Source: a virus
Direction: 5' to 3' (one strand)
Virus record (IMG/VR): IMGVR_UViG_3300005525_000010
Coordinates: 1 to 38,956 of that record
Length of the DNA: 38,956 nt
In this document: in pieces, positions 1-38,956 of the stretch
Layout of the letters: each line of letters opens with the position of its first letter
Numbering within the stretch: position 1 is the stretch's first letter
Notes under the pieces: model-generated
Told to the model about the DNA's origin: nothing
The model's input: the letters and a program-made list of their open reading frames with translations, nothing else
The model's database searches: none
Position numbers and translations under genes: made by a program

Positions 1-105
1 TTAGGCGTTAGCGAGCGTGGTGATGGTACCAGAGCTTCCACGGTATTTCAGCGCACCGGCTTCGACGTAGAGCTGGCCACCAGTCACGTTGGCAGTAGGA
101 GCGGT
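1..105. repeat. Left copy of the 105-bp terminal repeat
   Basis: These 105 bases are identical to 38852-38956. The copy lies inside the 3' end of a tail-fibre gene. Operon continuity across the join points to an untrimmed overlap of a circular assembly, from a circular or circularly permuted genome. A short true terminal repeat inside a coding sequence is less likely. Confidence 0.95.
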
Positions 106-1053
106 GCCGTTGGCGATCTGGATAGTCTTGGCAGCGGTGGTTCCAGCAGCGGTAAGACCCACCAACAGATTCCCGCTCGCGTCGAGCGTCATCGCTGGAG
201 TAAATGTGAACGAGTTTCCAGCCGTTCCGGTTCCAATGCTCCAAGTGTGGCATCCGACAGTACTTACATTGAAGTCGTACTTTCCAGTTCCGCCTGTAAC
301 AACACAGATGTTTTGGCTGGAAGCGTTGAAAAACGAATTGAAGAAAATTTCCCCGGATCCAGCAGTACCATTCAACGCAACCGCACCACTCGCAAGACCG
401 CCGATCTGAAGTGGGCGACGGTTTGTAGCCCACGCACTCGGCGTAACCCCCACGCCCAGCCCCGTGGAGTTGAGGGTCATTCGGGTGCCGCCAGCGCCGT
501 CGCCGAAAGTTGCAACTCCTGTCGAATCAATAATCAGCAAGTCACTAAACGTGGTGCTTCCAACTGGAGCGCGTTGAAGAGCAAGGTTGTCATTTCCAGA
601 ACCGAATCTCAATTTCCAAGACGACTTAGTGGCATCGTCTTTAGTTCCAGAATCATTGATATTTGTGGAAATAGACAGATTGTTAACATTGTCTCGCTCC
701 CTCATGCGAGCGTACACGTTGAACAATCCAAGCGTAATTTGACGAACGGTTCCAATAGATCCTACAACAAAACCAGCATCTATTCCTGTAAGCGGCGTTG
801 CATTTACAACACCAACACTGTTATTAGAGCTATCCACCTTCAGGGTGCTGGTATCCACCGTCAGATCGCCGGTGATGGTGGCGGAGGCGAGGGTGGCGGT
901 GCCGCCTGCTCCGAGGATTTGGTTGCTGGTGATCTTCTTAGTGGTGCCGCTCGCAGCCATCGTCGTGTCGGAGACATCGACAATGGGCAGGACGTCCACC
1001 GCTGGATCGACGGTCGTGATTGCCGTCAGGGCTGTAATCTTGGTGTCAGGCAT
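1..1053 (-). CDS. Tail fibre / receptor-binding-type protein
   Basis: A 350-aa protein. The N-terminus ([13 protein letters not shown], then a short [11 protein letters not shown] segment) is typical of phage tail-fibre proteins that begin with a virion-attachment domain. A beta-rich stretch follows ([20 protein letters not shown], residues about 53-72) and then a Gly/Ser/Thr-rich beta region. The ITGDLTV-type repeat resembles those of the 421-aa fibre at 33354-34619, so the two may share a fold or position. The stop codon is the first three bases of the window, so the gene is complete. The next gene of the operon starts at 38840 across the circular join. Fibre function is inferred; no receptor-binding or chaperone domain was recognised. 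Confidence 0.7.
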
Positions 1054-1056
1054 GGG

Positions 1057-1287
1057 TCAGTTGGATTGGATTTGAAGTTTGAAGCTGTCCTCTTGGAGCA
1101 GGAAATCGTTGTTCTCCAGGTCGAGATGGTCGGCGGTGCCGAAGGTGAAAACGATCTTGCTGGCGTCTTCCAGCAGGACGAAGAAATCGTCCTCCTGAAG
1201 CAGGTCTCGGCGCAGGACGGGAAGGTCGTTAGGGGTAACATTGCCACCCCCGTTCGATACCAGTCGTGTGCCGAGAGCGAGTGTCAC
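1057..1287 (-). CDS. Small virion-region protein with LLxED repeats
   Basis: A 76-aa acidic protein that starts with GTG, overlapping the stop of the upstream gene as GTGA. The sequence alternates short beta-prone pieces: LLQEDDFFVLLED at about residues 30-42 and DFLLQEDSFKLQ near the C-terminus. This self-similarity suggests small repeated beta hairpins. It sits between capsid-associated genes and the tail fibre and ends three bases before the fibre start, so a minor structural role is likely. No named family is recognised. Confidence 0.65.
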   Translation of the reverse strand: MTLALGTRLVSNGGGNVTPNDLPVLRRDLLQEDDFFVLLEDASKIVFTFGTADHLDLENNDFLLQEDSFKLQIQSN

Positions 1288-1550
1288 GATTGAATCACGC
1301 CATTGAACGCGATCACCTGACCGCTAGAGACCTGGAAGCTCGTGATCGGTCCTGGAAGCGTAATGCCAGCAGGGATGGTCGCCGTGGACCAAGCTCCGCT
1401 GATACCATTTCCTGAGATCGAGCTGAATGTGGTGGGGGCGATGGTGGTGATGGCCACGAATGGGCCATTCGTCAGCGTGGTGGCGGTAACGAGCTGGAAA
1501 CCGCCCTGCCCCATCGAATACTGGATCGCCTGATTGGCTACGTCACTCAT
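1284..1550 (-). CDS. Small structural-region protein, unknown
   Basis: An 88-aa protein rich in Ser, Thr, Gly and Ile. The C-terminus (AGITLPGPITSFQVSSGQVI) reads as a beta-rich domain of the kind found in small head- or tail-decorating proteins of phages. The ATG overlaps the stop of the upstream gene (ATGA), and its own stop overlaps the next GTG. This tight coupling supports real expression as part of the late operon. No enzymatic motif or membrane segment is visible. Confidence 0.65.
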   Translation of the reverse strand: MSDVANQAIQYSMGQGGFQLVTATTLTNGPFVAITTIAPTTFSSISGNGISGAWSTATIPAGITLPGPITSFQVSSGQVIAFNGVIQS

Positions 1551-1801
1551 ATGTCCCAGATCTTACGGATTTGATTCTTGGTGAAAGTGCTCGCGAAGCG
1601 GGATCCGTGTCGGTCTTCCATCCGACTGAATCCCTTCTTCACATGATCCTTGAGTTCGGCCTCACGGGCAAAACCGGTGACCCCGAAGCGGGCCACCGGC
1701 TGTCGCGTCCACCGCTTCCCATCAAGGACAACAGAATCGGTGCCCATCGGAGCGATGTGCTCGATGGTCCGACCATTGTTCTCGAAGGTGTAGATCGGCA
1801 T
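1547..1801 (-). CDS. FmdB-like small protein without zinc cysteines
   Basis: An 84-aa protein starting MPIYTFENNGRTIEHIAPMG. This opening resembles FmdB-type small regulatory proteins, which begin with a PxYxF strand followed by a zinc ribbon, but no CxxC pairs are present. If related, it has lost the metal site. The C-terminal half is basic. The start at 1801 is chosen because it follows the upstream stop by one base (TGATATG); earlier in-frame starts would run into the upstream gene. The function is unknown. Confidence 0.55.
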   Translation of the reverse strand: MPIYTFENNGRTIEHIAPMGTDSVVLDGKRWTRQPVARFGVTGFAREAELKDHVKKGFSRMEDRHGSRFASTFTKNQIRKIWDI

Positions 1802-1802
1802 A

Positions 1803-2201
1803 TCAGGACTCCATCTCGGTGTCGTACTCCTCGACCATCTCCCGCATACCCTTCTCGTCCATCGGATCCTTGTTGGCCATGGACTTCTCGCCCTTGTTCT
1901 CGTACTCGGCGGGCATGCCGTTGACGCTGCGGATTTCGATGTAGGCTTCTCCGCCATCGAGCTTCTTGAGGATACCGCGAACATCGTCCAAAACCACTTC
2001 ATCACCGACCTCGGGCATGGCCTGCTGGCCATCCTCCATATCGGTGGAAAGGGCTTCGACCGGAATAGAAATCATGGGCGCATTGTTGTCGGCTTCTTCG
2101 CATCCGCAAGCGGAATGAGAAGAGGGGGCACCACCTTTACGATGATGCCCCCTCGGGCCGACGGCGATCACCATGATGGTGGCCGTCTTCCTGGGTCGCA
2201 T
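1803..2201 (-). CDS. Acidic protein immediately downstream of the capsid gene
   Basis: A 132-aa protein that starts directly after the major capsid stop (TAATATG), which favours this start over the internal Met at about residue 43. The N-terminal 40 residues are basic and contain a short Cys pair (ACGCEE). The middle (PEVGDEVVLDDVRGILKKLD, about residues 65-84) looks like a small beta-barrel strand pattern. The tail is strongly acidic. Its position suggests a head-associated factor, but no family is named with confidence. Confidence 0.6.
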   Translation of the reverse strand: MRPRKTATIMVIAVGPRGHHRKGGAPSSHSACGCEEADNNAPMISIPVEALSTDMEDGQQAMPEVGDEVVLDDVRGILKKLDGGEAYIEIRSVNGMPAEYENKGEKSMANKDPMDEKGMREMVEEYDTEMES

Positions 2202-2202
2202 A

Positions 2203-3390
2203 TTACAGCGTGGAGGAGGTCTTCGTCCGATGCACGAGGTACCACACCGGGTTGATATTCCCAGGAGAAGTACCGCTGGTGTTACCGGCGGCGAGACGCA
2301 GCGTGGCGAAGTACAGCTTCACGCCGACGGTGACGAGCTGGTTCAACGGATCCGACTTGTCGGGGGTGTCGGTGATCACGATGCGCGGTGACAACGGATC
2401 ATCACCGGTCAGAGCGGGGATACCGAACGCCTCGTTGCCGAAGAAGAACGAAGCGATGATGTCCGAGGTGTTGGTAAGACCACCGCCACCAGCGGGGTTG
2501 TACACGAACTTGTTGTTCTCAGTGGTGGTGCTGGCCTGACTGACGAACGAGTTGGTCTGGGTGACCACGCGGCAACCATAGATGGAGCCAACCTCGCCCT
2601 TGTAGAACGGCTGGCCCTTGTTGCCGTAGTTCGAGGCGTTCAACCAGTCGCTGTCGCGCATGAGGTCGCGGGCCACACGAGGATCGGTGGCCAGCACGTA
2701 GCCGCCGTTGATCAGCGGGGCGCGGTTGCGCTTCAGGCGGGTCATGGAATCGAGGACGGCGGACGCCGTCATCGTGGTGTTGGCAGCGGTCGTGTCGGTG
2801 CTGAGTCCGGTGAACGTCTGGTTGGCAGCAACAAGCGTAGCGGGGTTACCGTACACGCAAGGGCCAGGATTGGCGTTCGAGGTGTTGTTACCGCAAGCGT
2901 CGGAGTTGTCGAACGTGCCAGCACCCTCGGCGGCGGAACCAATGGAACCATTGCTCGCGAGGAGGTTGGAGCCAATCAGGGTGTTGCGGATCACCGAGTC
3001 CACCCAGAGGGCCATGTCCAGACCAGAGGTCTTGGTGGCCTGCTGGAGACTGTTGAACAGGTCGGTGGCGCGGAGGATGTCGGTCAAACCGATCACCTGA
3101 CCGTACTGCGAGAGCGTCTTGCTCAGGCTGTTGAGAACAAGGGCGCGGTAGTTGGCGGAGCTGATGGCCGTGCCTTCACCAGCGGTGGTCAGGTTCTGAA
3201 CACTGCCGATGCTCGGCGCTCCGAAACGGAACATCGTGATGGCCTTGTTACCATTGTTCTTGGGGATCGGAGCCTTCATTCCGAACTGATCGAGGATCGT
3301 CTCCTGCTGGACGATCGAGAGCAGCTCCTTGCTGAAGTAGTTCTGGAACTGGAGTTGAATGCCGGTTGAACCGGAAGTAGTGATGGGCAT
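2203..3390 (-). CDS. Major capsid protein, N4-gp56 family
   Basis: A 395-aa protein read as an N4-gp56-family major capsid protein (HK97 fold). Supporting features are the N-terminal segment ending KAPIPKNNGNKAITMFRFGA, the following SKTLSQYGQVIGLTDILRAT, and the later YVLATDPRVARDLMRD and GEVGSIYGCRVVTQTNSFV, in the order expected for that family. It follows the scaffold gene and a portal further upstream, the standard head-gene order. The ATG has no Shine-Dalgarno: the 20 bases before it are A/C-rich with a single G (CACAACCACAACTCAAAT next to the ATG). A high expression level is expected from its role. Confidence 0.88.
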   Translation of the reverse strand: MPITTSGSTGIQLQFQNYFSKELLSIVQQETILDQFGMKAPIPKNNGNKAITMFRFGAPSIGSVQNLTTAGEGTAISSANYRALVLNSLSKTLSQYGQVIGLTDILRATDLFNSLQQATKTSGLDMALWVDSVIRNTLIGSNLLASNGSIGSAAEGAGTFDNSDACGNNTSNANPGPCVYGNPATLVAANQTFTGLSTDTTAANTTMTASAVLDSMTRLKRNRAPLINGGYVLATDPRVARDLMRDSDWLNASNYGNKGQPFYKGEVGSIYGCRVVTQTNSFVSQASTTTENNKFVYNPAGGGGLTNTSDIIASFFFGNEAFGIPALTGDDPLSPRIVITDTPDKSDPLNQLVTVGVKLYFATLRLAAGNTSGTSPGNINPVWYLVHRTKTSSTL

Positions 3391-3411
3391 ATTTGAGTTG
3401 TGGTTGTGCTA

Positions 3412-4365
3412 TCAGTTTGCTTCCCGATCGAACTCTCTGGCGGCTCTTAAGAGCGCCTCCCTCTGCTCCTTGAGAGATAGCTTGGAGAAATCCTTCTCCT
3501 CAGCCTTGAGTTGTCCTGCCGGGATGCTCTTACCAATAGCGGTCTTCTGCTGGAGCTTGTTGAGTTGTTCTTTCAGAGCCTTGTTCTCGGCCTCGATCGA
3601 CTGCGCTTTTGCTGCTGAGTCTTGGAGCTTCATCAGTTCGACCGCATGGACGAGTCCATCCGGCATCGACTGCAACACGGGCACCCTCTGGAGCAATTCG
3701 ACAGTACGCTTGTACTCGGCGCTGTTCTGATCCTTCAACCAGGTCTCCTTCTCGGACAACCGGTTGTAGGAATCGGCCCACGCCTTTGCGAACTTCTCCT
3801 GCTGCGCCTTCTGCTGCCGTTCGGTTGCAGACTTGCGGACTCCTTCGGCCTTGGCTCGCGCTGCCTTGGCCAACTGAGAATCGCCATCGGCCTCGAACTC
3901 CTTGGCCGCAGCCTCGTAGTCCTCCGCCGTGTAGCCTTTCTCATCGCGGAAAGAGTTGGTCTCCGCAGCCGTGGATTGCTCCCGCTGCTTGCCCCATTCC
4001 TCCCGCTCCCGCTTCAACGCTTCCTTCTCGGCTTTGATGGCCTCCTTCTCCGCGTTGATCTGCTCCCAGGTCTTGGCCTTTCGGTTCTGTTCCTGGGCGA
4101 ACTTGCTGCTGCTCTTCTCCTTCTCAGCCTTCTGCTCGGTCTTCTTCTCGGCCTTCGCTTCTGGCTCTGGTTTGGTGCCTACCTCCTGCTCGCCACCATC
4201 GACCTCTTTGCCGGCGTTCCCCGCATCGGAGGACTCTTGCTCAACCGGAGCTGTCTCATTGGTTGTTGTAGACTGCTCCTTTGGCTGGCTGTCGATATCG
4301 ACACCGGCATCGTAGTCGTTGGCCAATGCGAGCATTGCATCGGCACTCAGTGTATCATCTGGCAT
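3412..4365 (-). CDS. Capsid scaffold protein
   Basis: A 317-aa, highly charged and largely helical protein. An acidic, low-complexity N-terminal third (Glu, Gln, Thr) is followed by long Lys/Glu/Ala/Arg heptad-rich stretches (KAEKEALKREREEWGKQ and AKAARAKAEGVRKSATERQQ), then a shorter coiled C-terminus with LKEQLNKLQQK. This composition and its place directly before the major capsid gene are those of phage scaffolding proteins, which template the procapsid and leave before or during packaging. The ATG at 4365 is preceded by GTAAAAGCACAAC and no Shine-Dalgarno. No protease motif is seen in it or next to it. Confidence 0.8.
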   Translation of the reverse strand: MPDDTLSADAMLALANDYDAGVDIDSQPKEQSTTTNETAPVEQESSDAGNAGKEVDGGEQEVGTKPEPEAKAEKKTEQKAEKEKSSSKFAQEQNRKAKTWEQINAEKEAIKAEKEALKREREEWGKQREQSTAAETNSFRDEKGYTAEDYEAAAKEFEADGDSQLAKAARAKAEGVRKSATERQQKAQQEKFAKAWADSYNRLSEKETWLKDQNSAEYKRTVELLQRVPVLQSMPDGLVHAVELMKLQDSAAKAQSIEAENKALKEQLNKLQQKTAIGKSIPAGQLKAEEKDFSKLSLKEQREALLRAAREFDREAN

Positions 4366-4420
4366 GTTGTGCTTTTACTCGTTTGCTGGCCCGCACAGAC
4401 CAACAACCGCAACTTTGATC

Positions 4421-4744
4421 CTATGTGTTCGTGGCAGAATCCGGATCATCATCCTGCCCCGTAATTGATTCTTGGTCGGCCATCACTTCGATGACCTTCA
4501 CAAGACTGGCCTGACCCATTGCAAAACCTGATGAGTATTGCAAATGGTTTCGATCAGTTATGGCTGAAGCGTTCTGCATGAGAACGGTGTTCAGCAGAGC
4601 GTCCCGGAAGCGTTTCCCGGTATCGCTCTTGAAGAAAGTGTTCAGCGCATTGGCGTCTTCCTTGCGCCACGGAAGTGGATCGACCCACCGCTGATGCCGA
4701 GTGAACGTCCACGCGGCGCGGGCTCGTGCGATGAAGGAGATCAT
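4421..4744 (-). CDS. Head-region protein, unknown
   Basis: A 107-aa protein. The N-terminus (MISFIARARAAWTFTRHQRW) is basic and aromatic; a helical middle and an acidic end follow (ITGQDDDPDSAT). The start at 4744 overlaps the stop of the upstream 53-aa gene (TGATG), a better choice than an in-frame ATG 81 bases upstream that would bury that gene. It lies between portal and scaffold. The family is not recognised. Confidence 0.6.
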   Translation of the reverse strand: MISFIARARAAWTFTRHQRWVDPLPWRKEDANALNTFFKSDTGKRFRDALLNTVLMQNASAITDRNHLQYSSGFAMGQASLVKVIEVMADQESITGQDDDPDSATNT

Positions 4745-4905
4745 CACTTGCTGGCGGCCTTCTTTCGACCGGCGGCGGCGCGGCGCATGAACTCTGCGGC
4801 CCCGAGTTTCTTGCGACCGATCCACGCGGCGAGGGCCTTGGGATCATCGGCCCCTTCCTTGCGGAGTTCGTTGGCCAGTTTGCTGAACTTGGATTTCTTT
4901 TTCAT
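4744..4905 (-). CDS. Small basic protein between portal and scaffold genes
   Basis: A 53-aa Lys/Ala-rich helical protein, easily overlooked because of its size. It begins MKKKSKFSKLANELRKEGAD, continues with DDPKALAAWIGRKKLGAAEF, and ends in a basic helix. The DxPxALAxWIGRKK pattern recurs in small phage head-region proteins as I recall them. The coupling TGATG with the next gene and the short gap to the preceding one support it. The ATG is preceded by CCCATTTCCCAAC, without a Shine-Dalgarno. Nucleic-acid contact is possible given the charge, but this is inference. Confidence 0.6.
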   Translation of the reverse strand: MKKKSKFSKLANELRKEGADDPKALAAWIGRKKLGAAEFMRRAAAGRKKAASK

Positions 4906-4918
4906 GTTGGGAAATGGG

Positions 4919-5248
4919 TTAACCCTCCCCTCCGCTGAAGAGCGGTGATTCCTGGATCTCGTTCAGGTCGGCCACAACCGGCTTCTTGCGCTGGAACCGG
5001 ATCTTCGGCGGCACACCCTCATCCAGCTTCTGCATGAGGATCGGCTCCGGCTCCGGTTCCTTGGGAGTCGTGGGCGCGATATTGATTTCGACGTGAGGTA
5101 TCATGGCTTTCTTGGCCTCGAACTCGCCGCACCAGTCGTTGGCATTGAGGGTGGGCCAGCAACTCGGTCTTCCGGCGGGCGGGAACCTGCGGCAGGTTCC
5201 GTCCACACAATAGAACCGACAATCCTTACAGGTCACGGTGATCATCAT
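4919..5248 (-). CDS. Cysteine-rich small protein downstream of portal
   Basis: A 109-aa protein with a Cys-rich N-terminus. MMITVTCKDCRFYCVDGTCR is followed by SCWPTLNANDWCGEFE, giving six Cys within about 40 residues that could bind one or two metals. The remainder is proline/glutamate-rich (TTPKEPEPEPI) and then basic. The ATG overlaps the portal stop (ATGA). The same CxxCxxx-DWCGEF layout is common in small phage proteins of unknown role. No catalytic residues are apparent. Confidence 0.65.
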   Translation of the reverse strand: MMITVTCKDCRFYCVDGTCRRFPPAGRPSCWPTLNANDWCGEFEAKKAMIPHVEINIAPTTPKEPEPEPILMQKLDEGVPPKIRFQRKKPVVADLNEIQESPLFSGGEG

Positions 5249-7128
5249 CCTTGCATCATCGGCTGCTCAGCTACAGGAGCGGGGGGTTGCGAGGGAACGA
5301 GCAATCCCGTGCTCTCGAAGAACTTCTGGATCTCCTTCCGCAGCTTCCGCGCCTCGTTCGTCGCCACCTGCTCATACCCCTGCAACAGGCTGTCGATCCG
5401 CTGCATGAAGGCGTTCTTGCTCACCGGGCTCATCACCTGCCCCTGCTGCATGGCGCCATTCAGGTACTGCATCAGCACCCCGATCCGGCCCGCATAGTTC
5501 TGCCCCGGCTTCGCGGGGACCGGGATACCAACCAAGAGCGTCGGGATCGTCTTGGTCTCGTCCTCCAGTTCGTCCGCTGCCTTCTGGCCCGGATCCCGGA
5601 GCAATCGCTTTACCAGACTCGGGTCGTCCAACTCCATGATGCTCTTGTCCAGCTCCACCTGATCCACCCAGGGCGAGTTCATGAACAACTGCTTCCGGTT
5701 GATGGCCTGCTGCACCATCATCTGCCGGCTCACCATGTCCATCCCGCCCTTCGGCTCCAGCTCATACTGATCGTGCAGCGCCACCGGGTCCGCCTCGAGC
5801 GAATCCTCCGCGAACCGATAGCGAAGGCTTTGGCTATCGTACTGCACGTACAAGCCCCACGCCTGCCGGTACAGCTTGCCCAGAGCCATTCTGAACAGCC
5901 GCGCCCGAAGATCGCCGCTCTGCATCGCCTGCGCGTTGATGCTCTGGATCTCGGTGGCGGTCCGGCGATCGCTCCCGCCGCTCATCACGCTGCCCATCGC
6001 GTAGTCCGGGCTCCCGATCCGGTTCTCCGCCACCGCTCTGGTCTGGTTCAGCTCCTGATCGAAGCTCACCGGAGGCTGCGGCATCTGCACAGGCGCGACG
6101 CCGTACGGCAATATCTGACCCGGCTGAAACCTGAGATTGATGCTGTTCGGCAACTCCCGCTCCGCCCGGAACAACGGGCGATTGTACAGCGTCATCGCGT
6201 CGTGCTTGTGGTTCCACATCGAGGTCATGCTCAGCTCGAACGGAGCCAGGATCTCGCACACACCTCTCGGGCTGAACCAGCCCTTGTCCTTGATCTCATA
6301 CGGGAAATCCACGAAGGGCAGTTGGCCATGGTCATAGGGCAACTCCATGGGATCCCGCAGATCCAGATCCACCGCCGCCGGGCTGTACAGATACACCTCC
6401 CACACCCCGTCATCCCGCTTCCGATACACCTCCCACACAATCACCCCATCAGTGTTGCTCGTGTACGTGATGCCCTCGCGCAACTGCTTCGCATCATTCT
6501 CCTCCGCAGCCCCCGGGATATTGTCATCCTCCTGCGGATTCCCCCTGATCTTCTCGATCGTCTTCGAGTCCGCTTTCCACCCGAACTGGCCAGCCATCCG
6601 CTTGTACGCATTGACGCTCATCGGCATCACATGCACCGCCCAGTCCGCATCCTGCAAATCCGTGGTGTACGGCGGCACCACGAAATACATCGGGTCCACC
6701 GCCTCGAACCCAACCCGCTTGTCCCCAGGGTTCCAGAAACACTTCATCACCCCACGCCCACTCATCAGCGTGTAATCCACCCACGAGAGAACCTCATCCA
6801 CGAAGTTGGTCTTCTCCCGGATCTTATAATTGAACCAGTCCTCCGCGACCTTCGTGTACGCATTCAACTGCTGCCGCATCGGCACAAAGCTGGCCACCAC
6901 ATCCATCCCCAGCGCCTGCTGGAGGAATAGCGGCTTCAGCTTCTCGATCGCCGTATCGATCAGCGGCCAATGCAGATCCGCCGCCTTCGGCCAGGGCTTG
7001 TTCGTCCGACGCAACCCATGGTGCCGCAACTCGTACCACCGAGTCTGCCGCAGCTCCCACGGGCTCCGCTGCTCGACAGCCATCACGATCTGCCCCTGCA
7101 AAGCACTCCGCTGTTTGTCACTCATCAT
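5245..7128 (-). CDS. Portal protein
   Basis: A 627-aa protein, directly after the large terminase, matching the portal of podovirus-type heads, which forms the dodecameric ring at the packaging vertex. Recognisable pieces in order: a helical N-terminus with WPLIDTAIEKLKPLFLQQ, a wing with VDPMYFVVPPYT, a stem-type segment GVCEILAPFELSMTSMWNHK, then LPYGVAPVQMPQPPVSFDQE and a long Gln-rich helical C-terminus. Length and order fit the P22-portal-like family. The start at 7128 (Met-Met-Ser) is chosen over an ATG 60 bases upstream because AGGAGG lies just before it. The terminase stop is 14 bases upstream. Confidence 0.85.
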   Translation of the reverse strand: MMSDKQRSALQGQIVMAVEQRSPWELRQTRWYELRHHGLRRTNKPWPKAADLHWPLIDTAIEKLKPLFLQQALGMDVVASFVPMRQQLNAYTKVAEDWFNYKIREKTNFVDEVLSWVDYTLMSGRGVMKCFWNPGDKRVGFEAVDPMYFVVPPYTTDLQDADWAVHVMPMSVNAYKRMAGQFGWKADSKTIEKIRGNPQEDDNIPGAAEENDAKQLREGITYTSNTDGVIVWEVYRKRDDGVWEVYLYSPAAVDLDLRDPMELPYDHGQLPFVDFPYEIKDKGWFSPRGVCEILAPFELSMTSMWNHKHDAMTLYNRPLFRAERELPNSINLRFQPGQILPYGVAPVQMPQPPVSFDQELNQTRAVAENRIGSPDYAMGSVMSGGSDRRTATEIQSINAQAMQSGDLRARLFRMALGKLYRQAWGLYVQYDSQSLRYRFAEDSLEADPVALHDQYELEPKGGMDMVSRQMMVQQAINRKQLFMNSPWVDQVELDKSIMELDDPSLVKRLLRDPGQKAADELEDETKTIPTLLVGIPVPAKPGQNYAGRIGVLMQYLNGAMQQGQVMSPVSKNAFMQRIDSLLQGYEQVATNEARKLRKEIQKFFESTGLLVPSQPPAPVAEQPMMQG

Positions 7129-7141
7129 ATCTCGCCTCCTC

Positions 7142-8677
7142 TTATCCCCCCACCTCGCAACCCGCAAGCGCAACCCCCTCCGGCTCAATCGGTCCTAGCT
7201 CATCCTCCATCCGCTCCAACAGGCTCCGCCCATCCTCGCCCACGGCCTTCAAATACTCATCCATCCGCTTCCCGCCACCACCACAGAAGGCCAACACAAC
7301 CGCATCCGCCCGATCCGGACTGTTCAACCCCCTCGCCCGCAACTCATCCTTCCCTTCGAGCGTCAACTTCCCCTTCCCATTCGTCCGCACCTTCCGGCTC
7401 ACAAACTGCTGCAGCAGCACCTCGTCCGTCCCTACGGGACCAAGATTCACCTTCCCCTCCTCCACCATCCGACCGAACTCGATCCACATCTCCGCCGCAC
7501 GATTCACGAACTGATCATCCCGTATGGCCCGCTCCCCGAAATTCACCCTCCGCACATCCCAACCCTCGGCTCGCAGAGCGTCGCACATCACAATCCCCAT
7601 CCCACCCACATCCGCATAGATATCCTCCGCCTTCAGCTTCCATTTGCGAAACTCCGCGATGAACCGCCCCACACTCGCCATCGTGTCCTTGTCCCGCCAA
7701 CGAACCAGCCCCTTCACCGTGTTCCCCTGGCGCACAACCATCACACTCTCGTCCCCGCCGGCTGAGAAATCACACCCAGCTGTCAGCCGGTGGCCATCCG
7801 TCTCCTCCTTCGGCGGGCCACTCACCACCCTCTGCCAGTCAGCCGTCCTCACCGCCGTCAGACTCCCGTCATCCTCCATGAACTCCGCGTAGATCATCGA
7901 CCGCACCAACGGATGACCCTCGCCCCAGCGGGCCATCTGCTCATCTATCCACTCCTTCCGGATGTGCGGACAATCAAACGCCGTCACCGTGAACGTCTGC
8001 CACTTCCCATCATTCCGCCGAAAGACTTCGTAGAAATAGCCGCTGCTGCCTCCCGGGCTGCTCATCAACAACGTCCGCGTCGGCTGACACCGCTCCATCG
8101 ACTGGAATATCCCGTCCGGCACCGCCTTCGCCTCGTCAACCACATACATCAAATCCTGACTCGGCCCCTGCACATGCCAGCCCTCCGCCTTCTCCGGGTT
8201 GCTCGCCGAAAACCCAATGCACCGACTCACCAGCTCCTGACCATCCACCCTCTTCGGATACAGATACCGAATCTCACCATCCTTGATCGAAAACCCATTC
8301 TCCTCACCACCCAACCCATTGATCATCTTCCTCAAATGCGGCCAGAGGGCGTCGGCCACCTGCCGGTACACACCAGCCGTGCACACCACCAGACTCCCCG
8401 GCCAGCGAATCATGTGCCAGACCACCGCACTCGCGGCCACCATGCTCGTCTTGCCAGAACCATTCGCAGCCTTCAACGCCACCTTCGCATGCTTCTCGTT
8501 CAACGCACCCAGCACCGCCTCCTGCCACGGATACACATCACGTAGGCCAAGCATCATCTTCGGGAAGTTCTTGAGCTGCTGAGCCTCCTCGAGGAGCTTC
8601 CGCTGCTTCCACGCAGGAATATGCGAGCCCATCCCCAACGAAGGGGACCGTTTCCGCTTGATTTGCTTGACAGGCAT
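7142..8677 (-). CDS. terL: Terminase large subunit (ATPase-nuclease)
   Basis: A 511-aa packaging motor. The ATPase domain has a Walker A-like loop ANGSGKTS (residues 71-78), Walker B LMYVVDEAKA (about 176-185) with the catalytic acid after VVD, and a coupling-type SSPGG (206-210). The RNase-H-like nuclease follows: GCDFSAGGDES (301-311), ADVGGMG (355-361) and a terminal SPDRADAVVLAF supply the expected Asp residues. The start at 8677 (MPVKQIKRKR) is chosen because the 63 residues of the longer frame read through the terS-terL gap and are low-complexity. Subtle start errors remain possible. Confidence 0.92.
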   Translation of the reverse strand: MPVKQIKRKRSPSLGMGSHIPAWKQRKLLEEAQQLKNFPKMMLGLRDVYPWQEAVLGALNEKHAKVALKAANGSGKTSMVAASAVVWHMIRWPGSLVVCTAGVYRQVADALWPHLRKMINGLGGEENGFSIKDGEIRYLYPKRVDGQELVSRCIGFSASNPEKAEGWHVQGPSQDLMYVVDEAKAVPDGIFQSMERCQPTRTLLMSSPGGSSGYFYEVFRRNDGKWQTFTVTAFDCPHIRKEWIDEQMARWGEGHPLVRSMIYAEFMEDDGSLTAVRTADWQRVVSGPPKEETDGHRLTAGCDFSAGGDESVMVVRQGNTVKGLVRWRDKDTMASVGRFIAEFRKWKLKAEDIYADVGGMGIVMCDALRAEGWDVRRVNFGERAIRDDQFVNRAAEMWIEFGRMVEEGKVNLGPVGTDEVLLQQFVSRKVRTNGKGKLTLEGKDELRARGLNSPDRADAVVLAFCGGGGKRMDEYLKAVGEDGRSLLERMEDELGPIEPEGVALAGCEVGG

Positions 8678-8720
8678 AAAATTGGGGTCGTGGCGGGGAG
8701 GGGGTATACAAGTAACACCC

Positions 8721-8736
8721 ACCCCCTCTTGGGGGT
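8721..8736. other. GC-rich hairpin between terS and terL
   Basis: A perfect 6-bp inverted repeat with a 4-nt loop (ACCCCC-TCTT-GGGGGT) in the 76-base gap between the terminase genes, next to a run of nine C residues. It could tune expression between the two genes or simply be a sequence accident. There is no U-tract after it, so it is not a standard terminator. Confidence 0.35.
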
Positions 8737-8753
8737 CCTTCCCCCCCCGTGGT

Positions 8754-9194
8754 CTATTTGCTCCCTCCGAAGGCTCCGAGGAGGGCACCCGATACCGATA
8801 ACTCCTTCCCTCCTTTGCCCGTGTGTTCGAGTTGTGCGCGGGCAACGTAGCCTCTCGTCCGTTCAAGCAACCATCCAGCAGATTGCCAATTGGCTTCCCC
8901 GTTGATGATGCGGCGCTGCAGGGTCAATTCCCCCTCTGCCCGGGCTTGGTCAAGTTCCATCTGGAAGGCCGGGTTGGCGTTGATCCATCGGGCCCATTGC
9001 GTTTGGTTACCAGCGGGGAATCCACACAAGATTGCGATGCGATCGATCGGCATCCCGTATTGCGCCGCTTCCAGCGCCTTCCTTTTTACATCATCTGACA
9101 GGCGCATTTTGGTTCCCTTCTCCGGCTTTGCCCGGAGCCTAGGTTTCTCCCCCCTTTCAACCTGGATGACCGCCGTTTCCTTCCCCTTCGCCAT
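8754..9194 (-). CDS. terS: Terminase small subunit (DNA-binding)
   Basis: A 146-aa protein upstream of terL. The N-terminal 40 residues are basic, then MRLSDDVKRKALEAAQYGMP and IDRIAILCGFPAGNQTQWAR form a helix-turn-helix-like unit followed by oligomerisation-type helices. This is the usual TerS plan of recognising phage DNA and recruiting the motor. The start at 9194 is chosen over a longer frame reaching 9380, whose extra 62 residues are Arg-rich and cross the control region of the plus-strand block. A G-rich GTGGGGGA precedes the ATG. The assignment rests on position plus the HTH. Confidence 0.75.
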   Translation of the reverse strand: MAKGKETAVIQVERGEKPRLRAKPEKGTKMRLSDDVKRKALEAAQYGMPIDRIAILCGFPAGNQTQWARWINANPAFQMELDQARAEGELTLQRRIINGEANWQSAGWLLERTRGYVARAQLEHTGKGGKELSVSGALLGAFGGSK

Positions 9195-9210
9195 TCCCCC
9201 ACTTTGCCCC

Positions 9211-9238
9211 ACAAAGTATGCCCCTTGAAATACTTTGT
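9211..9238. promoter_or_regulatory. Operator-like perfect dyad in the divergent control region
   Basis: ACAAAGTAT and ATACTTTGT form perfect 9-bp arms separated by 10 bp. A further half-site ACTTTG lies at 9201-9206, giving ACTTTG-CCCCA-CAAAGT on the left. The dyad lies between the terminase operon (leftward, start 9194) and the first plus-strand gene (9316), where a repressor or activator site would be expected. The protein that binds it is unknown. Confidence 0.5.
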
Positions 9239-9247
9239 CGTTTCCTA

Positions 9248-9280
9248 TTGACTCCCGTCGTCTCCTGTCGCATCCTGTCG
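9248..9280 (+). promoter_or_regulatory. Putative promoter overlapping three 10-bp tandem repeats
   Basis: TTGACT (9248-9253), a 17-bp spacer and CATCCT (9271-9276) form a sigma70-like layout with a poor -10. Overlapping it are three consecutive 10-mers, ACTCCCGTCG, TCTCCTGTCG and CATCCTGTCG (9251-9280), each ending CYGTCG with one-helical-turn spacing. This would drive the plus-strand block starting at 9316. The repeats could be activator or replication-initiator sites. No experimental support is available. Confidence 0.4.
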
Positions 9281-9315
9281 CCCGTGCTCCCACTAGTCGG
9301 AGCCTCCAAAACACC

Positions 9316-9429
9316 ATGCAAACCCTCAAATCCCTACTGTACGCGCTCGCCTTCCTCATCGGGGCCGCGCTTGTGATCACCGCCTTGGCGCTCTGCTTCC
9401 TTCACCTCATCATCGGAGGTGCCCTGTGA
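9316..9429 (+). CDS. Small single-span membrane protein
   Basis: A 37-aa protein starting MQTLKSLLYALAFLIGAALV, with one long hydrophobic segment covering nearly the whole chain. The stop overlaps the GTG of the next gene (GTGA). The ATG follows TCCAAAACACC without a Shine-Dalgarno. It is the first gene of the plus-strand block. The role is unknown; possibilities include a membrane-modifying early protein or a holin-like peptide. Confidence 0.5.
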   Translation: MQTLKSLLYALAFLIGAALVITALALCFLHLIIGGAL

Positions 9430-9662
9430 AATACTCAATCCACTACAACCACACCTCGACCCAGACGGCCTCGACCTATCGTGAAGCGCGGCGGGCGGTC
9501 CGCCGTGAGGCTCGCATCCGCTGCATGCTCGGCATGACGATTCGGCTCCGTTCGGTCAAATGCGACGACGGCGAATACCTTTACTTATCCACCGCCGATC
9601 TTCGCCGGGATGGTGACGGGTCCCGCGCCTTCGCGGTCATTAACAAAGGAGGTGTCCTGTGA
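9426..9662 (+). CDS. Small basic protein, unknown
   Basis: A 78-aa protein starting with GTG, preceded by a clear GGAGGT and overlapping the upstream stop (GTGA). The middle (YREARRAVRREARIRCML) is strongly basic and helical, followed by a beta-prone YLYLSTADL. The same start signal, GGAGGTG then GTG, is reused by the next gene. This suggests coordinated translation of the small genes at the beginning of the block. No family is recognised. Confidence 0.6.
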   Translation: MKYSIHYNHTSTQTASTYREARRAVRREARIRCMLGMTIRLRSVKCDDGEYLYLSTADLRRDGDGSRAFAVINKGGVL

Positions 9663-10279
9663 AGTACCGCCTCGGCTTTTCAATCGTCGCCAGCTTCTCA
9701 GGTGAGCACCCGGACCTGTGCGAGTGGCATCCCTGCGAGACAACCCTTCCGGATGTCCTGCGGGAATGGCCCGGACTTCCGGTCGAACCATCGGAACCTT
9801 TCGACTCGGAGTACAACTATCTTGCAAAGGAAGGTTCGATCCCACGGGCCATCCTTGACCGACTGGACAATGTGCGCGGGGAAACCCGTTTTCAGATTTG
9901 CCGGAAGCTCAAAGAGAAGTTCGGGCGCGAGGCCTTCTGGGCATGCATCTCGGATGTTCAAATGTCCGGTATCTTTGACCGGGAGACTGCGTTCAAGTTC
10001 TTGGATTCAATCGGCGCGGGATTCGAGACAACCCAGACGATGGGAACCATTGGCGGGCCACTTGGACACTGGTGCCCCGACTTCGCGTTTAACGTGCAAT
10101 CTCAGGTGCTCATCTCATCGATCCGATTGACTCCGGTGCTGTGCACGGTGTCCGAGTCCGGAGAGCTTGAACCGGTGCGCCCGCCGTCGGAGTGGCAGTG
10201 GGAACGGTTCGCGGACTTGTTCAAACGGTTCGATTGCTTCGACCTAGCCCGTCAGGGCCGTGCGATTGACGCGCATTGA
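9659..10279 (+). CDS. Unknown 206-aa protein of the plus-strand block
   Basis: A 206-aa protein starting with GTG, with a textbook AAAGGAGGTG 5 bases upstream and a GTGA overlap with the preceding stop. The sequence looks globular: LCEWHPCETTLPDVLREWPG near the N-terminus, FQICRKLKEKFGREAFWACI in the middle, and a Trp-rich end (PPSEWQWERFADLFKRFD). There are scattered Cys and Trp residues but no CxxC pair or nucleotide-binding loop. No family is recognised. It is the longest unknown protein in this cluster and may define its function. Confidence 0.65.
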   Translation: MKYRLGFSIVASFSGEHPDLCEWHPCETTLPDVLREWPGLPVEPSEPFDSEYNYLAKEGSIPRAILDRLDNVRGETRFQICRKLKEKFGREAFWACISDVQMSGIFDRETAFKFLDSIGAGFETTQTMGTIGGPLGHWCPDFAFNVQSQVLISSIRLTPVLCTVSESGELEPVRPPSEWQWERFADLFKRFDCFDLARQGRAIDAH

Positions 10280-10349
10280 TTCTCCGTCCGGTGCCATGGG
10301 GGCAACTCCGTGGCATCTGGCGGGCAATTACCGCCCGATTCAAAACATC

Positions 10350-10658
10350 ATGAAAACCACAGTAACCAGTTACCAATTCGTCGAAGCTTTCCGCGCCTGC
10401 GGGAGGGAAACCCAATTCTCCCGCCCCGCTCTTTTCGCGCTCTTTGAGTACCTCGAAGACTACGAAGACTCTTGTGGGGTGGAGCTTGAGCTAGACCCCG
10501 TTGGAATTTGCTGCGAATGGGCGGAGCATGACAGCGCCATCCTTGCCTCGAAGGAATACGGCCAAGAGTTCTCGGATGAGGAGGAGGCGCTGGAGTGGCT
10601 CCGTGATCACACGCAGGTTGTGGAATTCGAAGGCGGAGTGGTCATTCAACTCTTCTGA
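10350..10658 (+). CDS. Acidic small protein with a phage-type helical fold
   Basis: A 102-aa, strongly acidic protein (FEYLEDYEDSCGVELELDPV, then EEEALEWLRDHTQVVEFEGG). The pattern of an N-terminal helix followed by EYLEDYEEs and GICCEWAEHDS recalls a common small phage/plasmid family of unknown function, in which the middle reads like a CEW-x-EY motif. The ATG at 10350 is preceded by TTCAAAACATC with no Shine-Dalgarno. The high net negative charge would also suit a DNA-mimic inhibitor, which is speculation. Confidence 0.65.
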   Translation: MKTTVTSYQFVEAFRACGRETQFSRPALFALFEYLEDYEDSCGVELELDPVGICCEWAEHDSAILASKEYGQEFSDEEEALEWLRDHTQVVEFEGGVVIQLF

Positions 10659-10662
10659 GCCG

Positions 10663-10764
10663 ATGAACGACCTTTTTCGCGCCCTCGGCTGGCTCCTCCT
10701 CGGTCTCTTGTGCGCCGGTGCAATGGTGTCCATTGCCCTAGCCGGGAGCATTGCCAGCGCCTAA
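10663..10764 (+). CDS. Small membrane peptide
   Basis: A 33-aa peptide that starts four bases after the preceding stop: MNDLFRALGWLLLGLLCAGA, then MVSIALAGSIASA. One hydrophobic helix makes up almost all of it. An intrinsic terminator follows within 21 bases, so it closes the first plus-strand unit. Its reality is uncertain because of its size. Confidence 0.4.
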   Translation: MNDLFRALGWLLLGLLCAGAMVSIALAGSIASA

Positions 10765-10784
10765 GGCTCCCCGTTCCCCGTCGC

Positions 10785-10819
10785 GCCCCGTAGGTTCACC
10801 CCTGCGGGGCTTTTCGTTT
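10785..10819 (+). terminator. Intrinsic terminator of the first plus-strand unit
   Basis: GCCCCGTAGG (10785-10794) pairs with CCTGCGGGGC (10801-10810) around a TTCACC loop with one T-G wobble, followed by TTTTCGTTT. This is a canonical rho-independent layout just after the 33-aa gene. Confidence 0.75.
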
Positions 10820-10832
10820 CCTAGTGGGCCAC

Positions 10833-10916
10833 ACTCCCCCATTCCTCCCCCATTCCTCCCCCTTCCTTCCCCCTTGCCCCCTTCCGGACCCTGCCTCCCC
10901 CCGTTCCCCCTTCGCC
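10833..10916 (+). repeat. Polypyrimidine tract with tandem C-rich repeats
   Basis: About 84 bases almost purely C and T on the plus strand. They begin with tandem CCCCCATTCCT (10836-10846), CCCCCATTCCT (10847-10857) and CCCCCTTCCT (10858-10867), then continue as decaying copies. It lies in the 459-base stretch without a convincing gene (10765-11223). Such tracts can form triplex or other non-B DNA and are sometimes near origins or promoters. Confidence 0.7.
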
Positions 10917-10921
10917 AGGTT

Positions 10922-10966
10922 ATCGGACATCGAATGTCCTACCCCCCCATCGGACTCGCCATGTCC
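10922..10966. promoter_or_regulatory. Two tandem 18-bp operator-like dyads
   Basis: Site 1 (10922-10939) and site 2 (10949-10966) both begin ATCGGAC and end ATGTCC, each 18 bp, with starts 27 bp apart. Site 1 contains GGACAT-CGA-ATGTCC; site 2 extends to TCGGAC-N7-GTCCGA. Paired dyads of this type are typical regulator-binding sites. They precede the methyltransferase unit. A few short tandem pieces (TTCGGAATTCGGAA at about 11034) follow. Confidence 0.5.
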
Positions 10967-11223
10967 GACCCGTTCATGTGCCGCTCATGCCGGGCTATGC
11001 CCCGCCCGCCCATACCCCATACGAAGTTCGGAATTCGGAAATTAGAAATGCTAATGCCGTGGCACCGGGTGATGGAGCGGGATCGAGTGGGCCAAAGATG
11101 GTGCGCCGTTCTCCCCGTGGATGGAGCGGTCCAAAGAAATCCCTCCTCCTCCCCACATTTTCCCACTTGACGCCTGAGCATGGAGCGGTATGGTGGGCGC
11201 GCAACAACGAACCAACGAACGAC

Positions 11224-11592
11224 ATGAAACTCAACGAGATCAAAGAGGCGGTGCTGGCCGGCAAGACGGTGCATTGGAAGAACGGTGCGTATCGGGTGAT
11301 CTTCGATCCGACGCGTGGCAGTGTGATTGCCGGGTTCCTGATTGAGTGCGTCCTGAACGGGGACTGCACCGGTCTGACGTGGACCAATGGCGTGACCATG
11401 AACGGGGAGGAGTCGGACTTCTTCATCGCTCCGGAGCGGCTGGTGGCGACCTTCCGCAAGCCCTGCGGCGGCGTTGTGGTGGACAAGGATACTTACCACG
11501 AGCCGATGGCGGAGGCGCTTGAGGCTGCGGAGGAGGACGCGCACCGGTACGGGTGGGAGCTTGTGGGCGTGGAGGTGGCCTCAAACATTTAA
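11224..11592 (+). CDS. Small protein upstream of the methyltransferase
   Basis: A 122-aa protein. The N-terminal part (MKLNEIKEAVLAGKTVHWKN, then GAYRVIFDPT) belongs to a recurring mobile-element family in which a short helix is followed by a beta-barrel-like strand set. The GLTWTNGVTMNGEESDFFIA stretch fits the same fold. The C-terminal 40 residues (DKDTYHEPMAEALEAAEEDA) add an acidic helix. The ATG is preceded by GCGCGCAACAACGAACCAACGAACGAC... of which the last 18 bases are A/C-rich, and no Shine-Dalgarno is present. It ends 12 bases before the methyltransferase start. The function is unknown. Confidence 0.7.
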   Translation: MKLNEIKEAVLAGKTVHWKNGAYRVIFDPTRGSVIAGFLIECVLNGDCTGLTWTNGVTMNGEESDFFIAPERLVATFRKPCGGVVVDKDTYHEPMAEALEAAEEDAHRYGWELVGVEVASNI

Positions 11593-11596
11593 CACT

Positions 11597-12496
11597 ATGG
11601 GAGCATGGATAGTACCAAAACAATTACGCACATCAGTCTCTGCACCGGTTACGGAGGAATCGACCTTGGGCTTAGCAGAGTTATCCGAGATATGCGGACG
11701 GTTGCTTATGCGGAGATCGACTCATTCGCAATCGAAGTATTACTTACGCGAATGGAAGCGGGCCAAATTGAATCGGCTCCGATCTGGACTGATGTACGGG
11801 ATTTCCCGTGGGGATCGTTTCACGGAAGCGTGGACATCCTTAGTGCGGGATATCCGTGCCAGCCATTCAGCCATGCTGGGCTGCGACAAGGTGATGACGA
11901 CCCCCGGCATCTGTGGCCCCATATCAAGCGAGGGGTCGAAGCAATTCGACCTGCAATTATCTTTCTCGAAAACGTGGAGGGCCACATCTCGATGGGACTC
12001 TCCAGCGTCATCAGCGACTTGGAAGAGGTGGGTTACCGCTGTTCGTGGGGAATATTCAGCGCGGAGGAATGCGGTGCGCCGCATCGCAGGAACCGAGTCT
12101 TCATCGTTGCTACCGACACCGTGTGCGAACGAGGACAGTTTTCGGTTGAACGGATCAAGTCAGCAATCCAAGACGCTGGAAGCGATGGCACGGCGCGGAG
12201 AGCTGAGGACGGCGATGGGGAGTGGCACTGCATATCCTGCGGACAGGCTGTCTTTGGTGGGTGCGGATGCGACCATGGTGAATCTCGATGTCATCGATGT
12301 GGCGAGTGGACCTATCCGTTCTACTACAGCGCCAATGACGGCTGCTCCCATTGTGGAACCAGTTGGCCAATCTGGGGCGACACCGCTAGGTGGCCCGTTG
12401 TCCCCGTCCTTCGTGGAAGTGATGATGGGCATTCCAATCGGGTGGACCGCTTGCGACTCCTCGGAAACGGGGTCGTCCCAGCAACCGCCTCTCTAG
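11597..12496 (+). CDS. Overlapping second reading frame across the methyltransferase gene
   Basis: A 299-codon open frame, shifted by one base, that starts 8 bases before the methyltransferase ATG and covers all but its last 59 bases. The product (MGAWIVPKQL at the start, then SSSLLPTPCANED, GGPLSPSFVEVMMGIPIGWT and SSETGSSQ) carries LPTPxAxD and LxPxxVExxMGxPxGWT motifs. These recur, as I recall, in phage proteins annotated either as standalone ORFs or as the C-terminal part of cytosine methyltransferases. The same bases read in the other frame give the canonical motif VIII and IX/X segments. Long shadow frames are common here, so openness alone is weak evidence. Either an expressed overprinted gene or a conserved shadow fits. 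Confidence 0.4.
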   Translation: MGAWIVPKQLRTSVSAPVTEESTLGLAELSEICGRLLMRRSTHSQSKYYLREWKRAKLNRLRSGLMYGISRGDRFTEAWTSLVRDIRASHSAMLGCDKVMTTPGICGPISSEGSKQFDLQLSFSKTWRATSRWDSPASSATWKRWVTAVRGEYSARRNAVRRIAGTESSSLLPTPCANEDSFRLNGSSQQSKTLEAMARRGELRTAMGSGTAYPADRLSLVGADATMVNLDVIDVASGPIRSTTAPMTAAPIVEPVGQSGATPLGGPLSPSFVEVMMGIPIGWTACDSSETGSSQQPPL

Positions 12497-12555
12497 CCTT
12501 CAAAACCCTACTATCCGCTATCCACACACTCCACGGGCATCAAACGCGCTCCTAG
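11605..12555 (+). CDS. C5 cytosine DNA methyltransferase with zinc-ribbon insert
   Basis: A 316-aa Dcm-type enzyme transferring a methyl group from S-adenosylmethionine to cytosine C5. Motif I is SLCTGYGGIDLGL (11-23), motif IV SAGYPCQPFS (80-89) with catalytic Cys85, motif VI LENVEG (121-126), and motif VIII APHRRNRVFIV (158-168). The C-terminal RVDRLRLLGNGVVPATA (279-295) is the motif IX/X helix. Between VIII and IX the target-recognition region is short and Cys-rich: C209, C212, C220, C222, C229, C232, C247 and C250 form four pairs, a likely zinc ribbon. No restriction enzyme is adjacent, so it is probably an orphan that protects phage DNA. A second frame overlaps it almost fully. Confidence 0.92.
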   Translation: MDSTKTITHISLCTGYGGIDLGLSRVIRDMRTVAYAEIDSFAIEVLLTRMEAGQIESAPIWTDVRDFPWGSFHGSVDILSAGYPCQPFSHAGLRQGDDDPRHLWPHIKRGVEAIRPAIIFLENVEGHISMGLSSVISDLEEVGYRCSWGIFSAEECGAPHRRNRVFIVATDTVCERGQFSVERIKSAIQDAGSDGTARRAEDGDGEWHCISCGQAVFGGCGCDHGESRCHRCGEWTYPFYYSANDGCSHCGTSWPIWGDTARWPVVPVLRGSDDGHSNRVDRLRLLGNGVVPATASLAFKTLLSAIHTLHGHQTRS

Positions 12556-12634
12556 ACCCCTTCCCGCTCGATTGCGGGGCATCCACACCCCGCCACCCAA
12601 TCCCCCACTTCCACCCATCCACCCGAGGGTCCTG

Positions 12635-12699
12635 AAAAACCGCCGCCGAGCGCGGGGCGTCTTGAAACGCCCCCGCAGCGTCTCGGCGTTGCGGTTTTT
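12635..12699. terminator. Bidirectional intrinsic terminator after the methyltransferase
   Basis: AAAAACCGC (12635-12643) pairs with GCGGTTTTT (12691-12699), CGCCGAG with CTCGGCG, and the inner GCGGGGCGT with ACGCCCCCGC with one bulged C. The result is a long, GC-rich stem with an A-run before and a T-run after. It would terminate rightward transcription of the methyltransferase unit and leftward readthrough from the primase-helicase. Confidence 0.7.
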
Positions 12700-12701
12700 A
12701 A

Positions 12702-12742
12702 CTCCCTAAGAAGAGGGAGTGACAAGACTCCCTCTTAGGGAG
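12702..12742. repeat. Inverted repeat made of nested palindromes
   Basis: Left arm CTCCCTAAGAAGAGGGAGT (12702-12720), spacer GACAAG, right arm ACTCCCTCTTAGGGAG (12727-12742). Each arm is itself palindromic (CTCCC to GGGAG), so alternative hairpins or a cruciform can form. Two bases separate it from the terminator stem. Candidates are a replication structure, a protein-binding site or an RNA element. No T-tract follows. Confidence 0.6.
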
Positions 12743-12799
12743 GTAGGGGGATCTATGCTAACTTTCTGGGGTGCGCTGCAAAATCAACATTCGTTTATC

Positions 12800-12828
12800 T
12801 TGACCGTGAATCGTGCAAGACGCATTCT
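12800..12828 (+). promoter_or_regulatory. Putative promoter of the coiled-coil gene
   Basis: TTGACC (12800-12805), a 17-bp spacer and CATTCT (12823-12828). The ATG follows 9 bases later (12838), so a transcript from this promoter would have a very short or absent leader. The layout matches two other intergenic sites in this window (9248 plus strand; 23778 minus strand). Confidence 0.4.
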
Positions 12829-12837
12829 GTTCCTGCT

Positions 12838-13485
12838 ATGAGTTATCTGGAGAATGGTTCCACGCTTCGGTCGATGTTCCGGCTGATGCCCCCGCAACGC
12901 CACGATGCCGACCCGGATCGGTCCGAGGTTCTGGCCTACATAAAGGACAACCTGAGGTGTGAGCTTGGCCGGGCGATCCGTGCGTTCAATTCGATGCGGA
13001 ACAAGAAGTCGCAAGTCCTTGTGTATGACATGGTGCATCGGCAGTGGCGTGGGTGTGACTGGGTGCCGATGGAGGATGAGGACAAGGTATCGCTGCTCAT
13101 GAGGACCATCAACGATCTGAAGCGTGATGTCGCGTATCTGAAGACCTCGGTGAAGAAGCACGAGCGTCTGCTTGGCCAACTGGAGCGGAAGCGGTCGCGC
13201 AAACGCGAGAGGGAGGAGGAGGAGCCCGAATCCGAGGCTGAGGTTCAGGAAGAGAAAAGCTCCCCGGATGTAAATTCCGAGGAGCTGAAGCGATTGGAGT
13301 TGGAGAATGAGAAGGATGAAAACTTTCGCAAATTGCAGGAAGCGACTAAGGACCCCGCCTTTTGGGATAACCTCCCTTCCTACCACTCGGTTCCTTCAAC
13401 TGAGCCCCTGTCATCACCATCGGGTTCCACTGGTCCCACACGATTCCGTTGGGAGAGTGCTGAAGGTTTAGTGCCGATGCCGTGA
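12838..13485 (+). CDS. Coiled-coil protein convergent with the primase-helicase
   Basis: A 215-aa protein. The N-terminal half looks globular (MSYLENGSTLRSMFRLMPPQ, later WRGCDWVPMEDEDK). A helical coil follows (LMRTINDLKRDVAYLKTSVK), then a very charged Lys/Arg and Glu stretch (ERKRSRKREREEEEPESEAE) and a Ser/Pro-rich tail. It overlaps the 3' end of the primase-helicase by 140 bases, tail to tail. The overlap is long for convergent genes, so the tail may be extra sequence created by extension. A DNA- or protein-binding regulator is possible, but no family is recognised. Confidence 0.65.
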   Translation: MSYLENGSTLRSMFRLMPPQRHDADPDRSEVLAYIKDNLRCELGRAIRAFNSMRNKKSQVLVYDMVHRQWRGCDWVPMEDEDKVSLLMRTINDLKRDVAYLKTSVKKHERLLGQLERKRSRKREREEEEPESEAEVQEEKSSPDVNSEELKRLELENEKDENFRKLQEATKDPAFWDNLPSYHSVPSTEPLSSPSGSTGPTRFRWESAEGLVPMP

Positions 13486-15118
13486 GGCGCGATCCCCGCT
13501 TGCAGAAGGCCAGTTGGAAGCGTCGAGGCTTCGACTGGCCTACTTCTGCCAGTACCGCGATCTCCCGCGCCCAGTTGGCCAGTTCAGAGGATCCGAACCC
13601 GGCGTGGGCGAGTTCCATGGTGGTGAGTGGCTCGCCGTCCTTGCGTTGGGCCTTGGAGATGTGGTGCATCCAGATCCATGCGACCTTGGTCTGGTGTAGG
13701 ATGGGCTGGAGCTTGTTGCGCAAGAACACGCTGACCTCGCCTTGGTCCGACAAATCTCCACCGAAGTAGGAGAAGAGTGGGTCGCCGATGATGAGGTCGA
13801 GCTTGGATCGGGTGATGAACCGTGTGGCGTAGGCGAGGAATGCGTCCCCGGTGCGGACCGATTCGGTGCGAAAGTGGAGGTTCTCCTGGAGGATGCGGAT
13901 GTCATCGGTGGCCATCTTGAGCCCCTTGATGACGCCCTTGAAGGCTTCGGCGAGGTCGCCCTTGTCGTTCTCGGCTTGGACGATACCGATGCGGAGCGGG
14001 CGGACGGGTGCGATGCCGAAGAAGTCCTTGCCGAGCGCCCAGCGGATGACGATCTGCATCATCAGGGAGGATTTCCCGATGCCGGTGCCCCCGGAGATGA
14101 TCATGGATGAGCCACGGGTGAGCCACCGTTTACCGATGAGATTGTCCGGATCGTTGTCTTCATCGAAGCAGATCAGGTCTTTGACCGTGACGATGGTGGC
14201 CTTGTCGTCGGCGGTCTCGCGGTCGCTGAGCCAATCGGCCCATGACTCTGGACCGATCTGAGTGGCGATCAGGCGTTGAGGACAGCCGTTGCGGAATGCT
14301 CCGGGGAGCCGGGAGAACCGTGCGGGGTTCTTGTTCTTGGGATCGATGCCGGGGATGAGGTTGTAGATGAGATCCCGGCGGGCCTCCCATTCCTTGCGGT
14401 CTGGGGCATCGACGCGGACCCATGCGTGGATGGACTTGCCGCCGCTGTCGATGAGGGCGGAGATGGGCATGCCGGTGTCGCGGAGGGCCTTCTCCTGTTC
14501 GGCCTTGGGGCGTTCGTCCATCTCGACGAGGACGTGGCGGTAGGCGGACACGTCGTTGTCGGATCCGCTGTAGAGGTTGGGCTTGAACGGGTTGATCCGG
14601 ACGAAGACTCCGCGTCGTTCGGGTCCGAGGATCCCGGCACCGGGTTCGTCGTGGCGGGCGAGCCATTCCTCGCGGGTGATGAACGACCCGCTGGACAGTG
14701 GCCTACCGTCCTCTTCGGAGACGTTGTCGCAGATGCATACGGTCTCGCCCTGGGCGAAGCAGGCTTCGAGGAAGCGCCGGAACTCTGATGCGCCGGGCTC
14801 CGGGGCTACCGGCGTGGGTCGCTTGAAGGTCACGCGGGTGATGTCGAGCGGTTGGGAGGTGTTGGCCAGGTGCCCGCGTGGCTTGTCGTGCGGTTTCTCG
14901 TCGGCTTGGCGGATCTTGTGGAGCAGCTCGCGGTCGGTCCATGGCGGCTGGCAGGAGCGGTTCCAGTCCGACAGGAGCGTGAAGGCGTCGGTTGTGGAAA
15001 GGCCGAAGCCGTGGACGAGGCCCACGGCGGCGGTGTAGGTCTGTGAATGTCCTCCGGATCCGGAGATGGCTGGCGGAACCTTGGCGAGCCAAAGCTCCGC
15101 TCGTTGGAGCGTTGTCAT
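13346..15118 (-). CDS. Primase-helicase (PrimPol-like plus RepA-type ATPase)
   Basis: A 590-aa replication protein. A PriCT-like helical unit (about 25-90) precedes a primase-type domain with YRHVLVEMDERPK (193-205), SGGKSIHAWVRVD (225-237) and DPKNKNPARFSRLPGAFRNG (259-278). The last pattern is typical of phage/plasmid primase-polymerases. A RecA-fold helicase follows: Walker A GGTGIGKSS (343-351), Walker B KLDLIIGDP (439-447) and WIWMHHISKAQRKDGEP. It is the last gene of the early operon. The ATG has no Shine-Dalgarno and is preceded by CAACGAATCAACGAC. The C-terminal 40 residues overlap the convergent coiled-coil gene. No separate polymerase was found, so host polymerase is likely used. 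Confidence 0.85.
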   Translation of the reverse strand: MTTLQRAELWLAKVPPAISGSGGHSQTYTAAVGLVHGFGLSTTDAFTLLSDWNRSCQPPWTDRELLHKIRQADEKPHDKPRGHLANTSQPLDITRVTFKRPTPVAPEPGASEFRRFLEACFAQGETVCICDNVSEEDGRPLSSGSFITREEWLARHDEPGAGILGPERRGVFVRINPFKPNLYSGSDNDVSAYRHVLVEMDERPKAEQEKALRDTGMPISALIDSGGKSIHAWVRVDAPDRKEWEARRDLIYNLIPGIDPKNKNPARFSRLPGAFRNGCPQRLIATQIGPESWADWLSDRETADDKATIVTVKDLICFDEDNDPDNLIGKRWLTRGSSMIISGGTGIGKSSLMMQIVIRWALGKDFFGIAPVRPLRIGIVQAENDKGDLAEAFKGVIKGLKMATDDIRILQENLHFRTESVRTGDAFLAYATRFITRSKLDLIIGDPLFSYFGGDLSDQGEVSVFLRNKLQPILHQTKVAWIWMHHISKAQRKDGEPLTTMELAHAGFGSSELANWAREIAVLAEVGQSKPRRFQLAFCKRGSRLTASALNLQHSPNGIVWDQWNPMVMTGAQLKEPSGRKGGYPKRRGP

Positions 15119-15145
15119 GTCGTTGATTCGTTGCTGGTTGGCCTA

Positions 15146-15334
15146 CTACTGAGGCTTGGTCAGTAGCCTGAAGATGCGGTTGAACTCTTCGGTATTGCGG
15201 ACGTAGAGAGCGCCCCTGCGTTCGTAGATGGTCACGGAGCGTCGGGTTTCGCCTAGGCGATACTGTCCGTGCCCGAGGACTGTGACGACCACGGCAGGGT
15301 TGTGGATGTTGACGAACTGTCGATCGGTTTCCAT
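15146..15334 (-). CDS. Small protein before the primase-helicase
   Basis: A 62-aa protein starting METDRQFVNIHNPAVVVTVL, with a beta-prone middle (TRRSVTIYERRGALYVRN) and a short helical end. The ATG at 15334 overlaps the tail of the upstream gene by 82 bases in a different frame. An earlier in-frame ATG at 15370 exists, but the region before 15334 is better explained as the upstream gene. It ends 28 bases before the primase-helicase start. Its function is unknown. Confidence 0.55.
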   Translation of the reverse strand: METDRQFVNIHNPAVVVTVLGHGQYRLGETRRSVTIYERRGALYVRNTEEFNRIFRLLTKPQ

Positions 15335-15531
15335 TGGAAGTGGGTTTTCTTGGTTGGGTAGCTGATCCATCCCTTGGCGATTCCGTAGGCGATGAGGCGT
15401 GGAGCGTCATCGAGGATGCGTCGGTTTTCCAGCGTGAAGGCGGATCGTTCGGCGTTGGACATGGGTCCGGGTTTGGAGTTGGTTTCGAGGCGGGCCTCGT
15501 ACCATGGTTGTTCGCGGCGCGGTGTTTTCAT
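15253..15531 (-). CDS. Small basic protein of the early operon
   Basis: A 92-aa protein with an N-terminal MKTPRREQPWYEARLETNSK, a helical middle and a Ser/Thr-rich C-terminus. The last 25 residues are read from bases that also encode the next gene, so this tail looks like an extension made by overlap. The start overlaps the upstream stop (ATGA). No family is recognised. If the tail is dispensable, the functional core would be about 68 residues. Confidence 0.5.
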   Translation of the reverse strand: MKTPRREQPWYEARLETNSKPGPMSNAERSAFTLENRRILDDAPRLIAYGIAKGWISYPTKKTHFQWKPIDSSSTSTTLPWSSQSSGTDSIA

Positions 15532-15800
15532 TGGTTGGGTGTGATCCGAGAGAGGATGCAGTTACAGTAGGTGCCCTTGGTTTTGGCGGTGCATTTGGGG
15601 TGATGGATGGGGCTGGCCAGGATGTGGTCGCTGAGTTCCTTGGTCAGCGCGATGAGTTGTTGGATGCGGATTGAAGCCTCGAAGCAGACGGCGTTTGAGG
15701 CACCGTCTTCGGACTGGATTTCGGACGCGAGGATGTTGAGGGCCACAACGAGGTCGTGGCTGGATGAGTGGTGCATAGGAATCGAAGGAAGTGTCCCCAT
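15528..15800 (-). CDS. Small Cys/His-containing protein, unknown
   Basis: A 90-aa protein (or 82 aa from the internal Met at 15776). A helical N-terminus (HDLVVALNILASEIQSEDGA, then RIQQLIALTKELSDHILASP) is followed by a C-terminal cluster of HHPKC and TYCNC that could bind metal. The start is uncertain: neither ATG has a Shine-Dalgarno. A gap of 73 bases separates it from the upstream gene, unlike the neighbours that overlap. The function is unknown. Confidence 0.5.
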   Translation of the reverse strand: MGTLPSIPMHHSSSHDLVVALNILASEIQSEDGASNAVCFEASIRIQQLIALTKELSDHILASPIHHPKCTAKTKGTYCNCILSRITPNQ

Positions 15801-15873
15801 GATTTGAATCCCAGTTTGGTGGCGTGTCGTTGGAGTGTGGTCAGTGAGGTGTAATCGATTTGGAATGAGGTGG

Positions 15874-16248
15874 TTACGAGGAGGAGAGATTGATGTGGTG
15901 TTGGCATTTTGGGCATGTGATGGATTTGGAGAATGGTTTGACTGGTATTCCGAGCCATTGGCAGAGGCTGGCGAATGATTTTCTGCCGTAGTTCTTGAAC
16001 TTGTATGGGGCCAATTTGTTTTCCTCGATGGCGAGCATGGCTGCGAAACGGTCGGTGATATCGAGGGCTTTGAGGATTGATCGGTTGCGTTGTGACAGGC
16101 CGTGATCCCATCGGGATTGGTTGCGGTGAGCTTCCACTATTTGGCCTACTCGTTGTTTTGTGAATCCGAGTTCGCGGGCGATTTGTGTGTATGAGTATCC
16201 TTTTGCTCTGAGTTCGGACACCTTGACGATGGCATCTGAGGTTTTCAT
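15874..16248 (-). CDS. HTH protein with alpha-CTD-like helix-hairpin-helix motif
   Basis: A 124-aa protein. The N-terminal ELRAKGYSYTQIARELGFTK and RVGQIVEAHR form a sigma-region-4/MerR-like helix-turn-helix. The middle contains ILKALDITDRFAAMLA and YKFKNYGRKSFASLCQWLGI. This pattern matches the alpha subunit CTD of RNA polymerase, where a LxxLxIxT helix pair is followed by a NxGRKSLxEL hairpin. The C-terminus ends TCPKCQHH, a short metal site. The ATG overlaps the upstream stop (ATGA). A transcription-modulating role is plausible. The alpha-CTD reading is by eye, with moderate confidence. Confidence 0.6.
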   Translation of the reverse strand: MKTSDAIVKVSELRAKGYSYTQIARELGFTKQRVGQIVEAHRNQSRWDHGLSQRNRSILKALDITDRFAAMLAIEENKLAPYKFKNYGRKSFASLCQWLGIPVKPFSKSITCPKCQHHINLSSS

Positions 16249-16442
16249 TTGTGTTTGTACTTACTTGGGAATTTGACGTTGTTACGGATGTACCAGAGTA
16301 CGGAGTTTGAGAGGTTGTATTTCCGTGAGAGTTCGGAGTAGGAGATTGTTGGATGCTCCTTGAGGATCATTGCCTTGATGTGGTCGGGGACTTTGTGGAA
16401 TCGCCGTTGGCCTGGGCGGCATTCTGGGAGGATGGGTTTCAT
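16245..16442 (-). CDS. Small HTH-type DNA-binding protein
   Basis: A 65-aa basic protein. HKVPDHIKAMILKEHPTISY and SELSRKYNLSNSVLWYIRNN read as a resolvase/Hin-type helix-turn-helix with preceding helix, followed by a Lys-rich tail. The ATG overlaps the upstream stop (ATGA), and its own stop overlaps the start of the next HTH gene. Two adjacent HTH proteins suggest a regulatory pair within the early operon. The start is fixed by the overlap. Confidence 0.6.
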   Translation of the reverse strand: MKPILPECRPGQRRFHKVPDHIKAMILKEHPTISYSELSRKYNLSNSVLWYIRNNVKFPSKYKHK

Positions 16443-16660
16443 TTCGGCTCTCTGCATTGCTTGATCGCCTTGTCGATAGCCCGTCGGAGTGTTGGCCATT
16501 CCTCGGGTGTAATACCGATCTTGCCGTAGCCATCATGGTGCTGTTGGACCTCGACGAACTCGCCTCCGACTTCATCGACGATTTCGATGTCTGTCACCGT
16601 CTCGGAAAAGATCGGCTCGTTCTCTGGTCCGTGGACCCACTTGATCGGTCGCAGTTTCAT
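16439..16660 (-). CDS. Small acidic protein of the early operon
   Basis: A 73-aa protein beginning MKLRPIKWVHGPENEPIFSE, then a beta-rich acidic middle (TVTDIEIVDEVGGEFVEVQQ) and a C-terminal ITPEEWPTLRRAIDKAIKQC helix. It is linked on both sides by 4-nt ATGA overlaps, part of an uninterrupted run of such junctions from 16245 to 19560. The ITPEEWPxLRxAI helix is a common ending of small phage proteins. The function is unknown. Confidence 0.6.
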   Translation of the reverse strand: MKLRPIKWVHGPENEPIFSETVTDIEIVDEVGGEFVEVQQHHDGYGKIGITPEEWPTLRRAIDKAIKQCREPK

Positions 16661-16866
16661 ATCTTCTCGGTCAGTGAACTCAAATATCGGTTCCGCTCCT
16701 TCGGTTTGACGTTGATGAGGTATTGGATGGCTAGGCATGCGTTGATGGTGGCGGTATGCTCCCATTGCTCCTTGTCCCAATCCGGTTCATTTCCAGATGT
16801 GACAACGACTTGTCCGGTCTTCCGGTGCTTGAACACGAATGCAACAGTGTCGATTGGATTGTTCAT
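16657..16866 (-). CDS. Small protein of the early operon
   Basis: A 69-aa protein starting MNNPIDTVAFVFKHRKTGQV, with a beta hairpin followed by a helical DKEQWEHTATINACLAIQYL. The ATG at 16866 overlaps the upstream stop (ATGA). An ATG five codons earlier is less likely because it would lengthen the overlap. The VAFVFKHRKTGQ opening resembles short phage proteins that precede replication genes. No enzymatic residue is apparent. Confidence 0.6.
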   Translation of the reverse strand: MNNPIDTVAFVFKHRKTGQVVVTSGNEPDWDKEQWEHTATINACLAIQYLINVKPKERNRYLSSLTEKI

Positions 16867-17075
16867 CGTCCCTCCAGCCATTTCTTGAATTCGTTGAGTT
16901 CGTCCACCTTGGCCTCCAGTTCCTTGATCCGCTTGTTGGCAGCGGCAAGCTGGCGTTCCAGTTGTCGGGCGAATCCAGCCTTCACGAACTCGGTGAATGC
17001 CACGGTGACAAACGGCTGCCGGTCTGTGCGCGGGGTTTTGCTGACCTTTTTGTTGGCGTTAACAAGATGGTTCAC
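16863..17075 (-). CDS. Small basic coiled-coil protein
   Basis: A 70-aa protein translated from a GTG that overlaps the upstream stop in the repeated seam sequence AAGGAGGCCAAGCCGTGA. The N-terminus is basic (NKKVSKTPRTDRQPFVTVAF), and the C-terminus is a coiled coil (QLERQLAAANKRIKELEAKV, then DELNEFKKWLEGR). The IKELEA piece resembles the RIKRLEE repeats in the two genes upstream. A dimerising accessory protein is plausible. Confidence 0.6.
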   Translation of the reverse strand: MNHLVNANKKVSKTPRTDRQPFVTVAFTEFVKAGFARQLERQLAAANKRIKELEAKVDELNEFKKWLEGR

Positions 17076-17224
17076 GGCTTGGCCTCCTTCCTTTTCAGTT
17101 TTCCCAACCATCTCACCAGTGGGCCAAGCTCTTGGATGAGCACGACCAGAGCGATCAGAAGCCCGAATGCCAGTGCGGCGAATGTGAGGAGCAGGATGAT
17201 GCCGAGGGTTGAGAATGCGCTCAC
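17072..17224 (-). CDS. Small membrane protein ending KEAKP
   Basis: A 50-aa protein. After a GTG start (VSAFSTLGIILLLTFAALAF) a hydrophobic stretch continues to about residue 32, then a basic tail (KLKRKEAKP). The C-terminal KEAKP is shared by four unrelated proteins in this cluster because the shared junction sequence encodes it. A single membrane span is predicted. It sits between soluble coiled-coil genes, so membrane anchoring of a complex is a possibility. Confidence 0.6.
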   Translation of the reverse strand: MSAFSTLGIILLLTFAALAFGLLIALVVLIQELGPLVRWLGKLKRKEAKP

Positions 17225-17559
17225 GGCTTGGCCTCCTTCCATTTTCCAATGGTTCGCAGGAATGCCTCTGCGCGTTGGGATGCGGTTGCGAATCCCCACA
17301 GCATACCAAGTCGCCTGTGTAGATATTGGCTCATTATGGTCATCTGCGATGTCGTTAGTGAGTTCTCCGCATCATGCATCGCGTTGAGGTCGTTGAGATA
17401 GTTAGGCCTATCATGGTTGAACCGCAAAACTCCCTTTGGATCCATGCACCATTTCTCTGGCATGGTCCATCCGTGCTTTAACTTCATTACATCGGGATGG
17501 TCAGCATCCTTCCATCCACACGCTTCTGCGATAGCTACTCGTTGTTCTTCTTGGTTCAC
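17221..17559 (-). CDS. Phage ABA-sandwich-type protein
   Basis: A 112-aa protein. EEQRVAIAEACGWKDADHPD near the start and PNYLNDLNAMHDAENSL later form the pattern of a widespread small phage family, in which an AIAEACGW helix is followed by PxYLxDLNAMHEAE. I relate it tentatively to Phage_ABA_S-type proteins of unknown biochemical role. The GTG start overlaps the upstream stop (GTGA) after AAGGAGG. The C-terminus ends KWKEAKP, the shared seam. Its reality as an expressed gene is well supported by coupling. Confidence 0.65.
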   Translation of the reverse strand: MNQEEQRVAIAEACGWKDADHPDVMKLKHGWTMPEKWCMDPKGVLRFNHDRPNYLNDLNAMHDAENSLTTSQMTIMSQYLHRRLGMLWGFATASQRAEAFLRTIGKWKEAKP

Positions 17560-18011
17560 GGATTCCCCTCCTTGGATTTGTACCACTCAGCGACATGTTT
17601 CTTAGCGTTGTCGTATGTGTGAACAGCGAATAGATGCTTTCCAGCAAGCTCATCCCCCGCCTCCTCCAGCCGCTTGATGCGCTCGGCGGCATGATCGAGC
17701 TGCAACAGCAGCGGCTCGCGGGTGTTCTTAGCAATCGCGTTCCGATCCTGCTTGGTCCGCTCCAGCTCCTCCTCCAGCCGCTTGATGCGCTCTCGCGCTT
17801 CATCACGCTGCTTCGTAAGCAGTTGATTTTCACGAGTCTTACATGCCATAGATTGCTCTGCCCGCTTCCATTGATTGTCAGCCAGTTCGACATCGTAAAC
17901 GGTACGGCATTCGTAGGTAGCGAATCCGCAGTTGTCCGACCTCAGCAGGTTTCCGCCATGAACCATGATCGGAGACTCGCAGAATGGGCATTTGTCTGGT
18001 ACGGTTCTCAC
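17556..18011 (-). CDS. Zinc-ribbon plus coiled-coil protein
   Basis: A 151-aa protein. The N-terminus has CPFCESPIMVHGGN and a later Cys (YECRTVYDVELADNQW), a restriction-alleviation-like zinc ribbon also found in other small phage proteins. The rest is a coiled coil with two near-identical RIKRLEE elements (ERIKRLEEELERTKQD and ERIKRLEEAGDELAGK) encoded by an identical 18-mer. The GTG start lies in a seam repeat. The zinc ribbon suggests a Lar-like or host-interaction role, but this is inference. Confidence 0.65.
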   Translation of the reverse strand: MRTVPDKCPFCESPIMVHGGNLLRSDNCGFATYECRTVYDVELADNQWKRAEQSMACKTRENQLLTKQRDEARERIKRLEEELERTKQDRNAIAKNTREPLLLQLDHAAERIKRLEEAGDELAGKHLFAVHTYDNAKKHVAEWYKSKEGNP

Positions 18012-18349
18012 GGCTTGGCCTCCTTCGCTTTTAGATACAGTTCCCACGCATTATTGAGTTCGTCGTCTGTAACCCATGTTGATTTGCCGGGAGGTCCAAT
18101 GACCTTGGCAGTGGCCTCAAGAGCCTCCTCCAGCCGCTTGATGCGGTCCTTAGCCTCCGTGTACTTCCGCGCCAGCTCGGCCGCGATGGTCTCGGCGACG
18201 TGCTCCCCAACGCACACACCGTCCTTCTCGGTCGCGCCGGGGAAGTTCTTCTCATCGTCCTTGAACCACGGGTAGTCGAGCACACGACCGCAGGTCTGCT
18301 CGATCTCGAGGTTTTGCTTGGCGATGCCGTGCTCCAGCCGCTTGATGCG
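17664..18349 (-). repeat. Four identical 18-mers encoding RIKRLE in coiled coils
   Basis: CGCATCAAGCGGCTGGAG occurs at 17664-17681, 17772-17789, 18128-18145 and 18332-18349 (minus strand). It is in frame each time, in two neighbouring genes. Conservation at the DNA level, not only in protein, indicates recent duplication or recombination between the genes. The span covers separate copies. Confidence 0.85.
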
Positions 18350-18589
18350 GTCCTTGGCAGCGACGATCCATTCGAGGACGTCGCGCCCGGATTCGACGCC
18401 AGCAGCCTCGCAAAGGATCTTCTCAGCAGCGGCGTTGCCACGGTTGAGGGCTTCGATGCGCTCGTTGGCCGCGTTGAGTTCGCGTTCGAGTGCATCGACC
18501 AACTCGACCGCTTGATCGAATGCCGGAATTGGGCGGAGGCCAATCGGAGCGTGTTTGACCAGATGATCCTTCCTCGGTGTATTGCTCAC
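18008..18589 (-). CDS. Coiled-coil protein with RIKRLEE repeats
   Basis: A 193-aa protein starting with GTG in a seam repeat. The helical N-terminus (VELVDALERELNAANERIEA) leads into a first AAKDRIKRLEHGIAKQNLEI, a short folded middle with a Cys (EQTCGRVLDYPWFKDDEKNF), then EAKDRIKRLEEALEATAKVI. The two coil segments share an identical 18-bp DNA sequence with the downstream zinc-ribbon gene. The C-terminus is AKEAKP. It may self-assemble or pair with the zinc-ribbon protein. No enzyme motif is visible. Confidence 0.6.
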   Translation of the reverse strand: MSNTPRKDHLVKHAPIGLRPIPAFDQAVELVDALERELNAANERIEALNRGNAAAEKILCEAAGVESGRDVLEWIVAAKDRIKRLEHGIAKQNLEIEQTCGRVLDYPWFKDDEKNFPGATEKDGVCVGEHVAETIAAELARKYTEAKDRIKRLEEALEATAKVIGPPGKSTWVTDDELNNAWELYLKAKEAKP

Positions 18590-18966
18590 GGCTTGGCCTC
18601 CTCCATCACACCGCACGGGTGCCACGTTTTGCCGCCGTCGGTGCTGTGTTCGTGATTTTCCAATGCGGCTTCACGAAAAATAGTACCGCCATAAACGCAA
18701 ATCTTTCCTAATTTATCGACTTCAAGGATAAGGCTTTTCCAATGATCATGCTTTGATTTGATCCACGCACCAAGCGGCACTTCATCCGCAGTCCACGGGC
18801 GGATCTTGGCGACAGGTTTGATGCGGTAGTCGAAGTTGCTAAAGTCCCAAGATGGACCTGGTGCTGCTTTCCACATAAGATATGTTGGCGAATACATTTC
18901 TATTTCCTTCCCATCCACGAATGCCTGCATCACGCGGATGGCTTCTTTTGTTTCTTCGATAGTCAC
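18586..18966 (-). CDS. Phage protein with DYRIKP-PWTADEVPLG motif
   Basis: A 126-aa protein starting with GTG in a seam repeat. EETKEAIRVMQAFVDGKEIE opens it, followed by WDFSNFDYRIKPVAK and RPWTADEVPLGAWIKSKHDH. This combination, FDYRIKPEP then RPWTADEVPLG, defines a common small phage family, probably a small beta-barrel domain. A biochemical role is unknown. It ends EEAKP, the 17/18 variant of the seam. The tight coupling to both neighbours and the known domain order make it a confident gene. Confidence 0.7.
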   Translation of the reverse strand: MTIEETKEAIRVMQAFVDGKEIEMYSPTYLMWKAAPGPSWDFSNFDYRIKPVAKIRPWTADEVPLGAWIKSKHDHWKSLILEVDKLGKICVYGGTIFREAALENHEHSTDGGKTWHPCGVMEEAKP

Positions 18967-19211
18967 GGCTTGGCCTCCTTGTCCCAGGTCGCATAGACGT
19001 ACCCGTTTGTGGGGGTCTGCAGTTTCTTTGTGTACACGATCCATATATTGGACCGTGTGCCGTCGTTCAGCACGGACCACCCGTCGCCCGTGGTCTGAAC
19101 CAGGATGCGCGGGTCGGGGTTCATGTTTTGGCGGTAGAGCGCGAACTGACCGAGGGCCAGCACCGCCCAGCCGAGGATGGTGAGGCTTTCGCCAATGGTG
19201 GGGCGTTTCAT
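18963..19211 (-). CDS. Small membrane-anchored protein
   Basis: An 82-aa protein. The N-terminal MKRPTIGESLTILGWAVLAL is a signal-anchor-like hydrophobic segment, followed by a beta-rich soluble part (ILVQTTGDGWSVLNDGTRSN). The ATG overlaps the upstream stop (ATGA). It ends KEAKP (first seam in transcription order). The function is unknown; it may be a periplasmic or membrane-exposed accessory. Confidence 0.55.
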   Translation of the reverse strand: MKRPTIGESLTILGWAVLALGQFALYRQNMNPDPRILVQTTGDGWSVLNDGTRSNIWIVYTKKLQTPTNGYVYATWDKEAKP

Positions 19212-19435
19212 TTGGATGCCTCCAGTTCTTGGATTCGCTTGTTTTGGCGAACAGTTAAATCAACCAGTGCCGACATCCGATCTGCGACCTCATTCAGTAA
19301 AAAACAGACAACCAGTTTGTCGTCATTTGACAGTGGCTTTACCGCAATATGCTCAGTGATAACACGCATAGCGCCTACTAGATCGCTGGTTGAATTAGGC
19401 TTTAGTGATCGTTTCTTGGACTTTGTTTTGGTCAC
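19208..19435 (-). CDS. Small helical protein of the early operon
   Basis: A 75-aa protein with a GTG start at 19435 that overlaps the upstream stop (GTGA), preceded by AAAGGA. A basic N-terminus (TKTKSKKRSLKPNSTSD) leads into an amphipathic region with LVGAMRVITEHIAVKPLSN and a C-terminal coil ending NKRIQELEASK. Longer upstream starts would overlap the preceding gene in another frame. No family is recognised. Confidence 0.55.
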   Translation of the reverse strand: MTKTKSKKRSLKPNSTSDLVGAMRVITEHIAVKPLSNDDKLVVCFLLNEVADRMSALVDLTVRQNKRIQELEASK

Positions 19436-19560
19436 TTCATTCCTTTCTTCTTTGCTCTCCTCCATGCGGTGGCACCCGGCAGCTTCACCTTCTTGGCTGC
19501 CCGATACGCTTCTCCGGCGGCCTTCTTGCTCAGCGCGTAGGGATCTCCTTGTTGATTCAT
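19432..19560 (-). CDS. Very small basic protein after the resolvase
   Basis: A 42-aa Lys/Ala-rich helix, MNQQGDPYALSKKAAGEAYR then AAKKVKLPGATAWRRAKKKG. The ATG at 19560 overlaps the resolvase stop (ATGA), and its own stop overlaps the next GTG. The size makes function speculative. The charge suggests nucleic-acid contact, and the repeated overlaps argue that it is translated. Confidence 0.5.
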   Translation of the reverse strand: MNQQGDPYALSKKAAGEAYRAAKKVKLPGATAWRRAKKKGMK

Positions 19561-20015
19561 CGTCCACCCCCGTTCGCGTAGTGGAGGATGAGAAGGGCGT
19601 CCGCGTTCCCGAGCGTCACATCGAGGTGCGGGTACAGTTCCTGGGCCTTGGACTTGAGCTTGCGCTTCCACTCAGGACCAGTCGCGCATGCCTTGCGCCC
19701 GCCGAGGCCGAGGGGTTCCTGCCAGACCTTGGGCTCGACTCGGTGGAGCGCGTAGCCGGTGGCGTAGGCCAGTCCTTGGATGATGCCGTAGTTCTCGTGG
19801 AGCGTGGCGACTGCGGATGCCGGGGTCAGCTTGCTGACGAACTTGGGCACCTTCTCGATCCACAGGTGGGAGTCTGCCAGCTTGAAGCCGGTGAGGAGTT
19901 GCGCCATGTCTGGAAGCGACTCGGGCATTGGGAACAGGAGGATGCCGTCCTTGGTCTGGACCGCGAACCCACCGTTCACGCCTGGGTCACATGCGATTAC
20001 GATTCGATTGCTCAT
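19557..20015 (-). CDS. RuvC-like Holliday-junction resolvase
   Basis: A 152-aa protein of the RNase-H/RuvC fold. MSNRIVIACDPGVNGGFAV supplies the first Asp (residue 9), LWIEKVPKF the Glu, and a C-terminal GNADALLILHYANG the last Asp region. Helical ASAVATLHENYGIIQGLAYA and WQEPLGLGGRKA sit between. It cuts branched DNA during replication or packaging. The start at 20015 is chosen because ACDPG should be close to the N-terminus. It overlaps a 46-aa membrane peptide by 29 bases. Confidence 0.8.
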   Translation of the reverse strand: MSNRIVIACDPGVNGGFAVQTKDGILLFPMPESLPDMAQLLTGFKLADSHLWIEKVPKFVSKLTPASAVATLHENYGIIQGLAYATGYALHRVEPKVWQEPLGLGGRKACATGPEWKRKLKSKAQELYPHLDVTLGNADALLILHYANGGGR

Positions 20016-20127
20016 TGGTTGTGGTTTTCTGGGACTTGATGGTGAGAGTGTGGCCAACGTAGATGCCTGCGATCACGCAGAGTGGCATCAGCACGGCCAT
20101 GGAGACGATGGTCAGGGCGGTGTTCAT
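19987..20127 (-). CDS. Short membrane peptide between helicase and resolvase
   Basis: A 46-aa peptide. MNTALTIVSMAVLMPLCVIA and GIYVGHTL form one hydrophobic span, then a polar Thr/Gln/Asn tail. The ATG at 20127 overlaps the helicase stop (ATGA). The last 29 bases also encode the start of the resolvase, so it is overlapped on both sides. It was found by reading the junction and is below usual size cut-offs. A membrane-targeting role is possible. Confidence 0.5.
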   Translation of the reverse strand: MNTALTIVSMAVLMPLCVIAGIYVGHTLTIKSQKTTTNEQSNRNRM

Positions 20128-21245
20128 GTTATCGCGCATCCGAGTTCCTTGTAGCACTTGATCCGCTTCTTCGAGTGAGCGATCGCCATGGGATGGAACT
20201 TGTCCGTGAAATCGTAGATCATTGCGTGATCCTTCCCCGGCGCACGGCGCAGCGCACGGCTTGCCCGCTGGATGGTCTTCTGTGCGCTTCTACCACCGGA
20301 CACCATGACCAGCGTGTGGACGTTGGGAAGATCCAGGCCCTCGTCGGCCAGAGAGGTGGCGATCATCTTCGTGATCCTTCCAGCCCGGAAGTCATCCATG
20401 GCCTGCTTACGAAGCGACTTCTTCATCTTGGAATGGACGAGTACGGATCCCTCTATCATGCGGGCGTACTCCTCGCCGAGCGTCACCCTTGGAACGAGGA
20501 CCAGCGTGGGACCGTGTGAGCAGTTGGCGAACATGATCGCCATCGCGTTCCTAGTCTTGTTCTCGCAGATGCCAATCTCGGTGATCGATTCCCAAGCGCA
20601 CATCGCACGAAGTTCTTCGTGGCGGATCCGCATGTAGCGTTTGCGCTCATTGAAGAGCTTCTCGATGCGATCGTTGATCCGATCCTCCAAGAATCGGTCA
20701 GAGGCGCTGGACAGATGAACGGTCGCGTGGGCCAGCACTCCTTGGAGTTCCTCGCGCCTGATCTCGAACTGAGTATCGCCGAACAGCTTGCGTAGGATCT
20801 CGTTTCGCTCGGGATCATCGCACCAAGGCGTTGCGTCGAATCCGAAGACAGATCCTGGGCATGACTCGATGATCTTTCGCCACGTGGTTGCTGGCGCATG
20901 CTTGGCTTCATCCACAATCAGGACAGCCTTCTTGGAGAAATCGACGCTCTCGTGCGGGCACCGGACTTCGACGCGGGTCGGATCCACGCCCACGGCCTTG
21001 AGTGATGCGACGGCCTGCTGGCAGGTCTCGCGGGTTGGGGCGAGCCATCCAAAGCTGACTCCGGGAACCTTGTCGGCGGCGTACTTGATGATGGATGAAG
21101 CGATGAGTGTCTTGCCGCTGCCAGCAGGTGCGATGATGAGTCCGCCACCAGCACTGTGTATGGCCCACTCGACTGCCCGCTGCTGGTAAGGGCGCAACAG
21201 AAACGCTTGCGCTCGCGTGTTTTCGGATGAATCTTTGGTGTGCAT
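20124..21245 (-). CDS. SF2 DNA helicase (UvsW/type III restriction-like)
   Basis: A 373-aa helicase. LLRPYQQRAVEWAIHSAGGG (Q-motif region), Walker A PAGSGKT (40-46), Walker B LIVDEAKHAP with DEAK in place of DEAH or DEAD (112-115), and motif III GFDATP (135-140) form the first RecA domain. The second contains MIATSLADEGLDLPNVHTLV (motif V) and QRASRALRRAPG (motif VI). It is probably an ATP-dependent branch-migration or unwinding protein for replication or recombination. The ATG follows AACAAAGCGCAACGACACGCT, with no Shine-Dalgarno. A GC-rich hairpin separates it from the DUF669 gene. Confidence 0.85.
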   Translation of the reverse strand: MHTKDSSENTRAQAFLLRPYQQRAVEWAIHSAGGGLIIAPAGSGKTLIASSIIKYAADKVPGVSFGWLAPTRETCQQAVASLKAVGVDPTRVEVRCPHESVDFSKKAVLIVDEAKHAPATTWRKIIESCPGSVFGFDATPWCDDPERNEILRKLFGDTQFEIRREELQGVLAHATVHLSSASDRFLEDRINDRIEKLFNERKRYMRIRHEELRAMCAWESITEIGICENKTRNAMAIMFANCSHGPTLVLVPRVTLGEEYARMIEGSVLVHSKMKKSLRKQAMDDFRAGRITKMIATSLADEGLDLPNVHTLVMVSGGRSAQKTIQRASRALRRAPGKDHAMIYDFTDKFHPMAIAHSKKRIKCYKELGCAIT

Positions 21246-21289
21246 AGCGTGTCGTTGCGCTTTGTTGGTTTAAGGACTACTCGTTGACA

Positions 21290-21317
21290 CCCCCCGGAGC
21301 TTGCACACTCCGGGGGG
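21290..21317. other. Perfect GC-rich hairpin between DUF669 and helicase genes
   Basis: CCCCCCGGAG (21290-21299), an 8-nt loop and CTCCGGGGGG (21308-21317), with no mismatch. In the transcription direction (minus) no U-tract follows. On the plus strand the stem is followed by CTTTGTTT, weakly terminator-like. It may act as an attenuator, an RNA-stability element or a plus-strand terminator. Confidence 0.55.
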
Positions 21318-21333
21318 CTTTGTTTGATGTGGG

Positions 21334-21750
21334 TTAGATGTCGTTGTCGGAGGGTAGCTTCTTCATCCGACGAACCCGGAGGGCGGTCTGTTCCGCGCCG
21401 TTCTTGTCGGTGTACTTCTCCTCTTCGATGACGATGCCCATGGCGAGCCCGACGAAGCCTTGGAGGAACCGTTGGAAGGCTCCTCCGATGCTAAAATCGA
21501 ACTCGTCTCCGTCCTTGATGTCGGCCTCGGTGGCGCTGATGAGGGCCTGAAGCCGCCACATCATTGTGTCCTTGAGGGTGAAGCGGTCGCTGATGACCTC
21601 TCCACCAGCGCCCTTGTATCGGAGGACGACGACGGGGTTGCCGTTCTTGTCGAGCCCCTCGTCCTTCGTGGAGTGGATGACGACGGTGTACTCCCCGGGT
21701 CCGGGGAATGGCTTCACTTCTGCTTGGCTGCGATCGACTTTGAATTTCAT
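21334..21750 (-). CDS. DUF669 replication-associated protein
   Basis: A 138-aa protein. GPGEYTVVIHSTKDEGLDKN, RFTLKDTMMWRLQALISATE and GLAMGIVIEEEKYTDKNGAE match the PF05037 (DUF669) family as I recall it, which is found next to helicases, exonucleases or ssDNA-annealing proteins in phage replication modules and may be ssDNA-binding. The ATG follows AACACCAACAACACCAC, one of the clearest G-free leaders in the genome. The position between RecE-like nuclease and helicase supports the call. Confidence 0.75.
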   Translation of the reverse strand: MKFKVDRSQAEVKPFPGPGEYTVVIHSTKDEGLDKNGNPVVVLRYKGAGGEVISDRFTLKDTMMWRLQALISATEADIKDGDEFDFSIGGAFQRFLQGFVGLAMGIVIEEEKYTDKNGAEQTALRVRRMKKLPSDNDI

Positions 21751-21768
21751 GTGGTGTTGTTGGTGTTG

Positions 21769-22554
21769 TTATTGTTGGTCGGACTGACGAGCCGCCCACG
21801 CGGGCAGCGAGAGGGATTGAATGGCTGACGAGTAGCAGGGCCACGAGTTGAGTTGCTCGCACTCGACGTAGGTTCGTAGCTGCTCCTCGATGATGCTGTG
21901 ACCGAGGTCGATGGCCGGCTGATCGAGTTCGTAGCAGGCCACACCGTAGGGCGCTTCCTTTTCGACGGCGATGAAGACGAAGCGGTTGATGCCTGTGATG
22001 CGCTGGTACCACGCGGCTTGAACATGATAGCGGAACTGGGCGCATGACTTCCCGAAGGCCACTGGCGATGCGTCCTGGGTGGTTTTGATATCGACGATGT
22101 AGTCCCCTCCGAGACCGTCGATTCGGGCTTTGACCTTCACCCCGTCCCAAATGTCGAAGAAAGAGACTTCGGTCTGGATGTTGTGGAGGAATGCGGCGGC
22201 GGCGGGGTGAGCGTGAACCGCTGCGGCGGCTCCGGTGATGTTGTCCCATTGCTCTTGGTTAAGCGGGGTGCGACCGGACGACAGGACAGCCTCGTAGGCG
22301 GCTTTGCCTTCCTTGGTGCGGCGATCGCCGGAGAACGCGGTGTAGGTGGCCGCGAACAGGTCGGGTTCGAGGATGGCCATGTGAACGGCGGTGCCGAACT
22401 CAAGGGCGGGCGACGACTCGTCCTTGGTCCTGCCGTCCTGCCATGCGCGGAAGTGGGCGGGGGACCGCCTGAACTGATCGAGGCCGGACTTGGAGAGGGC
22501 CTTGGTGCCGTGGTAGATGGCCGACGGCATGTTGTGGATTACCTCGGTGCTCAT
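21769..22554 (-). CDS. RecE-like exonuclease (PD-(D/E)XK, PF12684-type)
   Basis: A 261-aa nuclease. ALSKSGLDQFRRSPAHFRAW, then PALEFGTAVHMAILEPDLF, is the usual opening of the exodeoxyribonuclease VIII-like family. The catalytic part has KARIDGL, VDIKTTQDA (Asp and Lys of the PD-D/E-XK site) and YHVQAAWYQ. It makes 3' single strands for the RecT-like partner encoded two genes upstream. The ATG overlaps the preceding stop (ATGA). The pair plus DUF669 form a recombination cassette. Confidence 0.85.
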   Translation of the reverse strand: MSTEVIHNMPSAIYHGTKALSKSGLDQFRRSPAHFRAWQDGRTKDESSPALEFGTAVHMAILEPDLFAATYTAFSGDRRTKEGKAAYEAVLSSGRTPLNQEQWDNITGAAAAVHAHPAAAAFLHNIQTEVSFFDIWDGVKVKARIDGLGGDYIVDIKTTQDASPVAFGKSCAQFRYHVQAAWYQRITGINRFVFIAVEKEAPYGVACYELDQPAIDLGHSIIEEQLRTYVECEQLNSWPCYSSAIQSLSLPAWAARQSDQQ

Positions 22555-22790
22555 TCGTCTTGCTTTCTAAATGCGATCATTTCATTGGCTGCTTCGTATG
22601 CGGAAAAAGCGGCTTCGTCAAAAGACGTACAGGATCTTGAGGAAATGAGTGCCTGCAATGCCGCAGCCGCGAAGTAGTCTCGGAGGGTCATGCCAGTGAA
22701 CTTGCGGGTATCACAGACTTCACCGTTACAGCGTATTTGTTCCTCACTAGGAAACGCTGGTCCGCCGTCGTTGATTGGTGTATCGCTCAC
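22551..22790 (-). CDS. Small phage protein with GMTLRDYFAAAALQ motif
   Basis: A 79-aa protein. INDGGPAFPSEEQIRCNGE and GMTLRDYFAAAALQALISSR are hallmarks of a very common small phage protein family of unknown role, usually found next to recombination genes. The GTG start overlaps the RecT-like stop (GTGA) after GGAGG. A Cys pair (RCNGEVC) may bind metal. Family membership is by motif. Confidence 0.7.
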   Translation of the reverse strand: MSDTPINDGGPAFPSEEQIRCNGEVCDTRKFTGMTLRDYFAAAALQALISSRSCTSFDEAAFSAYEAANEMIAFRKQDE

Positions 22791-23572
22791 GGGGTCACCT
22801 CCGTGGTCACGATGGTCTCGGGGGTCACGATGACGGGCAGCTTGCTCAGGATCAGATCGGGCTTGCTGATGTACTTGCTGGCGAATGCGTCATCCAGATC
22901 GCGGAAGGTCTGGCCTTCCTTGATGCGACCGGCTTTCAGCAGCAGCGCGTTCACATCTTCCTCGCGGGACTCGAACAGTTCTTCGAGCTTGGCCACGAGA
23001 TCGAACGCCTTGGTGGGAGTGACAGCGACCTCGGATGCGGTGGGCTGGAAGTCCTCGGTCTCTTCGGGGGTGTAGATACCGGCGACGACCTCTGGGGCCA
23101 GCATGCGGATCGCTTTGCTGATGCAGCGGGCGCGGAGCATGGCACCCGGATCCTTGGCCCACCCGGAACCCGGCTTGGCGGGGAGCAAGCCAGCGAGCTT
23201 GGCGTCCTCGGTGGTAAAACCGATCTCGCACTCGTTGCCGTCGTACTTCCAGACAGCGACTGCCGCCTTGGTGTCGAACTGCTTCCACAGCACCTTGCCA
23301 CCGCGAGCGCGGTAGCCGGCCAGCATGGCGTCGGAGCGCATGGAGAGGGAGCCACCGATGATGTGGTACTCGCGCTTGAAATCGAACGGGGTCTTCTTCT
23401 CGGCGGCGCACTGCCACGCGATGAGTTTGCCCTGTTCGACCTTGGTGCATCCGAGCATGCCGGATGATGCTATCCACTCGCCCATCTTCTCGATGGCGGT
23501 GATTGGGTCTGCGATTTTGCTGTACATCTCTGCGGATGGATCAGCGGTTGTCGTTGCGATTGCGTTGTTCAT
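22787..23572 (-). CDS. RecT-like single-strand annealing protein
   Basis: A 261-aa protein. IIGGSLSMRSDAMLAGYRAR (substrate-selection segment), ECEIGFTTEDAKLAGLLPAK and MLRARCISKAIRMLAPEVVA are the central pieces of the RecT/RecT-like family that anneals homologous single strands. The start at 23572 is chosen over a frame extending to 23749 because it overlaps the stop of a short HTH gene (ATGA). It works with the RecE-like nuclease. The N-terminal part is divergent. Confidence 0.75.
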   Translation of the reverse strand: MNNAIATTTADPSAEMYSKIADPITAIEKMGEWIASSGMLGCTKVEQGKLIAWQCAAEKKTPFDFKREYHIIGGSLSMRSDAMLAGYRARGGKVLWKQFDTKAAVAVWKYDGNECEIGFTTEDAKLAGLLPAKPGSGWAKDPGAMLRARCISKAIRMLAPEVVAGIYTPEETEDFQPTASEVAVTPTKAFDLVAKLEELFESREEDVNALLLKAGRIKEGQTFRDLDDAFASKYISKPDLILSKLPVIVTPETIVTTEVTP

Positions 23573-23742
23573 TTGCCGTTGTTTCTGAGGAGTTGTTCGA
23601 CTACGTCGGAGCGGACACGGATCGTGCGCTTCGTTGCTCTCATTGCTGGAAGCCGACCATCCCTGATCCATCGACGCACCGTCTCGGGATGAGTCCCGAG
23701 TGCCTGTGCGATCTCTTTGATCGAGAGTAGTTTTACGCTCAC
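23569..23742 (-). CDS. Small MerR/excisionase-type HTH protein
   Basis: A 57-aa protein translated from a GTG. KLLSIKEIAQALGTHPETVR then RWIRDGRLPAMRATKRTIRV is a textbook HTH_17/excisionase-like fold: helix-turn-helix, then WIRDGRLPA wing. The stop overlaps the RecT-like ATG (ATGA). It is below usual size cut-offs. As first gene of the early operon it could repress or activate this or another promoter. Without an integrase in the genome, an excisionase role is unlikely. Confidence 0.75.
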   Translation of the reverse strand: MSVKLLSIKEIAQALGTHPETVRRWIRDGRLPAMRATKRTIRVRSDVVEQLLRNNGK

Positions 23743-23749
23743 GGACCAA

Positions 23750-23778
23750 AGAATGGACCGTGTTGCCTACCGTTGCAA
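23750..23778 (-). promoter_or_regulatory. Putative early-operon promoter
   Basis: On the minus strand, TTGCAA (23778-23773), a 17-bp spacer and CATTCT (23755-23750), then GTG at 23742 only 7 bases on. The transcript would be leaderless or nearly so. It lies in the 52-base gap between the end of the ejection-protein gene and the HTH gene. The -10 matches the two other proposed promoters (CATTCT/CATCCT). Confidence 0.4.
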
Positions 23779-23794
23779 ACTTTTTCTTGAGAAA

Positions 23795-26347
23795 TTATTT
23801 CTCGATCTCGTCTTCGCCTGCGTACCGGCGGAGAGCGGCTAACTGCGAGGGCTGTGGAAGCTCTGCAATTTTGGCCATTTCATTGAAGAAATCGCGTCTG
23901 GATCGCATGCCGCTGACACCCGCTCCCTTGGCGATCGCCTTGGAGACGAGTGCGTAGGTTCCGAGATCGGCCATTGAACTGAGCATGGACAGGACACCGC
24001 TAGCGCCCTTTCCTGCCGCAATTTGGACCGGCAATTCGGCTGCTTTTCGCGTTGCACGTTCAAATGCAGCACCACGAACGGTTGATCCTGCTTGGCCTGC
24101 TGCCTCGCGGGCCTCTTCCATCACGCGAAAGCCCGGAATGAACGTCTTTTCGATGTCCGAAAGCAGCTTGGGACCAAGGATTCGCTCGATACGGGCTCGT
24201 TCAGTCGGGTCTGCGAGAATGCCGACGGCTCCAGTGGCGGCTCCGCGTCGTCCACCGCGCACTTCGAGCAGGAGGTCCTCGATTTCGCGGGCACGGACAG
24301 AATCAAGCGTCTCTTTGGCCATCTTAGAACCGCTCGTGGCGCGTTTCTGGAGAGCAGAGATGACCGAATCAACGGTGGCAACGTCCGGAAGCGTCTGAAC
24401 GGCCCTGGAGGCGACTGCAAAGCCAGCAGGGGTCTCGGTGTTGAGAAGCTGAACGATCTTTTCAGGGCCAACCTTCTCGGCGTTCTCAAGTCCGGTGACA
24501 AACCGCACGAATCGCTTGAGTTCCTGAGTGGTTCCGAACCCGAGCTTGGCCAACCCGCCAGGACTCTGCTGCTCGATGTTGTTCAGATCGCTTGCGAGCT
24601 GGCGAAGGTTCAGTTCTCTGGTCTCGGCATTGAGCGAGCGATCGACAATTCCAGATCGCGTGATGTCGGCCAGCTTCTTGGAGTCTGGGACACCCTGAGT
24701 GCCAGCCGCTTTGAGGTCATCAAGGAGCGTGATGGCGTTCTGGAACGCCGGAGTCTCGACACCCTGCTTGGCGACGCGGCCACGAACTGATTCAGCCATT
24801 TGAGCGGTCTCCATACGCTCAGGTTTGAATGCTTGAGCGACTCCGAACTCGTCGAATCGAGAACGGAACTTGGAGTAGAAGTCGTTGGCAGTTCTCAACG
24901 CGTCTGCATTGGCCTGCCCGAACGCTGAAGGAGCCTGAGAGTCGATCGTCTCGGTGATCCGATTGGCGATGTTGCGGATGTCTCGTTGAGCGCGAGTGCC
25001 GAACGATTGTCCTGCTGAATCCGCAGCAGCGTAGAGGTTCTCCCGAATCGCCCGCAGTTCGTTCAGAGATGCGGGATTACGGTTCTCAAGGATCGACTGC
25101 AAACGAGAGAAATATGGAGTGAACTGAGCACCTTGTGCTCCACTTGAGAGCTGTGGGTATTTCGCAAGGACATCCAGCACCTCATCCTGAACAGAGTTCA
25201 CGTTAGCCGAAGGCTTGGTGTACAGAGTGAACACCGGATCGTTCTCGAACTGTTTGACCGGAGTGTAGAGTTCGTTTGCCTTGGTTGAGAACGCCTTGCG
25301 AGCATCATCGAACACGGTTTCGACCTCTCGGCCCATCGCAGCCGACTGGAACGGCTGCACTCCGCCCGCTTTGATCCCACCGGCCATGGTTTCGAGATCG
25401 ATGCGCTTGCGGAACTCGTTCTCAGCCTCTGAGAGCGATTCCTGAAGCAGGCTCTTCTGGGCTCCGGTGCGAGCTTTCTCGACCGCGTTGCGAGCGGTGT
25501 TCACCGCATCCGCCTCATTGGCCAATCTCTCGATGGATGCCGGATCCATGTTGCTCATGGTCGAAGCAACGCGGCGAACGATGTCTGGATACGTCTCAGC
25601 GGGCATCCCGGAGACCCCAACCACTGCACGAGTGATTGCCTCGGCCTGCTGATTGAGTCGCTCCTTGAGTGCTTGGCTTCCGGTCTGAGCAGCAACACGG
25701 GATTCGAGACCAGCCAGCTCGGGGAATGCTTGGCCTACAGTGGCCTCCACTCCGGGTCCGATTCGCTCGATGTCTTCAGCCCTTGAAACGCCTCTTGAGA
25801 AGAACCTTCCAAGGTTTCTTCCAAAGCCTCCTACAGCTTCAACGAATGCGGGTCCAAGTGCTGACACGCCAGCTTCTCTGGCACCGGATCCAACGCTTTT
25901 GACTCTTCCTTCTGCGACACCTCCAAGCAGGCCAGTCAATCCGGATGTGAGAATTGTTTTGCCTGGTCCTTCTTTGAACATCGGCGCGGCACCGCGAACT
26001 GCCGCTCCGACAATCTGACCAGGACGATATTCCTGTCCTTCAGCGAGTTTCTCGACGGTCTGGGCTCCTGCTTCGCCGGCACCCGCAGCTCCTGCTCCAA
26101 CTCCCATCATCACAGGAATGCTAGCACCTCCGGTGGCAAAACCGGCTGCGAGAGGAAGCCCGTACCGAAGACCAGTAGCAGTGGCCTGCGGGCTGATTGG
26201 ACCAGCAGACACGCCGCCTCCGCGAGCTTCGGCCATCATCCGAAGACGTTCCTGTCTGGCTTGCGACTCATCAACGGTATCGCGCCCGACAAGTTCGGCC
26301 TCAAGTGCTGCGAGTTCAGCTTCTTCTGCGGCGGTAAGTTGAGCCAT
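23795..26347 (-). CDS. Large internal (ejection-type) virion protein
   Basis: An 850-aa protein, the longest in the genome. Residues 2-20 form a short coil (LTAAEEAELAALEAELV). A Gly/Ala-rich hydrophobic block (about 55-145, e.g. GVGAGAAGAGEAGAQ) could insert in a membrane. Long helical regions follow to the C-terminus. It is the last gene of the late operon and follows three other ejection-like genes, as in T7-like and P22-like podoviruses where such proteins enter the cell with DNA. No lysozyme domain was recognised. No close family can be named. Confidence 0.6.
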   Translation of the reverse strand: MAQLTAAEEAELAALEAELVGRDTVDESQARQERLRMMAEARGGGVSAGPISPQATATGLRYGLPLAAGFATGGASIPVMMGVGAGAAGAGEAGAQTVEKLAEGQEYRPGQIVGAAVRGAAPMFKEGPGKTILTSGLTGLLGGVAEGRVKSVGSGAREAGVSALGPAFVEAVGGFGRNLGRFFSRGVSRAEDIERIGPGVEATVGQAFPELAGLESRVAAQTGSQALKERLNQQAEAITRAVVGVSGMPAETYPDIVRRVASTMSNMDPASIERLANEADAVNTARNAVEKARTGAQKSLLQESLSEAENEFRKRIDLETMAGGIKAGGVQPFQSAAMGREVETVFDDARKAFSTKANELYTPVKQFENDPVFTLYTKPSANVNSVQDEVLDVLAKYPQLSSGAQGAQFTPYFSRLQSILENRNPASLNELRAIRENLYAAADSAGQSFGTRAQRDIRNIANRITETIDSQAPSAFGQANADALRTANDFYSKFRSRFDEFGVAQAFKPERMETAQMAESVRGRVAKQGVETPAFQNAITLLDDLKAAGTQGVPDSKKLADITRSGIVDRSLNAETRELNLRQLASDLNNIEQQSPGGLAKLGFGTTQELKRFVRFVTGLENAEKVGPEKIVQLLNTETPAGFAVASRAVQTLPDVATVDSVISALQKRATSGSKMAKETLDSVRAREIEDLLLEVRGGRRGAATGAVGILADPTERARIERILGPKLLSDIEKTFIPGFRVMEEAREAAGQAGSTVRGAAFERATRKAAELPVQIAAGKGASGVLSMLSSMADLGTYALVSKAIAKGAGVSGMRSRRDFFNEMAKIAELPQPSQLAALRRYAGEDEIEK

Positions 26348-26356
26348 AGGATGATT

Positions 26357-27832
26357 TTATTGAGCGTTCTTCTTGGCGCGGAGTTCTCGAAGACGAGCTT
26401 CCTTATCAGCACTGAGACCCTGTTTCTTTCCTCCGAAGTTGAATCCTTCCCGAGCCTTCATCCAAGCGTCACGAGCCTCTTGGGCGCGTTTCTCAAGAGC
26501 TTGAGGGACTTGGATTCCGAAGTCCTTGAAGTCTTCCTGTACAACATCTCTGGTGAGCACCCCATCCAAGAACGTAATCATTCGACGCAGGAAGTTCGCG
26601 GAATTGGGATCACCAAACTGAGAACGTGCTGAAACCAACTCGTTTCCAGTTAGCGAAGCGCCAAACAGGTCTTTCCGAGTACCAGCAACGACTTGCTCGA
26701 ACTGCTGAACAATATCGTTGAGCAAAGCGACCTTTGGATCCTCTGTGCCGTACTTGTTGGTAACTCCGCGAAGCCAGCTAGTGAACCCATTGAAGTTATC
26801 CTGCGAAACCTTGGACAGATCCTCGCTCTTGGCCAACTCGGAGATGTTTCCAACGAGGGTCTGAGCCTTGGAAAGCAATCCTGAATACTTGGTGAGCTGT
26901 TCACGCTCCTTGGGAGTGGCGACACTCGTGACACCGGCAATCTGGCGATTGCGAGCATCCTTCTGGGCATCGACCGGAAGAGCGTAGAACATCTCCTGCA
27001 ACTTGGTCTGATCGGGAGCTTCTTTGGCAGCTTCCTGCATGAATCCGCGAACAGCGTTTTGTTCAGCCTGCTCTCGTTCACGAAACGCAAATGTACGCTT
27101 GCTTTCAGCGTACTGCTTGGAAGCAGGCTCTTCCTCGGCAATAGCCTGAGCAGCCGTCATCTTGGAAACGTCCATCGGAGACGGGTAGGCACCAAGAGAT
27201 TGCAACCTTCTCAAACCGGCTTTGGCGACTTCTCCACGTTGCTCAAACGGAATAGCCGACTGCATCTTGATATCTTCAGTGCGGCGAAGAGCTTCAAGTT
27301 GGCCAGCCGTGGCTCCAGCGGGTATTGTCACGCCTCGGCCCTCGAGGAACTGACGGTTTTCCTCGGCATTGATATCACGGGTCTGAGTGAGTTCAGCGCC
27401 GCGTTTAGCCATCTCGGCTTGAGCTTTTGCAGCAGTGGCTCGATACAATGGATCCGCTTCAAACTGTGAAGGACCAGTAGTCTGGCCAAGCCCAAATCTT
27501 GTAGCCTCAGATGCGATGATACTCTGTTGAAGCTGCTTGTTTCTGAAGTCAGCCATCTTCTCCTCAAGCGTGGCACCTTGCAGTTGGCCCACTCCTGACT
27601 GAAGCGCGTTGATCATCAACTGACGCTCCATCGCCCGCTGCTCATCCCGCTTGTCCATCTCCTCCTTAAGCAGCGCTTGGCGAGCCCTGTTCCGCTCGCG
27701 GATCTGCTCGTTGGTTCCGGTGAACTCGCCAGCCAAACCACCGGTCAGCATGGTCAGGCCCTTGAGGAACGGATTGATCCGCCGTGAAGCGGCGGCTTCG
27801 AGATCAACCGAGTAGTTTTGCGGTGTAGCCAT
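26357..27832 (-). CDS. Internal virion protein, helical
   Basis: A 491-aa protein. NPFLKGLTMLTGGLAGEFTG near the N-terminus is glycine-rich and hydrophobic, then RNRARQALLKEEMDKRDEQR starts long helical, Gln/Glu/Lys-rich coils. The C-terminus is basic and coiled (KEARLRELRAKKNAQ). It lies between the Pro/Thr-rich gene and the 850-aa ejection protein with short gaps. The location and shape suggest an ejection or core protein. No enzymatic motif is visible. Confidence 0.6.
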   Translation of the reverse strand: MATPQNYSVDLEAAASRRINPFLKGLTMLTGGLAGEFTGTNEQIRERNRARQALLKEEMDKRDEQRAMERQLMINALQSGVGQLQGATLEEKMADFRNKQLQQSIIASEATRFGLGQTTGPSQFEADPLYRATAAKAQAEMAKRGAELTQTRDINAEENRQFLEGRGVTIPAGATAGQLEALRRTEDIKMQSAIPFEQRGEVAKAGLRRLQSLGAYPSPMDVSKMTAAQAIAEEEPASKQYAESKRTFAFREREQAEQNAVRGFMQEAAKEAPDQTKLQEMFYALPVDAQKDARNRQIAGVTSVATPKEREQLTKYSGLLSKAQTLVGNISELAKSEDLSKVSQDNFNGFTSWLRGVTNKYGTEDPKVALLNDIVQQFEQVVAGTRKDLFGASLTGNELVSARSQFGDPNSANFLRRMITFLDGVLTRDVVQEDFKDFGIQVPQALEKRAQEARDAWMKAREGFNFGGKKQGLSADKEARLRELRAKKNAQ

Positions 27833-27838
27833 AGATCG

Positions 27839-29044
27839 TTAGCTGAGTTCGTTGAGGATGGACCGACGGGCCATGCGCCCGCCCATGCTCCGCATCGCGG
27901 CTGCGAGGATCTCCTCGGGATCGTAGTTGATGTCGCGGAAGCTCCTGAGAAGGGCCTCCGGAGCCCGGCGGGTATCGGTGGGAATGGTGGTGAGTTCGGG
28001 GAACGGAGTTACCGTGATCGGTCTGTTGGTGATCGACGGTCCGGTCAGCGGAGGCCGCGTGAACGTGGGTTCGACGAACTGAAAAGGAGTGAATGTTTCC
28101 GGCTCTCCTCTCGTTCGAGTGGTAGGCTGTCTGACTACGACGTATTCAGTCTTTTTCTCGGTAGGTGGTGTAGTGGTCTCCGTCTTGGTAGGCGGAGTCG
28201 TGACGACAGGTGGCTTTGTATCGACCGGGATCGTTACGTTGACTGGATCGGTCTCGAAACGTGGGCCAACAAGAGGGGTGTCTGGGAGTTTGGTTGCAGG
28301 GCCAAATCCCGTTTCCCAATCATAAACCCTGCCGTCATTATCTACGAAATAGTCCCCAATTTTAACTCCAGGCATGTTAGGCACAGGAGTTCCATATTCC
28401 ATTCCGAAATATGGCGAATCTGGATTGGTGACAACCCTTCTTCCTCCACCTCCTGTTCCTGCTCCACCTCCTCCACCCGGAACAACGGCTGTTCCCCACG
28501 GAGAGGTAGTCTGCTTCGCTGTTTGCTGACTTGTGACCTGTTCATCGGGACCAGGCAAATAGACGACACCGATTCCCGTGGAGGGATCATATTCTCCAGG
28601 CTTGTATGACACCTGCCCTGTGGATGGAGAGGTTGTGGTCGTCTTGGTGGGTGTTGATGTTGCAACACCGCCTCCTGTTGCAGGTTGAGTCCTGTTGAAT
28701 CCACCGCCCAAGTTGTCGAAACCACCTCCGCCTCCGGTGGCCATGGTTGTGGGGCGTTCGTAATAGCTCATCGGATCTACCGGAGGCTCGGCGTATCCGG
28801 AAGGCGTGACAGGTGGAAATGCCCTTCGCAGGTCTGGTTGAGTGTATGAAACCGTCTGCGTTGGTGCATAGTTCAGCGACACCGGGGGCTGAAGGTCTTC
28901 CAACGCGAGCAGATACCGCTCGAACGGAGAGATGGGTTCCGTCGAATCTTCTCCGATGAACTCAAACGTGGTATCAGGATTTCGTCCTTTGACCCAGTAG
29001 GTCTGCTCGGTCAGCGTGTCGAGTGGCGTTCCGATTTCAGCCAT
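27839..29044 (-). CDS. Pro/Thr-rich virion protein
   Basis: A 401-aa protein. The central part is low-complexity (TKTTTTSPSTGQVSYKPGEY, then TTPPTKTETTTPPTEK), extended and probably disordered. The N-terminus (DTLTEQTYWVKGRNPDT) and C-terminus (EALLRSFRDINYDPEEILAA, RSMGGRMARRSILNELS) look folded. The ATG has GGAGG upstream. It sits among the ejection-type genes and may be a flexible virion component. No family is recognised. Confidence 0.55.
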   Translation of the reverse strand: MAEIGTPLDTLTEQTYWVKGRNPDTTFEFIGEDSTEPISPFERYLLALEDLQPPVSLNYAPTQTVSYTQPDLRRAFPPVTPSGYAEPPVDPMSYYERPTTMATGGGGGFDNLGGGFNRTQPATGGGVATSTPTKTTTTSPSTGQVSYKPGEYDPSTGIGVVYLPGPDEQVTSQQTAKQTTSPWGTAVVPGGGGGAGTGGGGRRVVTNPDSPYFGMEYGTPVPNMPGVKIGDYFVDNDGRVYDWETGFGPATKLPDTPLVGPRFETDPVNVTIPVDTKPPVVTTPPTKTETTTPPTEKKTEYVVVRQPTTRTRGEPETFTPFQFVEPTFTRPPLTGPSITNRPITVTPFPELTTIPTDTRRAPEALLRSFRDINYDPEEILAAAMRSMGGRMARRSILNELS

Positions 29045-29047
29045 AGA

Positions 29048-30232
29048 TCAGCCTCCAAGTCCGAATCCAGAATATGACCTTCCTAGGTTTGCGATGCCTC
29101 CGGTGATACCGCTGATCATGGCCAGCGGAGACCCTGCCTGCGATGCTTGGAACTGGTTCTGGGCGTTCGTAAGAGCGAAGTTGGATCCCATCTGCATGAG
29201 CTGCCCCGGCGACGCCATCTGAGGGCCTTGCAAGAGCTGAGGAGGTGCGAACGGAGAAGCACCCTGCTGGAGACCGCCGAGCTGAGCGGCTTGCGAAACG
29301 ATCGGCTGGAGTCCCAGGGCGGACTGGATGTTGGCGATGTTCTGCTGGCCCACATTCTGCCGCTGCTGCTGCTGAGCCATCTGGCCTGCGAAAGTCTGCT
29401 GCGCCGCCGTGTTTCTCTGGCCGGTGGCCGCGAGGATGTTCTGGAACGCCTCCTGAGCCTGTCGATTGGCGACATCGCTCGTGGTCTGACCGCTCTGGAG
29501 TAGGCCAAGAGCTTGCTGACGGCGTTGAACATCCGCGTTGGAGATCGCCTCGTTGACGGCGCGGGCCTCGCGGAATGCGGAGAGGTTGCCGAGGATGTTG
29601 CCGGTGGCGGTTCCACGAGCGCGAGCGGCCTGTTCTGCGGCTCGCATCATGGCGGGATCGAGCGTCCCTGCCTGGGCCAGACCGGATGCGATCTGGCGTT
29701 CGAGATCCCTACGCATCTGGGCCGCAGAACCGACATCCTGCGGCGCGGCAGGCATTCCGACACGCTCGTAGGTGGGGGCTTCAGGAACGGCTTGTGCCTC
29801 CTGAGCAGCTCCCTGCCTCATGTCCTCCAAGAATTTTTCGTAGAGCCCGAAGCGAGTGGGATCTAGGGCTTCGAGTTCAGCGCGGCGCTGACGGGCAAAT
29901 GCTTGGCCTAGATTTCTGCCGCCACCCACATCTTGTGTGGATGCCTGAAGCTGAAGTTTGGCCAGCTCGGGAGCTATCCGAGCGAGTTCAAGGGCGGTTT
30001 GGCGACTGAGATCAACGTCGCCGCTTCCGGTAAAATCGTAAGCTCTCGTGATGGGCTGGCCGGACGCATCGAGCCTAGGATTACCCTCCTTATCGAGGAC
30101 GATGTAGCTGCCTTTCTGGCCCATGCGGCCAGCAAGTTCCAGTTCCCGAATGATCGGGAAGGTTTCCATTTGGGCGTACACGGCTTCCCGGTTCGCCGCC
30201 GCCATGTCTGGTGCCCTGTATGTTCCACCCAT
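29048..30232 (-). CDS. Gln/Ala-rich internal virion protein
   Basis: A 394-aa protein that is largely Gln, Ala, Gly and Arg with helical segments (QRRQQALGLLQSGQTTSDVA, QTFAGQMAQQQQRQNVGQQN) and a glycine-rich hydrophobic end (ISGITGGIANLGRSYSGFGL). A globular N-terminus includes KGSYIVLDKEGNPRLDASGQ. The start follows the upstream stop by one base (TGATATG). The Gln/Ala composition and position match core or ejection proteins that form part of the DNA-delivery channel. The identity is inferred. Confidence 0.6.
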   Translation of the reverse strand: MGGTYRAPDMAAANREAVYAQMETFPIIRELELAGRMGQKGSYIVLDKEGNPRLDASGQPITRAYDFTGSGDVDLSRQTALELARIAPELAKLQLQASTQDVGGGRNLGQAFARQRRAELEALDPTRFGLYEKFLEDMRQGAAQEAQAVPEAPTYERVGMPAAPQDVGSAAQMRRDLERQIASGLAQAGTLDPAMMRAAEQAARARGTATGNILGNLSAFREARAVNEAISNADVQRRQQALGLLQSGQTTSDVANRQAQEAFQNILAATGQRNTAAQQTFAGQMAQQQQRQNVGQQNIANIQSALGLQPIVSQAAQLGGLQQGASPFAPPQLLQGPQMASPGQLMQMGSNFALTNAQNQFQASQAGSPLAMISGITGGIANLGRSYSGFGLGG

Positions 30233-30233
30233 A

Positions 30234-30641
30234 TCAAATCCTGTTCATCAGAAGTGTGTGATACCGCTGAAAATCGTACAAACGGGAAACGCCTTTCCGC
30301 ACCCCTCCCAGCTTGGTGACCTGCGGCGGGCACATGTTCTTCATGGCCAACCACAGGGTTTGCACAGCCAACGGCTTGGTTGTCGCCACCATCTCGATCC
30401 ATGCGATGTGGCCGTCGGGGTAATTGGCGTAGATGTCTTCCGCCTGTTCCGCAGAATGCAGGAACCGAACGGCTCCTACTCCACAGCATTCGCCATTCTC
30501 ATCCTGCACGATCCCGATTTGCTTCTTGGCGTTGAAGATTCCGATCCAGTTGAGGATCTGGTCATTGTTCCACGTGGAACAAGTAGGCCACTTCTCCTTC
30601 AGCAGCTTGGCAGCGGCGATGATGGTGGGGTGCGGCGTCAT
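30234..30641 (-). CDS. GNAT-like small virion protein
   Basis: A 135-aa protein. GVGAVRFLHSAEQAEDIYAN and GHIAWIEMVATTKPLAVQTL follow an N-terminal helical half. The size and the AWIEMVATTKPLA...L strand-helix succession resemble N-acetyltransferase-like internal virion proteins encoded at the start of podovirus ejection cassettes, such as T7 gp13-type genes. The classical acetyl-CoA loop RxxGxG/A is not clear. It is coupled to the tail-nozzle stop (ATGA). The role in the particle is unproven. Confidence 0.5.
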   Translation of the reverse strand: MTPHPTIIAAAKLLKEKWPTCSTWNNDQILNWIGIFNAKKQIGIVQDENGECCGVGAVRFLHSAEQAEDIYANYPDGHIAWIEMVATTKPLAVQTLWLAMKNMCPPQVTKLGGVRKGVSRLYDFQRYHTLLMNRI

Positions 30642-32596
30642 TGCTGTGGCCGCACGGAATCAACGAACCCGGACAGGATCGTGGACTGAAGGCTCAGTCG
30701 GCTTCCGTTGGTGGTGTTGATCTTGAACTGGATGGTGTTCCAGCGTCCACGGCTGATGAGGTTGTATGCAGCCAAGTACTTCTGGGTATTAGGAATGCTG
30801 ATGGCTGGATCGATGCTCGTGAACGAGCCGCTCATGTTGGTGGAGAACGAGAGCGCGGCACCGATGCTCGAAGTGTACGGGTTATCGAGCGCGATCTGGA
30901 TGCTGTAACCAATCTTGTCGGGTATGGGTTCACCGAGGTTGTACGCCTTGGTGATGACCGATGATTCGTAGGTGCTGCCGCCGTCGAGGTAGGCCGAGCT
31001 GGATATGGGGCTGAGGCGGGTGTTGGGCAGGTAGTCGTTGAAGGACCAGACTTGGCCAGCGCCATCGCTCAGCGAGATGATTTCGCCGGCGAACATGAGG
31101 ACAGGGCCGAACTCGGAGAATGCGGTCGGGATGAAGTCGTTGACCTGCCAGTTGTCCCAATAGCCGAGCCACGAGCGGGCCAGTGAATGATAGACGATGA
31201 CCGCGTTGTTGCGGATGAAAGCGCCTTCCATTTCGAGGTCCGATCCAGATTCCAGCAACAGCGCGGACTCGTTCTCAAGGCCAACGGAGAATGGCCCGCT
31301 TGTGATGAACGGGACCGCGAGCAGATAGCGGTTGTTCCAGAAGACACCGTCGCACAGTTCCAGCTTGGTCTTGTCGATGCGACTGATGAGGTCGTTGATC
31401 GGGCTGGAGAGCGCGAGGCCGACGCTGGTCTGGGTGCCCGCCTGGATCTGAGCCATCGAGCGGATGCCGTCGCGGGACAGGAAGAAGACGTCGGCACCTA
31501 CGGCTGCGATGGACCGGTGCGAGGAGCAGCCGATGTTCCCGCTGATGATGGAGATGATCCAGTCGGCGGGATCCTGCGTAGGATCGGCGTCCACGCTCCA
31601 GATGGAGCGTTCCTTGAAGACGAGCAGCTTGTACCCGAACCACGAGTAGAGGCCACGGATAGGGTCGCCGTCGCCGCCAACGCGGATTGATCCGAGCGGA
31701 TCCCACGTTTCACCGTCGAGGATGTCCGAGAAGAAGAGTGTGTCCGGGGGGTTGGAGGTATCGGCTGACGCGCACCAGATTCGGTTGGTGTGGGTGGTGA
31801 GGTAGAGCGGTTTGCCCGGGGGAGTGAGAGAAACGTATGCGACCGCGTGAGCGCCGCCGCCACCGCTGATGTTGACCGTTGGAGCCGTGATGTAACCGCT
31901 GCCAGGGTTGGTGATGTTGATGGCAACCAGGTTTCCGTCATTGGCCACGATGGCTTCGGCGGTGGCGGTCGTTCCGCTTGGAGGAGCGGAGATGGTGACA
32001 GTAGGGATGTTGAATAGGTTCGATCCCTGATTGATGACATCGATGCGGCTGATCTTGCCGGCGGTGACAGCCGAGTTGGCGTTGGCGCTGGTGATGTACT
32101 TCAGTGATCCGATGCCGTCCGAGTAGAACAGCTTGTTGTTGAGCTGCGCGAAGTAGACGTAGGTCGCCAGCGAACTGATCGTTGAGCCTGCGATCTGGTT
32201 GTACGAGATGCCCGGGGAACCGTAGTACAGGCTCTGGACGGATGTGTTCCGGTCGTTGACTGCGATGACCAGACGTTCGGATGTGGCCGTGTCGAAGTAG
32301 AATCCGGAGATGACCTCTGCGTTGGTCGGTAGGTTGGATCCGAAGTAGGATGTCGTTGATTCCCAAGCGGTGATGACATCCTCCCAGTTGGATGAGAGAG
32401 CGTTTCCGGAGAGCGAGATGGTCCCGAGACGCGTGACGAGGTTGCCGAAGTCGTCGTAGTCCATGTTGATGGCCGACTCCATGCTCGTGGCAGGAATGGC
32501 ATCTGGACGAGTGGCGGAGATGACACCGGTGGAGAAGCCATTGCTTCCATCCAGAAGCATCTGGTCATCGAGCGCGTCTGTGGATTGGAATGGCAT
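30638..32596 (-). CDS. Tail-nozzle / DNA-stabilisation-like tail protein
   Basis: A 652-aa protein. An N-terminal MPFQSTDALDDQMLLDGSNG and SAINMDYDDFGNLVTRLGTI are followed by many beta blades (ITNPGSGYITAPTVNISGG and similar) to the C-terminus. This is the layout of podovirus tail-nozzle proteins (P22 gp10/T7 gp12-type), which close the portal and bind fibres. It starts at the overlap with the adaptor stop (TAATG). The SGGGGAHAVAYVS segment may be a loop. The fit is by shape and gene order rather than a known motif. Confidence 0.65.
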   Translation of the reverse strand: MPFQSTDALDDQMLLDGSNGFSTGVISATRPDAIPATSMESAINMDYDDFGNLVTRLGTISLSGNALSSNWEDVITAWESTTSYFGSNLPTNAEVISGFYFDTATSERLVIAVNDRNTSVQSLYYGSPGISYNQIAGSTISSLATYVYFAQLNNKLFYSDGIGSLKYITSANANSAVTAGKISRIDVINQGSNLFNIPTVTISAPPSGTTATAEAIVANDGNLVAINITNPGSGYITAPTVNISGGGGAHAVAYVSLTPPGKPLYLTTHTNRIWCASADTSNPPDTLFFSDILDGETWDPLGSIRVGGDGDPIRGLYSWFGYKLLVFKERSIWSVDADPTQDPADWIISIISGNIGCSSHRSIAAVGADVFFLSRDGIRSMAQIQAGTQTSVGLALSSPINDLISRIDKTKLELCDGVFWNNRYLLAVPFITSGPFSVGLENESALLLESGSDLEMEGAFIRNNAVIVYHSLARSWLGYWDNWQVNDFIPTAFSEFGPVLMFAGEIISLSDGAGQVWSFNDYLPNTRLSPISSSAYLDGGSTYESSVITKAYNLGEPIPDKIGYSIQIALDNPYTSSIGAALSFSTNMSGSFTSIDPAISIPNTQKYLAAYNLISRGRWNTIQFKINTTNGSRLSLQSTILSGFVDSVRPQQ

Positions 32597-33357
32597 TAGA
32601 GGATGTCCTGGAACGTGTAGTCGTAGAGGCTATCCGGGATGATGCGGCTGATCTGCTGCTGCTGTCCTCGCTCCATGTCCTTCATAATGGAGACCTGAGC
32701 AGCGCCCTCTTGGAACTTGGCCTGTGCCTTGCCGTACTGTCGGGAGTATTCGAGGAGATCGCCTTCGGTGTAGGCCATGAGTGCGTTCTCGACACCGCGA
32801 AGCTCGAAGTTGGTGTCGTTGGAAATGGTTGTCGCCTCACCGAACTGCCGCATCTGCGACTGTTTCTTTCCGAGGATGAACAGGGTGCCATCGGTGTTGG
32901 GCGTGGGCACGAGCTTGATGCGCGGGACACCGGCCTCGCCGTAGGAGACACCGAGAACGCGAGCCCAGTTGACGAAGTTGCCCGGGGTGGACTTGCGGCT
33001 GTCCACGTTGTTCCAAGTGTTGGGATCGAGCTGGAAGAACGAGACCCATTCTGAGGATGGAACCTCGATGCCATCGGTTTCGCCGGTGACCGTGAAGCGC
33101 GAGGCGACCGGGAAGTCGAGGAACATGTTGTAACCGGTCCCGGAGGTGTACGTGGCGGTGACGTAGTCCGAGATGGTGACGAGTTCTTGGCCGTTGGTGA
33201 CGGCTGTGGAGACGACTCCGAGGGTATCGTTCCAGAGGCACGAGTCCCAGATCATCGAGTAGCGACGGATGCAGAACTTCTTGGCCAACGCGAGCGTGGC
33301 TGCGTCGGTGAAGGAGAGCTTGTCGCAAGCCGCTTGGGCTACTTCAGAGGGTTTCAT
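32596..33357 (-). CDS. Head-to-tail adaptor-like protein
   Basis: A 253-aa protein. VAQAACDKLSFTDAATLALA and KKFCIRRYSMIWDSCLWNDT begin with helices, then a beta-rich middle (GYNMFLDFPVASRFTVTGET) and a helical C-terminus (LLEYSRQYGKAQAKFQEGAA). Between a fibre gene and the nozzle gene, this fits an adaptor or tubular-A-like tail protein that joins the portal to the nozzle. The ATG overlaps the fibre stop (ATGA). The assignment rests on position and fold impression. Confidence 0.6.
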   Translation of the reverse strand: MKPSEVAQAACDKLSFTDAATLALAKKFCIRRYSMIWDSCLWNDTLGVVSTAVTNGQELVTISDYVTATYTSGTGYNMFLDFPVASRFTVTGETDGIEVPSSEWVSFFQLDPNTWNNVDSRKSTPGNFVNWARVLGVSYGEAGVPRIKLVPTPNTDGTLFILGKKQSQMRQFGEATTISNDTNFELRGVENALMAYTEGDLLEYSRQYGKAQAKFQEGAAQVSIMKDMERGQQQQISRIIPDSLYDYTFQDIL

Positions 33358-34619
33358 GTGTACTCGATCAGTTCAAAGTGGACCTTGGCCTGGAACGTCG
33401 TTCCCGTTTGACCGAAGTATGAAGGATTCGGGTTGGCTGCAATGGTGACGTTTTGTGAGGAGCCAACGGTGATCCAGATCTTGAACGTGTGGCTTGATGC
33501 CGTTGATGTGAAGACGGCTTCTGCGCCGACATTAACCGGGGAAGCATTTCCTCCGTAACAGCTTCCAACTCCAAGGACATCTGCTGCTGCATACGGGCTT
33601 TTCACGATGCCTGCGTAGAGGTATCCATCATTTGTCAACTGAGCAGGTATCGAGATCCTGATGAGAGCCTTGTTCCCGACAGTTTTCGGGGTCCAAGTGT
33701 AGGTCCAATCGTTAGTGTTTCCGCTCTGTTGGATTGCAGTTCCTGTTCCACTTGTGATGGCGCTTACCTGTCCAGCCGTGGACGTTTTGACGATGTCCTC
33801 GGAGTAGGTGAACTTGACGACGCTGAGCGTTGAAACGGCGGCAGTCTTGAGAGCGTTGGATGCAGCTGAATCCCTGAGCAGAACGGTGTCCGCATCGACC
33901 GGCGTGGTCTTGGACGGCAGGTTGTTGATGGCGACCGTGCCAGCGGTGACCGTGAGCGAATCGCCCGAGGTGTTTCCGATGGTGGTGTTCCCGTTGACTG
34001 CCAGGTCTCCGCTGAGCGTGGTGTTGCCTGTGACTCCGAGTGTTCCTCCGACGGTGGCGGCATTGGTGACACCCAAGCTGTCGAGAGTGGAAGCGCCGGT
34101 GACCGTGAGGCTTCCGAGGGTGGAGAGTCCGGTGACACCGAGCGTGGTGCCCACGGTGGCGGCTCCGGTGATGCTTGCGCTGGCCAACGTGGAGAGACCG
34201 CTGACGTTGAGGGTGCTGCCCATTCCGACCGCACCGGTGAGCGTGGAAGCGCCTGTGACGGAGAGGGTGCCAGGAACGGTGATGCCACCAGAGAATGTGA
34301 CGGTGCCGGTGATTCCGAGGTTGCCTCCGACGGTGGCGTTTCCGCTGGTCGATAGGGAGCTGAGAGAGGTGGCACCGGTGACAGTGAGTGTGCCCGCGAC
34401 AGCGGTGTTACCTGTGGCTGAATCGACCGTGACCTTGTTGGTTGCGACGGTGAAATTGCCGTCCACATTGACGGCGGTGGTGGAGATCTGAAGCGCGGAA
34501 TCGTTGCCACCGCCATCGGAGATGGACTTGAGTGTTGATGTGACCGAAGCGTTGTCGGCTGTCTTGAGTAGGCCAGTGTAGGTGCTGGCTACGGTACTGC
34601 CTGTGAGTGGGGTGCCCAT
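33354..34619 (-). CDS. Tail fibre with VTG beta repeats
   Basis: A 421-aa protein. Residues about 60-225 are tandem 13-18-residue repeats of the type LxVTGxxTLxxLxVTGxATV (e.g. GTLSVTGASTLTGAVGMGST). They are expected to form a beta-helical or triple-beta-spiral fibre shaft. The C-terminal part (DWTYTWTPKTVGNKALIRIS) looks like a beta-sandwich knob. The start at 34619 is preferred because it follows the upstream stop by one base (TGATATG); an earlier in-frame ATG overlaps that gene. Related repeats occur in the 350-aa fibre at 1-1053. A virion fibre role is likely. Confidence 0.7.
   Translation of the reverse strand: MGTPLTGSTVASTYTGLLKTADNASVTSTLKSISDGGGNDSALQISTTAVNVDGNFTVATNKVTVDSATGNTAVAGTLTVTGATSLSSLSTSGNATVGGNLGITGTVTFSGGITVPGTLSVTGASTLTGAVGMGSTLNVSGLSTLASASITGAATVGTTLGVTGLSTLGSLTVTGASTLDSLGVTNAATVGGTLGVTGNTTLSGDLAVNGNTTIGNTSGDSLTVTAGTVAINNLPSKTTPVDADTVLLRDSAASNALKTAAVSTLSVVKFTYSEDIVKTSTAGQVSAITSGTGTAIQQSGNTNDWTYTWTPKTVGNKALIRISIPAQLTNDGYLYAGIVKSPYAAADVLGVGSCYGGNASPVNVGAEAVFTSTASSHTFKIWITVGSSQNVTIAANPNPSYFGQTGTTFQAKVHFELIEYT
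33960..34420 (-). repeat. Tandem degenerate repeats encoding the fibre shaft
   Basis: Within the 421-aa fibre, DNA repeats of about 39-54 bases encode the VTG-type beta motifs and share stretches such as GCGGCCACCGTCGGA and CTGGGTGTCACCGG. They are degenerate but obvious in frame, and could expand or contract by recombination. Confidence 0.7.
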
Positions 34620-34620
34620 A

Positions 34621-35313
34621 TCAGTTTCGTTGTCTGTTCCTGTAAGTTGACCTGATCTTCCATTGGTCCCTGTAATTGCCAACGACATTCTTGGCGTCGG
34701 CGACTATGGGCGTGGTTTGCGAAGCCGCTATGACGGCTGCGGCCAATGTTTCGGGTGAGAGCGCGGTGTACGGGGTGACATCGCCAGCGAGAACTCCGAT
34801 GGCGGTTGTGGATCCCGATGTGGTGAAGCTGACGATCGTGTCACCGTCGAGATCGACGATAGCGCCGAGGGTGGTAGGTCCGACCGTGAACGTGGCCGAC
34901 GTGGTTCCTACGGCATTGAGTGCGCCCGGAAGATCGGAAGGGCCTACGGTGAATGTGAACGTGCAATCACCGACCGCCGAGACGATGAGTTGTAGGAGCG
35001 ACGGCCCTACGGTGAACGTGACGGGTGAATCGCCGGTGATGTTGCGGCCTGCGGCGACATTGACCGGATCGAGCGTGAATCGAGCGCCCACGAACGTGAA
35101 CGCCGACATGGCACCGCTCTGGTACGGGAGAACCCAAGCGGATGGGCCGAGATGTCCGTAGGGGATGCCTGCGAGTTCTGACGAGATCCCTTGTCCGACG
35201 CTTTGGTTCCTGAGATCGGTGCGCCCGAACATGGAACGCAACGTGCCAGGGTCACCACCTCTTTGTCTGAGTGGTAACTGGCAGAGGATCGTCGTGTTCT
35301 GTTTGAGCGCCAT
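34621..35313 (-). CDS. Beta-repeat structural protein (FTVGP repeats)
   Basis: A 230-aa protein. After an N-terminal LCQLPLRQRGGDPGTLRSMF and a short linker, four related segments follow: SPVTFTVGPSLLQLIVSAVG, CTFTFTVGPSDLPGALNAVG, TSATFTVGPTTLGAIVDLDG and DTIVSFTTSGSTTAIGVLAG. Together they form a tandem beta repeat of about 20-21 residues. A helical C-terminus (LSPETLAAAVIAASQTT) resembles the end of several small phage structural proteins. The ATG has GGGGATGA upstream. It is probably a minor tail or baseplate-like component. Confidence 0.6.
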   Translation of the reverse strand: MALKQNTTILCQLPLRQRGGDPGTLRSMFGRTDLRNQSVGQGISSELAGIPYGHLGPSAWVLPYQSGAMSAFTFVGARFTLDPVNVAAGRNITGDSPVTFTVGPSLLQLIVSAVGDCTFTFTVGPSDLPGALNAVGTTSATFTVGPTTLGAIVDLDGDTIVSFTTSGSTTAIGVLAGDVTPYTALSPETLAAAVIAASQTTPIVADAKNVVGNYRDQWKIRSTYRNRQRN

Positions 35314-35316
35314 GGA

Positions 35317-36201
35317 TCATCCCCAACCGAACTCGACTGCGCCGTAGAAGTTGGTGCTGGCTGCGGTGGCGGCACCGGCGAAGTAGAGCCAAACGAGGCA
35401 AGCGCCATCGACGACTCGCGGGAGGCTTGGCAACTGGTTGAGCAGATCACGCTCGGCAGCGACTGATGCCGTGGTGATCGGCAGAGTCAGGAGAGGGCGA
35501 GCGAGGCAGAGCGCACCGGCACCGGCACCGGAGGAAGCGGAGAACGTGACACTGGCCACGTTGGAGACTCCGGTGTCTCCGGAAGCGAGCGGGAGGAACG
35601 GGCCGTAGTTGTTCGCGGCGGTGCCCGAGTGGGATATGTGGCCCACGATGGCGGAGGCGGTCATTGCCACGGTCACCGGGAGCGAGCGTCCCGAGGTGGG
35701 AGTGGTGTTGGAGTAGCTCAGGCTGATGTTGTGGGCGGTGGCACCGGCGGCGGTGGTCTGGACCCAGAACAGGCGGCATCCAGCACCGTTGGTGTAACGA
35801 AGTGTGGGTGTGCCGGTAAGGGTCTGAAGCGTTGCAGACGCGGTGGAGATACCCGGCCAATAGCCCTGGAGATCGACCAGCATCAGTTGGGCTGGAACGC
35901 CTGTGGCGACGGCGGTGACAGCCGAGACGTTGAGGATGTGCTTGGTGTCGGTGCTGACGTTGCCGCCGTTGGGAAGCCCGAAGATCTGGGTGCCGTTGCC
36001 GGTGGTTTCGTCGCACGATCTCCAGGCCAGAGCGGTGCCTGCCCACGCATTGGCGATCGGTGTACCGTTTAGACCGGAGAAATCGTACCATCGACCGGCG
36101 GTGTAGGCGGCTGCACCGGTGATCTTGTTCCAGTCGTTGCGGATGAATTTGCCGTTGGTCGTGATCTCGTTGACGAGATCGTCCATTGAAGAGAAGCCCA
36201 T
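35317..36201 (-). CDS. Paralogous virion protein, copy 1
   Basis: A 294-aa protein. Gly/Thr/Ala-rich beta sequence includes GRWYDFSGLNGTPIANAWAG, TLRYTNGAGCRLFWVQTTAA and SFVPLASGDTGVSNVASVTF-like LPLASGDTGVSNV. The corresponding places in the next gene upstream read ARWYDGSVGAGIPVYQAYVG, TLPRYTDGEGVQAYFVVSAP and IPLANGDTGIRSIEQVTCNT. The two are therefore diverged duplicates. The C-terminus (FYGAVEFGWG) parallels the other's LRGFVQFTWN. Similar proteins exist in other phages, usually unnamed. A decoration or tail-associated role is likely. Confidence 0.65.
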   Translation of the reverse strand: MGFSSMDDLVNEITTNGKFIRNDWNKITGAAAYTAGRWYDFSGLNGTPIANAWAGTALAWRSCDETTGNGTQIFGLPNGGNVSTDTKHILNVSAVTAVATGVPAQLMLVDLQGYWPGISTASATLQTLTGTPTLRYTNGAGCRLFWVQTTAAGATAHNISLSYSNTTPTSGRSLPVTVAMTASAIVGHISHSGTAANNYGPFLPLASGDTGVSNVASVTFSASSGAGAGALCLARPLLTLPITTASVAAERDLLNQLPSLPRVVDGACLVWLYFAGAATAASTNFYGAVEFGWG

Positions 36202-36202
36202 G

Positions 36203-37063
36203 TCAGTTCCAGGTGAATTGGACGAACCCTCTCAGTGGAGCGGGTGTTCCGGTTGCGTTGTTGAGTATGATGAGGTTGAGGTAGGCGTTGTTCTGGATCT
36301 GTACGCAGTTTGCCTTGTGAGTGAAGAACACGGTTTCCGCCTCGGTGTTCTGCTCTCGAACAACATGAGTGGCAAGCGGTTTGACCAGAACGATGTGGCA
36401 GAAACCGCCCATGGCTGTGTTGCAGGTCACTTGCTCGATGCTGCGGATGCCGGTGTCACCGTTGGCCAACGGGATGAAGGACGAAATGGATCCGGTGCCG
36501 AGAGAGCTGTTGGATGCGTTGACGATGCCACCGATCGTTGTCAGTGAGACGATTCCGAATGTGGTTGATCGGTTGGAGACACCCTTGCTGTTGGTGTAGT
36601 TGACCGTGACGGTTCCGTTGCCGGTCATTGGAGCGGAGACAACGAAGTAGGCTTGGACTCCTTCTCCGTCAGTGTAACGGGGGAGTGTGGCCGACTGGAT
36701 CATGTCCTGGGCATCCAGCGTGTCCATGTCCACGAGTGGGTAGAACAGGAGGTAGTCGGCCAGAATGATGGTCAGCGGAACGGACGATGTGGATGTTCCT
36801 GCCGAGATGGCGAACAGGTGTTTGGTCTGTCCGCCGTCTGGTTCTGGTCCGGTGTAGATGCCTCGATTGGCTGACCCAGAGATCTGGGTCGCCTCGTATT
36901 GTGCTCCGACGTAGGCTTGATAGACGGGGATACCAGCGCCCACGGAACCGTCATACCATCGAGCTGCTGTGCCAGATGGAAGGGATGTCTTGAAGAAGAA
37001 CGACTGCCAGGATTGTCCGTCCTGAGTTGCCTGTGCCAGTGGTAGTATGCCGTTGAAACCCAT
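36203..37063 (-). CDS. Paralogous virion protein, copy 2
   Basis: A 286-aa protein, a diverged duplicate of the following gene: the YDGSxGxGIP, TLPRYTDGEGVQ, PLANGDTGIRS and FVQFTWN elements align. The N-terminus (MGFNGILPLAQATQDGQSWQ) differs from the other's MGFSSMDDLVNEITTNGKFI apart from the first three residues. It begins at TAATG overlapping the upstream stop. No enzyme motif or membrane segment is visible. Duplication may give two variants of a trimeric or ring-forming virion protein. Confidence 0.65.
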   Translation of the reverse strand: MGFNGILPLAQATQDGQSWQSFFFKTSLPSGTAARWYDGSVGAGIPVYQAYVGAQYEATQISGSANRGIYTGPEPDGGQTKHLFAISAGTSTSSVPLTIILADYLLFYPLVDMDTLDAQDMIQSATLPRYTDGEGVQAYFVVSAPMTGNGTVTVNYTNSKGVSNRSTTFGIVSLTTIGGIVNASNSSLGTGSISSFIPLANGDTGIRSIEQVTCNTAMGGFCHIVLVKPLATHVVREQNTEAETVFFTHKANCVQIQNNAYLNLIILNNATGTPAPLRGFVQFTWN

Positions 37064-37203
37064 TATTCCTCGTTTTCTTCAGGGGGGTTTCGCGGGACTA
37101 GGTCGGCGTGTGGAACTCCGTCTGGATGCTCTTCGCAGGTGTGCGGTGCATCCTCTTCTGTCGGCCACAACTGCCGCAGGCAATGGGGGCAGTAGTACTC
37201 CAC
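37063..37203 (-). CDS. Small zinc-finger-like protein
   Basis: A 46-aa protein from a GTG start 4 bases after the upstream stop: VEYYCPHCLRQLWPTEEDAP then HTCEEHPDGVPHADLV. The CPHC and HTCEEH sets could bind one zinc. The stop TAA overlaps the ATG of the next gene (TAATG). An alternative ATG two bases upstream would give a different, shorter frame that lacks this zinc pattern. Confidence 0.5.
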   Translation of the reverse strand: MEYYCPHCLRQLWPTEEDAPHTCEEHPDGVPHADLVPRNPPEENEE

Positions 37204-37207
37204 ATGA

Positions 37208-37648
37208 TCAATCGACGGTGACTGTGAGGGCACCGGCGGCGAACTGGGGCTGGATGCCGTTGGAGACTGAGAGCGAGGATGTGAGAGCGCCCTTGAAGAT
37301 GAGGTTTCCGGAGCCTGCCAGATCGGTGCCGATGCCGAAGTGGGTGAGGGTGTTGCTGCCGCCGGTGCATTGAGCGAACTGGACGAGGGCGGTGTTGCTG
37401 ATGGTGGAAGTGGTGAGCGTGAACCCGGATCCGGAGCGGGCCACGGCAACGCGGGCGTAGCCGGTGTAGCTGGCCTCGTTGGTGTTCTGGTTGCCTGACT
37501 CGCCCGGGTCTGCGGTGTGGAGGCTGATGTAGAACGATCCTGCGGAGGTGGATCCTCGCAGACCACCGGCGTTGCCGATGTGCGCGAAATCGACGTTGAG
37601 GAAGATGAGGTCGAGGAGATCCGCCTCGGCGGCGTTGGTCATTGACAT
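37208..37648 (-). CDS. Gp80-like tail-associated protein
   Basis: A 146-aa protein. SFYISLHTADPGESGNQNTN, YTGYARVAVARSGSGFTL, VQFAQCTGGSNTLTHFGIGT and IFKGALTSSLSVSNGIQPQF with the AAGALTVTVD end match the common phage family recorded as Gp80-like or tail-fibre-associated proteins. These share FxxAL/xTADPG at the N-terminus, THFGI in the middle and a terminal AGALTVTVD. The ATG follows a G-poor CTAGCCAAGCCTCACC with no Shine-Dalgarno. Its exact place in the particle is unknown. Confidence 0.7.
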   Translation of the reverse strand: MSMTNAAEADLLDLIFLNVDFAHIGNAGGLRGSTSAGSFYISLHTADPGESGNQNTNEASYTGYARVAVARSGSGFTLTTSTISNTALVQFAQCTGGSNTLTHFGIGTDLAGSGNLIFKGALTSSLSVSNGIQPQFAAGALTVTVD

Positions 37649-37667
37649 GGTGAGGCTTGGCTAGGTG

Positions 37668-37883
37668 TTACTTTGGGAGAGCGTACCAACCGGCGGGGAT
37701 GATGACTGTGGAAGGGCCGACGAGCTTCTGGTTTTTGTCGAAGCTGTAGACGCTGGCCTTGGTGGGTTTGGCCAGCATCACCGGGTCACCGCTTGGGACC
37801 AGAACCACCGTCGTCCGGCAGCCCAGGGAGGCCGTCAATGCGGCGGCGCAGGCGATCCTTGAGATCAGGCGGTGCTTTTCCAT
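37668..37883 (-). CDS. Small lipoprotein near the lysis region
   Basis: A 71-aa protein with an N-terminal signal: MEKHRLISRIACAAALTASLGC is basic, then hydrophobic, then a lipobox-like ASLGC. The mature part (TTVVLVPSGDPVMLAKPTKA then IPAGWYALPK) resembles phage lipoproteins of the type VPxGxPVxLxxPVxAxVY ... IPAGWYxLP. The first 98 bases overlap the 3' part of the upstream 56-aa gene in another frame. An outer-membrane spanin-like role is conceivable but unproven. Confidence 0.6.
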   Translation of the reverse strand: MEKHRLISRIACAAALTASLGCRTTVVLVPSGDPVMLAKPTKASVYSFDKNQKLVGPSTVIIPAGWYALPK

Positions 37884-37956
37884 GGGCAACATCGGGTGGC
37901 GGTGTTTCTCGGAGCCAGTCCAGGAGGGCCTTCAGGATCTGGTAGATCCAGTTCAC
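37786..37956 (-). CDS. Small amphipathic protein of the lysis region
   Basis: A 56-aa protein. The GTG start overlaps the upstream stop (GTGA) and the protein opens VNWIYQILKALLDWLRETPP, an amphipathic helix, then a short loop and DLKDRLRRRIDGLPG. Its 3' end overlaps the lipoprotein gene by 98 bases. It resembles small phage proteins with an N-terminal NWI...WLR helix. No transmembrane span is evident. Confidence 0.5.
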   Translation of the reverse strand: MNWIYQILKALLDWLRETPPPDVAHGKAPPDLKDRLRRRIDGLPGLPDDGGSGPKR

Positions 37957-38135
37957 TCGGACTTTTTCTCGGCGTCCTTGGCGGCGATCAGGCCGACACC
38001 GGCGGTGATGGCGGCGACGGTCGCGGCGATGTCGAAGTTCGTGGCGGGATCGTTGTCGAGCGCGGCGGTAAGAGCGCCGCCGACGGCGACGAGGATGGCA
38101 CCAATGCCGGCGAACGTGGTCTTGATGTTTTTCAT
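37953..38135 (-). CDS. Small membrane protein, holin-like candidate 1
   Basis: A 60-aa protein. MKNIKTTFAGIGAILVAVGG and DIAATVAAITAGVGLIAAKD provide two hydrophobic stretches separated by a short polar loop (DNDPATNF), ending in a charged KDAEKKSE tail. Two-span topology and size fit a holin-like protein. The ATG overlaps the upstream stop (ATGA). No endolysin lies next to it, so this is only a candidate. Confidence 0.55.
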   Translation of the reverse strand: MKNIKTTFAGIGAILVAVGGALTAALDNDPATNFDIAATVAAITAGVGLIAAKDAEKKSE

Positions 38136-38308
38136 TTCTTGATGGCTTTGTAGAGTGCGACTGCTGCGGCTATGAAGGCGAGGATGGCGGTCCCGAGTTG
38201 GAACCACTCGGTGAGTTGGGGAATGAGGCTGACAAGTCCGGCGGTGGCGGCCATGGCGAGTGAGACGCCGATGCCGCTGCCGCTGTTGGATGTGTCGGGT
38301 GGTTGCAT
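38132..38308 (-). CDS. Small membrane protein, holin-like candidate 2
   Basis: A 58-aa protein. IGVSLAMAATAGLVSLIPQL and GTAILAFIAAAVALYKAIKK are two hydrophobic segments with a short polar N-terminus (MQPPDTSNSGSG). The ATG at 38308 overlaps the upstream stop (TGATG). It is adjacent to the other two-span protein, so the two may act together as holin and antiholin, or as membrane anchors. It is below normal size cut-offs. Confidence 0.55.
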   Translation of the reverse strand: MQPPDTSNSGSGIGVSLAMAATAGLVSLIPQLTEWFQLGTAILAFIAAAVALYKAIKK

Positions 38309-38460
38309 CACTCAGGCTTGGGTTTCTGGGCGGCTGCGAGGATGAGATCGACGAGCGGGAGGGCGGCACGGGCGTTGGCCACGCCACCGGCCTTCACAGC
38401 TACGTCGATGAGTTGGAGCAGTTGGTTGGCCTGCTCCTGAGTGAGTTCGATCTTGATCAT
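38308..38460 (-). CDS. Small helical protein of the right-edge cluster
   Basis: A 50-aa protein. MIKIELTQEQANQLLQLIDV and AVKAGGVANARAALPLVDLI form two helices, a shape found in short phage proteins encoded next to holins, with Leu-rich faces that could mediate association. The ATG overlaps the upstream stop (ATGA), and its stop overlaps the next ATG. Its function is unknown. Confidence 0.55.
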   Translation of the reverse strand: MIKIELTQEQANQLLQLIDVAVKAGGVANARAALPLVDLILAAAQKPKPE

Positions 38461-38840
38461 GCGGCGGGAGCTTCGATCACGGGATCAGCGGGTGCAACGA
38501 TTTCCGGCTCAGGAGCGGGAGGAACCGGCGGCAACCATGGCAGCGGCGGAGCGATGACCGGAGGGTTGATCTGGTCAGCAATCTGCGCGGCGACGTTGGC
38601 TTCGATGGCCTTCTGATCGACCCCGTTGGCGAAGCACCAGTCGAGAACCTGCTGCTGGGTCAGATCCTTGTACGGCGTGAAGTTTCCACTCGGAGGCGCG
38701 AAAGACGCGCTGCCGTAGCAGGTGCCGCTGTACTTTCCATCGACACCGTTGCATCGCCAGTCGGCGGTGATGACGACGTTGGTTTTGTCGCCTTCGGTCG
38801 GCTTAACGAGAAGGCGTTCGATGATCCAAGAGATGTTCAT
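38457..38840 (-). CDS. DUF7936-like phage protein
   Basis: A 127-aa protein. NVVITADWRCNGVDGKYSGT, CYGSASFAPPSGNFTPYKDL and TQQQVLDWCFANGVDQKAIE match a widespread phage family (DUF7936-type by recollection) in which a beta barrel with CNGxDGxYSxxxYG is followed by FTPYxxLTxxQVxxW. The C-terminus is Pro-rich (PVIAPPLPWLPPVPPAPEP). It is the first gene after the fibre across the circular join. The ATG follows CCTAACCCATACCACC with no Shine-Dalgarno. The function is unknown. Confidence 0.7.
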   Translation of the reverse strand: MNISWIIERLLVKPTEGDKTNVVITADWRCNGVDGKYSGTCYGSASFAPPSGNFTPYKDLTQQQVLDWCFANGVDQKAIEANVAAQIADQINPPVIAPPLPWLPPVPPAPEPEIVAPADPVIEAPAA

Positions 38841-38851
38841 GGTGGTATGGG

Positions 38852-38956
38852 TTAGGCGTTAGCGAGCGTGGTGATGGTACCAGAGCTTCCACGGTATTTC
38901 AGCGCACCGGCTTCGACGTAGAGCTGGCCACCAGTCACGTTGGCAGTAGGAGCGGT
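38852..38956. repeat. Right copy of the 105-bp terminal repeat
   Basis: Identical to bases 1-105. Eleven bases separate this copy from the start codon at 38840, so the tail-fibre stop at base 1 and the gene at 38840 become neighbours when the ends are joined. Confidence 0.95.

Follow-up and report, generated by a model that had tools for sequence, protein, structure and literature searches.

A cytosine methyltransferase gene in the window (the whole stretch of 38,956 bases analysed here, an IMG/VR virus record, to which all positions refer) is overlapped almost throughout by a second open reading frame, raising the question of whether these bases encode one protein or two and, if two, what the second contributes. 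The sequence-only reading of this locus had described a 299-codon frame, offset by +1, starting 8 bases ahead of the methyltransferase and overlapping it over 892 bases; these values and the coordinates proved exact on rechecking, and every peptide it had cited was found in the sequence. The methyltransferase (frame 0) and the +1-frame product are referred to here as alpha and beta, respectively, with the following features.

11605..12555, + strand: alpha, a cytosine-5 DNA methyltransferase of 316 aa with motifs I-VIII and X, without motif IX
11635..11658, + strand: alpha motif I (SLCTGYGG), from sequence and family alignment
11848..11871, + strand: alpha motif IV with the catalytic Cys (GYPCQPFS), from invariant alignment columns
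11968..11976, + strand: alpha motif VI (ENV), from invariant alignment columns
12076..12108, + strand: alpha motif VIII (APHRRNRVFIV), from invariant Arg columns
12229..12354, + strand: zinc-ribbon-like insert in the alpha frame (CxxC...CxC...CxxC...CxxC), where alpha identity exceeds that of beta
12460..12489, + strand: alpha motif X (LGNGVVPATA), with an identity of 0.83 in alpha versus 0.40 in beta
11597..12496, + strand: beta, a +1-frame protein of 299 aa, predicted to be the second subunit with the recognition region and motif IX, from PHROG 1008, dN/dS and openness in distant homologues
12098..12205, + strand: beta LPTPCANEDSFRLNGSSQQSKTLEAMARRGEL segment, counterpart of repeated WPTPxAxD modules and probable recognition region, from conservation
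12398..12448, + strand: beta motif IX-like peptide LSPSFVEVMMGIPIGWT, from profile alignment, with a beta identity of 0.80

The catalytic frame and its overlapping partner

Alpha was shown to match PHROG 363 (E=4e-59) and Pfam PF00145 (E=9e-37), the latter over profile positions 2-163 of 324 only; PF00145 was matched by all 69 alpha proteins analysed. The AdoMet-binding motif I, PCQ, ENV, RxR and the GN of motif X identify alpha as a C5 DNA methyltransferase. It does not qualify as a single-chain enzyme of this class, as motif IX is missing from alpha wherever beta is intact. The AlphaFold2 model of alpha (pLDDT 73.9) found its best PDB matches in M.HhaI and M.HaeIII (~170 columns), the large domain of which it resembles well, with residues ~190-281 modelled at low confidence.

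The zinc-ribbon-like insert is missing from the 261-aa homologues (e.g. L010), and a similar insert is present in L083 and L088. The underlying module, GCGCxHGExxCxxCxEWTYPFYYxxxDGCxxCG, was observed in the window (12229-12354), L083, L088 and L090, thus in some family members as well as in unrelated classical Dcm enzymes; it is missing from close relatives and has the appearance of a mobile insert.

Beta matched PHROG 1008, annotated as 'DNA methyltransferase' (E=3e-18), as did all 79 beta proteins tested. No match to beta was obtained in Pfam, NCBIfam or the PDB, and its N-terminal half matched nothing outside the beta family.

Openness, selection and start sites in the +1 frame

Homologues were retrieved from viral contigs using the alpha and beta proteins separately, yielding 61 distinct methyltransferase homologues. 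The +1 frame was open over the beta region in every methyltransferase homologue above ~40% identity, and the frequent shifted-frame stops that the sequence-only reading had named as evidence against a gene were not seen in this range. In homologues of ~40-50% identity fetched by the alpha frame alone, the +1 frame was open over nearly the whole gene, the longest open run reaching 460 codons (Phage C75C1). The +2 frame of complete homologues contained 6-35 stops. In L083, the +1 frame is open from residue 66 onward, as in the short form of beta described below; it is closed throughout only in the distant classical enzymes L088 and L089 and in L046, a weak local match.

Such openness could in principle reflect a shadow frame, i.e. 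an untranslated +1 reading of a conserved methyltransferase, since codon composition favours long +1 runs in GC-rich members, for which codon shuffles of single genes gave chance probabilities of up to p 0.10. Synonymous-codon shuffles of the window methyltransferase produced an equally long +1 run in 0.3% of cases, and for many AT-richer homologues 0 of 1000 shuffles reached the observed run.

Selection was assessed by counting only alpha-changing substitutions and asking whether the +1 protein changes too. The dN/dS of the beta frame was 0.32 (95% 0.14-0.56), indicative of purifying selection, compared with 0.96 (0.43-2.57) for the +2 frame and 1.90 (0.88-3.44) for the +1 shadow frame of the neighbouring primase gene. 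Pooled over the same nine loci, four-fold sites at conserved residues differed in 257 of 1051 cases (0.245) in alpha versus 836 of 1978 (0.42) in the primase. The dN/dS of the synonymous class did not discriminate, being low in the control gene as well. The check proposed in the sequence-only reading, selection on both frames, gave a positive outcome, with purifying selection on beta and suppressed synonymous change in alpha relative to the primase.

The beta open frame extends farther upstream of the ATG at 11597 (TTG at 11474), and ATG 11597 is the beta start found in close homologues. It lies 8 nt upstream of the alpha ATG and 4 nt past the stop of the upstream gene, an arrangement in which beta would be translated first, probably coupled to that stop. 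Beta ATGs of this type precede alpha by 2, 5 or 8 nt, with a good Shine-Dalgarno sequence ahead of them in several clades; the window's own beta ATG lacks a good one. Bacterial genomes commonly contain a short form, in which the beta start lies ~180 nt into alpha, just past a beta-frame stop, presumably with its own ribosome-binding site. A Shine-Dalgarno sequence was present at 94 of 142 (66%) first beta-frame ATGs of this short form versus 336 of 2469 (14%) other ATGs; these counts apply to the short form only, as automatic start choice misplaced window-type starts.

Taken at the level of sequence evidence, the +1 frame is a real overprinted gene. The ancient overprinted gene pair that had been put forward as one alternative is supported by a frame that is both open and under selection.

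Division of methyltransferase motifs between the frames

Across 75 loci, alpha was more conserved than beta from PCQ to motif VIII, and beta was more conserved between motifs VIII and IX (e.g. alpha 0.31, beta 0.48 and the +2 noise frame 0.31). In the window clade, conservation passes from alpha (motifs I-VIII) to beta (12100-12204), back to alpha (12229-12354), to the GWT peptide of beta and finally to motif X of alpha; within 12100-12189, identity was 0.93/0.89 for beta versus 0.69/0.44 for alpha. Motif X is located in the beta frame in five loci (L118, L152, L268, L241 and L244, of which the last two are apparently near-identical copies), and in these alpha contains 14, 9, 11, 2 and 2 stops after motif VIII, respectively, compared with none in beta. 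Because alpha decays after motif VIII where motif X is in the beta frame, the alpha linker appears to be needed just to carry motif X. Both the between-frame conservation and this decay suggest that the recognition region probably resides in beta.

The same observations bear on the shadow frame. Beta is conserved above alpha between motifs VIII and IX and persists where alpha decays, which, together with the selection tests, the synonymous constraint and the Shine-Dalgarno enrichment, leads us to reject this alternative of the sequence-only reading as extremely unlikely.

The conserved end of beta, LNPxWVEWLMGxPxGWT, aligned to motif IX of classical Dcm enzymes and nowhere else in 445 columns (P=0.002 global, 0.0035 local), the match being short and of an HHalign probability of 5-9%. 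Two earlier assignments were revised: LPTPxA, described as the shifted reading of motif VIII, sits just downstream of that motif, and the GWT peptide, described as the shifted reading of motif IX/X, constitutes the motif IX-like segment in its own right, overlapping the run-up to motif X. The AlphaFold2 model of beta alone was poor (pLDDT 57) and too weak for a structure search, except for a helix (136-166) and the GWT peptide, with LSPSFVEVMMGIPIGWT forming the block of highest pLDDT. A poor model of the lone protein is as expected if beta folds on its partner, which is not proof that it does so.

Among distinct loci, 182 carry motif IX in the +1 frame only. Five classical Dcm enzymes, including E. 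coli K-12 Dcm, carry it in the chain and gave no beta hit, and a Listeria enzyme (L183) carries it in the chain and scored only marginally for beta (22). In mycobacteriophage A1SD1, the +1 frame is broken and a GWT-like peptide occurs in the chain shortly before motif X. Three loci were left out as evidence because they appear to be frameshifted copies or to contain indels: L178 and L203, whose alpha frame contains the GWT peptide, and L078, in which the frames switch. Separately, LNPAWVECLMGFP was observed for a second time in the +1 frame of Paenibacillus polymyxa plasmid pAP1 (L096:2613-2759), which appears to reflect an internal duplication.

On the basis of these comparisons, it is highly probable that the locus encodes a naturally split two-subunit C5 methyltransferase of the M.EcoHK31I kind in two frames of the same bases. 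Frame 0 would provide AdoMet binding, the catalytic Cys loop and motifs I-VIII and X, and the +1 frame would provide motif IX along with, probably, the bulk of the region for target recognition (the WPTPxAxD modules). We infer that both proteins are translated and that they assemble as a heterodimer into one active enzyme, as in M.EcoHK31I. Its likely role in a phage would be to protect phage DNA from host restriction by modifying it.

Alternatively, beta may be a real overprinted protein with an unrelated function, such as a regulator of alpha, an anti-restriction protein or an inhibitor, which would fit the unmatched N-terminal half and the lack of database matches. This is considered unlikely, as alpha lacks motif IX whenever beta is intact, the end of beta is a motif IX-like peptide, classical Dcm enzymes with an in-chain motif IX have no beta, motifs IX and X occur together in beta of L118 and L152, and A1SD1, with its broken beta frame, has a GWT-like peptide in the chain just before motif X. 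A further possibility, programmed frameshifting after motif VIII that fuses alpha motifs I-VIII to the recognition region and motif IX of beta, draws on the openness of the beta frame across motif VIII and on relatives that have a GWT-like peptide ahead of motif X in a single chain (L099). However, beta has its own start with a Shine-Dalgarno sequence, its part before motif VIII is constrained too, and motif X would be lost in loci that carry it in the alpha frame, making such a fusion very unlikely.

The split two-subunit enzyme may be taken further, to a joint reading with about an even chance of being correct: enzyme segments alternate between the frames (frame 0 holding the catalytic core and motif X, with the recognition region and motif IX between them in +1), beta rather than alpha sets specificity, its WPTP modules vary in number, and these enzymes form a distinct class spread over many bacterial phyla and phages. 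A plausible origin for the recognition and motif IX part of beta is frameshifts inside Dcm genes. A methyltransferase split over two frames was also observed in Mycobacterium phage Llama (genes 74/75; L276), where the +1 frame holds the part from before motif VIII on.

Distribution, annotation and comparison with known systems

A scan for the beta motif across genomes of bacteria and archaea confirmed at least 464 relatives. In all 80 of the bacterial loci that were fetched from these, a methyltransferase overlaps beta in the -1 frame; the 80 include several identical copies and were seeded with the beta motif, so the counts do not represent prevalence. No standalone beta was found among them, contrary to the standalone ORFs that the sequence-only reading had mentioned. 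Of that reading, the overprinted pair was retained and the standalone ORFs were not, and the probable completion of the same enzyme via motif IX had gone unseen.

At least 114 records of named phages match beta. Direct reading revealed both frames in Paenibacillus phage Likha, Acinetobacter phage ABMM1 and Synechococcus phage Ssp-JY39, as well as in Peduoviridae SEN5 and ESSI2_ev129. In Likha, LIKHA_51 corresponds to alpha and LIKHA_52 to beta, and each bears the annotation methyltransferase; beta is the sole annotated protein, named hypothetical, in Ssp-JY39 and a Sphingomonas plasmid. At other loci, beta has no annotation. Repeated alpha/beta loci were observed within one genome, with five in a Roseovarius MAG (L141, L143-L146) and three in Lihuaxuella (L112-L114), perhaps representing repeated prophages. 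PHROG 1008 is in effect the beta family, and its label 'DNA methyltransferase' hides the fact that its members overlap the catalytic protein rather than being it. Since gene finders drop one of the frames, methyltransferases of this kind, if produced as annotated, would be missing one subunit and seem dead. A study of 48 P. larvae phages does no more than list two methyltransferases, and our literature search found no paper describing such an overlap in phages.

Classical phage Dcm genes carry a different +1 ORF of ~128-163 codons with a conserved RYFLSxKACxGILRRAEKRGKxLPxxL (L088:3257-3637, L277, L278 and L279; longest-run p 0.004-0.016 each). The genes carrying it include those of the P1-like RCS47 (dmt), Streptococcus phage Javan112 and Vibrio phage VpaJT_1, and 136 phage records match it, suggesting a possible second overprinted family.

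The split enzyme would turn a curiosity of the 1990s, motif IX on a second polypeptide, into an apparently common design in phages, prophages and bacteria, and would explain a protein family mislabelled in databases. The overlap is one of the longer ones among same-strand gene pairs with deep conservation, and it provides a clean case in which to test how frames share selection.

Two-polypeptide C5 methyltransferases (YGGCCR) are represented by M.EcoHK31I and M.EaeI, and the smaller M.EcoHK31I gene is reportedly nested in the larger one in another frame (attributed to Lee, Kam and Shaw, 1995). The genes of M.AquI, which is split into alpha and beta after motif VIII, overlap by a short 11 nt. 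L118 and L152 divide their motifs as M.AquI does (I-VIII / IX-X). The window differs in having motif X in alpha and an overlap of 892 bases, and the M.AquI-type division was found only in L118, L152 and similar loci. In M.EcoHK31I, the larger subunit contains motifs I-VIII and X and the smaller only motif IX, with the recognition domain predicted in the larger subunit (PMC3404938). The same motif split was found here, with motif IX assigned by a short profile alignment and M.EcoHK31I compared by its description, as was a small gene overlapping the large one in another frame. In contrast to M.EcoHK31I, beta starts before alpha, spans almost the whole gene and is phage-borne; no restriction gene was noticed beside the window locus. 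The published prediction of recognition in the large subunit also differs from the pattern seen here, where conservation between motifs VIII and IX lies in beta and alpha is near the noise frame; window-clade alpha additionally has the zinc-ribbon-like insert in this region. The ShiLan domain, an out-of-frame HNH that represents a mobile endonuclease insert, likewise places an additional protein in a different frame of a phage methylase gene (PMC11855218); beta, in contrast, lacks an HNH, extends across the gene and would probably complete the enzyme. The kind of enzyme is known from M.EcoHK31I; what appears to be new relative to the literature searched is how nearly complete the overlap is, how widely the arrangement occurs and how labour is divided frame by frame.
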